A stretch of 43,598 bases of DNA from Chitinophaga pinensis. Lineage in GTDB: Bacteria; Bacteroidota; Bacteroidia; UKL13-3. The translations under genes were made by a program, and so were the position numbers. The notes beneath the pieces are model-generated. The model searched no databases, had not been told where the DNA came from, and was given only the letters and a program-made list of their open reading frames with translations. Position 1 is the first letter of the stretch, and every line of letters begins with the position of its first letter. Location: NCBI GenBank assembly GCA_945898275.1, contig CAMDHZ010000022.1, positions 1-43,598 on the forward strand, in the 5' to 3' direction. Positions 1 to 43,598 of this stretch are shown in pieces.

Positions 1-119
1 GTACTATCAGAAATAGATTTGCTGAATCTATCGAAGCAAATGCAATTCATGGCAGCGATAGCAATGAAAATGCTGCTAATGAAGCAGCTTTCTTTTTTAA
101 TAGATTAGAGCAATTTTAA
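1..119 (+). CDS. ndk: Nucleoside diphosphate kinase, C-terminal fragment
   Basis: This is the 3' end of a gene that starts before the window. Codons run from base 3 to a TAA at 117-119 and give 38 residues. They contain IHGSDS, the signature of nucleoside diphosphate kinase in which the histidine is phosphorylated during transfer of the gamma-phosphate from ATP to other NDPs. The flanking residues (TIRNRFAES before it, NEAAFFF after it) also fit the family's C-terminal helices. The protein is a soluble cytoplasmic enzyme that balances the NTP pool. A strong palindromic terminator follows seven bases after the stop. Only the tail is visible, so completeness cannot be judged. Confidence 0.9.
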
Positions 120-126
120 GTTATTA

Positions 127-162
127 AACTAAAAGGACTTGCCTAGGCAAGTCCTTTTAGTT
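127..162. terminator. Perfect 36-bp palindrome, bidirectional terminator
   Basis: The stretch is exactly self-complementary (18-bp arms centred on CCTAGG between 144 and 145). AAAA and TTTT on the outer flanks give a U-tract in either direction. It lies between the end of ndk (plus) and the end of the DUF5723-OmpA gene (minus), so it can end both convergent transcripts. Confidence 0.85.
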
Positions 163-167
163 AGTTT

Positions 168-1982
168 CTATTTTCTGAGTAGCTTAAGTACTACTTGATT
201 TTTGTAAGACTTTGGCAGTTCCAAGGTCTTTTCAGTTTTTAGGTTTGACCCTAAACCTACTGCTATAATTCGATTCGTTTCTATTCCTTTTGAAACAAAA
301 TATGCTCTTAAGACATTCGCTCTTTCTTGGCTGATGTCTTCCCCAATGCCTCCTGTTTCACCAGCAGTTGGATTTGCATTTATTTGAATGACTCCATCAC
401 TTCTATCTTTTAACAGTTTAACAACTTTCTCAAGATAGGAATAAGAACTACTATCTAATTTACTAGTTCCTTTGTCAAATTTTACTTTTTCTATAGACTT
501 CGTCAGAACTTTTTGCTCATCTCTTGATAATGAAAGTGAAGTTGAATCAATTTCTGAACAGCCACTTAAGTCTTTGAAACCAGCTTCATTTTTACATTTA
601 TCCTTTTTGTTAGGCACGCCATCATTATCATTATCATATAAGTTGCCAATGTTTAGGTTCAAACCAACTCTATTGCTTACAACATTAGCTGTAGAATAAT
701 TTAAATTGTTAATTAATTGATCTGTGTTACCAAAAATTGTTAAGGGACCTAAATGGACGGCAATGCCTGCACTAACAGCAGGACTAAAATCTCTGTATTT
801 AGTAATTCCAGCGCGTAATTCAAGGAAATGTAATATTCTTTGAGAGAGGTTTACAGATAAACCAGTGTAAAATTTACCATTTGCTTTTTCTCCAAATCCA
901 ACAAAACCTGCCGATGTGCTATTGGTTAATTGGTAATTGAAACCTAGATAGTATTTAGTATTTAATGCTCGGCGGTAGGAGGTTGATGATTCGTTTGGAG
1001 TTGCTAAATTATTTAAAGAATCAACCAAATCTTCTGTCAATTTAGAAATAGAGTCGAAATCTGGGTCGGTAAATCCTTCAAATTCAAACTCAAAATTCTT
1101 TGAATAGGTTTTTGCTTGTTTCCAATTGATTCCTCCAATATCTAAAATTGAGGCAGAAACACTCATTTTTTTATTTATTTTATAATCTGCCCCTATGTCA
1201 AAAGCAAAACCTCGTCCAACTGGGTCATTAAAAATTGGGTTTATGTAACTACTAGCAGTAGCGCCTTCAGGCATATTTTGGTAATAGTCTATTCTATCTA
1301 TACCTGCTGCGCGAAATTCATAATCTAAATTGGCATTTAGTTTATAAACATTTAGATCACCCGAATCTGTTTTAAAATAGCCATTTGACCTATAAACCTG
1401 AGCATCAAAAAGTCCAATAAGATATTTCCCTCTAACACCTACAGTTAATTTTCGGGTAATTTCTCTGCTTAAACCTGCATGTATAGATGCATACGTGCTG
1501 GTATTTACTTTCATATTATTAAAACTGATTTCTTTTCCGAATAAGTTACTTGAGTTTCCATAATACCCCAAAGCTGCAAATTCTTTTGGTATAGAAATAT
1601 CTTGATTAGTATTTATTTGTAAGCCAAATGAAGTGTACATTTTGTTCATTCTAAATCCAAAAAGAAGGAGATTAGCTTCTAAACCAATATTTATATCATT
1701 CAAATTGAATTCATTTCCATCTAGAATCTTATTCATGGTTTGATTAAAAGTCTCATCATCTCTTAAGATGTCATATGCTGTGATTCCTGGCACCATTACT
1801 TGAATTTTAGCATCCACTAGTCCTAAAGAGAACATTTGTTTTGAATGATGTGCTGGGTTCAACAATGTGGTTTGAACCAAGGATTTAGAGTTATAAAGTG
1901 TTAGATTGTTTTGCCCAAAAGTTAGAAAGCTTATGGCTAAAAAGGCAAATGCTAAATTTGATTTGATGATTATATTTTTCAT
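168..1982 (-). CDS. DUF5723-type outer-membrane protein with C-terminal OmpA domain
   Basis: The product is about 604 aa with a signal peptide (MKNIIIKSNLAFAFLAISFL, cleavage near TFGQ). Residues about 30-445 look like a DUF5723/PorP-like outer-membrane barrel, with many alternating strands and NPA near the N-terminus. A thrombospondin type 3-like calcium motif (DNDNDGVPNKKDKC, about 448-462) follows. The last about 110 residues are an OmpA-like peptidoglycan-binding domain (FDKGTSKLDSSSY, then ISQERANVLRAYFVSKGI). I expect it to link the outer membrane to peptidoglycan. An upstream in-frame start at 2006 would overlap the preceding gene. I chose ATG 1982 because the signal peptide begins there and it leaves a 13-bp gap. 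It follows a large lipoprotein gene and is probably co-transcribed with it. The DUF5723 call is from memory of the family pattern; the OmpA part is firm. Confidence 0.8.
   Translation of the reverse strand: MKNIIIKSNLAFAFLAISFLTFGQNNLTLYNSKSLVQTTLLNPAHHSKQMFSLGLVDAKIQVMVPGITAYDILRDDETFNQTMNKILDGNEFNLNDINIGLEANLLLFGFRMNKMYTSFGLQINTNQDISIPKEFAALGYYGNSSNLFGKEISFNNMKVNTSTYASIHAGLSREITRKLTVGVRGKYLIGLFDAQVYRSNGYFKTDSGDLNVYKLNANLDYEFRAAGIDRIDYYQNMPEGATASSYINPIFNDPVGRGFAFDIGADYKINKKMSVSASILDIGGINWKQAKTYSKNFEFEFEGFTDPDFDSISKLTEDLVDSLNNLATPNESSTSYRRALNTKYYLGFNYQLTNSTSAGFVGFGEKANGKFYTGLSVNLSQRILHFLELRAGITKYRDFSPAVSAGIAVHLGPLTIFGNTDQLINNLNYSTANVVSNRVGLNLNIGNLYDNDNDGVPNKKDKCKNEAGFKDLSGCSEIDSTSLSLSRDEQKVLTKSIEKVKFDKGTSKLDSSSYSYLEKVVKLLKDRSDGVIQINANPTAGETGGIGEDISQERANVLRAYFVSKGIETNRIIAVGLGSNLKTEKTLELPKSYKNQVVLKLLRK
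656..665 (+). repeat. Dispersed motif GGTTCAAACC
   Basis: Exact copy. The host gene (DUF5723-OmpA, minus) reads it as GGT-TTG-AAC, encoding Gly-Leu-Asn. Confidence 0.6.
1869..1878 (-). repeat. Dispersed motif GGTTCAAACC
   Basis: Exact copy near the N-terminus of the DUF5723-OmpA gene, read as GTT-CAA-ACC (Val-Gln-Thr). A partial copy, GGTTCAACAA, lies just beside it at 1857-1866. Confidence 0.6.
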
Positions 1983-1995
1983 TTCTGTCCCCTTT

Positions 1996-4071
1996 CTAAT
2001 TATCACTTAATTTAGCTTTCACACTAAACCCTAGTTGCAGTTTGTAATCTGAATATATACCCACGGTTTTGTTTCCGCCGTTAGTGGTTGTTAGAGCAGA
2101 AGCAATGATAATCTTCTTAGAAAGTTTTAGTTTTTCAAGTTGTGAAATGCTCAATGGGATAGAAGCCACGTAAACCCCACTTTTGTTTACTCTTCCATTT
2201 GCATCTAAACCTCCAGAAACTAGCACCTTAATATTCTCTAATTTAAGTACTTCGGTATTACTGCCATTTAAGAATTGAAGGTTTAAAATTGCATCAAAAG
2301 GAAATCCATTAGTTGACTTAATCATTAAAATCCCTTCTTCAAATGGGAATTCAGCATCGGTTAAGTCTGCTTCAACTGTATCACTTAATACAAAGTTGTC
2401 AGTCCTAATTTGCAAGGGTAAGTCCATTTCAAAGCCAATTGCAGCATAACCATCTGAACTAATGAAGTGATTACTTGAATTTGTATAGCCTTGCTCTCCG
2501 CGTGCAGTTAATTTAAAACTCAACATTTGTGGTGGTAAAGCTATGAAGTTGTCAATATTTGAAGAAGTCCTGTCAACTATTTTTGTACCTATAATCTGCT
2601 GACCTTGCTGAGATAGAGTAGGAAAGGCTATTTCAAAAGGAGCTAAACCTAAGGATGCTTTTTGACCAAAGTCGTTTTCTCCATTAACTGCTAAATCAAG
2701 CTGAATTGGGATTCCGAGTGAATTTTTGGTGTGGAATTTAATAATGGGATTATCAAGTTTAAGCCCACTGGCAATATCCTTTAAAAATTCCAGTCCAATT
2801 TCAATAGAATCTCTTATTAAATCCTTAGCTCCAAAAAAACCTTCTGCATATTTTAATTCAGTTTCATCTGTATATAATTGCAACGTAAAAGTGTTTGCTG
2901 AGTCAAATGGCAGAACGGTATTACTACTGGTTAATTTGGCAGAATAGGTATAATAGATATTAGAATAGTTTTGTCCTGGTTTAGTTGTTAAATCAAATTT
3001 GATATTCGAAATGTCAATTGATCCTTGATTAATACCAATTCCTGTGTAAGGAATAGTTATTGTTTTTGCAGGTACTGGATTTCCATTAATTGTAGAGCCA
3101 GGAAAATTCATAGTTACTTCAATTGGTTCTCTTACTGCACTTGTTGCTAAGTATTTAATTTTACCAGATTTGAATTCAATTTTACGAAGCCTTTGGGTGC
3201 TATCTTCCCCTGATATAAAAATATACGAACTTGTGCTCTTAAGCACTGCAGTTGGGAATTTAGACTGACCAGTAATCCCAAAAGCTGAACTCAATGAAAA
3301 TTGAAAATTTATAGTTGAGCTTAAGTTTACAAATACTTGATTTGGACTGCTAGATGCTAAGTTAATACTCGGAATTGCATAAGCCCAATTTGAGGTAACG
3401 GTTTTATTTACAAACGGAAATGAATCAATAACTGTGGCATTAGGGTTAATATTGCTAAGGTTAATGTTTCCTAGTAAAACATTAGCTGGGTTTTGCGAAT
3501 AAACGTTTATGGTGATTGAATTAATTCTAACGGGCAATGTATTTGTGAAATTTATTTTTACGTATCCCGCTTGAATATTTATAGAATTAAAACCAAGGTG
3601 CGCTGGCAGGGAAATAATAGATGTATTTGCATCATTTATGTTTGGAAATATTGCGGTTGTTCCCGCAATTGCATTAATGGCATTTCTGTTGGTAGTGTTA
3701 AATTCATCTTTTATTACACCTAAGGTCCTGTTGGCACTTGTAGTAGAAATAGGTATTGGTAAAAGACCTAATTTATTAATAACTTGACTAGGTGCTTGAA
3801 TCGGGATATCTAAATATTTCCCAATTCTAAATCCAAAAATGGAATCTTCAAAGTATTTAAACCTAATGAGCCCGTCTGGATCTACACTTGTATAAACAGT
3901 ATCGCTTTTAACCAAGTTGTCAATACTCAAAGTTGTAAGAAATAAGGGTAATCCAAATTCTGGATTAAAGGTTACCTCATCAAACTTGTCAAAACTTAAA
4001 TCTTTTTTACAAGCATTTAAAATTGAAAGAATTGAAAATAAGATAATTAGATTTTTGTAGTTTTTTTTCAT
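1996..4071 (-). CDS. Large secreted lipoprotein, function unknown
   Basis: The 691-aa product has a type II signal peptide with lipobox ILNAC (Cys21), followed by KKD. It should therefore be lipidated and placed in the outer membrane, possibly surface exposed. The mature part is Ser/Thr/Asn-rich and predicted all-beta, with many Ig-like strand patterns. I recognise no enzymatic motif or named domain. The downstream OmpA-type gene begins 13 bp after its stop, suggesting a two-gene unit that acts in the envelope. A terminator hairpin separates it from the smaller lipoprotein gene upstream, so it probably has its own promoter in the short 4072-4090 gap, or depends on read-through. Both neighbouring lipoproteins share an N-terminal style (short hydrophobic segment, Cys21, then an NP or LP-rich beta start), so distant paralogy is possible but not shown. 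Confidence 0.75.
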   Translation of the reverse strand: MKKNYKNLIILFSILSILNACKKDLSFDKFDEVTFNPEFGLPLFLTTLSIDNLVKSDTVYTSVDPDGLIRFKYFEDSIFGFRIGKYLDIPIQAPSQVINKLGLLPIPISTTSANRTLGVIKDEFNTTNRNAINAIAGTTAIFPNINDANTSIISLPAHLGFNSINIQAGYVKINFTNTLPVRINSITINVYSQNPANVLLGNINLSNINPNATVIDSFPFVNKTVTSNWAYAIPSINLASSSPNQVFVNLSSTINFQFSLSSAFGITGQSKFPTAVLKSTSSYIFISGEDSTQRLRKIEFKSGKIKYLATSAVREPIEVTMNFPGSTINGNPVPAKTITIPYTGIGINQGSIDISNIKFDLTTKPGQNYSNIYYTYSAKLTSSNTVLPFDSANTFTLQLYTDETELKYAEGFFGAKDLIRDSIEIGLEFLKDIASGLKLDNPIIKFHTKNSLGIPIQLDLAVNGENDFGQKASLGLAPFEIAFPTLSQQGQQIIGTKIVDRTSSNIDNFIALPPQMLSFKLTARGEQGYTNSSNHFISSDGYAAIGFEMDLPLQIRTDNFVLSDTVEADLTDAEFPFEEGILMIKSTNGFPFDAILNLQFLNGSNTEVLKLENIKVLVSGGLDANGRVNKSGVYVASIPLSISQLEKLKLSKKIIIASALTTTNGGNKTVGIYSDYKLQLGFSVKAKLSDN

Positions 4072-4090
4072 TTTGATTCTTTTTCAATGT

Positions 4091-4131
4091 TTAAAATAAA
4101 AAAAAATGTTGAGGGGTTACCTCAACATTTT
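4091..4131 (-). terminator. Rho-independent terminator after the 4153-4728 lipoprotein gene
   Basis: A 12-bp perfect stem (4103-4114 with 4120-4131) with loop GGTTA. On the minus strand it is followed by a run of T from 4106 down to 4098, interrupted by a single A. It ends the small lipoprotein transcript about 20 bp after its stop. Confidence 0.85.
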
Positions 4132-4152
4132 CATTGAAAATTACAGCAGGTT

Positions 4153-4728
4153 TTAAGGTCTGTAAGTTACAACGTAATTAATTGTTGCTGTTGTTTTTGT
4201 AGTTTCAGTTGTAATGGTTTTAGCCTTGCCAATCATATTGATGTAGAAATTGGTTTTGCCAAAGTAATCTACTAAGTTAATTGCATTAGCTGGGTCAGAA
4301 GCGCTGTTTGGAAAGTTAATAGTGAAAGTGTTTGCGCCTGTTAGTTCCGAGTTGTTAACACTGCCAACTTGCTTGAAAGCAGTGCTTTCTTCTCTAAAAG
4401 ATAAATTTAAATAGTCAATAAAAGAGAAGTCAGTTACAGGCTGATTTGGATCCAAATTAACGACTGCATTTGTAAGGTAAATAGATTCAATACTTTCTTT
4501 AGGAATTCCATTAGCAATCAATATACTGTCAACGTTTAAATAGACTAATTGCTCTACAAAAGTAATTTCTGTGCCAATCAAACTATCGGTGATGATAGGC
4601 AAAGTCATTTTAATGTTAGCAACAGATTGGTTTAAGTTAAGGTTTACATCAGTTTTTAACTTATCACAAGCGCCGAAGAGCAACACTATTCCAAATAGCA
4701 TCAAGCTCAATTTTGTATTAATTTTCAT
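4153..4728 (-). CDS. Small lipoprotein, function unknown
   Basis: The 191-aa product has a signal peptide and lipobox LFGAC (Cys21), so it is predicted to be an outer-membrane lipoprotein. The mature region is a single beta-rich domain that ends in a Thr-rich stretch (about 175-185) and TYRP. I do not recognise the family. It is monocistronic by appearance: a terminator follows it, and 52 bp separate its start from the upstream gene's stop. A weak promoter-like sequence (TATAATTG about 20 bp before the ATG, TTGG 18 bp further up) lies in that gap. Its position next to another lipoprotein and an OmpA protein suggests a shared envelope role, which is inference only. Confidence 0.7.
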   Translation of the reverse strand: MKINTKLSLMLFGIVLLFGACDKLKTDVNLNLNQSVANIKMTLPIITDSLIGTEITFVEQLVYLNVDSILIANGIPKESIESIYLTNAVVNLDPNQPVTDFSFIDYLNLSFREESTAFKQVGSVNNSELTGANTFTINFPNSASDPANAINLVDYFGKTNFYINMIGKAKTITTETTKTTATINYVVTYRP

Positions 4729-4780
4729 AGTTTTTTTTGTTGATTCAATTATATGTAAAAAATATTAATTTCCAAGTGAT

Positions 4781-5194
4781 TTACAATACTTTAGAAAGAA
4801 ATTTAAATTCACTTTCTGGAATTATCTCTCCATCCATTCCTATATACTGGTAACCCACAAACTTATTTTGTTTTTTAACTAGTACCAGAATTTTGTGGTT
4901 TGAGTGCAAATAATTCCAAGATGCAGTTTTTAGATAAGTATTTAATTTGCTGGAAGGTTTCACTTCTAAGGTAACCAAGCAGATATTATCTGAAATATTT
5001 TGGTGAGCAGAAAATTCAATTTGTTCATTACCACGTAGAAACCCATCAATTATTTCAAGACAAAACTTTTTTTGCTGAGTGCTCACCTCTACGCTGGCAT
5101 ATATTTTATATAGGTTTGCCCAAAATGAAGCATTATTAGATTCACTTTTTGCAACCGCTGCAACAGATGTTGTTGGTATTTGGCTAGCTAACAT
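4781..5194 (-). CDS. Conserved-looking hypothetical protein, 137 aa
   Basis: A small soluble protein without a signal peptide or membrane segment. An N-terminal Ser/Ala/Thr-rich tail of about 20 residues precedes a compact alpha/beta domain with a basic patch (KILVLVKKQNKFVGYQYIG). The end reads IPESEFKFLSKVL. I do not recognise the family. A good -7-like box (TAAATTTG, 5224-5231) lies about 30 bp before the ATG, so it is likely transcribed on its own. The open frame has Bacteroidota-like codon use and no competing frame, so I believe it is real, but function cannot be given. Confidence 0.6.
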   Translation of the reverse strand: MLASQIPTTSVAAVAKSESNNASFWANLYKIYASVEVSTQQKKFCLEIIDGFLRGNEQIEFSAHQNISDNICLVTLEVKPSSKLNTYLKTASWNYLHSNHKILVLVKKQNKFVGYQYIGMDGEIIPESEFKFLSKVL

Positions 5195-5223
5195 AAAATT
5201 TTCAGTTTGTTACAATTTAAATA

Positions 5224-5231
5224 CAAATTTA
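5224..5231 (-). promoter_or_regulatory. Putative -7 element TAAATTTG
   Basis: Matches the Bacteroidota consensus TAnnTTTG and lies about 30 bp upstream of the 137-aa protein's ATG. The upstream -33 match is weak (GTTG at about 22 bp, or TTTG at 15 bp). Confidence 0.4.
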
Positions 5232-5284
5232 ATCCTTGTATGTAAACAAATTACAACCATTTAGGCTTTTTTTGCCGCCATTTA

Positions 5285-6763
5285 TTAAATATTTGCAGCC
5301 ACTTGAAATGTAGTTCCTTCTTTGCTGTCCTTAATTTCTATTCCAATAGATTTTAATCTTTCTCTAATGTCATCCGAACTTGTAAAGTCTTTCCTTGCTT
5401 TAGCTTCACTTCTAATTTGGAGAATAATTTCCATCAATTCATCAATTTTTTCTGCACTGCCAGTATGTTCAGACTTTAATCCTAAAATTTCAAAAAGAAA
5501 AGTATTAAAAGTTTTAGTAAATAACTCTAAATCTTCAGAATTGATTTTTTCTTTCCCTTCTTCCAGCAAATTAATAATTTTAACTCCTTCAAATAGGTGA
5601 GCAATTACCATAGGTGTGTTGAAATCCTCATTCATTGCCTCATACAGTTTTTCTCTTAAATCATTGATTTGAACTGTAGAACTTGAATGGAAATTTATAT
5701 TTGATAATTTACTTGAGGCATTGAAAAGCCTAGTTAATCCCTTTTCAGCGGCTTGAAGTGCCTCATTGCTAAAATCTAGCGTACTTCTATAGTGAGCCTG
5801 AAGCATAAAGAAGCGCACAGCCATTGGACTATAACCTTTCTCTAACAATTCATGATTTCCAGAGAACAACTCATTTGGTAGAAAGGAGTTTCCCAAACTT
5901 TTGCTCATTTTTTGGCCATTAACTGTTAGCATGTTTGTATGCATCCAAAATTTAGCAGGCTGCGCATGATTACAGGCGATATTTTGCGCAATTTCGTTGG
6001 TATGATGCGTTGGAATTAGATCCATTCCTCCTCCATGAATATCAAATTCTGCTCCCAAATATTTAGTGCTCATGGCAGAACATTCAATATGCCAACCCGG
6101 AAATCCAACTCCCCAGGGACTTGGCCATTTCATTAAATGTTCTGGCTTTGCCTTTATCCAAAGTGCAAAGTCAAGTCTGCCTTTTTTTTCATCCTGTCCA
6201 CCTAAACTACGAGTATTATTAAGAAGTTCGTCTAGATTTCTATTAGATAAAATTGTATAGTTATGGGTTTTTGCAAATTTTTCCACATCAAAATAAACTG
6301 TTCCATCTATTTCGTAAGCAAAGCCATTCTCAATGATTTTTTTCGTCATTTCTATTTGCTCGATGATATGACCAGTGGCTGTTGGCTCAATACTTGGAGG
6401 TAACGTATTAAAATGACTTAAGACTTCATGGAAGTCAACCGTATAACGTTGAACAATTTCCATTGGTTCAACCTGCTCTAATTTTGCTCTTTTTGCAAAT
6501 TTATCGTCTCCTTCATCTTGGTCTCCTTCCAAGTGACCAGCATCAGTTATATTTCTAACGTACCTAACTTTATATCCTAAATGCAAAAAATAGCGATAAA
6601 TTATATCGAATGAAACATAAGTTCTTGCATTGCCTAAATGTGCATTGCTGTAGACAGTTGGTCCGCAAACATACATACCAACATAACCTTTGGTAATGGG
6701 TTCAAACGACTCTGTTCTTTTTGTAAGTGTATTATAGATTTTTAAGGTAGTATTCATATCCAT
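5285..6763 (-). CDS. cysS: Cysteinyl-tRNA synthetase
   Basis: The 492-aa class I synthetase charges tRNA-Cys in the cytoplasm. The HIGH-type motif is HLGNA (His42) and the KMSKS loop is complete (285-289). The zinc ligands expected for the family are present: Cys33 in CGPTVY, Cys228 in GWHIECS, His253 and Glu257 in THHTNEIAQ. Length is normal for the family. The start is ambiguous between the ATG at 6763 (MDMN) and the ATG at 6757 (MNTT); either leaves all domains intact. The gene begins 20 bp after the stop of the deacetylase-like gene, but a -7-like box (TATATTTG) sits in that gap, so it probably has its own promoter. Confidence 0.97.
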   Translation of the reverse strand: MDMNTTLKIYNTLTKRTESFEPITKGYVGMYVCGPTVYSNAHLGNARTYVSFDIIYRYFLHLGYKVRYVRNITDAGHLEGDQDEGDDKFAKRAKLEQVEPMEIVQRYTVDFHEVLSHFNTLPPSIEPTATGHIIEQIEMTKKIIENGFAYEIDGTVYFDVEKFAKTHNYTILSNRNLDELLNNTRSLGGQDEKKGRLDFALWIKAKPEHLMKWPSPWGVGFPGWHIECSAMSTKYLGAEFDIHGGGMDLIPTHHTNEIAQNIACNHAQPAKFWMHTNMLTVNGQKMSKSLGNSFLPNELFSGNHELLEKGYSPMAVRFFMLQAHYRSTLDFSNEALQAAEKGLTRLFNASSKLSNINFHSSSTVQINDLREKLYEAMNEDFNTPMVIAHLFEGVKIINLLEEGKEKINSEDLELFTKTFNTFLFEILGLKSEHTGSAEKIDELMEIILQIRSEAKARKDFTSSDDIRERLKSIGIEIKDSKEGTTFQVAANI

Positions 6764-6773
6764 CTTCTTGAGG

Positions 6774-6781
6774 CAAATATA
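6774..6781 (-). promoter_or_regulatory. Putative -7 element TATATTTG for cysS
   Basis: Exact TAnnTTTG match 10 bp before the cysS ATG, giving a predicted leader of only a few nucleotides. No convincing TTTG is seen 19-21 bp upstream. Confidence 0.45.
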
Positions 6782-6783
6782 GG

Positions 6784-8088
6784 TTATTCAAATAGTGACT
6801 CATATACCTTTTCCCAACCTAACCAACCTTCTTCTTTGTCAAAAGATGAGTTGTGCCAAATGGAAATAAATTTCCCTTGATATTTTTGCGTTACTTCAAT
6901 CATTTCTTTAATGCATTGTTTAGCGGTTACTTGATCGTAATTCAAATAGTTTTTTAACGTAACATCCATGATGCAAGGCGAGTAAAGCAATAAGTCAAAT
7001 TTGGTATTATTAATTAAATCATATGCTTCAAATGGTCTGCAAGTTGAAGCTCTAAAACCTATTTGGTCTGCATAGCATAGGGTATAATCTGCTTCAATTT
7101 CAAGCTTTACTAAGTTTTTGAAGCTTTCTGGTAACTTTAGTTTTAAAAAATGATACCTACTAATTTTTGGTGCATTTCCTGTAACTTTTTTAAAAGTATC
7201 TACTTCTGATTTCAATAAATTAAAGTCAAAGGATGCCTTATATGAAGGATGTATGCCACATTTATGACTTTCGGATAATCTATTGTAAAGCTCAATTGCC
7301 TCTATACTTTCTGGGTTAATATTTTTATCATGCTTCCCATTATTGGCTAGCAAGAAAAAGAACTTAGTCTCGATATTTGATGTTCCTGCAAATCTTGTAA
7401 GGTAATTGTACGTGTCATATGGGTCATTTTCTATAGATTTAAATACATCATAATTCGGTTTGAACCGAAGCAGGGAGCCTAAATATTTTTTTGCAATTTC
7501 TAGTTTTGTTCTACCTTTATATTTATATGCAAAATCTATATCAATAGTGTTTATCTTGGTGAAATGATGGGATTTAAATGATAAGGCAGGATATACTGCT
7601 AAAATTTTTTTCTTGAATTCTTCTACCCAATGGTCAATTAGCGGAATCTTTAAGAAGTTGTTTTTATAGGCAATTGAACTTGAGGCTTTAAATCTATTGT
7701 GTTCATCTCTTTGCTCGCTGGTGTATTCTTCATATCTACTCAATAAATAAAATCCAGCTGAAAGCAAATCAAAGGTTAAGAATGAAGTTTCAATCTGAAA
7801 ATCTGGAACTTCTTCATAGGCAAATTTAAAGAAAACCTTTAGCCAAATAGGGTCATCTATAACCTCAATTTTTTGTGGAATTATTTTGGTTTCAAAAAGC
7901 AAACTATTCGAAGGAATATTTACAACTCCTTCTATAATGTTAGGCGAGTAGTTTAGTCGGATAGATTTTGATTTAGTAAAATAATCTAAGTTATCTGTTA
8001 TCTTATAATTTATCCCTAATTGTTGAACCAATATTTGATCTAGGATGTATTTAATCCTATCATTTTCTTCTGCCGCAAATACTAGCAT
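6784..8088 (-). CDS. Polysaccharide deacetylase-like protein (Bacteroidota DUF7033-type)
   Basis: The 434-aa product has no signal peptide. The N-terminal half resembles the DUF7033 region that precedes a divergent NodB-like deacetylase domain in Bacteroidota (SAGFYLLSRYEEY, about 110-125). The catalytic domain starts near NTIDIDFAYKYKG, where the Asp pair replaces the classic TFDD motif. The motifs RYHFLKLKLPESF, GFRASTCRPFEAYDL and IWHNSSF follow and are familiar from this family. The likely substrate is a surface polysaccharide or glycan, but the reaction is untested. The flippase stop overlaps the start in TAATG, which points to translational coupling. With the flippase it probably forms a glycan export and modification pair. 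A dispersed 10-bp motif lies at 7457. Confidence 0.75.
   Translation of the reverse strand: MLVFAAEENDRIKYILDQILVQQLGINYKITDNLDYFTKSKSIRLNYSPNIIEGVVNIPSNSLLFETKIIPQKIEVIDDPIWLKVFFKFAYEEVPDFQIETSFLTFDLLSAGFYLLSRYEEYTSEQRDEHNRFKASSSIAYKNNFLKIPLIDHWVEEFKKKILAVYPALSFKSHHFTKINTIDIDFAYKYKGRTKLEIAKKYLGSLLRFKPNYDVFKSIENDPYDTYNYLTRFAGTSNIETKFFFLLANNGKHDKNINPESIEAIELYNRLSESHKCGIHPSYKASFDFNLLKSEVDTFKKVTGNAPKISRYHFLKLKLPESFKNLVKLEIEADYTLCYADQIGFRASTCRPFEAYDLINNTKFDLLLYSPCIMDVTLKNYLNYDQVTAKQCIKEMIEVTQKYQGKFISIWHNSSFDKEEGWLGWEKVYESLFE
7457..7466 (-). repeat. Dispersed motif GGTTCAAACC
   Basis: Exact copy inside the deacetylase-like gene, in its third frame (TTC-AAA flanked by split codons, encoding Arg-Phe-Lys-Pro). 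With its flanks it forms a near-palindrome, TTCGGTTTGAACCGAA. Confidence 0.6.
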
Positions 8089-9398
8089 TATTTGTTCTTT
8101 TTTAAAGAGTAATTCATAATGTCAATAAGGTTTTTAGGGTTGAGGGCCTTAAAAAAAATGTTAAAGTTTTCCTTGTAGTTATATCCAAAAACCATATAAA
8201 TCAAGGCGAGATATAAACCTGCAACCAAGGATAAGGCTGCACCTGAAATACCATAAATAGGAATGATAAGTAAATCTAGAATAAGCACAGTAATCGCAAT
8301 CAGAATTTGCATAGCAACTACATACTTTTGTTTTTGCTCAGCAAGCATCCACATTGCCCAAGCTGTTCCCCAGAAAACTGGAATGCTACTTAAAACATGT
8401 AACTTAAAAATGATAGCAGATTGAGGAAATTTATCACCATAGAGGAAGCCGATTACAATATCCCCAAATAACAAAGCACCTACAATTACAAAAATGGCAA
8501 GCCAAAGCATTAAGCTATAGAGTTGGGTGAGCCTCATAATTTGTAGTTCCCTATTTTGTCTATTATTAACAATCCCAGGAAAAACAGCTGCACAAATGGC
8601 AATAGGGATAAAATATGAAGCCTGACTAATTCTTAATCCAGCACTATACTGCCCAACCAAACTCATGTCATTTAATAGTTTATCAATCAGCAAAGTGTCG
8701 GCATTTAAATAAATCATCTGAATTGCAGTTGAAATAATAAGTGGAACGGCATACTTGAGTAAAAACCTCGATTCTTTTCTGGAAAACTGCCAATTGCTTA
8801 TTTTAAAGCCTTGATTTCGATAAAAATAAATTTGAATCATTGCAGATAAACCTGCTTCAAAGGCTGCCATTGTTGCAAACCATATTAAACCTGCTTCAAA
8901 GTAAATTAATGCTAACTTAGTAAATGCTGAAACAGACAACGTAATAACTTGATTTATAGCTGTTAATTTTCCTTTTACTTGGGATTGAAAATGGAAGTCA
9001 ATTACGGTAAATGATTGGAATAGAATGCTAATACTCAGAAGGAAAAAAATTAGCGTGGTTTCTGCTGATTTATTGAAATAAGCCCAAGTTGTAGCCAATA
9101 ATATTACCCATAAAGAACCTAGCAAACGCAATGAAAATGCTGTTCCAAGAATTTTGTTAAAGTCTTCCTTTCGTGTAAGTATCTCTCTTACAACCAAACT
9201 ATCTAATCCCAAAGTTGAAATAATTGTTAAAATGGCTATAACACTTAAACCTAGGCTGATTACACCATATTGCTCTGCACCTAAATACCGCACTACTAAA
9301 ATACCAACCAAAATACCGCTGATTATTCTCGATGCCTTCTCAAGAAGAATCCAGAAGGAATTTCCTACATAGTTGTTTTTTTGTTCTACTTCTGCCAT
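8088..9398 (-). CDS. Oligosaccharide flippase (Wzx/MATE-like)
   Basis: The 436-aa polytopic membrane protein has about 12-14 predicted helices across its length. It begins with the typical N-terminus of polysaccharide flippases (NSFWILLEKASRIISGILVG, then RYLGAEQYGVISLGLS). It should move undecaprenyl-linked sugar units across the inner membrane. It starts one base after the pth stop and overlaps the deacetylase-like start by one base, so pth, the flippase and the deacetylase form one transcription unit. It carries no glycosyltransferase partner here, so the exact substrate (O-antigen, exopolysaccharide or teichuronic-like glycan) cannot be said. Confidence 0.88.
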   Translation of the reverse strand: MAEVEQKNNYVGNSFWILLEKASRIISGILVGILVVRYLGAEQYGVISLGLSVIAILTIISTLGLDSLVVREILTRKEDFNKILGTAFSLRLLGSLWVILLATTWAYFNKSAETTLIFFLLSISILFQSFTVIDFHFQSQVKGKLTAINQVITLSVSAFTKLALIYFEAGLIWFATMAAFEAGLSAMIQIYFYRNQGFKISNWQFSRKESRFLLKYAVPLIISTAIQMIYLNADTLLIDKLLNDMSLVGQYSAGLRISQASYFIPIAICAAVFPGIVNNRQNRELQIMRLTQLYSLMLWLAIFVIVGALLFGDIVIGFLYGDKFPQSAIIFKLHVLSSIPVFWGTAWAMWMLAEQKQKYVVAMQILIAITVLILDLLIIPIYGISGAALSLVAGLYLALIYMVFGYNYKENFNIFFKALNPKNLIDIMNYSLKKNK

Positions 9399-9399
9399 T

Positions 9400-9960
9400 T
9401 TACTTGTTAAAGATGGTCATTGTTGGTCCAAGACCTTGTAAAACATAACTTTCTATTGCCTCAGTGGCTTTTGGAATGAGCGTAATCAATTCGCTCGTTT
9501 CTTCTTTTGACCATTTCCCTAAGACAAAATCAATTTGCCTTCCTTTTGGAAAGTCATTTCCTATTCCAAACCTAAGCCGCGCATATTCCTGTGTTTGTAA
9601 AATTTCTTGAATATTTCTTAATCCGTTATGTCCAGCATCACTACCATTTGCCCTAATCCTGAGTTTACCAAATGGGATGGCTAAATCATCAACAATTACC
9701 AGCACATTCTTTAATTCAATTTTGTATTCATTCATCCAATACCTAACAGCCTTTCCACTTAAATTCATGTAAGTAGTAGGTTTAATGGCAATGATTTTTT
9801 TTCCTTTTAGTCCAAACTCGCAAAAATCTGCGTGCTTTTCTGTAGTAAATATTCCATTATGTTTTGCTGCGAAATAATCGAGCACCTCAAAACCAATATT
9901 ATGCCTGGTTTTTTCGTATTCTGACCCAATATTTCCTAATCCAACTATTAAAAACTTCAT
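9400..9960 (-). CDS. pth: Peptidyl-tRNA hydrolase
   Basis: The 186-aa cytoplasmic enzyme recycles peptidyl-tRNAs that drop off ribosomes by cleaving the ester bond. The N-terminal signature is complete: LIVGLGNIGSEYEKTRHNIGF, with Asn10 and the catalytic His20. The second signature (VDDLAIPFGKLR then GHNGLRNI) is also present. Length is normal. It heads a tight unit with the flippase, and its own upstream gap of 74 bp holds a TATCTTGC box 7 bp before the ATG. In many bacteria pth follows prs and rplY directly. Here two secreted-protein genes lie between them. Confidence 0.96.
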   Translation of the reverse strand: MKFLIVGLGNIGSEYEKTRHNIGFEVLDYFAAKHNGIFTTEKHADFCEFGLKGKKIIAIKPTTYMNLSGKAVRYWMNEYKIELKNVLVIVDDLAIPFGKLRIRANGSDAGHNGLRNIQEILQTQEYARLRFGIGNDFPKGRQIDFVLGKWSKEETSELITLIPKATEAIESYVLQGLGPTMTIFNK

Positions 9961-10020
9961 CGGATTGCAAGATAATACAAGCAGAAATATTTGTTTTCAA
10001 TAAAATAGTTAGGGCAGTTT

Positions 10021-10030
10021 GGTTCAACCC
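10021..10030 (+). repeat. Dispersed motif GGTTCAACCC
   Basis: Exact copy, and the only exact 10-mer outside a coding region. It lies in the 74-bp gap between the 563-aa lipoprotein gene and pth. Confidence 0.6.
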
Positions 10031-10034
10031 GAAA

Positions 10035-11726
10035 CTAATTGCATGGTATTTCTAGCTCAACTATAATATCATCAGGAATAGTGGCTGGCATTGTATACAA
10101 ATAATCATACCTTTTATTCTCATAGTTTATTGAAAACCTGTATTCAGTGCTAGTACTAAAATTTACTTTTGGTAAAGAAACGGTATTCCAATTGACAGAA
10201 GCAGTGGCTGCGTTTGCACTAAAATTACTCCACAAGATACTGCTATTTGCGGGTTTACTATTGCTTTGATAATCTGTCTCTTTAATATAATAAACGGTTG
10301 AGCCATTAGGTAAAGTTGCATAATCTGTGCTGCCACTAATACATCTTGCTCTAAAATTGCCTGTAAAAGTGCTACTTGTTAGGACAGAACCTAGTGTAAT
10401 TTTAATTTCACAGGTATTTGTTGCCCTTGTGCTTGATGAAAATGTTTGCGAAACGCTTGAGCCATTGACAACTGCAGAAAGTTGACCATTGCTTATTTCT
10501 ACCGGTAATGCCCCTTCATAATTCACTACTATGTTTTGATTTGTATTGTCATAGAAAAAACTCTGAGTTATAGGAATCTCAAAAAGTAAATCAGTTGATA
10601 GCATGTTTCTGTAGTATTTTACAATAAATGATGCTTGGATTGGTGTACCATTTGCCATTCCTTGGGTAAAGGAAGCAGACAGAGGTATGATAAGGCTGCC
10701 ACATCTATTTTTCATTGAGCCTGCAAGCCAAGTGCTTAGATGTAAAACTTCAAACTCAACTATGAGTTTATTGGTGATTGCTTCTCTAGTAATTGTTGCT
10801 TGAGTCTCGCTAACCCAATTTTTTGTTCCTTTGTCTTGACTCAAAATGTCAATAAGATCACCTGGTTTATAGTTAGTTCCTGTAAGCGGATTAAATTGAT
10901 TGCTTGGGATTTCAATTGTAGCTTTAATTGGTTTTGAAAAATCCTTTACAGATTTACCATCTCCAAACATCGAAATGTTAAGCCAACCTGCAGGAATGAT
11001 AATTGTTTCGTCTAGGATTGAGCCATTTTGATCTAAAATAGTGTTGTCTGATTGTTTTCCAAACGACTTGATAGAGGCTCCAGTGCTTGCAGTGAAATGT
11101 AAAATATCAATATCAATATTACCTGAAATTAATGTTCCATTTTTATCAGTCATTTTAACACCTGCTGGTATTTCTATCGTTGCTTTTTCTGCTTTTTGCT
11201 CTGTCGCTGGAAGTGAAATTATTTTTATAACTGTTGTAGTTCCTGAGCTATCTGTTACGGTGTTTCCCTTAGTTTTATCAGAACCTGCAGGTAGTTCTTT
11301 CGTATTGGTTAAATAAAGGGTTTCGTGTATTGGTTCAATACTTTTAAGTTTAACTGGATAGATTAAGGGTAAGTACCCATCGGCTTTTACTTCGATGTTA
11401 AATTCTAAAGGATCAGCAGAAGTAGCTATGGTCCCGCGTCTTAGGCATATGTTTACCATACCATTGTTGATGGTAAATAATTTTCTTGCACCTGAATTAT
11501 AAACCACTGCAGCATCTTTACCAGTAACTTCAATGTTTAACCCTTCTAATGCATCATTATAGCCGTTTTTGGATATATCAAATATTTTAAAGGTGCTTGG
11601 TGCTGTAACAAAATCAGCTTTAGCTGTTACAGAAAAGCCTTCTACAGGATTTTTAAGTTTGCAGCCACTGCCCAAAGCAATAACGTAAACAAAAAGTATA
11701 AACAGTGCGGTTGTAAAGTTTTTCAT
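10035..11726 (-). CDS. Large lipoprotein, function unknown
   Basis: The 563-aa product has a type II signal peptide with lipobox ALGSGC (Cys22), so a lipid-anchored envelope protein is expected. Residues about 25-130 look like a beta-sandwich of carboxypeptidase-regulatory style (VKADGYLPLIYPVKL). A Ser/Thr-rich linker at about 145-175 is followed by a region with ATIEIPAGVKMTDKNG and further beta-rich segments. No catalytic motif is visible and I do not recognise a named family. It stands between the barrel-like gene and pth, with 58 bp and 74 bp gaps. It interrupts the usual prs-rplY-pth order and may have been inserted there together with its neighbour. Confidence 0.7.
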   Translation of the reverse strand: MKNFTTALFILFVYVIALGSGCKLKNPVEGFSVTAKADFVTAPSTFKIFDISKNGYNDALEGLNIEVTGKDAAVVYNSGARKLFTINNGMVNICLRRGTIATSADPLEFNIEVKADGYLPLIYPVKLKSIEPIHETLYLTNTKELPAGSDKTKGNTVTDSSGTTTVIKIISLPATEQKAEKATIEIPAGVKMTDKNGTLISGNIDIDILHFTASTGASIKSFGKQSDNTILDQNGSILDETIIIPAGWLNISMFGDGKSVKDFSKPIKATIEIPSNQFNPLTGTNYKPGDLIDILSQDKGTKNWVSETQATITREAITNKLIVEFEVLHLSTWLAGSMKNRCGSLIIPLSASFTQGMANGTPIQASFIVKYYRNMLSTDLLFEIPITQSFFYDNTNQNIVVNYEGALPVEISNGQLSAVVNGSSVSQTFSSSTRATNTCEIKITLGSVLTSSTFTGNFRARCISGSTDYATLPNGSTVYYIKETDYQSNSKPANSSILWSNFSANAATASVNWNTVSLPKVNFSTSTEYRFSINYENKRYDYLYTMPATIPDDIIVELEIPCN

Positions 11727-11785
11727 TTTTCTTTTACTTTAAAATTCTTATCGAATATAATTGAATATCAGCGTAAATTCAAAAT

Positions 11786-12520
11786 TTATTTTGATATTCT
11801 TACATTTAAATTGAATAAAATTATTGGGAGTAATTGATAATTTCTTAGATTATCTTTCAATTTACGTTCTTCTACTGAGGTTGGTTCAAGCATGCCTGTG
11901 GTTTTGAAACTTAATTGAGGAGCACCAATATAATAGGTGCCAATTTCAAAGTTAAATCCAACCCTTTTTTTCGGAACAGCTCTTCCAATGCCTATTCCCA
12001 AATAGGGGCAAACCAATTGCGTTTTCAAGCCATAATATATGTTTCCTTGCTCTTCTGGCCCAATAGATATTTCACCTTGCTTTAAAGAATCCCTAGGTGT
12101 AGCAATGAAATTTAATTGTGAAAATAGTAAGGCCAAACCAGATGAAATTTTAAAAGCATTTGCAAATGGATGATAGTCAAAAGCCATATTTACAGAACCA
12201 AGTTTTATTTCGCCATTAACTTTAAGTTTGATGCCAACTAAAGTGTTTCCATAAAAGTAAATATTCTTCCCATCAATCGTAACAATTTGATTATTGATGT
12301 TATATAGAAAATGGGTTCCTGAAAGTTTTATTGCAAATTTATTTTTATTCCCTATTTGCTTAGCCAATTGAAGCCCAAATCCGTTTGTTGTTCCTAAGAT
12401 TCCTAAAGATGTACTTTTTTTACTTGGTACAAATAGACTATCCTGTGAGTGCAATATTTTGGTTTGACCCAACTTTGGAAGCACAATTGTTAGGAGTATT
12501 AAAAAGTATAAGCGCCTCAT
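11786..12520 (-). CDS. Predicted outer-membrane beta-barrel protein
   Basis: The 244-aa product has an N-terminal hydrophobic signal (RRLYFLILLTIVLPKLG) and then a run of amphipathic strands rich in Gly and aromatic residues. Examples are YLGIGIG, VGFNFEIGTYYIGAPQLSF and FYGNTLVGIKLK. The C-terminal part resembles the last strands of small Bacteroidota barrel proteins, although the chain ends in RISK rather than a terminal aromatic residue. No specific family is recognised. It lies 48 bp after the rplY terminator, so it should have its own promoter, and it is followed by a lipoprotein gene. The two may work together in the outer membrane; this is inference from position. Confidence 0.6.
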   Translation of the reverse strand: MRRLYFLILLTIVLPKLGQTKILHSQDSLFVPSKKSTSLGILGTTNGFGLQLAKQIGNKNKFAIKLSGTHFLYNINNQIVTIDGKNIYFYGNTLVGIKLKVNGEIKLGSVNMAFDYHPFANAFKISSGLALLFSQLNFIATPRDSLKQGEISIGPEEQGNIYYGLKTQLVCPYLGIGIGRAVPKKRVGFNFEIGTYYIGAPQLSFKTTGMLEPTSVEERKLKDNLRNYQLLPIILFNLNVRISK

Positions 12521-12568
12521 TTATTTTAATAATGCTTTTACTAATTTAATATTAATTTAATTATAAAC

Positions 12569-12598
12569 AAAAAAAGCAGCCATATGGCTGCTTTTTTT
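12569..12598. terminator. Perfect 30-bp palindromic terminator after rplY
   Basis: A self-complementary GC-rich core (AGCAGC around CATATG) with seven A on one side and seven T on the other. It sits 16 bp after the rplY stop and ends the prs-rplY transcript before the barrel-like gene. Confidence 0.9.
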
Positions 12599-12613
12599 GT
12601 AAGATTTGAAAGT

Positions 12614-13210
12614 TTATTTTTTCTTCTTTCCGTCTTTTTCTTCAGCTTTAGCAGCTTCTTGAACAGCACGGGTTGTTTTGATTGTAACTATTGGATTGTT
12701 AGGAGAATCCAAGAAAATAATTCCTTCGATTGCAGCTAATTCACCAACTTTAATTGATTTACCAATTTCTAGATGCTCAATGTTAATTTCAATAAAATCA
12801 GGTAATACACTTGGTAAAGCTCTTACACGTAATTTTTTAGCCTTTACAATAAGCTTACCACCCGCACGAACACCAACAGAGTTTCCAACAACTTTTACTG
12901 GGATACCAATATCTACAGTTTTGTCATCTTTGATTTCTTGAAAATCTACATGTAAAATAGATTCATTAACTGGGTGAAATTGGATATCTTTAAGCATCGC
13001 GATGTAAACAGCGCCATCAATATCTAATTTTACTTTGTAGGTGTTTGGCGTATAAACCAATAGTTTAAAATCTGGTTCATACATTGAAAAATGTACGTGA
13101 TTTTCACCACCATACAATACACATGGAACTTTTCCTTCGGTTCTTAGAGACTTAGCAGAAACCTTACCGGTATTTTCGCGGCGGTTTCCAAACATTGCAA
13201 TTGACTTCAT
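12614..13210 (-). CDS. rplY: 50S ribosomal protein L25 / general stress protein Ctc
   Basis: The 198-aa long form binds 5S rRNA in the large subunit. The N-terminal L25 domain (SLRTEGKVPCVLYGG, then FHPVNESILHVDFQEI) is followed by the TL5/CTC C-terminal beta domain (about 100-185) and a Lys-rich tail (EEKDGKKKK). Length matches the CTC type rather than the short E. coli L25. It follows prs by 89 bp, the common prs-ctc order, and a strong terminator comes after it. The ATG at 13210 is supported by the KSIAMFGNRR start common in the family. Confidence 0.95.
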   Translation of the reverse strand: MKSIAMFGNRRENTGKVSAKSLRTEGKVPCVLYGGENHVHFSMYEPDFKLLVYTPNTYKVKLDIDGAVYIAMLKDIQFHPVNESILHVDFQEIKDDKTVDIGIPVKVVGNSVGVRAGGKLIVKAKKLRVRALPSVLPDFIEINIEHLEIGKSIKVGELAAIEGIIFLDSPNNPIVTIKTTRAVQEAAKAEEKDGKKKK

Positions 13211-13299
13211 ATATTTTATTTTTTCGGTTTACTCAAAGTTTACTAGTTTAGCAATTAATGCTAATTCAAGTACTTCCCATCAACTATAGAACCTGATTC

Positions 13300-14253
13300 T
13301 TAAGCCTTTTTGATTTCAAAAAGACTAGAGATTGAACCATGTTCGGTTATGTTACGAATTGCTTCGGCAAAAAGCCCAGCAACAGATAACACTTTGATTT
13401 TAGAACTTTCTTTTTTAAGTGGGATGGTATCAGTTACTACTAATTCATCCAAAATACTGTTTTCAATGGTCTCATAAGCCTTACCACTCAAAACAGGATG
13501 CGTACACATTGCTCTTACGCTTCTTGCTCCTTTGTCTTTAATCAATTGAGCTGCTTTGGCTAAGGTGTTTCCTGTATCAATAATATCATCAACCATAATG
13601 ATATCTTTCCCGGTAACGTCTCCAATTAAGGTCATGGAAGCAATTTCATTTGCTCTTCTTCTCTCTTTATCAACAATTACCATATCGCAACCTAAGGCTT
13701 TTGCGTAAATTCTTGCCCTTGCACTTGAGCCAATATCTGGAGAGGCTATCATCAAATCATGGTTACTTATGCTCAATTTCTGCATATATGGCAGAAAAAT
13801 AACTGATGAATCCAAATGATCTACTGGAATTTCAAAAAAACCTTGAATTTGAGGGGCATGTAAATCCATGGTTATTACTCTGCTGGCGCCAACTGAGGTT
13901 AAGATATCTGCAATTACTTTTGATCCAATGGAAACCCTTGGTTTATCTTTCCTATCCTGCCTTGCCATCCCAAAATATGGTATAACAGCAGTAATATAAT
14001 GTGCCGAAGCTCTTTTGGCTGCATCAATCATTAAAAGCAGCTCCATCAGGTTATCCGAATTTGCAAAGGTACTTTGAACCAAAAATACATCGCATCCTCG
14101 AACTGATTCATTGAAGCTGGGTTGAAATTCCCCATCACTAAATCTAGAAATTACACAATCTCCTAGGTTTAATCCATAGGATTTTGCAACTTGTTCAGCC
14201 AAGTACCTAGAATTTGTTCCAGAGAAGATTTTAACCTCGTTTTTAACAACCAT
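13300..14253 (-). CDS. prs: Ribose-phosphate pyrophosphokinase (PRPP synthetase)
   Basis: The 317-aa enzyme makes PRPP from ribose-5-phosphate and ATP, feeding purine, pyrimidine, His, Trp and NAD synthesis. Clear signatures are KIFSGTNSRYLAE at the N-terminus, the flexible loop RQDRKDKPR, the metal-binding region MDLHAPQIQGFF, DKERRR, and the PRPP-binding loop VDDIIDTGNTLA. Length is normal. The only usable start in the region is ATG 14253. It lies just 8 bp after the end of the tRNA-Gln terminator, so expression apparently needs read-through or an unusual initiation. The PurF gene, which uses PRPP, lies elsewhere in the window at 41776. Confidence 0.97.
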   Translation of the reverse strand: MVVKNEVKIFSGTNSRYLAEQVAKSYGLNLGDCVISRFSDGEFQPSFNESVRGCDVFLVQSTFANSDNLMELLLMIDAAKRASAHYITAVIPYFGMARQDRKDKPRVSIGSKVIADILTSVGASRVITMDLHAPQIQGFFEIPVDHLDSSVIFLPYMQKLSISNHDLMIASPDIGSSARARIYAKALGCDMVIVDKERRRANEIASMTLIGDVTGKDIIMVDDIIDTGNTLAKAAQLIKDKGARSVRAMCTHPVLSGKAYETIENSILDELVVTDTIPLKKESSKIKVLSVAGLFAEAIRNITEHGSISSLFEIKKA

Positions 14254-14260
14254 AATTTAT

Positions 14261-14288
14261 ACAAAAAGCCGCATTTTTTGCGGCTTTT
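14261..14288 (-). terminator. Terminator hairpin between tRNA-Gln and prs
   Basis: A 10-bp stem (14264-14273 with 14279-14288, core GCCGCA) with a 5-base loop. On the minus strand it is followed by TTTTTGT. It starts 10 bp after the tRNA 3' end and ends 8 bp before the prs ATG, so it may act as an attenuator of prs. Confidence 0.8.
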
Positions 14289-14297
14289 CAGCACTTG

Positions 14298-14370
14298 TTG
14301 ACCGACTAGGTTTCGAACCTAGACTCTTCTGAACCAAAATCAGACGTGTTGCCAGTTACACCATCGGTCA
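14298..14370 (-). tRNA. tRNA-Gln (anticodon TTG)
   Basis: The 73-nt cloverleaf is complete. The acceptor stem is TGACCGA/TCGGTCA and the D stem GTGT/ACAC. The anticodon stem TCTGA/TCAGA has loop TTTTGGT and anticodon TTG. The T stem CTAGG/CCTAG has loop TTCGAAA, and the discriminator is A. The weak U1-A72 pair is a known tRNA-Gln identity feature. The 3' CCA is not encoded and must be added after transcription. It reads CAA and, through wobble, CAG codons. Confidence 0.97.
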
Positions 14371-14381
14371 ATTAGGGATGG

Positions 14382-14411
14382 CAAAGGTAGAAAAATTTCA
14401 AAAAAAGCAAA
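14382..14411 (-). promoter_or_regulatory. Bacteroidota-type promoter of tRNA-Gln
   Basis: The -7 element TACCTTTG (14382-14389) matches TAnnTTTG exactly and lies 11 bp before the tRNA. A TTTG -33 element (14408-14411) stands 18 bp further upstream. This is the best promoter match in the window and supports the consensus used for the others. Confidence 0.75.
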
Positions 14412-14494
14412 GCTATTCTATATTTTTTTTGAATTTCTTTACTAATTCTTTGAAAAATGGGTTTTAAAGTGTTTTTGAAATAGATATTTGCACC

Positions 14495-15688
14495 ATGAAT
14501 CAGACTTATTGTGTAGCCTTAGTTTTTAGCAGGAAATCATACCGATACCGCGCCTATGCTAGACAATACACTGAGGTTCTTTTATCTTTACAAAAACATG
14601 TTGTTATTGTTTCTCCTGATTGTTTAGAGTTGCAACAAGATTTGCTTGTGAAATTTAGGAGCTATTCAGATAAATTGAGTTTTATTCCATTTCCTGAAAA
14701 TGACTTTAAATATGCTTATCCTAAAAGATTTGAATTAATTAAAAGGTATTTTAGGTTACGACGTTATTTGAAGGCAGCGGAGTTTAGCAGTCAAACCAAG
14801 ATTGATTTGGTTTTTTTTGCTCCACTTGAAGATTGGGTCAAACCGAAATTTAGAAAATGGATTTTTAGGAAAGTGTTTCCTTATACATTTACTGGGCTAA
14901 TTACTAAAACCAAACTTTATGAGAATGGCAGTTTAAAGTTAAATGTTGATCCAAAATACCATGAGCCTGATTACCTTTTGTCTATAGATACTTTTATTGG
15001 AGTTTGTACTTTAGACAGGTTTAATACAGAAAAAATTCGAAGTAGAATTTATCGAAAAGTCATTTTGTTGCCAGATGTTACGGATTTTGAGCTTCAAATA
15101 GGAAACTTCGAACTTGGACAGCAAATTAGAAAAATGGCAAAAGGTAGAATGCTTATTGGTGCTGTTTTGATTGATGATGAGTTTCCTTTTAATCTAATTG
15201 ACATGATTAAGTCGGCACCCACAGACCTATACTTTTTTGTAATAATCGCAGAAACTTCCTCTGGTTTATTTATGGATGAACAAAAGGAGAAGTTAAATGA
15301 ACTTTTACAAAGTGAAAAGCTAAATTACTTTATAAAAACTGATGTTGAGTTAAGTAAGGAAAAGTTAAATTCATTGATTAAATCCTTAGACGTTGTTTAT
15401 TTAGAAAATAATTTTGATGAATTGCCTGCTGTTTTGCTTACGAAGATTGCTAAATATGAAAAGCCAGTTATTTCATTTAAGAATGGATATACCTCAAAAT
15501 TAGTCGTTTCTTTTAAATTGGGTGTGGTTGTTAGTGAAAACCAATACAATCAAAATGATGCATTACAGATATTGAGATTACAACTACCTTTTAACTTGAA
15601 TTATGACTTCGAGCCTTTTAAAATATATGTCAAATTGCAAAGTCAGGATTATTTGAAGCAGTCTTGGGAGGAGCTATTGTGGTTTTAA
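14495..15688 (+). CDS. Glycosyltransferase-like protein (GT-B style), tentative
   Basis: The 397-aa product has no signal peptide or membrane helix. The N-terminus (CVALVFSRKSYRYRAYARQYTEVLLSLQK) resembles the first Rossmann fold of GT4-like glycosyltransferases. A second alpha/beta half (about 215-370) ends with DVVYLENNFDELPAVLLTKIAKYEKPVISF, which looks like the sugar-nucleotide-binding part with an acidic residue pair. The classic E-x7-E motif is not clean, so enzymatic activity is uncertain. The gene is followed 24 bp later by a methyltransferase gene and then by a giant secreted protein, so it may decorate a surface glycan or protein. The ATG lies exactly 4 nt after a TATTTG box. Confidence 0.5.
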   Translation: MNQTYCVALVFSRKSYRYRAYARQYTEVLLSLQKHVVIVSPDCLELQQDLLVKFRSYSDKLSFIPFPENDFKYAYPKRFELIKRYFRLRRYLKAAEFSSQTKIDLVFFAPLEDWVKPKFRKWIFRKVFPYTFTGLITKTKLYENGSLKLNVDPKYHEPDYLLSIDTFIGVCTLDRFNTEKIRSRIYRKVILLPDVTDFELQIGNFELGQQIRKMAKGRMLIGAVLIDDEFPFNLIDMIKSAPTDLYFFVIIAETSSGLFMDEQKEKLNELLQSEKLNYFIKTDVELSKEKLNSLIKSLDVVYLENNFDELPAVLLTKIAKYEKPVISFKNGYTSKLVVSFKLGVVVSENQYNQNDALQILRLQLPFNLNYDFEPFKIYVKLQSQDYLKQSWEELLWF

Positions 15689-15712
15689 TGACTGAATATT
15701 TATCTTGCACAA

Positions 15713-16480
15713 GTGAAATGTAAAATTTGCAATCAAATAGTGAGTCAGGTTTTTGAAGCCGAAGTCCTGCGCAAATATCAAGTTAAATATTACCATTGTT
15801 CTCAATGTGGATTTATTCAAACAGAAGACCCTTATTGGCTACAAGAGGCTTACGAGAGTCCGTTAAATACAGAGGATACTGGCATTTTAAAACGAAATGA
15901 GTATTTTAGAAGTAGGGTAACACTTTTGTTAAAAGATTTATTTGGCAATAAGGGGAAGTTTTTGGATTACGGAGGTGGATATGGCGTTTTTACAAGGTTG
16001 ATGCGAGATGTTGGTTTTGATTATTTTTGGCAAGACAGATACGCTCAGAATATATTGGCCCGTGGTTTTTCTCATGAAGAAGGCCATCGTTACAATGCAA
16101 TTACAGCCTTTGAAGTTTTTGAACACCTAACAGATGTGCACGCAGAATTGGACGAAATGCTCAAATATTCAGATACCATTATTTTTTCTACCTTATTACA
16201 TGGAAACGGGATACCAAGCAAGGATTGGTGGTATTATGCTTTTAATCATGGGCAACATATTTCATTGTTTACGATAAAATCATTGGAGATTTTAGCCACC
16301 TCGAAAGGGTTAAATTTTTATTCTAATGGCGTTAATCTGCACATGTTTACAAAAAGGAAATACACTAACCAAAAATTTAGGTTGCAGATTTTTAAAGCAA
16401 AATGGCTTTGGATTTTTTTACAATCAAGAGGTTTTAAAAGCAAAACAGACTCTGATTTTGAGTTACTTAGTAATTTGTAA
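15713..16480 (+). CDS. SAM-dependent methyltransferase with N-terminal zinc ribbon
   Basis: The 255-aa product starts with a GTG codon. Residues 1-35 form a four-cysteine zinc ribbon (Cys3, Cys6, Cys29, Cys32; CKIC ... CSQCG). The class I methyltransferase core follows: motif I FLDYGGGYGVFTRLM (about 82-96), and FEVFEHL (about 130), which corresponds to the post-II/IV motif of the Methyltransf_11/12/24 group. Such ribbon methyltransferases often act on sugars or lipids in surface glycan clusters. The preceding glycosyltransferase-like gene ends 24 bp upstream. A TATCTTG box lies 5 nt before the GTG, which supports that start. The substrate cannot be read from the sequence. Confidence 0.8.
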   Translation: MKCKICNQIVSQVFEAEVLRKYQVKYYHCSQCGFIQTEDPYWLQEAYESPLNTEDTGILKRNEYFRSRVTLLLKDLFGNKGKFLDYGGGYGVFTRLMRDVGFDYFWQDRYAQNILARGFSHEEGHRYNAITAFEVFEHLTDVHAELDEMLKYSDTIIFSTLLHGNGIPSKDWWYYAFNHGQHISLFTIKSLEILATSKGLNFYSNGVNLHMFTKRKYTNQKFRLQIFKAKWLWIFLQSRGFKSKTDSDFELLSNL

Positions 16481-16572
16481 TTGAATTAATAAATTTGGTT
16501 TTGAATAGCCAATGATTAAATTTGAAAGGTTTAAACCTAAATAATTAAAGGTTACTTTCAATTAATCTAATA

Positions 16573-19500
16573 ATGAAAAAAAGATTTTTATTGGCTCTTA
16601 TAACATCCTTTTTTAGTGTGTGTTTACATGCTCAAACTTTTAATTGGAGTTTGAAGGCTGGTTCTACTGGTACGGATAATTTTCGGTCAACTGCAATAGA
16701 TGCCCAAAATAATGTTTATGGACTACTTTATTTTAGTGCAATTCTAACCATAGATAGTGCAGGGACGCCTAAGGTTTTTAATACAACTGGCCAACGAGAC
16801 ATTTTGATTGTTAAATATAATTGTAACAAAGTATTTCAGTGGGCAGTTCAAGTAGGGGGCACATTTGATGATGGTGGAAATGCAGGTTTTTCTGATTTGG
16901 AAGTTGATACAAATGGTATTGTTTATGTTGCTTCAACTATAAATGGTTCTGCTAATTTTATTTCTGCAAATGGTAATTCTACCAATAGAACGAGCGCAGG
17001 GCAACAGGATGGGTTTTTAATGAAGCTTTCTTCAAGCGGTATCATTCAATGGATTAATTTGCTTGGTGGTGGAAGTAATGATGAAGGTACCTCAGTTACT
17101 ATCGATCGCCTACAAAATGTTTATGTGGGTGGATACCATACCGGTTTGGCTACATTTGTAAGCACAACACTTCCAAATTTTGTTAGAAATTCTGCAGCGG
17201 CTTCAGCTGACTTTTTCTTAGCAAAGTATAATCCTTCTGGTGTTATTCAATATCTTTCTGGAGGTGCTTCTGGTGGTGCTGATATAATTACCGGTTTGGC
17301 TGTTGATAGTGCTTTTACCGTATATGGCGTTGGTACTTTTGGAGGAGGAGGGAATTTTAATGGGTTTTTTGGCGCAAATGCCTTAAACAATTCAGCGGGT
17401 ACAGGCGCTTTTCTTGCTGCCTTCAATGCTGCAGGAGCTACCCAATGGGGAGTTGGAATGGGAAACAGTTTAAATGAAGCTTTTTATAGTGTTGCAGTTG
17501 ACGACCAAACAAACAGAGTATTTGCAACAGGCGCATTTCAAGGGTCAACCACCCTTACTACTCGCCCAGGTGGAACAGCACAGAACTTAAATGCAGTTGG
17601 GAATTTTGATGCAGTATTAGCTTGTTTTACGCTAACTGGTGGCACACAATGGGCTAGAACTATTTCTGGTGGTTCTAATGAATATCCATATGCCCTTGAA
17701 TTAAGTGCAAATGGAGAAGTAATTATTGGAGGAGAAATAAGTAGTAATACTAATTTTGGAGGATCTACAATAAATACAAGTGGAGGGTCAAATATTTTTG
17801 TTGCAAGGTATTCGCAAACAAATGTATTTATTTCTGCAATTAACCTATCTCAAGGCAACCCAGGCAGTGGTTTTTGTTTGACCCGATCGCCAAGTAGTCA
17901 AATTTATCTATCTGGGAGTTTTAATACTTCTATCCTTTTTGGCAATGATACCTTAAATTCTTCAGGCGGGGCAGATGGTTTTATAGCAAGACTTCAAGAT
18001 TTTGACACAACTTATTTATCTGTAAACAAAACAAGCTTAACTTGTACTGGTGATACAGTTGATTTTTATGTGTCAAATAAACGGATAGGAACTTTTAAAT
18101 GGTACAGAAATGATACCTTAATAACCATTACAACGGCCCCAAATTGGAGGGCTTGGGAAAGTGGCGTTTATAAAGTTGTTTCCTCTAATAATTGTGCAGT
18201 TGATAAAGAATCTTTCTCTTTTAATATTGTAAGAAGTCTTTTTTATGTTGCGCCAAGAATCTCTAATATCACAGTTTGTACTGGGGACACTGGAAGATTA
18301 AACGCCACAGGCGCGCAACTTTATGCATGGTTTCCTTCAACTGGCTTAAATGACTCAACCTTAGCCTCGCCTTTGGTTAATGTAAATGCAAACGCCACAT
18401 ATTACTTAGTTAGATTAAGCGGAACTTGTATTGACCTAGATACTGTAACCGTAACCTTGCTCAATAACTGTTGTTTAACTTGTTCTAGTCCTTACCAATT
18501 AAATCAAGGCGTTGTGGCTTGTTACCCTTTTTCTGGAAATGCAAACGATGAAAGTGGCAATGGAAACAATGCTCAGAATTTTAATGCAGCCCTAGCGCCA
18601 GATAGGTTTAACGTAGCAAATAGAGCCTATCAATTTAATGGTTTTAATAGTTATTTGGAGGTGCCAAATTCTGTTTCTTTAGCATCACCAACTAATCAAA
18701 TATCATTTACTTTTTGGGCTCGTGTAACCAATTGGAATTTTAATGCTGGTGTTCAATACACGCCAATTTTAAGTAAATCTACAACAACAGCCTCAGCGCA
18801 ATATAGAGCTATGGTTCGAAGCAATGGAGCCTACGCAATGGTTGACGGTAAGAGTTGGAATGGTGTTATAGGTTCAGCTACTAATTTAAATATCTGGTAT
18901 TTCTTTTGTATCACAGCAAGGAACGATACGATGTTTTATTATCGAAATGGAACTTTATTAGGTTTTGCTGTTGGTCCAACTACTTATACTTTAAACAATA
19001 CAACTCCTTTAAGAATTGGAAGAAATGACATTAACACAGCGGTGGTATTTTCAGGTAGATTAGATGAGTTAAGAATTTATAACAGAACACTTACCCAACC
19101 AGAGATAACTAAATTATATAATTTGAGTAATATCAATGGATTGCCAACTATAACTGCGGGTTTAGATAAGGATGTTTGTAAAGGAGATTCGATTCAAATC
19201 GTAACTACTGGTACAACTGGTTCCTATCTTTGGACACCTAATGTGTTCCTTTCAAGTGATACTGCTAGTAGTCCTTTTAATAAAGGCGATACTAGTACAA
19301 CATATATTACGCAGGTAGACTATTTTGGTTGTAAAAACTATGACACAGTTCGGGTAAATGTCGCTAATTTCCAACCCACTATTGGTTCAGACCAAACCAT
19401 TTGCAGTGGAGATACTGCAACCTTAATATTATCAAATGCAGGAAATACTTACGGATGGTCGCCAAATTATAGATTGTTTGGCGTAAACAATGATACTGCG

Positions 19501-21462
19501 CTTGTTTTTCCTTTGGTAGATACAAACTATGTTTTAGCCACAAATAATGGAATCTGCACAAGGAGAGATACCGTGAGAATCACAGTAAATAAAGTCACAT
19601 TAAATGCTGGTCCTGATGCCGCTATTTGTCCAGGTGATACTGCTAAATTCACCGTCACTAGTGATGGAACAGTTAGGTGGACACCTTTTACCTATCTTAG
19701 TGATTCTATTGGAACTAATGTTTATGCACTTCCAGATTCTAATATAACTTATATCCTGCAAGCCAATAATTTGGGTTGCTTGGCTTATGATACAGTTTCG
19801 GTAGTAACTGTTTCACTTCCTGTAAATGCTGGTACTGATAAGTTAATTTGTTTAGGCGATTCCGTTAAACTCTCTGCAACTGGAGGCGTAAATTATATTT
19901 GGCTACCAAATTATCGAATGACCGATTCGTCTACTGCAACACCAACAGTTTTTCCTGCTGTGCCAACCTACTATTTTGTAGCCTCTTACAATGGATTATG
20001 TGCCAGATATGATAGTGTTTTCGTTGATGTTAGGGTTCCCTATGCAGATGCTGGAAGTGATAAAACCATTTGTAATGGTGATAGCGCTGTAATTGGGGTT
20101 GGGGTAAATGGAATTAAAACTTGGTTTCCAATTACTGGAATTGATACTAGTTCAAAAACTCCATATGCAAAGCCCGCAGCCACTACAACCTATTACCTAA
20201 CGGGAAATAATGGCGGGTGTATGGCTTATGATACAGTAAATGTTACTGTACTTAATTTTAATATAAGTGCAGGAACGGACAAGGTAATTTGTAAAGGAGA
20301 CAGTGTGCAGCTTGGGGCAACAGGTGGGGTTAAATATAATTGGATACCACTCTATAATATTAGTGACACAGGTATTGCAAACCCTTGGGTGAAACCAGAT
20401 GTAACTACCCCATATCTTGTGCTTTCTACTAATGGTTATTGTGCAAGGGTTGATACTGTTTTAATTGATGTAAAATCACTAAATCTTAGTGCAGGAATTG
20501 ATACCAGTGTTTGTATTGGTGAAAGTGTTAAACTAAATGCATCAGGAGCTTTAACTTACCAATGGTCGCCAATTAGTAACATTGATAATCCAACAATTGC
20601 CTCACCTACCGTTACTCCTAATGTTCCAACCGCTTACATTGTTTTAGGATTTGATGGTGTTATTTGTCAAACCTATGATACTGTTTTTGTGGATGTAAAA
20701 AATTACCCAGTTGTAAATGCAGGAGTTGATTTACGCCATTGCCCAGATGAGTTTTTGGATATGGCTGCAAGTGTTTCTGAATACACGAGATTAGAATGGT
20801 TACCTGCTACCTATCTAAGTGATAAACTAACTTTAAATCCTCAAGTATCTGTTAAAACGAATACAACTTATGTGCTAAGTGCTTGGAATGGCCATTGCTA
20901 CAGTTCAGATACAATGACTGTTAGAGTTAATCCTAAAGTTGTTGCAGCGTTTAATGCAATCCCGTCAGATGGGTTTGCTCCTTTACCTGTTACTTTTAAT
21001 AACACAAGTCTTAATGCATATTTTTATACTTGGGATTTTGATAATAATGGAGACACTGATACAGCAAAAAATCCGACTTACATTTTTAATGCTGAGGGTA
21101 GATACTTTGTATTATTATTAGCCAAAGACAGTTTAGGTTGCTTTGATACTGTTTCTTATCCTATAGACATTCAGGAGAAGGAAAACATCTTTATGCCTAA
21201 TGCCTTTTCTCCAAATGGAGATGGCCTAAACGACCGCTTTGAACCAACGTATAATCCGTCTAAATTTGAGTATGTTGAGTACCAAATTTTCAATCGTTGG
21301 GGTGTACAGATATTTAGTACAAAAGTTCCACTAGGACTTTGGTGGGATGGCAAAACAAGTGGCCTTGCAGAACCTGCAGGTGTTTTTACTTATGTTGGCT
21401 TTGCTAAAGACCTAAAAGGAAAGATTTACGAATTGAACGGCTCTGTTACGTTAATTAGATAG
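16573..21462 (+). CDS. Giant T9SS-secreted surface protein with type B sorting domain
   Basis: The 1629-aa product has a signal peptide (cleavage near LHA-QTF). Residues about 22-490 hold seven repeats of about 60-65 aa, each with a pattern like DxxxNVYxxGxFxGxxxF, consistent with a seven-bladed SBBP-type propeller. Two Ig-like units with conserved CxGDT follow (about 485-640). A LamG/concanavalin-like domain comes next (about 645-852; CYPFSGNANDESGNGNNA ... LDELRIYNRTL). Eight tandem Ig-like repeats of about 74 aa (858-1453) share AGxDxxICxGDSV, a WxP core and a C-terminal CxxxDTVxVxV. A PKD domain (about 1456-1535; YFYTWDFDNNGD) leads to the CHU_C domain (1537-1629; MPNAFSPNGDGLNDRF ... VTLIR) that targets T9SS. 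It is likely an adhesin or matrix protein. The propeller and LamG parts suggest glycan binding, but the ligand is unknown. No promoter is obvious. Confidence 0.9.
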   Translation: MKKRFLLALITSFFSVCLHAQTFNWSLKAGSTGTDNFRSTAIDAQNNVYGLLYFSAILTIDSAGTPKVFNTTGQRDILIVKYNCNKVFQWAVQVGGTFDDGGNAGFSDLEVDTNGIVYVASTINGSANFISANGNSTNRTSAGQQDGFLMKLSSSGIIQWINLLGGGSNDEGTSVTIDRLQNVYVGGYHTGLATFVSTTLPNFVRNSAAASADFFLAKYNPSGVIQYLSGGASGGADIITGLAVDSAFTVYGVGTFGGGGNFNGFFGANALNNSAGTGAFLAAFNAAGATQWGVGMGNSLNEAFYSVAVDDQTNRVFATGAFQGSTTLTTRPGGTAQNLNAVGNFDAVLACFTLTGGTQWARTISGGSNEYPYALELSANGEVIIGGEISSNTNFGGSTINTSGGSNIFVARYSQTNVFISAINLSQGNPGSGFCLTRSPSSQIYLSGSFNTSILFGNDTLNSSGGADGFIARLQDFDTTYLSVNKTSLTCTGDTVDFYVSNKRIGTFKWYRNDTLITITTAPNWRAWESGVYKVVSSNNCAVDKESFSFNIVRSLFYVAPRISNITVCTGDTGRLNATGAQLYAWFPSTGLNDSTLASPLVNVNANATYYLVRLSGTCIDLDTVTVTLLNNCCLTCSSPYQLNQGVVACYPFSGNANDESGNGNNAQNFNAALAPDRFNVANRAYQFNGFNSYLEVPNSVSLASPTNQISFTFWARVTNWNFNAGVQYTPILSKSTTTASAQYRAMVRSNGAYAMVDGKSWNGVIGSATNLNIWYFFCITARNDTMFYYRNGTLLGFAVGPTTYTLNNTTPLRIGRNDINTAVVFSGRLDELRIYNRTLTQPEITKLYNLSNINGLPTITAGLDKDVCKGDSIQIVTTGTTGSYLWTPNVFLSSDTASSPFNKGDTSTTYITQVDYFGCKNYDTVRVNVANFQPTIGSDQTICSGDTATLILSNAGNTYGWSPNYRLFGVNNDTALVFPLVDTNYVLATNNGICTRRDTVRITVNKVTLNAGPDAAICPGDTAKFTVTSDGTVRWTPFTYLSDSIGTNVYALPDSNITYILQANNLGCLAYDTVSVVTVSLPVNAGTDKLICLGDSVKLSATGGVNYIWLPNYRMTDSSTATPTVFPAVPTYYFVASYNGLCARYDSVFVDVRVPYADAGSDKTICNGDSAVIGVGVNGIKTWFPITGIDTSSKTPYAKPAATTTYYLTGNNGGCMAYDTVNVTVLNFNISAGTDKVICKGDSVQLGATGGVKYNWIPLYNISDTGIANPWVKPDVTTPYLVLSTNGYCARVDTVLIDVKSLNLSAGIDTSVCIGESVKLNASGALTYQWSPISNIDNPTIASPTVTPNVPTAYIVLGFDGVICQTYDTVFVDVKNYPVVNAGVDLRHCPDEFLDMAASVSEYTRLEWLPATYLSDKLTLNPQVSVKTNTTYVLSAWNGHCYSSDTMTVRVNPKVVAAFNAIPSDGFAPLPVTFNNTSLNAYFYTWDFDNNGDTDTAKNPTYIFNAEGRYFVLLLAKDSLGCFDTVSYPIDIQEKENIFMPNAFSPNGDGLNDRFEPTYNPSKFEYVEYQIFNRWGVQIFSTKVPLGLWWDGKTSGLAEPAGVFTYVGFAKDLKGKIYELNGSVTLIR
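19144..20930 (+). repeat. Eight tandem Ig-like coding repeats, about 223 bp each
   Basis: Eight consecutive units inside the T9SS cargo gene, each starting at an AGxDxxICxGD-type motif. DNA identity is low between most units, so these are old protein-level repeats rather than recent duplications. The first Cys and a second Cys near each unit's end are retained, probably forming a disulfide per domain. Confidence 0.8.
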
Positions 21463-21639
21463 TTGGGTATTTAGTATTGAAATTTCTTTAATCGGTAGGC
21501 CACAATGAATATAGGCAATCTCCCTAATTCTTGTTGTCAGTGTTATGCATCTTTCACTTTTATAGGTATTTGTTGCCAACCATATTCCTTGCACAAGTAA
21601 AGGAATATGGGCGTGCAATGATTTTTTTGTATTCAATAA

Positions 21640-22350
21640 ATGGCAAGTGATTACTTCGATTTTAAGCAGTTTAGGGTTTACCATAACCAATGTGCAATGA
21701 AGGTGGGCACAGACAGCGTCTTGCTTGGTGCAATTATTCCGCAAATTGAAGAAGTTTCAACTATTTTGGATATTGGTGCTGGCTCTGGCATTCTCGCGCT
21801 AATGTTGGCTCAACGCTTTTCAAATGCTTCAATAGATGCCATAGAAATAGATTTCGCTGCTGCAACCCAAGCACACTATAATTTTGAGCAAAGTAGTTGG
21901 GGCAATCGCTTAAAAGTTTATCATAAAGGTTTGCAAGCGTTTTCTGCGACAAAAAAGTATCAGTTAATCGTAAGTAATCCACCATATTTTGTCTTGGAAG
22001 ACGCTTATCAAATGGAAGATTCTTCCAGAAGAGACGCTCGCTATACCCATACTTTAACACATCATGAACTGCTGAGAAATAGCATGAATTTAATGGATGA
22101 AAAAGGTACTCTATTTGTAATTCTTCCTTCTAGTAATGCTGCTTCATTTATTCATTTGGCGCAAGGTTTCGGTTTGAACCAAACTTTTGAGGTTGCAATT
22201 AAGATGAAGCCTAATGCGCTTGTTTCTCGGTACATTTTAGGATTTAGTTTAACACCCAAAATGATGGAGCAATCTGAGTTTGTTGTTTATGATGCGCTTG
22301 GCAAAAGAAGTAAGGCTTATGCCTTGGTTACCTCAGATTTTTACCTCTGA
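21640..22350 (+). CDS. trmN6: tRNA1(Val) (adenine37-N6)-methyltransferase
   Basis: The 236-aa product belongs to the YfiC/TrmN6 family, which methylates N6 of A37 in tRNA-Val. Motif I is ILDIGAGSGILALMLAQRF and the N6-adenine signature NPPYF is intact (IVSNPPYFVLEDAYQ). The N-terminal FKQFRVYHNQCAMKVGTDSVLLGA is typical of this family, and length is normal. The 3' end overlaps the convergent saccharopine dehydrogenase-like gene by 18 bp. The gap before it (21463-21639) has no gene I can support. Confidence 0.9.
   Translation: MASDYFDFKQFRVYHNQCAMKVGTDSVLLGAIIPQIEEVSTILDIGAGSGILALMLAQRFSNASIDAIEIDFAAATQAHYNFEQSSWGNRLKVYHKGLQAFSATKKYQLIVSNPPYFVLEDAYQMEDSSRRDARYTHTLTHHELLRNSMNLMDEKGTLFVILPSSNAASFIHLAQGFGLNQTFEVAIKMKPNALVSRYILGFSLTPKMMEQSEFVVYDALGKRSKAYALVTSDFYL
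22171..22180 (-). repeat. Dispersed motif GGTTCAAACC
   Basis: Exact copy in trmN6, read on the plus strand as GGT-TTG-AAC (Gly-Leu-Asn-Gln). Confidence 0.6.
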
Positions 22351-23667
22351 GTGTTTAAATGAAATGCCAAGTTTAGCCAGTTCTTTTAAAATAGGTTGGT
22401 AGAATTCTCTACTGATTGGAATTTGTACACCGCTTGATTTAATGTTACCTTGGAGTATAAGTTTTGCGGCTATTCCCATAGGTAACCCTACCGTTTTTGC
22501 CATTGCTGTTTGAACTTGATTTTCGCCAGTTACAACCAAACTAGCTTCCATTTTATATGGTTTTCCTTTTATTTGATAACCAATTTCATGCTTCATTACT
22601 ATTTGGTCGAGTTCTCCTTTTTGAAGCATCCATTTTTCTTGTAAAAGCTTTTGTAAGGCTTGCGCTGGAGTTGCTTTTTGAAGCCCTATGGCTTTTGGTT
22701 CAAACAAACCTAACCATACCATATTTTTATAGGCTTTTGAAGATTTCTTTAAATTTAACAATAAACAGATTTCCTCTTCAAGATTTTTACGATTTGCATT
22801 TGGAATTAAACTACACAGCCAATCTCTATAAGTTAAAGTTTCTGGATGAATGAGTTCATAAGCATCATCTGTGAGACCTAGACTAACTAATTGTTGCCAG
22901 CTTTCACAGAACCCCTTGCCACGTAAAGTACCTCTAAGAACGGTTTGTGCCGTGCTTATACCATAAGGTTCAATGTATCCTAATGAGTCGCGATTTGCAT
23001 AAGCATCAAAGCTGCCATGACCCTTTACTTTGACCGTTTTTGTTTGTGCAAAAATTCTACTTGGAGGGATTAGTTTAAGCAAACCATTTTCAATGTATTT
23101 AGCCGTGTTTTGTCCAGCTAACACCACATTTCTTGGGTTCCAAGTAAATTTGTAATGCCATGGATTATTGTCAAATTCTGGTGCCACCAAACCGCCACAA
23201 TAGGATTCGAAGGAAGTTATTTTACCACCTTTTTCTTGAATTTGATGAATCATTTCCATTGCTGATAAATGGTCGATGCCTGGGTCTAATCCAATTTCGT
23301 TTAAAATTAAGACACCTGCTTTTAAAGCCAAAGGATGCAGTTTTTTCATTTCCTCACTCACATAAGAAGCAGTAATCATTGGAATTTTTGCTTCAATACA
23401 ATTGAGGGCTGCTAAGTGATGAAGGCTGGGAGGCAATAATGAAATAACCAAATCTGATTTTTTAATAAGGGCAATCCTTTTGTTTTCATCAAGAATATCC
23501 AAGGCAATTGCCTTGCCCGTTTTATTTCTTCCTATGCGGTTTGCAGCAGCTTCTATGTTGGCATCAGCCACTATAATTTCCCAGTTTTCTTTTTTAGCAT
23601 TTTTCAATAAATATTGAATCAAACTTGCCGAGGATAAGCCAGCACCTAACACCAATATCTTTTTCAT
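22333..23667 (-). CDS. Saccharopine dehydrogenase family oxidoreductase
   Basis: The 444-aa product has an N-terminal NAD(P)-binding Rossmann motif (ILVLGAGLSSASL), then LVISLLPPSLHHLAALNCIEA and GLDPGIDHLSAM, all hallmarks of the saccharopine reductase/dehydrogenase (Lys9-like) family. It probably acts on saccharopine or a similar imino-linked amino acid in lysine breakdown. No lysine-ketoglutarate reductase gene is nearby, so the exact reaction is uncertain. It converges with and overlaps trmN6 by 18 bp. It starts 74 bp from the divergent adenine deaminase gene, so both promoters must lie in that gap. Confidence 0.88.
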   Translation of the reverse strand: MKKILVLGAGLSSASLIQYLLKNAKKENWEIIVADANIEAAANRIGRNKTGKAIALDILDENKRIALIKKSDLVISLLPPSLHHLAALNCIEAKIPMITASYVSEEMKKLHPLALKAGVLILNEIGLDPGIDHLSAMEMIHQIQEKGGKITSFESYCGGLVAPEFDNNPWHYKFTWNPRNVVLAGQNTAKYIENGLLKLIPPSRIFAQTKTVKVKGHGSFDAYANRDSLGYIEPYGISTAQTVLRGTLRGKGFCESWQQLVSLGLTDDAYELIHPETLTYRDWLCSLIPNANRKNLEEEICLLLNLKKSSKAYKNMVWLGLFEPKAIGLQKATPAQALQKLLQEKWMLQKGELDQIVMKHEIGYQIKGKPYKMEASLVVTGENQVQTAMAKTVGLPMGIAAKLILQGNIKSSGVQIPISREFYQPILKELAKLGISFKHSEVKI

Positions 23668-23741
23668 AGGTTTATTTCTTTTGGGCGAAGCTAATTACTG
23701 AAAGCTATTTCCCAAAATTTCCTAAAATTGAATAAAGAATT

Positions 23742-25346
23742 ATGAGCAAGTCATTTTCAGTAAAAGCAAATTTAGTTGATATTGAAAGAAGGAAAATTAT
23801 TCCATCTCAAATACAAGTTTCTAATGGCATCATCCAATCCATTGTAGAAATCCAAGAAGCGTTTGATAACTATATTTTGCCGGGTTTTATTGATGCTCAT
23901 GTGCACATAGAAAGCTCACTTTTGCCTCCTTCTAGTTTTGCTAGACTAGCAGTAAATCATGGAACTGTGGCAACGGTAAGCGACCCACATGAAATTGCAA
24001 ATGTATTAGGATTTTCTGGCGTAGAATATATGCTAGATAATGCCGCTCAAGTTCCTTTTAAATTCTTTTTTGGTGCGCCTTCTTGTGTGCCTGCAACCCA
24101 TTTTGAAACAGCGGGAGCTGAACTTAACCCTGACGAGGTAAATACTTTAATGCAGGATAAACGCATTTTTTATCTCTCAGAAATGATGAATTACCCTGGT
24201 GTTATAAATCAGGATAAAGAAGTTCATGATAAAATAAAGTTTGCACATGCTGCAGGTAAGCCAATTGATGGCCATGCGCCAGGTTTGCGAGGAGTGGACT
24301 TAGAAAAATACATCAATGCTGGAATAAGTACTGATCACGAATGTTTTACAATTGAGGAGGCTTTGGAAAAGTTGGAATTAGGTATGAAAATTCTCATTAG
24401 AGAAGGCAGTGCTGCCAGGAATTTTGAGGCTTTACATCCGCTTTTGGAAAAGCATGCCAATAATTTAATGTTTTGCTCAGATGACAAACATCCAGATAGT
24501 TTGTCGCTTGGTCATATTAATGATTTAGTGGTTAAAGCAATTAGCCTAGGATATAATTTATTTGATGTATTACAAGTTGCTTGTATAAATCCTATTAAAC
24601 ATTATAAATTGCCTGTGGGTCTAGTAAAGACTGGTGACTCTGCTGATTTTATAATAGTAAAAAATCTTGAAAATTTTGAAGTTTTACAAACTTATATTGG
24701 TGGTGATTGCGTGTTTAATATGGGATCAAACTGCATCCCACATGTAGTATCAACAGTCATCAATAATTTTCGAGTTGAACCCATCAGTAAGTCTGAAATT
24801 AAATACGAACCAAAAAGTGTTCAAGAAGTAATTGAATGTTTGGAAGGGCAACTTGTTACTGGCTGTTTACTTGTTCCAAGAGAAAAGTTGTTGCCCAGCA
24901 ACGATTTTCTTAAACTCGTGGTAGTGAACCGATATTCGAAAACAAAGCCCGCTATTGCTTACATTAAAAATTTTGGTTTAGAAAAAGGCGCCATTGCTTC
25001 TACAGTTGCGCATGATAGTCACAATATTATTGCTGTAGGTACAAGTGATGAGGAAATTGCAAATGCCATTAATTTAGTAATTGCAGAAAAGGGTGGATTG
25101 GTTGCTTGTCATAAAGATGAATGTAAAATTTTGGCTTTACCTATTGCTGGACTTATGAGTGATAAAGATGCTTATGAAGTTGCAGATTTATATACACAAT
25201 TAGATGAATATACAAAAACCGGATTAGGTGCCAAGCTAAAAGCACCGTTTATGAGTCTTTCTTTTATGGCATTATTGGTAATTCCACATTTAAAATTAAG
25301 TGATAAAGGATTATTTAGTGGAGATACATTTTCTTTTGTAAATTAG
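23742..25346 (+). CDS. ade: Adenine deaminase
   Basis: The 534-aa amidohydrolase converts adenine to hypoxanthine and ammonia in purine salvage. Signature segments are present: [13 protein letters not shown] (metal-binding histidines), [18 protein letters not shown], and [12 protein letters not shown]. The C-terminal region includes [22 protein letters not shown]. Length is slightly short but within the family. The 61-aa membrane protein starts 5 bp after the stop, so the three plus-strand genes here may be one operon. The product hypoxanthine can feed the phosphoribosyl pool made by prs. Confidence 0.95.
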
Positions 25347-25351
25347 CGCCA

Positions 25352-25537
25352 ATGAACGAAACACTCAAAGATTGGATAAGAAGAATACAAATACTCTTTT
25401 ATTTTGGAGTTTTATTTGTAGTTTTTGTTGTTTTTATTTTGGAGATTAAACGTGCATACAGCATCGATTTTATTCCTAATTTTGATGGAGTAATTGATGA
25501 TGAGTATTTCAGAATCAAAGATGTTTGGTTCAACTAG
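25352..25537 (+). CDS. Small single-pass membrane protein, 61 aa
   Basis: The frame opens 5 bp after ade and closes 3 bp before the DUF4175 gene, which is the spacing of a real operon member. It has a charged N-terminus (MNETLKDWIRRIQ), one hydrophobic helix (about 15-32, LFYFGVLFVVFVVFILEI) and an acidic, aromatic tail (DGVIDDEYFRIKDVWF). By the positive-inside rule the N-terminus should be cytoplasmic. I do not recognise a family. Its place just before a large membrane coiled-coil protein suggests that the two act together. Confidence 0.6.
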   Translation: MNETLKDWIRRIQILFYFGVLFVVFVVFILEIKRAYSIDFIPNFDGVIDDEYFRIKDVWFN

Positions 25538-25540
25538 CTT

Positions 25541-28500
25541 GTGAATAATCTTAACAACGAAATACTGCTAAAGAAGCTTGATGCTTTTATACGAAAGTAC
25601 TACCAAAATCAACTGATTAAGGGGGTAATTCTATTTTTAGGCACTTGCTTAGCTGCATTCTTAGTCGTAGCACTTTTAGAATATTTTGGAAGATATACTT
25701 CTAACATTAGAGCAGTTTTATTTTTTAGTTTAATTGCAATATCTATTCTAACTTTTTCCCAATTCATTTTTTTTCCACTCCTTAAACTTTTTAAAATTGG
25801 CAAATTAATTAGCTACGAATTAGCAGCAGAAATTATTGGCAAACACTTTTCTTCAGTTTCTGATAAATTACTCAATACCCTTCAATTAATAGCTCAGAAA
25901 GATCAGTCAAGTGATTTGTTGCTTGCCGCGATTGAACAAAAGACCCAAGATTTGTCTCCGCTTCCTTTTGTTGCTGCCATTGATTATAAAAAGAACCTCA
26001 AGTTTTTACGTTATGCTGTAATTCCTTTATCTGTATTAATAGTATTGCTTATTTTTTCACCTGCAATTGTTAGTGAAAGTGCCAATCGTTTATTGCATTA
26101 TAACCAAGCTTTTAAGGTTCCTTCTCCATTTGTATTTGAAATTGAGAATGATTCATTAAAAGTAGAACAATACCAAGATTTTGTTTTAAATATTAAGGTA
26201 AGTGGGCAAAAATTGCCCAATGATGTTTATGTAATTTTTGACAATCAAAGAAACCGATTAGAAAAAATTGATGAAACACATTTTAGCTATGCATTTAAAA
26301 ACTTACAAAAAGACATAGTATTTCATCTCGAAGCACTTAGTTTTGAGGGTGATGAAAAGGTTATAGAAGTTTATAGAAAACCTGTATTAATTAACTTTAG
26401 TGCAAGTTTATCCTATCCAAATTACTTAGGAAAAAAGGATGAAGTAATTAATAATCCTGGTGATTTAACTATTCCGGCTGGTACAACCGTTACTTGGAAT
26501 TTTACAGGGAAGCAAACACAAAGTATTGATCTGTTTTTTGAAAAACTAACTAGTAAAGCAAAGTCTAACGGTAACTTTAAATTTTCATTCCAACGAAAGT
26601 TTTTTGTTTCAGATGCTTACAGCATTGTACTTTCAAATGAACAAGTTTCTCGTGGTGATTCGCTCCATTTTTCTATTTTGGTTCAACCCGATGCCTTCCC
26701 AAGCTTGGCTCTTGAACAAACCATAGACTCGCTTACAGGAAAATATATTTATTTGGCAGGCACTGGAACAGACGATTATGGCCTAACTAAAATGAGTTTT
26801 AATTATCGTTTCCTGAAGTCAGAGAACAAAGATAAAGTAGCTAAGGGAAATCAAATAGAATGGATTGAAATCCCTAAGGAAAAAAGAATTCAGGTTAATC
26901 ACATTTTTGATTTATATAAAATTGGGTTTGAACCCTCTGATGAAATTGAATACTTTTTTGAAATTTGGGACAATGATGGTGTAATGGGTCCAAAATCAGT
27001 GAAGAGTGAGAAGTTAACCATAAAGGCTCCTGATAAGCAAGTCTTAAAATCACAGTCGAATGCAGAGAGCAATGCCTTGGAAGATAAAATGGAAGAGGCA
27101 CTCAAAGAATCAAAAGAATTACAATCAGAACTCAAGAAGCTACAAGATAAACTCAAGTCGCAACAACCACTAAGTTGGGAGGAGAAAAAGAAATTAGAGC
27201 AATTGCTAAATCAACAAAAAGAATTGCAAGAAAAGCTGAAATCCTTGCAAAAAGATTTTAAACAAAAGAACATAAAAGAGCAGGCATTCAAAGAAGAGCA
27301 GGAGCGAATCATCGAGAAGCAGGAACAAATACAAAAAATGTATGAAAAGCTAATGAATGAGGAGATGAAGCAGATGATGAAACAGCTTGAAAATATGATG
27401 AAGTTGCAGAACAAAGAACAAATCAAGAAGGAACTTGATAAAATGGAAATGAGCAACAAGGATGTAGAAAAGGAGTTGGATAGAATGCTTGAAATGTATA
27501 AAGAACTTGAGGTGGATAAAAAGATGGAAGATGCCATGAAGGAGCTTAAGAATTTAGCCGAAGACCAAAGAAACCTTAAGCAAGAAATGAATCAAAAGGA
27601 TTCAAAGGAAGGTGAAAATAAGGAGCAGTTGTCACAAAAGCAGGAGGAGCTTAAGGATAGATTTGACAACCTTCAAAAGGATTTAAAGGAGTTAGAGAAG
27701 AAAAATAGCGAGTTAGAATCTCCCAAAAAATTAGCCGACACAAAAGAATTAGAACAACAAGTAAAAGAGAAAATGGAGCAAAGTGCCCAAGAAATGAAAA
27801 AGGGCAATAACAAAAAGGCTGGAGAAAAAATGGAGGATGCTGCCGAAGACTTAGAGAAAATGGAGCAGCAAATGGAAGAGCAAAAGGAAAAAGACGAGGC
27901 AGAAAAAGACGAAGTTGATGCCCAAGCCTTAAGGGAAATTCTTGAGAACCTAATTCAATTGAGTAAAGACCAAGAGCAAACCATGGAAGAACTCAAACAA
28001 ATAACAGGATATAATCCAAAGTTTGTTGCCATTGCTCAAAAGCAAAAGGTATTGCAAGGCAATGCAAAAATGATTGAAGACAGTTTGTTAAGTATTAGTA
28101 AAAGAGCGCCAGAGGTGAAATCTTTTATCAATAAAGAACTTACTAAAATGAATTCCCATCTAGAAAAAAGTAATTTGAGTTTTTCGCAACGAGATATTGG
28201 TGAGGTTCGGGTTCAACAGCAATATGCAATGACAAGCATGAATAATCTTGCTGTAATGTTGAGTGAGTCACTCAAAGAAATGCAGCAGAAAAACCAACAG
28301 AATAAGCAATCAAAAAGTAAGGGAAAAGGAAAGCCAAAGCCTAAACCTGGTTTTGGAAAGCCAAGTATGAGTCAGCTTAAGAAAATGCAAGAGGAGATGA
28401 ATAAGCAGATGAAAGAAGGCATGAATAAAAATGGAAGCAGCCAACCTGGAAAAGGGCAAATGGGAAGTGAGCAATTTGCACGTATGGCAGCGCAACAAAT

Positions 28501-28894
28501 GGCAATAAGGCAACAAATGCAGAAAATGTTAAGTCAAATGGATGCGCTAGAAAAGGAAAAACTTGGAGGAGGGAAATCTTTGGGTGATTTGCAAAAGCTC
28601 ATGGAAGAAACCGAAAAAGACTTGTTTAATAAGCGCTTAACACAAGAAACTATTATGCGTCAACAAGATATTTTAACACGCCTATTAGAACATGAAAAGG
28701 CAGAAAAAAAGCAAGAGCAAGAGCAAAAGCGAGAATCAGAGCAAGGAAAAGAAAAGCCACGTCCAAATCCCCAATATTTGGACCAATTGAACCAAAAAAG
28801 AAAAAAAGAAACAGAAATTCTTCAAAGCGTACCAGCCGAAATGCAGCCATATTATAAGCAAAAAGCTATAGAATATTTGGAGAAGGCTGAATAG
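25541..28894 (+). CDS. DUF4175 family membrane coiled-coil protein
   Basis: The 1117-aa product starts at a GTG 3 bp after the small membrane gene. Three hydrophobic segments (about 25-47, 57-80, 155-173) anchor a DUF4175-type N-terminus (KKLDAFIRKYYQNQLIKG). Residues about 190-500 form a beta-rich, probably periplasmic region. From about 505 to 800 the chain is a very long Lys/Glu/Gln coiled coil (KELQSELKKLQ, QEKLKSLQKDF, MEEQKEKDEAEKD). A low-complexity Lys/Gly/Gln/Met region follows and the end is helical. The function of DUF4175 is not established. The last 29 bp overlap convergent truA. A dispersed motif occurs at 26680 and another at 26925. Confidence 0.85.
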   Translation: MNNLNNEILLKKLDAFIRKYYQNQLIKGVILFLGTCLAAFLVVALLEYFGRYTSNIRAVLFFSLIAISILTFSQFIFFPLLKLFKIGKLISYELAAEIIGKHFSSVSDKLLNTLQLIAQKDQSSDLLLAAIEQKTQDLSPLPFVAAIDYKKNLKFLRYAVIPLSVLIVLLIFSPAIVSESANRLLHYNQAFKVPSPFVFEIENDSLKVEQYQDFVLNIKVSGQKLPNDVYVIFDNQRNRLEKIDETHFSYAFKNLQKDIVFHLEALSFEGDEKVIEVYRKPVLINFSASLSYPNYLGKKDEVINNPGDLTIPAGTTVTWNFTGKQTQSIDLFFEKLTSKAKSNGNFKFSFQRKFFVSDAYSIVLSNEQVSRGDSLHFSILVQPDAFPSLALEQTIDSLTGKYIYLAGTGTDDYGLTKMSFNYRFLKSENKDKVAKGNQIEWIEIPKEKRIQVNHIFDLYKIGFEPSDEIEYFFEIWDNDGVMGPKSVKSEKLTIKAPDKQVLKSQSNAESNALEDKMEEALKESKELQSELKKLQDKLKSQQPLSWEEKKKLEQLLNQQKELQEKLKSLQKDFKQKNIKEQAFKEEQERIIEKQEQIQKMYEKLMNEEMKQMMKQLENMMKLQNKEQIKKELDKMEMSNKDVEKELDRMLEMYKELEVDKKMEDAMKELKNLAEDQRNLKQEMNQKDSKEGENKEQLSQKQEELKDRFDNLQKDLKELEKKNSELESPKKLADTKELEQQVKEKMEQSAQEMKKGNNKKAGEKMEDAAEDLEKMEQQMEEQKEKDEAEKDEVDAQALREILENLIQLSKDQEQTMEELKQITGYNPKFVAIAQKQKVLQGNAKMIEDSLLSISKRAPEVKSFINKELTKMNSHLEKSNLSFSQRDIGEVRVQQQYAMTSMNNLAVMLSESLKEMQQKNQQNKQSKSKGKGKPKPKPGFGKPSMSQLKKMQEEMNKQMKEGMNKNGSSQPGKGQMGSEQFARMAAQQMAIRQQMQKMLSQMDALEKEKLGGGKSLGDLQKLMEETEKDLFNKRLTQETIMRQQDILTRLLEHEKAEKKQEQEQKRESEQGKEKPRPNPQYLDQLNQKRKKETEILQSVPAEMQPYYKQKAIEYLEKAE
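26680..26689 (+). repeat. Dispersed motif GGTTCAACCC
   Basis: Exact copy in the DUF4175 gene, read as GTT-CAA-CCC (Val-Gln-Pro). Confidence 0.6.
26925..26934 (-). repeat. Dispersed motif GGTTCAAACC
   Basis: Exact copy in the DUF4175 gene, in the third frame (TTT-GAA inside Gly-Phe-Glu-Pro). Confidence 0.6.
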
Positions 28895-29621
28895 GGTAGT
28901 GTACCTCTGTTAGGAAAAGCCCTTTTGCAGCCACACTTTGGCCAGCCTCACTTCTATCTTTACTTTCTAGAATGGCTTTAAAATCCAAAATGTTTTTCTT
29001 TTCGCTGCCTACCTCCAATAAAGTTCCTACAATGGCTCTAACCATATTTCTCAAGAATCGGTCTGCTTTTATGGTAAATATCAATTGTTGGGTTTCGGTT
29101 TGAACCCATTTTGCTGCAATTACTTTGCAGTTAAAAGTTTTTACGTCGGTGTGAACTTTGCTAAAGCACTCAAAATCGTTGTGGGTGAGTAATAAATTTG
29201 CGGCCTCATTCATTTTTTCCAAGTCAAGCGGTTTGGTGTAAAGTAGACTAAAATCAACCAAAAACGGATTTGGCTTTGTGCAAATCACATATTCGTAGGC
29301 CCTTTCTATGGCGTCAAATCTTGCATGGAAGCTTGGTTCAACCCGAATTATTTCAAAAATGCTAAGGTCAAATGGAAGAATTGCATTCAACTGAAATTTC
29401 AATTTTTCGGGGTCTAAATGATGTTCAGCATCAAAATGGGCAAAGTAGTTTTTTGCGTGAACGCCAGTGTCAGTTCTTCCGCAGCCAACGATTTCGATTG
29501 ACGTTTTGGTCAAGATTTTTAATTTTTCTTGAAGTTCTCCTTGAATACTTCTTGCATTAGGTTGTATTTGCCAACCATGGTAATTTTTTCCGTTATAAGC
29601 TAAATGAATTGCGTAACGCAT
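28866..29621 (-). CDS. truA: tRNA pseudouridine(38-40) synthase
   Basis: The 251-aa enzyme isomerises uridines 38-40 in the anticodon stem-loop. The catalytic motif GRTDTGVHA is present with its Asp at residue 51, and RAFEYVI-type and FLRNMVRAIVGTLLEVG motifs follow, the latter typical of the C-terminal half. The ATG at 29621 overlaps the rnc stop as TGATG, so translation is coupled. A GTG one codon earlier (29624) is possible but less likely. It is the last gene of acpP-fabF-rnc-truA, and its 3' end overlaps convergent DUF4175 by 29 bp. Confidence 0.96.
   Translation of the reverse strand: MRYAIHLAYNGKNYHGWQIQPNARSIQGELQEKLKILTKTSIEIVGCGRTDTGVHAKNYFAHFDAEHHLDPEKLKFQLNAILPFDLSIFEIIRVEPSFHARFDAIERAYEYVICTKPNPFLVDFSLLYTKPLDLEKMNEAANLLLTHNDFECFSKVHTDVKTFNCKVIAAKWVQTETQQLIFTIKADRFLRNMVRAIVGTLLEVGSEKKNILDFKAILESKDRSEAGQSVAAKGLFLTEVHYPIQPSPNIL
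29097..29106 (-). repeat. Dispersed motif GGTTCAAACC
   Basis: Exact copy in truA, read as GTT-CAA-ACC (Val-Gln-Thr). Confidence 0.6.
29335..29344 (+). repeat. Dispersed motif GGTTCAACCC
   Basis: Exact copy in truA, 229 bp from the previous one. The gene reads it as GTT-GAA within Arg-Val-Glu-Pro, a different frame and peptide from its neighbour. Confidence 0.6.
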
Positions 29622-30367
29622 CACTCAGAGGTTAACCCTAGCATTTCAAAAGTTCTTTGCGCTGCAATTTGTTCAGCCTTCTTCTTGGATAGGTGTTCTG
29701 CAGCTCCTTTGGTTTCGCCATTTAGTTTCACAACCACTTTGTAGATTTTGCTTTTCCCATCAGGAAAATCGCTTGCTTCAAGTTCAATTGGAATGTTATT
29801 TTTTTGGCAATGTTCTAGAAGCCGTCCTTTAAAATTAGTTTCGGTTATTTCTAATTTATCTACATCGATATGAAAGCGTAGTAAGTTGTCGATGATAAAT
29901 CTTTTACAAACATCGAAGCCAGCATCTAAAAAAATGGCCCCAATAAAAGCTTCTAATGCATTTCCAAAAATGCTATTTCTCAGACTAATGTTTTGTAAAG
30001 CCTTTTTATCGTATTCAACAATTTGATTAAGATTTAGCTTAATTGCCAAGCTATTTAAGCTTTCTCTGCTTACAATTTTGGAACGTAATTGTGTGAGAAA
30101 ACCTTCGTCTTTGAAAGGATATTTTTTAAAAAGATATTCTGCTACAATAGAATTAAGCATGGCATCGCCAAGAAACTCGAGCCTTTCGTTGCTATCTTTA
30201 GAGCCACTAGAAGATCTTATAGATTTAGAAACAGAATGATGTCTAAGTGCTTGCTCATAGGCATTCATCCTTTTTGGAGAGAAACCTGTGATGGCCTTAA
30301 TTTTTGAAGATAAAATTCTTTGGTCGGCCGTTTTTGGCCTTAACATTGAGAGAATTTGACCTAGCAC
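29621..30367 (-). CDS. rnc: Ribonuclease III
   Basis: The 248-aa endonuclease cleaves double-stranded RNA, for example rRNA precursors. The catalytic signature NERLEFLGDAML gives metal ligands Glu64 and Asp68. The second signature is GNALEAFIGAIFLD, which has Asn where E. coli has the catalytic Asp114. I recall Asn there in other Bacteroidota, so this may be lineage-typical. A C-terminal double-stranded RNA-binding domain (about 175-245; LNGETKGAAEHLSKKKAEQIAAQ) is present. The start is either the GTG at 30367, 2 bp after fabF, or the ATG at 30346; the tight spacing favours the GTG. Confidence 0.95.
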   Translation of the reverse strand: MLGQILSMLRPKTADQRILSSKIKAITGFSPKRMNAYEQALRHHSVSKSIRSSSGSKDSNERLEFLGDAMLNSIVAEYLFKKYPFKDEGFLTQLRSKIVSRESLNSLAIKLNLNQIVEYDKKALQNISLRNSIFGNALEAFIGAIFLDAGFDVCKRFIIDNLLRFHIDVDKLEITETNFKGRLLEHCQKNNIPIELEASDFPDGKSKIYKVVVKLNGETKGAAEHLSKKKAEQIAAQRTFEMLGLTSE

Positions 30368-30369
30368 AA

Positions 30370-31620
30370 TTAAGCTGAATATTTTTTCAGGATAACAGAA
30401 GCATTATGACCTCCAAAACCAAAAGTATTACTTAAAGCCGCTTTAACTTCTCTATGTTGAGCCTTGTTAAAGGTGAGGTTCAACTTAGGATCAAAAGCAG
30501 GATCATCCGTAAAATGATTGATAGTAGGAGGAATAATTCCCTGATAAATTGCTTTGATACAAGCAATTGCTTCAATAGCACCAGCTCCACCTAAAAGGTG
30601 TCCCGTCATTGATTTGGTAGAACTGATATTCAAATTGAATGCATGGTCACCAAATACATTTAGTATTGCCTTTACTTCTTGAGGATCTCCAAGTGGCGTA
30701 GAAGTTCCGTGAACATTGATATAATCGATCTCATCAGGGCTCATTTCGGCATCTTCCAAAGCATATTTCATCACATTGGTTGCGCCCAAACCATCAGGAT
30801 GAGGGGCTGTCATGTGATAGGCATCAGCTGATAAGCCACAACCTGCAACCTCTGCATAAATTTTTGCCCCTCTTGCCAAAGCATGATTTAATTCTTCAAG
30901 CACAAGTGCGCCGCTGCCTTCTCCAAGCACAAATCCATCTCTGTCTAAGTCAAATGGGCGTGATGCTGTTTCAGGGCTGTCATTTCGCTCACTAAGTGCT
31001 TTCATGGCATTAAAACCACCAATAGCTGCCTCATTTACACCTGCCTCAGAGCCCCCTGTGATAATGATATCAGCCTTTCCTAGTCTAATATAATTAAAAG
31101 CATCTGCAATTGCGTTTGTAGAAGACGCACAAGCAGAAACAGTCACAAAATTTGGACCGCGATAACCATGTCTAATTGAAATGAGACCAGCGGAAATATC
31201 GCCAATCATCATTGGTATGAAAAATGGGCTGAACCGAGGCGTACCATCTCCTTTAGCGTAGGCCGAAACCTCACTTAGAAAGGTGTTTAATCCTCCAATT
31301 CCTGTACCCCAAATTACGCCAACCCTGTCTTTATTGATTGATTCTCCGAGGTTTGCATCCTTTATTGCTTCATCAGTTGTTACTATAGCAAACTGAGTAA
31401 AGCGATCCATTCTGCGAGCCTCTTTTTTGTCAATAAATTCAGTAGGATCAAAGTTCTTTACTTCACAAGAGAACTTTGTCTTGAATTTGGTTGTATCAAA
31501 TTGGGTAGTGAGAGCTGCCCCACTAACCCCATTTGATAAACCTTCCCAATAGGCCTCGAGGGTGTTTCCAATTGGTGTGATGGCACCTAAGCCTGTAACC
31601 ACAACTCTGCGAGTCTGCAT
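30370..31620 (-). CDS. fabF: Beta-ketoacyl-ACP synthase II
   Basis: The 416-aa condensing enzyme extends acyl-ACP with malonyl-ACP in fatty acid synthesis. The catalytic triad is visible: Cys164 in TVSACASSTNA, and the two His in VHGTSTPLGDP and SMTGHLLGGAGAIE. The N-terminus (RRVVVTGLGAITPIG) is standard and length is normal. I set the start at ATG 31620; the open frame extends two codons further to a TTG but this is unlikely. It follows its substrate carrier gene acpP by 24 bp and precedes rnc by 2 bp. Confidence 0.97.
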   Translation of the reverse strand: MQTRRVVVTGLGAITPIGNTLEAYWEGLSNGVSGAALTTQFDTTKFKTKFSCEVKNFDPTEFIDKKEARRMDRFTQFAIVTTDEAIKDANLGESINKDRVGVIWGTGIGGLNTFLSEVSAYAKGDGTPRFSPFFIPMMIGDISAGLISIRHGYRGPNFVTVSACASSTNAIADAFNYIRLGKADIIITGGSEAGVNEAAIGGFNAMKALSERNDSPETASRPFDLDRDGFVLGEGSGALVLEELNHALARGAKIYAEVAGCGLSADAYHMTAPHPDGLGATNVMKYALEDAEMSPDEIDYINVHGTSTPLGDPQEVKAILNVFGDHAFNLNISSTKSMTGHLLGGAGAIEAIACIKAIYQGIIPPTINHFTDDPAFDPKLNLTFNKAQHREVKAALSNTFGFGGHNASVILKKYSA

Positions 31621-31644
31621 GAGCAAATCGTTAAATGTTGCTTA

Positions 31645-31884
31645 TTAAGCTTTTACGTTTTGTTCGATGTAGGCAATCGCTTGGCCAACTGTACCGATTT
31701 TCTCGGCTTGATCATCTGGAATTGCGATGTTGAATTCTTTTTCAAATTCCATGATCAATTCAACTGTGTCTAGTGAGTCCGCGCCCAAGTCGTTTGTAAA
31801 GCTTGCGTCGTCGTTGATTTCACTTTCTTCAACTCCCAACTTGTCCATGATAATAGACTTTACTCTTCCTTTGATATCTGACAT
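31645..31884 (-). CDS. acpP: Acyl carrier protein
   Basis: The 79-aa acidic helical protein carries growing acyl chains on 4'-phosphopantetheine attached to Ser37 in [12 protein letters not shown]. Length and the ends ([28 protein letters not shown]) are standard. It is first in the acpP-fabF-rnc-truA unit, with a promoter-like pair upstream. It is transcribed away from the IPExxxVDY-pyk genes across a 156-bp gap. Confidence 0.98.
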
Positions 31885-31906
31885 TTTTGTAAGATTTAAT
31901 AGATTG

Positions 31907-31939
31907 CAAATAAACTACTTTTTAGAAATAAAATGCAAG
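31907..31939 (-). promoter_or_regulatory. Putative promoter of acpP-fabF-rnc-truA
   Basis: The -7-like TTTATTTG (31907-31914, one mismatch to TAnnTTTG) lies 22 bp before the acpP ATG. CTTG (31936-31939) is 21 bp upstream as a -33 candidate. Confidence 0.45.
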
Positions 31940-32040
31940 TTTTGAAAATCTTAGCGAATAACAGGCCTATTCCTTTGGTTTTCTTGTTAAATTATTTTTA
32001 ACAATACGGTATTCACGCCAAATTTTATTACTTTGTACGC

Positions 32041-32457
32041 TTGAAAAAATTTCAGCTAGAAGTAGAAGAAGAGGATGAGTTTTTGCTATTTGGCCTAGTT
32101 TCCGACTTTAAGCCAAGTAAAATTTCTCATTTTTTGGGTCAGGTTTCTTTAGAATTTGAGCGTATTCAAGATTTAATGCTCCCAGATTTTAATCCTAAAG
32201 CCGAGATTAGCTTTTCTAGATTTGCTTGCAGAGATGAGGAAAATCACCTCGATTTTTCATTGGTTGCAAATAGAGAATTTGGTTATTGGCTTTTTAAGGA
32301 GTTAAAACAATTCAACTATTTACTGATTATAAGAGGTGGTTTGGAATTTTTTGATGAGGAAGATTTTATTAAACAATGCAGGTTAGTAAAAGGGTTACAA
32401 TTTATAGCTCGCATTGAAAATGAAAAGTTAAAACAAAAATTAAGTGGAATAGTATAA
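32041..32457 (+). CDS. IPExxxVDY family protein
   Basis: The 138-aa product starts at a TTG. The N-terminus KKFQLEVEEEDEFLLFGLVSD and the length fit the IPExxxVDY family, a Bacteroidota group of unknown function usually found next to pyruvate kinase. The name-giving IPE/VDY stretch is degenerate here (the corresponding region reads YLLIIRGG). It ends 6 bp before pyk, so the two are co-transcribed, and a regulatory or assembly role for pyruvate kinase is possible but unproven. The TTG start is supported by a TTACTTTG box 5 nt upstream, the same spacing seen at several other starts in the window. Confidence 0.75.
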   Translation: MKKFQLEVEEEDEFLLFGLVSDFKPSKISHFLGQVSLEFERIQDLMLPDFNPKAEISFSRFACRDEENHLDFSLVANREFGYWLFKELKQFNYLLIIRGGLEFFDEEDFIKQCRLVKGLQFIARIENEKLKQKLSGIV

Positions 32458-32463
32458 TATATT

Positions 32464-33906
32464 ATGAGAGATCAGAATTTTAACCGAACCAAAATCATTG
32501 CCACCATCGGTCCGGCAACATCAAGTTATGAAAATTTAAAAGCAATAGTGCTTGAAGGCGTAGACGTTTGTCGTCTTAATTTTTCTCATGGCTCCTATGA
32601 AGATCATCAAGTTGTAATTGACAATATAAAAGCACTAAACGAAGAATTAGGCACGCATGTTTGCATGCTCTTGGATTTACAAGGACCAAAATTACGTGTT
32701 GGTGAAATGGAAAATGGCAAAATTCAATTAATTGAAGGAAGCCACATTGAAGTTTCTACAGAAAAATGCATCGGTACCTCCGAAAAAATTTACGTAAATT
32801 TTGCAAATCTCCCAAAAGATGTAAATAAAGGAGAAAGGATTTTATTGGATGATGGAAAATTGGAACTGCGTGTTCTAGAAACCAATCGCAAAAATCTTAT
32901 CAAAGCAGAAGTTGTGGTAGGTGGTTTCTTAACCAATAAAAAGGGATTTAACTTACCTAATACCAAAATGTCTATCCCATCTATGACTCAAAAGGATCTT
33001 GATGATTTAAAATTTGGATTAGAACAAAAGGTAGAATGGGTTGCTTTAAGTTTTGTAAGAAATGCAGATGATGTAATTTTTATCAAAAATATTATTGAAC
33101 TCAACGAATGGAAACCGCGTGTGGTTGCCAAAATTGAAAAGCCAGAAGCAATTACAAATATAGATCAAATCATTCAAGTGGCAGATGGTGTTATGGTTGC
33201 TCGTGGCGACTTAGGAGTAGAAATGCCTATGGAGCAAGTTCCGGTGCTTCAAAAAACCATTGTAAAGAAATGTGTTGAGGCATCCAAGCCAGTAATCATT
33301 GCCACACAAATGATGGAAAGTATGATACTTAGTCCTGTGCCTACCCGTGCAGAAGTTAATGATGTAGCCAACGCAGTTATGGATGGTGCTGATGCAGTTA
33401 TGTTAAGTGCAGAAACCTCTGTAGGAGCTTATCCAATCCAATGTGTACGTGCAATGCAAAAAACCATTGCTCAAGTAGAGCAAAAAACAAATGCCCCTTA
33501 TTTTAAAGGGAAAAGACCTGATGAAAATTCATCTACTTTTTTGTCTGATGAAATTTTGTTCACAGCAGTAAGAATCTCAGACCATTTAAAAGCAGCTGCC
33601 GTAGTGGGTATGACTTTCTCTGGTTACTCTGCTTACCGCTTGGCTGCATACAGACCTAAAGCACCAATTTTTATTTTCACAACTAATCCGCGGTTGCTTA
33701 ACACGCTTAGTTTGGTTTGGGGTGTAAGAGGATTCTTATATAGAGGCTTTGAAAGCACAGATCATTCCATTCAAGAAGTTAATGATAGTTTGCAAAAGTT
33801 GGGATATATTAAACCTGGTGATTTAGTAATTAACACCGCAAGCATGCCAATTACCGATAGGTCTAGAACTAATGCGGTTAAGATTTCTGAAATTAAACAG
33901 CTTTAA
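32464..33906 (+). CDS. pyk: Pyruvate kinase
   Basis: The 480-aa glycolytic enzyme converts phosphoenolpyruvate and ADP to pyruvate and ATP. Signatures run in order: TKIIATIGPATSSYENL, CRLNFSHGSYEDH, the catalytic lysine region VVAKIEKPEAI, MVARGDLGVEM (from residue 244), ATQMMESM and AVMDGADAVMLSAETSVGAYP. The C-terminal regulatory domain is complete. Length is normal. It is preceded by the IPExxxVDY gene and followed 31 bp later by DUF2480, likely in one operon. Confidence 0.98.
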   Translation: MRDQNFNRTKIIATIGPATSSYENLKAIVLEGVDVCRLNFSHGSYEDHQVVIDNIKALNEELGTHVCMLLDLQGPKLRVGEMENGKIQLIEGSHIEVSTEKCIGTSEKIYVNFANLPKDVNKGERILLDDGKLELRVLETNRKNLIKAEVVVGGFLTNKKGFNLPNTKMSIPSMTQKDLDDLKFGLEQKVEWVALSFVRNADDVIFIKNIIELNEWKPRVVAKIEKPEAITNIDQIIQVADGVMVARGDLGVEMPMEQVPVLQKTIVKKCVEASKPVIIATQMMESMILSPVPTRAEVNDVANAVMDGADAVMLSAETSVGAYPIQCVRAMQKTIAQVEQKTNAPYFKGKRPDENSSTFLSDEILFTAVRISDHLKAAAVVGMTFSGYSAYRLAAYRPKAPIFIFTTNPRLLNTLSLVWGVRGFLYRGFESTDHSIQEVNDSLQKLGYIKPGDLVINTASMPITDRSRTNAVKISEIKQL

Positions 33907-33937
33907 TTTTTTCTGAACCAAAAGGAGAATGCTAAGC

Positions 33938-34450
33938 ATGAGTGAAGTAGAATTGATAGAGAATAAGGTTGCAAATAGCGGCCTCATTACCCTTAATTTA
34001 GAGGAGTTGTTTGACCCTACAGAAAGAAATATATTAGATATTGAACCTTGGCTTTTTAGAGGCCTAATCCTAAAAGAAAAGGAATTTAGAGAGCATGTTA
34101 AATTACACAATTGGCAGCAGTACCAAGACAAATTTGTAGTTTTTGAGTGCAGTACCGATGCCATTGTACCTACTTGGGCTTATATGCTTCTTGGGGTTGC
34201 AGTACAGCCTTTTGCCAAGCGTTATTTTTTTGGTTCAGCAGAAAACTTAAATGTTTTATTGTTCCAAGAAGCCATTGAAAAAATAGAGGCAAGTAATTAC
34301 CAAGATGCTCGAGTTATCGTTAAGGGATGCAGCGATATTCCGGTACCTGTAAATGCTTATGTGGCTATTACTGCTAAACTTTTACCAGTTGCCAAAAGTA
34401 TTATGTATGGCGAGGCATGCAGCAATGTGCCAATTTATAAAAAGAAATGA
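33938..34450 (+). CDS. DUF2480 family protein
   Basis: The product is about 170 aa and soluble. Its start (NKVANSGLITLNLEELF) and the repeated structure fit DUF2480, a Bacteroidota family of unknown function. I start at ATG 33938: an AGGAG box lies 10 bp upstream, while the ATG at 33929 is only 1 bp from it. Its 3' end overlaps the TrpF-like gene by 4 bp (ATGA), so the two are translated together. Confidence 0.8.
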   Translation: MSEVELIENKVANSGLITLNLEELFDPTERNILDIEPWLFRGLILKEKEFREHVKLHNWQQYQDKFVVFECSTDAIVPTWAYMLLGVAVQPFAKRYFFGSAENLNVLLFQEAIEKIEASNYQDARVIVKGCSDIPVPVNAYVAITAKLLPVAKSIMYGEACSNVPIYKKK

Positions 34451-35052
34451 AGTTAAAGTTAAGTCCAATTACAAACCTTTCTGACGCGCGTTTTGCAGCA
34501 GCCGCTGGTTTTCATTATATGGGTTTTTGTTTTGACCCAAATGCTGTTGATTTTTTGTTGCCTATTAAAGCGAAGGAGATTTTAGAATGGACAAGCGGTT
34601 CGCATTGTGTAGGAGAATTTGGTGACCAATCGGCGGAGGAAATCCAAGAAATTAGTGAACTTTTAGGCGTAGATGTTATTTTATTAGACAATCATATTTT
34701 ACCAGATGAATTAAGCCATTTCTCTAAGCCAATTATAAAAGTTATCGGTTTGAACCAAATGGATGAAGCGGCTGTCAAAAGAGAAATTGCGGCCTATTCA
34801 CCTTTTTGCGATGCCTTTCAACTCAATGCGCAAGGCATTTCTGTGGCTAACTTACTTTGGGTCAAACCGCTAACAGAAAGCTACAAAATAATATTGAACG
34901 TTGGCAATGATGCAAGCGCTATCAATGAAATTGATTCATTAATTTCTCCGTTTGCCATACACCTTCAAGCTGCTACAGAAGAACAAACAGGCATGCGCGA
35001 CTTTAGTGATTTAAACGCACTTTTAGAAGCAATTGGTGCCACACAAGTTTAG
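34447..35052 (+). CDS. TrpF-like (phosphoribosylanthranilate isomerase) pseudoenzyme
   Basis: The 201-aa beta/alpha-barrel protein aligns with TrpF in its first strands (KLSPITNLSDARFAAAAGFHYMGFCFDPNA, against KICGITNLEDA...GADAVGFVF) and at the end (PFAIHL near PFAVDV). The two residues TrpF needs are missing: the catalytic Cys is Ser6 and the catalytic Asp falls at Asn in FQLNAQ. The glycine-rich phosphate loop GGxGxxFDW is also lost. It therefore probably does not isomerise PRA. No other trp gene is nearby. It overlaps DUF2480 by 4 bp, and its stop lies 28 bp before the CvfB start. Its current role is unknown. Confidence 0.65.
   Translation: MKLKLSPITNLSDARFAAAAGFHYMGFCFDPNAVDFLLPIKAKEILEWTSGSHCVGEFGDQSAEEIQEISELLGVDVILLDNHILPDELSHFSKPIIKVIGLNQMDEAAVKREIAAYSPFCDAFQLNAQGISVANLLWVKPLTESYKIILNVGNDASAINEIDSLISPFAIHLQAATEEQTGMRDFSDLNALLEAIGATQV
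34747..34756 (-). repeat. Dispersed motif GGTTCAAACC
   Basis: Exact copy in the TrpF-like gene, read as GGT-TTG-AAC (Gly-Leu-Asn-Gln). Confidence 0.6.
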
Positions 35053-35079
35053 TTGTATATTTTAGCCTTTCTTTGCAAG

Positions 35080-35907
35080 ATGGATTTATTAGCAGGCGAT
35101 TGTTATTCTTTAAAGGTGGAAGCTATTGAAGCTACCCAATATATTTTAACTGGAAATATTCCAATGGCCATAGATAAATCAACGCCTAAAGCTAGAATTG
35201 GTGAGGTTTTGCAGGTATTTTTATATCATAATGGGCAAGCCGATTTAGTTGCAACCTTGGTTCAACCCAAAGCCAAAGTAGGCGATTTAGTTACCCTAAA
35301 AGTTAAGGAAATTAGCACAGCAGGTGCCTTTTTAGATTGGGGCTTACCTAAGGATTTATTAATCCCTCGCTCTTTTCATGAAGATGATTTGGAAGCAGGC
35401 GAATTATGTTTGGTTAAGGTGTTGCGCGATGCAAGGGATGGAAGAGTTTATGCCAAAGAAAAACTGGAAGGTGAAATTAGCAATGAAGTCTTGACCGTTA
35501 AAGAAAAAGAATCGGTAGAAATGCACGTTTACAAGCAAACAGACATTGGCTACCAAATGATTATCAATGGCAAGCATTTGGGAATTCTCCATAACAACGA
35601 AGTTTTCAAAGAACTATATGCCGGTGATAAGGTTTCTGGCTTTATCAAGAAAATTAAGCCTGATAATAAGATTGATGTAGTGCTAGGAAAACTTGGGCAT
35701 ACTAGAGTAGAGGATGAGGCGCAAGTAATTTTAAATGCTCTACAAGCCAACAAGGGCTTTTTGCCTTATCACGATAAAAGTCCTGCTGAAGAAATTATCC
35801 GTGTATTTGGCATGAGCAAAAGAACTTTTAAAATGACCCTTGGCGGATTGTACAAACAAAAACGTATTGTACTTTCGGAGGAGGGAATTAGATTGCTGGG
35901 TAAATAG
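35080..35907 (+). CDS. S1 RNA-binding protein, CvfB/YitL-like
   Basis: The product is about 275 aa with tandem S1-type OB folds (VGDLVTLKVKEISTAGAFLDWG, about 75-96, is the clearest) and a C-terminal winged helix (VFGMSKRTFKMTLGGLYKQKRI, then LSEEGIRLL). This is the domain plan of CvfB/YitL, RNA-binding proteins that affect virulence and gene expression in Firmicutes; the target RNA here is unknown. The open frame extends upstream to a TTG at 35053, but the ATG at 35080 begins right at the MDLLAGDCYSL start and lies exactly 4 nt after TTTCTTTG. I chose the ATG. Confidence 0.85.
   Translation: MDLLAGDCYSLKVEAIEATQYILTGNIPMAIDKSTPKARIGEVLQVFLYHNGQADLVATLVQPKAKVGDLVTLKVKEISTAGAFLDWGLPKDLLIPRSFHEDDLEAGELCLVKVLRDARDGRVYAKEKLEGEISNEVLTVKEKESVEMHVYKQTDIGYQMIINGKHLGILHNNEVFKELYAGDKVSGFIKKIKPDNKIDVVLGKLGHTRVEDEAQVILNALQANKGFLPYHDKSPAEEIIRVFGMSKRTFKMTLGGLYKQKRIVLSEEGIRLLGK
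35259..35268 (+). repeat. Dispersed motif GGTTCAACCC
   Basis: Exact copy in the CvfB-like gene, read as GTT-CAA-CCC (Val-Gln-Pro). Confidence 0.6.
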
Positions 35908-35934
35908 ATGAGAATTACCTATGAGAATTTTTTT

Positions 35935-36034
35935 CTTAACGCAAAGGTCACTAAGATTTTCGCAAAGAACGCTAAGGAGTTTTTCTTCATAAGCTTTGCG
36001 AACTTCGCGAAACCTTTGCGGAACTCTGCGTTTA
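35935..36034. repeat. Imperfect inverted repeat with CGCAAAG units between convergent genes
   Basis: Two arms of about 44 nt (35937-35980 and 35990-36034) pair imperfectly. Each arm contains about three degenerate direct units of the type CGCAAAG. The right arm overlaps the last codons of the aminotransferase-fold gene. The element could fold as a long hairpin and end both converging transcripts. Similar CGCAAAG-rich intergenic elements are, as I recall, common in many genomes and produce spurious short peptides such as NAKVTKIFAKNAKE. Confidence 0.65.
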
Positions 36035-37318
36035 CCCAATAGCTTTCTTCACCAAGGCTATAAAAGCATCTACTTCCTGGGTATTATTATAAATATGCGT
36101 GCTTACTCGCAAACTGTTGAGCCCATTTTCTTGCACTACCCTAATCCTAATTTTATTTTCAGCACAGGTTTTATAAAATGCGTTAAAGTCAACTCCCTTA
36201 ATTCTAAAGCCATTTATCGCAATTCTGGAGCGGTCTTCGGTTGGTGTAAGCAACTCAATTTTGTTTCCGCAGGAAAGTAATTGATCTTGTGTATATTTAC
36301 CTAAGTAGGCAATGCGTTCATAAATAGATTGCAGGCCAATTGTTTCAATAAATTGAATAGCAGCTTCAACACCTTTATATAGTCCCAAAGATTGAGACCC
36401 TCCATAATAGCGGTGAGCACTGTCTGCATAATCTCCAGTTTGTATAGGTTGCGAAGCCATATTCCATTTGGCATTATCACTGCCTCCACCAACAAATTTT
36501 GCTTGCAAAGTATTTTGAAATTCTTTTTTCACGTACAAAAATCCAGTCCCTTTGGGTCCAAGCATCCATTTATGAGAGCAAGATGCATAGGCGTCACATC
36601 CCATATCATGCAAGTCGAGTGGCATCATCCCAGGCCCATGTGCCCCATCTATAAATGCATACAAGCCCATAGATTTGGCCCATTCGCAAATTTCTTTCAC
36701 TGGAAAAATTTGTCCCTGTGTACACGGAATATGTGGCAATGCAATGGCCTTAGTTTTTTTGGTGTAGGCCGCTTTAACATTGGCTAAAGTTTGTTCTGCG
36801 GTTTGGCTCGGGTTTACTGCTTTTACAACAATGCCATCTATTCTTTGGCGGGTAAGCCAAGGAAAAGCATTTCCCACATGTTCGTGGGTGCTCATTATTA
36901 CTTCATCACCACGTTTAAATGGTAGTCCCCAACAAACAATGTTAATTCCGTCAGTTACATTTCTAGTTAAAGCAATTTCATTTTCATTGGCCCCAACAAA
37001 TTTTGCCAAAGCAGCTTGCGTATTTTCCCAACCGCCATAAGCGCCGTTTACATCTCCTTCCATCATGCCTTTGTGCACTGCGTCTATTACAGGGTAAGGG
37101 GAAGGTCCCATGGTTCCATTGTTTAAGTAAATACTGTTTTTGTTTAAGGGAAATTGCGCCCTCACTTGCTGCCAAAATTTTTCGTCTGTTGCAGACACCG
37201 GACTAGTTTGTGTAGCAAGGTTTGGGTAGCTTTGGCTTAAACCAAATTGTGGATATGCCAATACTCCTGCAAGTCCAGCAGCTCCATTTTTAAGGAAATT
37301 TCTTCTTGAGGCACACAT
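36032..37318 (-). CDS. Tat-exported class V aminotransferase-fold protein
   Basis: The 428-aa product begins with a twin-arginine signal (ASRRNFLKNGAAGLAGVLAY), so it is folded with its PLP cofactor before export to the periplasm. The fold-type I core shows the PLP-binding Asp224 in AFIDGAHGPG and the Schiff-base Lys250 in SCSHKWMLGPKG. It resembles the isopenicillin-N epimerase/cysteine desulfurase-like group. The substrate is not evident; no sulphur or penicillin gene is near. It converges on the CvfB-like gene and faces away from anmK, with 86 bp between starts. Tat-exported PLP enzymes are uncommon, which is noted as a finding. Confidence 0.85.
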   Translation of the reverse strand: MCASRRNFLKNGAAGLAGVLAYPQFGLSQSYPNLATQTSPVSATDEKFWQQVRAQFPLNKNSIYLNNGTMGPSPYPVIDAVHKGMMEGDVNGAYGGWENTQAALAKFVGANENEIALTRNVTDGINIVCWGLPFKRGDEVIMSTHEHVGNAFPWLTRQRIDGIVVKAVNPSQTAEQTLANVKAAYTKKTKAIALPHIPCTQGQIFPVKEICEWAKSMGLYAFIDGAHGPGMMPLDLHDMGCDAYASCSHKWMLGPKGTGFLYVKKEFQNTLQAKFVGGGSDNAKWNMASQPIQTGDYADSAHRYYGGSQSLGLYKGVEAAIQFIETIGLQSIYERIAYLGKYTQDQLLSCGNKIELLTPTEDRSRIAINGFRIKGVDFNAFYKTCAENKIRIRVVQENGLNSLRVSTHIYNNTQEVDAFIALVKKAIG

Positions 37319-37404
37319 AATGCATTGATTTAAAGTACAAGGTATAAACTTTTTCTAATAATCGCTGCAATTCTCCTAATTTCGCCGTCACTTTTGTGGC
37401 CGGA

Positions 37405-38487
37405 ATGAAAAACAAGTATCGGGTAATTGGGTTAATGAGCGGTTCTTCCATGGATGGGGTAGATATTGCTTGTTGCGAATTTGAGTTTTCGGCCGAAAAA
37501 TGGCATTGGAAAATTATAGAAGCCAATACCATTCCTTATTCCGAACAATGGCGCGTAAGATTGGCTTATTTGAACCAACAGTCTGCAGAGAACTTTCATA
37601 AAACACATGTTTTTTACGGGCATTATTTAGGCCTATTGGTTAAAGATTTTATAACCACACATCAATTATCTGCAGATTTTGTGGCCTCACACGGACACAC
37701 CATTTTTCATAGACCAGAACTTGGCTACACTGCTCAAATTGGTGATGGGGCAGCTATAAGTGCCATATGTGGTTTGCCTGTTGTATCTGATTTCAGGAGC
37801 ATGGATTTGGCGCTAAAAGGGCAAGGTGCGCCACTAGTGCCAGTTGGAGATGTACTTTTGTTTGGCGAATACGACGCCTGTCTTAATTTAGGTGGGATTT
37901 CTAATATCTCTTACCAAAAAGATGGAAAGTTGATTGCTTATGATATTTCACCATGTAATATTGTTTTGAACCGAGTGGCGCGCTGGCTTGGAATGCCTTA
38001 TGATGCGGATGGGCAATTGGCTGCATCTGCTGAAGTTGACCCAGATTTGTTAGGCGAACTCAATGATTTGCCTTATTATTCTTATCAAGGTGCTAAGTCA
38101 TTGGGCAGAGAATGGATTAATGAAGAATTTTGGCCAGTTGTAAAAATGTACACTGATATTTCGGAGGCAGAAAAAATGGCCACTTTAAATTTTCATATTG
38201 CAAAACAAATAGCAAATATTGTTAATAGATTAGGGTTGAACCGAGTGTTGGTTACAGGAGGTGGAGCCTTTAATAAGACACTACTAACAAATCTTGGTTC
38301 AAACAGTAATGCTATATTTGACATACCTAAAGCAGAATTGGTGAATTTTAAAGAAGCCTTAATTTTTGCTTTTTTAGGAGTACTTAGAATTAGAAATCAA
38401 GAAAATGTATTGAGTAGTGTAACTGGCGCTAAACATAATCATGTGGCTGGTGCACTTTACGGAAATTTTAACTCACTTATAAATTAA
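37405..38487 (+). CDS. anmK: Anhydro-N-acetylmuramic acid kinase
   Basis: The 360-aa enzyme opens and phosphorylates 1,6-anhydroMurNAc during peptidoglycan recycling, giving MurNAc-6-phosphate. Signatures are VIGLMSGSSMDGVD at the N-terminus, HGHTIFHRPE, CLNLGGISNIS and VTGGGAFN near the C-terminus. Length is normal. I chose ATG 37405, since the GTG three codons earlier (37396) overlaps a promoter-like CACTTTTG. The partner etherase murQ is not in the window. The Glu/Leu dehydrogenase gene starts 11 bp after its stop, probably in the same operon. Confidence 0.95.
   Translation: MKNKYRVIGLMSGSSMDGVDIACCEFEFSAEKWHWKIIEANTIPYSEQWRVRLAYLNQQSAENFHKTHVFYGHYLGLLVKDFITTHQLSADFVASHGHTIFHRPELGYTAQIGDGAAISAICGLPVVSDFRSMDLALKGQGAPLVPVGDVLLFGEYDACLNLGGISNISYQKDGKLIAYDISPCNIVLNRVARWLGMPYDADGQLAASAEVDPDLLGELNDLPYYSYQGAKSLGREWINEEFWPVVKMYTDISEAEKMATLNFHIAKQIANIVNRLGLNRVLVTGGGAFNKTLLTNLGSNSNAIFDIPKAELVNFKEALIFAFLGVLRIRNQENVLSSVTGAKHNHVAGALYGNFNSLIN
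38233..38242 (-). repeat. Dispersed motif GGTTCAACCC
   Basis: Exact copy in anmK, read on the plus strand as GGG-TTG-AAC (Gly-Leu-Asn-Arg). Confidence 0.6.
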
Positions 38488-38498
38488 ATAGAAGAAGT

Positions 38499-39734
38499 AT
38501 GCAATTACAAAAGCTGATTAAGAAATACGAAGAAAAACAGCCAGAGATTGTTTTTGAATGGAAAGACACCGAAACTGAAGCTGAAGGCTGGATTGTCATT
38601 AACTCTTTAAGAGGTGGTGCTGCTGGTGGTGGAACGCGCATGCGTAAAGGCCTTAATAAACACGAGGTAACCTCCTTGGCTAAAACCATGGAAATTAAGT
38701 TTACGGTTGCTGGTCCTGCTATTGGTGGCGCAAAGTCGGGTATCAATTTCGACCCAGCTGATTCAAGAAAAAAAGGTGTTCTAGAACGCTGGTACAAGGC
38801 GGTTGATCCTATATTAAAAGCATATTACGGCACAGGCGGTGATTTAAACGTAGATGAAATTCATGAAGTAATACCAATTACCGAAAAGAATGGCCTAATG
38901 CATCCACAAGAAGGCGTGGTAAATGGACATTTTAAAGCAGACCCTTCTAGCAAGGCTGCACGCATTCAAAACTTAAGAACAGGAGTTTCTAAAGTAATTG
39001 CAGATGATAGATTTGTGCCTGTATTAGATAAAAATCTTTTGGTTGCAGATATGATTACCGGCTTTGGTGTTGCCGAAGCAGTAAGGCATTACTACAGCAT
39101 TTGGGGCGGAAATGTTAACTATAAACGCGCGATTATTCAAGGCTGGGGAAATGTAGGGGCTGCGGCTGCTTATTACTTAAGTTTATATGGCGTCTTAATT
39201 GTGGGTATCATAGATAGAAATGGTGGTTTAATAAAGCCTATCGGTTTTAGTAAAGACGAAATCAAAGATTTGTTCTTAAGCAAACAAGGAAACACTTTGG
39301 TTCATCCAGAAATGATGAGCTTTGAAGAAGTAAATGAAAAGATTTGGGAGGTAGGAGCAGAAATTTTTGTACCTGCAGCCGCTTCAAGGTTGGTTACCAA
39401 AGAGCAAGTAGACAAAATGAAAGACAATGAGCTAGAAGTTATTTCTTGTGGCGCCAATGTTCCTTTTGCAGATACTGAAATATTCTTAGGTCCAATTGCG
39501 AATTATACAGACGACCAAGTTGCGATAATCCCAGATTATATTGCAAATTGTGGTATGGCGAGAGTTTTTGCTTACTGCATGGGTGAGGAAAAAGTTGATT
39601 TATCAGATGAAGCAATTTTTAAAGATGCTTCTAAAACCATTTGGCAAGCTTTGATGCGTTTGCACCAATTTAACCCAAAACACAAAGGCCTTTTGAAGAA
39701 AGGACTTGAAATGGCGATGATTAGTTTGGTATAA
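38499..39734 (+). CDS. Glu/Leu/Phe/Val dehydrogenase
   Basis: The 411-aa NAD(P)-dependent amino-acid dehydrogenase performs reversible oxidative deamination. Two family lysines are present (Lys67 in MEIKFTVAG and Lys79 in GGAKSGINFDP), with an Asp in GTGGDLNVDE (115) and a Rossmann motif QGWGNVGAAAAYY. The glycine-rich RGGAAGGGTRMRKG near residue 38 is a substrate-site loop typical of this group. Whether it uses Glu or branched-chain amino acids cannot be told by eye. It is 11 bp after anmK and probably co-transcribed. The following mscS gene has its own promoter. Confidence 0.93.
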   Translation: MQLQKLIKKYEEKQPEIVFEWKDTETEAEGWIVINSLRGGAAGGGTRMRKGLNKHEVTSLAKTMEIKFTVAGPAIGGAKSGINFDPADSRKKGVLERWYKAVDPILKAYYGTGGDLNVDEIHEVIPITEKNGLMHPQEGVVNGHFKADPSSKAARIQNLRTGVSKVIADDRFVPVLDKNLLVADMITGFGVAEAVRHYYSIWGGNVNYKRAIIQGWGNVGAAAAYYLSLYGVLIVGIIDRNGGLIKPIGFSKDEIKDLFLSKQGNTLVHPEMMSFEEVNEKIWEVGAEIFVPAAASRLVTKEQVDKMKDNELEVISCGANVPFADTEIFLGPIANYTDDQVAIIPDYIANCGMARVFAYCMGEEKVDLSDEAIFKDASKTIWQALMRLHQFNPKHKGLLKKGLEMAMISLV

Positions 39735-39758
39735 GTATTTTTCATATGGCTATCTTTG
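39725..39758 (+). promoter_or_regulatory. Putative promoter of mscS gene
   Basis: TTTG (39725-39728, inside the last codons of the dehydrogenase gene) and TATCTTTG (39751-39758) are 22 bp apart. The -7 box ends exactly 4 nt before the mscS ATG, predicting a leaderless transcript. Confidence 0.6.
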
Positions 39759-39762
39759 GAAA

Positions 39763-40851
39763 ATGGATTTGGAAATACTCAAATTTGATTTCTTAGGGAA
39801 CAGCGTTCGTAATTGGGCACTTTGCTTAAGTATTTTAGCTGGCACTTTGGTGTTGAACCGATTGTTAGCTAAAATACTTTCTTTATTGTCATATCGGTTT
39901 TTTAGGAAGTTTGCTCGGCAGAATTTTTATGGCAAATTTTATGAATTGCTGCATAAACCATTTATTATGTTGGTTAATTTAGTGGCACTTTATATAGCTT
40001 TTTACAAGTTGGATTTTCCAGCCGATTGGGAGTTTGCAAAAGTGGGAGAGTTTGGCATTAGATGGATGATAAAAACCGGATTTGTTATTGCAGTAATTTC
40101 TGCAATAACTGCATTGTTTCTTCGTGGTGCTGAGTTTATGGAGTTTGTTTACCAAAATTTAGAAGACGCCTCGATATCACCAGATTTGGCTACATTTATC
40201 AGGAGATTTTCACAAGTTGGAATTTACATCAGTAGTTTTTTTATCATTTTAAGTGAGGCATTCCATGTAAACATTGCTGCGCTGATTGCTGGTTTAGGGA
40301 TTGGAGGTTTGGCAATCGCTTTAGCTGCTCAAGATACACTTGCCAACCTAATTGGTTCTTTTATCATTTATTTAGATAAACCTTTCAAGGTGGGCGAAAT
40401 TGTAGAAATTGACGAAATAAGAGGGGTTGTAGAAAAAATTGGTTTTAGGACCACACGCATCAGAACCATGGATAGGTCTTTATTAATCATTCCTAATAAG
40501 AAAATTATAGATTCTAACCTTAATAATATCTCTCAAAGCAATCAGCGCAGAATTAAGTTTAACCTAGAATTAACCTATCAAAGTAAGCCAAATGATGTTT
40601 TGAATATAATTGAAGAGATAAAGCAGGCCATTCAGGCGGAGAATCCAATAACAGCCCCTGAAATGACAGTTAGGTTTGCAGATTTTTCTAGTAGTTCGCT
40701 AGTGTTAATGGTCATCTATTTTGTTAACTCAAACGACTACGAATTAATGATTGAGGTGAAGGAGAAAATCAATGTAAAAATTATGGATATCGTTGACCAT
40801 TACGGTTGCGAATTCGCCTATCCAACACAAACCATTTTTCTTCAAAAATAA
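39763..40851 (+). CDS. Small-conductance mechanosensitive channel (MscS family)
   Basis: The 362-aa inner-membrane channel opens under hypo-osmotic stress. Five hydrophobic helices are visible (about 17-35, 68-82, 101-121, 151-165, 170-190). The pore-lining helix and gating hinge match the MscS signature (AALIAGLGIGGLAIALAAQ, then DTLANLIGSFIIYLDKPF). A cytoplasmic beta domain (VGEIVEIDEIRGVVEKIGFRTT) follows. The ATG is preceded 4 nt upstream by TATCTTTG, so the message is likely leaderless. It converges with the PNP gene with a single base between the stops. Confidence 0.93.
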   Translation: MDLEILKFDFLGNSVRNWALCLSILAGTLVLNRLLAKILSLLSYRFFRKFARQNFYGKFYELLHKPFIMLVNLVALYIAFYKLDFPADWEFAKVGEFGIRWMIKTGFVIAVISAITALFLRGAEFMEFVYQNLEDASISPDLATFIRRFSQVGIYISSFFIILSEAFHVNIAALIAGLGIGGLAIALAAQDTLANLIGSFIIYLDKPFKVGEIVEIDEIRGVVEKIGFRTTRIRTMDRSLLIIPNKKIIDSNLNNISQSNQRRIKFNLELTYQSKPNDVLNIIEEIKQAIQAENPITAPEMTVRFADFSSSSLVLMVIYFVNSNDYELMIEVKEKINVKIMDIVDHYGCEFAYPTQTIFLQK

Positions 40852-40852
40852 A

Positions 40853-41674
40853 TTAAAGTTGTTTTACCCACTCACAAACGAGTTGGCTCAAAACGATTTC
40901 TGATTTCGCTGCCACTGCAAGAATGTCTTCTAGTTTAGCAGGTTTTAGATTATCAGGGTTACATTCATCTGTTAGCACCGAGATTGCTGCTACTTTCATA
41001 CCCATGTGTACTGCTGCAATTACTTCCGGAACTGTACTCATTCCAATGGCATCAGCTCCAATTCTTTGCAGATATCTGTATTCAGCGCGGGTTTCGAGCA
41101 TAGGCCCGGTCATGGCGGCATAAACACCTTTTCTTAATTGTATTCCAATAGCCGATGCAATAGCCTCAAACGTTTGGTTCAAACCAAAATCATAAGGCGC
41201 ACTCATGTCTGGAAATCTTGGTCCTAATTCTGAAATGTTTTTTCCAATTAAAGGATTAACAGGCAAAAGATTGATATGGTCATCTAGCAACATTAAATCT
41301 CCTTTGTTCCAAGAAAGGTTGAGCAAACCTGCAGCGTTAGATAAGAAAATTACATTTATCCCTAATTGATGCATAACTCTGATGGGCAACACAATTTGTT
41401 CCATTGAATAACCTTCATAGAAGTGGAATCGGCCTTGCATGGCCAATACTTTTTTACCCATTAGGTTACCAAAAAGCAATTTACCTGCATGAGATTCGAC
41501 GGTTGAAACTGGAAAATGAGGAATATCTGCATAGGAAACACTTTTTTCAATATTTATTTTGGTTGCCAAATTCCCTAAACCTGTTCCAAGTACAATACCC
41601 AAAGTGGCGCCAGATAACCCTTTAGATACTAGGAAATCTGCTGCTATTTTTACTTTTTCTAAATCGCTAATCAT
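40853..41674 (-). CDS. Purine nucleoside phosphorylase
   Basis: The 273-aa trimeric-type PNP cleaves inosine and guanosine with phosphate to a base and ribose-1-phosphate. Motifs are GIVLGTGLGNLA, ESHAGKLLFG, QGRFHFYEGYSMEQ, FLSNAAG, MTGPMLETRAEYRYL and DAIGMSTVPEV, all typical of the PunA group. Length is normal. It is transcribed away from purF, with 101 bp between the starts, so the two purine genes share a divergent control region. Its end touches mscS. Confidence 0.95.
   Translation of the reverse strand: MISDLEKVKIAADFLVSKGLSGATLGIVLGTGLGNLATKINIEKSVSYADIPHFPVSTVESHAGKLLFGNLMGKKVLAMQGRFHFYEGYSMEQIVLPIRVMHQLGINVIFLSNAAGLLNLSWNKGDLMLLDDHINLLPVNPLIGKNISELGPRFPDMSAPYDFGLNQTFEAIASAIGIQLRKGVYAAMTGPMLETRAEYRYLQRIGADAIGMSTVPEVIAAVHMGMKVAAISVLTDECNPDNLKPAKLEDILAVAAKSEIVLSQLVCEWVKQL
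41176..41185 (+). repeat. Dispersed motif GGTTCAAACC
   Basis: Exact copy in the PNP gene, read as GGT-TTG-AAC (Gly-Leu-Asn-Gln). It also forms the symmetric TTTGGTTCAAACCAAA. Confidence 0.6.
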
Positions 41675-41733
41675 CTATCAATTATAGAGATTCTTGCAAA
41701 TTGTAGCAACTGTAAATTTAGAGGCTCTCATAC

Positions 41734-41765
41734 ATTGCGCGCTTTAGAATAAGTGCTTATCTTTG
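41734..41765 (+). promoter_or_regulatory. Putative promoter of purF
   Basis: ATTG (41734-41737) and TATCTTTG (41758-41765) are separated by 20 bp, the preferred Bacteroidota spacing. The ATG follows 10 bp after the -7 box, so the leader is only about 6 nt. Confidence 0.55.
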
Positions 41766-41775
41766 TTTACTTTTT

Positions 41776-43598
41776 ATGAGTGATCCAATAAAACACGAGT
41801 GCGGTATTGCACTCATACGCCTTTTGAAACCATTGAGCTACTATGAAGAAAAGTACGGCTCAGCGTTATATGGCTTAAAAAAATTATATCTATTAATGGA
41901 AAAACAGCACAACCGCGGCCAAGATGGCGCAGGGGTTGGCGCCATTAAGTTTGACCCAAGGCCAGGTGAAACATTTATTTTTAGGCAACGTGCTAATGGA
42001 AGCAATGCAATTGCCGAAATCTTTGAAAAAATCTCCTCAAAAATTAGCAAATCAGGAACCAAAGAGCAAACCAAAAGCACAGCCTATTTAAAAAGCAATG
42101 CCCCTTTTATTGGAGAGCTATACCTAGGTCATTTAAGGTACGGCACCCATGGAGGTAATAGCAAAGACCTTTGTCATCCTTTTATTAGAGAAAATAACTG
42201 GATGAGCAGAAATCTAATGCTTGCAGGAAATTTTAACCTAACCAATGTGGATGAGCTTTTTGAGGTACTTATTGATTTGGGTCAGCACCCTAGAGAAAGA
42301 GCCGATACCGTTACCATGCTTGAAAAGATGGGACATTTTTTGGATGAGGAAGTACAACGTAATTTCACCAGATTTAAATTAGAAGGGCATTCTAATCAAG
42401 AGATTACCAGGTTAATATCTGAAAATGTTAGTGTAGAAAATATCCTAAAAAGAAGTTTAAGAGATGCCGATGGAGGGTATGTAATGGCAGGAATTTTAGG
42501 CCATGGAGATGCTTTTGTGGTAAGAGATCCAAATGGTATTCGTCCTGTGTTTTATTACCAAGATGAGGAAATACTTGTTGTTACAAGCGAGAAGCCTGCT
42601 ATCATGACAGGATTTAATATTCCATACAAAGCAGTAAAGGAAATTGGAATTGGAAATGCCTTAATCATTAAAAAAAGTGGCGAAATTGAAGAAGTAAATA
42701 TTATGCCTCCTGGTGAAAGAAAATCTTGTTCTTTCGAACGAATTTATTTCTCAAGAGGAAATGATAGAGAAATCTATAAGGAAAGAAAAATGCTTGGACA
42801 TCTATTGGCAACCAAAGTAATGGAAGCAGTTAAATATGATTTTGAGCACACTGTTTATTCCTATATTCCTAATACTGCTGCAGTTGCATTTTATGGCATG
42901 ATGGATGGCATTCACGAGGAGTTAAATAAGTGGAAAGCCAATGAAATCAGTAAGCTCAAAGGTGACTTTTCTCCTGAGAATATTAAAAAAATCTTAGATG
43001 TGCTTCCAAGAAGAGAGCGAGTAGCCATTAAAGATGCGAAGCTTAGAACCTTTATTACAGATGATGCGCACCGTGAAGATATGGTTGCCCATGTTTATGA
43101 CGTAACCTATGGTTTAATACAAAATGAAAGAGATACCCTTGTAATCATTGATGATTCAATTGTGCGTGGTACTACTTTAAAGACAAGTATTCTGCGCATT
43201 TTGGACAGATTGCATCCGAAAAAAATTATAATTGTTTCTTCCTCCCCTCAAATCCGCTACCCTGATTGTTATGGTATTGATATGAGTCGCATGAAGGATT
43301 TTGTTGCCTTTCAAGCAATGGTTGCCTTGTTAAAAGAAAACGGTATGGCAGGCCTGTTGGATGAGGTATATCAAAAGTGTAAGGTCCAAGAAAACTTACC
43401 AAAAGAAGAAATGATAAATTATGTGCAAGAGTTGTATGCTCCTTTTTCTGACGATCAAATCAGTAAGAAAATAGCCGAGATAGTTACTCCTGAAGATATT
43501 TTTGCCGAGGTTGAGATAATTTATCAAAGCATCGAAAATCTTCATAAGGCTTGTCCAGAACATGCTGGTGATTGGTATTTTAGCGGAAACTACCCAAC
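41776..43598 (+). CDS. purF: Amidophosphoribosyltransferase, long form (3' end cut)
   Basis: The frame is open from ATG 41776 to the window end (607 codons), so it is incomplete. It opens with MSDPIKHECGIALIRL: Cys9 should become the N-terminal nucleophile after propeptide removal, as in PurF. Glutaminase residues follow (KQHNRGQDGAG, GHLRYGTHGG, AGNFNLTN, RDPNGIRPVFYY). The PRPP-binding loop is VIIDDSIVRGTTLK (from residue 456). The protein exceeds 607 aa, longer than normal PurF (about 470-510); extra segments lie around residues 70-115 and 370-410. Bacteroidota often have a second long PurF paralogue, and this matches it. It commits PRPP to purine synthesis, or may have a related role if a standard PurF also exists. 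Confidence 0.9.
   Translation, partial: MSDPIKHECGIALIRLLKPLSYYEEKYGSALYGLKKLYLLMEKQHNRGQDGAGVGAIKFDPRPGETFIFRQRANGSNAIAEIFEKISSKISKSGTKEQTKSTAYLKSNAPFIGELYLGHLRYGTHGGNSKDLCHPFIRENNWMSRNLMLAGNFNLTNVDELFEVLIDLGQHPRERADTVTMLEKMGHFLDEEVQRNFTRFKLEGHSNQEITRLISENVSVENILKRSLRDADGGYVMAGILGHGDAFVVRDPNGIRPVFYYQDEEILVVTSEKPAIMTGFNIPYKAVKEIGIGNALIIKKSGEIEEVNIMPPGERKSCSFERIYFSRGNDREIYKERKMLGHLLATKVMEAVKYDFEHTVYSYIPNTAAVAFYGMMDGIHEELNKWKANEISKLKGDFSPENIKKILDVLPRRERVAIKDAKLRTFITDDAHREDMVAHVYDVTYGLIQNERDTLVIIDDSIVRGTTLKTSILRILDRLHPKKIIIVSSSPQIRYPDCYGIDMSRMKDFVAFQAMVALLKENGMAGLLDEVYQKCKVQENLPKEEMINYVQELYAPFSDDQISKKIAEIVTPEDIFAEVEIIYQSIENLHKACPEHAGDWYFSGNYP

Follow-up and report, generated by a model that had tools for sequence, protein, structure and literature searches.

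A TrpF-like barrel that has lost its isomerase site but is kept by selection in Bacteroidia

In the isomerase TrpF (phosphoribosylanthranilate isomerase, PRAI), Cys7 is a catalytic residue, beside which the enzyme has a conserved Arg36 and phosphate-binding loops. The catalytic Asp of the enzyme is given as Asp126 in one published account (PMC9088769). Non-catalytic descendants of tryptophan enzymes have a precedent in plants, where a TSB-like pseudoenzyme, a paralogue of TrpB, is reported to have an allosteric role through protein-protein contact with its partner, TSA (PMC12727527). The protein that we describe here resembles it in being a retained and apparently non-catalytic paralogue of a tryptophan enzyme, but it derives from TrpF rather than TrpB and often occurs where the parent pathway is absent, whereas the plant protein has a known partner (PMC12727527). 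Among the open-licence papers listed by literature searches, none describes this pseudoenzyme family in its title or in the opening of its abstract. The gene lies in a window of 43,598 nucleotides (the whole stretch of DNA that was analysed), and the original prediction, made from this sequence, was of a TrpF-like barrel retained for a new role, possibly with the product of a neighbouring DUF2480 gene as its partner.

A TrpF-like fold without the isomerase site

The features of the window that bear on this gene are as follows.

32041..32457, + strand: IPExxxVDY family protein, separated from pyk by 6 bp (NF033205, 61.8 bits)
32464..33906, + strand: pyruvate kinase gene (pyk), upstream in the likely transcription unit (ORF; family recognised from sequence)
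33929..34450, + strand: DUF2480 gene, with a 4-bp overlap with the pseudoenzyme gene (PF10652, 242.7 bits)
34447..35052, + strand: putative TrpF-derived pseudoenzyme gene, 201 aa (intact ORF; PF00697, 25.7 bits; model pLDDT 91.6, best PDB matches TrpF)
34462..34464, + strand: Ser6 codon, at the position of catalytic Cys7; not conserved (alignment)
34489..34491, + strand: Arg15 codon; invariant in the pseudoenzyme family and in Rhodothermia-type TrpF (alignment)
34549..34551, + strand: Asp35 codon, at the position of conserved Arg36 (alignment)
34588..34590, + strand: Trp48 codon; invariant in the pseudoenzyme family and in Rhodothermia-type TrpF (alignment)
34615..34617, + strand: Glu57 codon, at the end of strand 3; gained in the pseudoenzyme family (alignment)
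34825..34827, + strand: Asn127 codon, at the position of catalytic Asp126; not conserved (alignment)
35053..35907, + strand: CvfB-like S1/winged-helix protein, an ORF directly after the pseudoenzyme stop (PF17783, PF13509)

The reading frame is full and open, as had been predicted, and the sequence match of its 201-residue product to TrpF is weak but significant. A Pfam scan assigned it to PRAI (PF00697) with 25.7 bits against a cut-off of 22.7, the best of the NCBIfam TrpF models gave 50 bits against an equivalog cut-off of 215, and a sequence search of the PDB returned three matches, all of them TrpF chains. An AlphaFold2 model built from 65 aligned sequences forms a confident, complete barrel of eight strands and eight helices (pLDDT 91.6, pTM 0.88), with the (beta-alpha)8 fold of PRAI. 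When this model was superposed on known structures, a check proposed with the original prediction, the first 11 Foldseek matches were TrpF, including the bifunctional 1pii. A second structural aligner gave Z scores of 22.6-23.4 to the best four (TrpF), whereas the highest-scoring chain that has no TrpF domain reached 16.9. The likeness extends over the whole length of the fold in the enzymes of T. maritima (1nsj; Z 22.8, rmsd 2.2) and T. thermophilus (1v5x; Z 23.4, rmsd 2.1). Unlike TrpF, however, the window protein lacks the catalytic Cys and Asp, the conserved Arg and the phosphate loops.

These losses were read from an alignment of 160 sequences, comprising a canonical set of 57 TrpFs from loci plus two PDB sequences, and a family set of 101, of which 59 belong to the window's order (the window included) and 42 to the rest of the class; L172-L179, L181 and L187, most of them repeats (L173 is not), were excluded from the class set. 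In this alignment, Cys7 of T. maritima TrpF corresponds to Ser6, Gly8 to Pro7, Arg36 to Asp35 and Asp126 to Asn127, and the phosphate-loop stretches SGGL and DVSSG are replaced by NVGN and HLQAA. The prediction had foreseen the exchange of Cys for Ser6 and of Asp for Asn, together with a missing phosphate loop; both loops prove to be gone, and the loss of Arg36 comes on top of those listed earlier. Cys, Gly, Arg and Asp are each kept in 57/57 canonical TrpFs. In the pseudoenzyme family, Cys is kept in 0/101, Gly in 4/101, Arg in 7/101 and an aligned Asp in 11/101, part of which may be chance because the C-terminal half aligns poorly, and no orthologue with intact Cys and Asp came to light.

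The replacing residues are not themselves conserved in orthologues, a point on which the original prediction had asked for a check. Among the 59 sequences of the order, site 6 is S in 37, G in 13, L in 5, N in 3 and Y in 1, and site 127 is Y in 17, N in 14, a gap in 8, F in 7, K in 6, T in 4, Q in 2 and I in 1. Given this variation, Ser6 and Asn127 are unlikely carriers of a new function, the changes look like loss rather than new Ser/Asn chemistry, and a new active site built on these two positions was rejected. Three f89 sequences (L193, L194 and L196) retain an LLDG stretch, and since L193 is also the first branch in the tree, the f89 forms may be intermediates.

Distribution, descent and independence from tryptophan synthesis

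Orthologues occur in 59/64 genomes of the window's order, in 44/45 of its good genomes and in 14/14 genera, and none of the 59 carriers has an internal stop. The near-complete genome G017 (96%), also from the order, gave no match to the pseudoenzyme, and the gene may therefore be dispensable. Among 158 genomes sampled from the class, 48 have a profile match, which divide into 33 with the pseudoenzyme family, 14 with canonical TrpF and one that is unclear (G482). Sequences were read for 46 of the 48, G550 and G571 being called canonical by their PF00697 E-values. G482 is not counted among the carriers of the class sample, which number at least 33. The protein of G482 (L209) is TrpF-like, 175 aa long and without the catalytic Cys; its membership in the family is unclear, and it is possibly a second, independent degenerate TrpF.

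We placed the family in a tree of 79 hand-chosen rows, in which the bootstrap had not quite converged and long branches lead to four family rows. All 45 of 45 family rows, which lack the catalytic residues, form one clade (support 100/100), and a separate one (100/100) unites the 14 canonical TrpFs from the class. The nearest neighbours of the family are Rhodothermia-type TrpFs (98/61, not a starred branch), exemplified by L109 and L143, which have in common with it the NLxDAR helix 1 and the W..G motif after helix 2, but which differ in keeping the catalytic residues and in lying in trp operons. In both loci the TrpF gene stands between trpC and trpB, and in L109 the Pfam order is GATase, Glycos_transf_3, IGPS, PRAI, PALP, Trp_syntA. 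Rhodothermia-type bacteria, whose TrpFs still serve in trp operons, would have the nearest catalytic relatives of the window protein.

TrpC (indole-glycerol-phosphate synthase) was found in 0/64 genomes of the window's order, with controls positive in 14/14, and the order therefore seems unable to make tryptophan. The window's own genome, which is 98% complete, gave no match to either TrpA or TrpC, and a search for a second, standard trpF in it, also suggested at the outset, left the window gene as the only PF00697 match. The TrpA profile yielded weak, short C-terminal matches in 33/64 genomes of the order, above the cut-off in G046 and G047; of these 33, four were read (G031, G046, G047 and G062) and three scanned, and as those three matched best as PcrB, they were rejected as TrpA. 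Across the class sample, 11 of the 33 carriers have TrpA together with a second, normal-scoring TrpF (a PF00697 match at E < 1e-15; G135, G139, G493 and G521 were read), the other 22 lack both, and in no carrier does one of the two occur without the other. TrpA occurs in 39/125 non-carriers (association of carriage with trpA, Fisher p 0.84), counting 50 of the 52 genomes above the cut-off, with G506 and G512 excluded for their short C-terminal matches.

The presence of the pseudoenzyme is independent of tryptophan synthesis. Many carrier bacteria lack the pathway, so that another job is probable for the protein, and in the window's order we are dealing with a near-universal gene whose function probably lies outside tryptophan. 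When six family members were scanned with Pfam, three passed the PRAI cut-off, one fell below it and two had no match; where a label is given it is phosphoribosylanthranilate isomerase, and in the window's order this label would imply a pathway step without its neighbours, because TrpC was not found.

Selection, conservation pattern and candidate functions

The pseudoenzyme gene is under purifying selection, with dN/dS at 0.06-0.13 in all nine pairs that gave a finite value, out of ten compared; the remaining pair was saturated. Across the family, the isomerase site is gone, the fold is kept and the sequence is held by selection. The family is a natural series in which a (beta-alpha)8 enzyme loses its active site, and then some of its length, with selection persisting.

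Conservation is unevenly spread around the barrel. In the family across the class, mean identity in barrel units 1-8 is 0.48, 0.35, 0.26, 0.16, 0.11, 0.08, 0.13 and 0.31, strongest in units 1, 2, 3 and 8 and weakest in 4-7; in 41 Rhodothermia-type TrpFs the same units give 0.76, 0.68, 0.65, 0.64, 0.39, 0.50, 0.57 and 0.58, all at or above 0.39. Units 8, 1, 2 and 3 are adjacent in (beta-alpha)8 topology. Leu11, Arg15, Trp48 and Gly51 are invariant in 101/101 family members and 41/41 Rhodothermia-type TrpFs, Ala14 is found in 101/101 and 36/41, and among 16 canonical TrpFs from the class all five are rare. Four further residues are common in the family and scarce or missing in Rhodothermia-type TrpFs: Glu57 (52/59 in the order, 31/42 in the class, 0/41 in Rhodothermia-type TrpFs), Asp30 (55/59, 24/42, 0/41), Lys43 (56/59, 19/42, 4/41) and Glu44 (53/59, 28/42, 4/41).

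In genus g2 the protein is only 154-155 aa long in 5/5 genomes, and in a model of this short form (L131; pLDDT 85.2) only seven strands and five helices are formed. Foldseek aligned it with T. maritima TrpF over 102 columns (rmsd 1.4), from which it seemed TrpF-like in its first half only, but the second aligner matched 138 residues end to end with T. thermophilus TrpF (Z 15.5, rmsd 2.0), which rules that out. The short form is therefore a slimmed TrpF-like fold.

From these sequence patterns, we judge with moderate confidence that the window protein is an old TrpF-derived pseudoenzyme serving as a non-catalytic binding protein. Judging by conservation, it would act as an adaptor or regulator and would contact its partner through the side of the barrel formed by units 8-1-2-3, a single wall that would bear the invariant Leu11, Ala14, Arg15, Trp48 and Gly51 along with the gained Asp30, Lys43, Glu44 and Glu57. 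In TrpF, Asp126 and some of the phosphate site lie in units 4-7; in the pseudoenzyme these units would be free to vary and shrink. Against a binding role stand the facts that no partner was found and that the class has no neighbouring gene in common; in addition, a new ligand or catalytic site would also account for the acidic residues gained where strands 2 and 3 end, and Leu11, Arg15, Trp48 and Gly51, equally invariant in active relatives, may be structural.

The main rival is a new enzyme or small-ligand binder built on the old barrel, with Asp30 and Glu57 as a putative acidic site, perhaps joined by Glu178. Both acidic residues are gains of the family, Asp30 at the C-terminal end of strand 2 and Glu57 at that of strand 3, neither is found in the 41 Rhodothermia-type TrpFs, and both are kept in the 155-aa form (as D33 and E60); yet neither is invariant across the class, Glu178 (37/42) is also present in all canonical TrpFs, and the old phosphate-binding loops are gone, so that we rate this reading as unlikely, if a real contender. 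That the protein is still a phosphoribosylanthranilate isomerase, working through other residues, might be argued from its best fold matches, the first four of which are TrpF at Z 22.6-23.4, but this is barely conceivable given that TrpC is found in none of the 64 genomes of the order, that all 11 sampled TrpA carriers have another normal-scoring TrpF, and that the catalytic and phosphate sites are lost; the window protein is almost certainly not an isomerase. The fast divergence of units 4-7, the shortness of some forms and the missing gene in G017 would suit a decaying relic without function, which the lack of internal stops in 59 carriers, dN/dS near 0.1 and five residues invariant in 101/101 members nevertheless render very improbable. 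A non-catalytic binding protein being the reading that we prefer, the invariant residues shared by the pseudoenzymes and the active-looking Rhodothermia-type TrpFs suggest that the ancestral TrpF may have had two jobs. By this doubtful extension, the second function would be older than the loss of catalysis, and Bacteroidia would then have used another TrpF for catalysis and kept the old one for binding alone, slimming its barrel since.

DUF2480 and the gene neighbourhood

A more specific form of the binding idea, with DUF2480 as a dedicated partner that is translated together with the pseudoenzyme and forms a complex with it, appears improbable. The 4-bp overlap noticed at the outset is borne out by the ORF coordinates in the window and is also seen in L062 and L063, and in a hand tally of listed coordinates (<=800 bp) DUF2480 adjoins the pseudoenzyme in 32/59 carriers of the order. 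These, however, fall in only 5/14 genera (g1 18/18, g3 3/4, g5 1/1, g8 9/9 and g11 1/1, with none in the other nine), and adjacency was seen in 0/27 sampled carriers outside the window's order/family. Nor do the two genes travel together: DUF2480 is present in 141/158 class genomes, namely 32/33 carriers and 109/125 genomes without the pseudoenzyme (Fisher p 0.20, a fragment under the cut-off in G516 being counted as present), G469 carries the pseudoenzyme without any match to DUF2480, and in 3/10 loci read around DUF2480 the gene lies in a SUF-like operon instead. With neither a conserved neighbourhood nor co-occurrence to indicate a DUF2480-dependent complex, the pairing of the two genes seems to have arisen locally and secondarily, and DUF2480 is no more than a neighbour in the operon of some lineages. 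The predicted retention of the barrel for a new role is well supported, by the barrel model, purifying selection, TrpC in 0/64 genomes and Cys in 0/101 members, but the suggested partnership did not hold up.

The SUF-like operons with DUF2480 all belong to group f5 (L243:2408-6537, L244:3920-8574 and L245:2618-6538). Their order is class-V aminotransferase, SufE, FeS_assembly_P, DUF2480 and DUF3078, as named by Pfam in L243 only, with one gene more in L244. These loci offer a lead towards an iron-sulphur role for DUF2480.

In the window, 22 bp separate pyk from the start of DUF2480, and 540 bp separate it from the start of the pseudoenzyme gene. Spacing predicts a single transcription unit for pyk and the pseudoenzyme gene, as originally proposed, and a terminator scan gave no + strand site from one to the other; there is, however, a promoter-like match at 33782-33810, within the end of pyk (17 promoter-like sites were found, against 14.1 expected).

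A shared operon partner across the class was sought in 88 loci, a set that contains some genomes twice, and was not found there, no neighbour being kept class-wide. Within three genes of the pseudoenzyme, these loci have DUF2480 in 30 cases, all from genomes of the window's order, pyk in 29, an alkyltransferase-like gene in 16, a trmB-like gene in 13, an FtsX-type permease in 12, and PDH E1-like and E2-like genes (PDH named from sequence) in 6 and 2. The alkyltransferase-like and trmB-like neighbours are mostly on the other strand, and one or other of them is among the neighbours of the pseudoenzyme outside the window's family. The CvfB-like gene lies directly downstream in only 3/88 loci (L062-L064), which are the window's near kin. 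Upstream of the pseudoenzyme, pyk is found in part of the window's order, and together with pyruvate dehydrogenase (PDH) it hints weakly at a possible link to the pyruvate node. Two f105 genomes have a PDH E2-like gene, identified by its sequence, immediately upstream on the same strand (L237:7725-9107 and L241:7759-8994).
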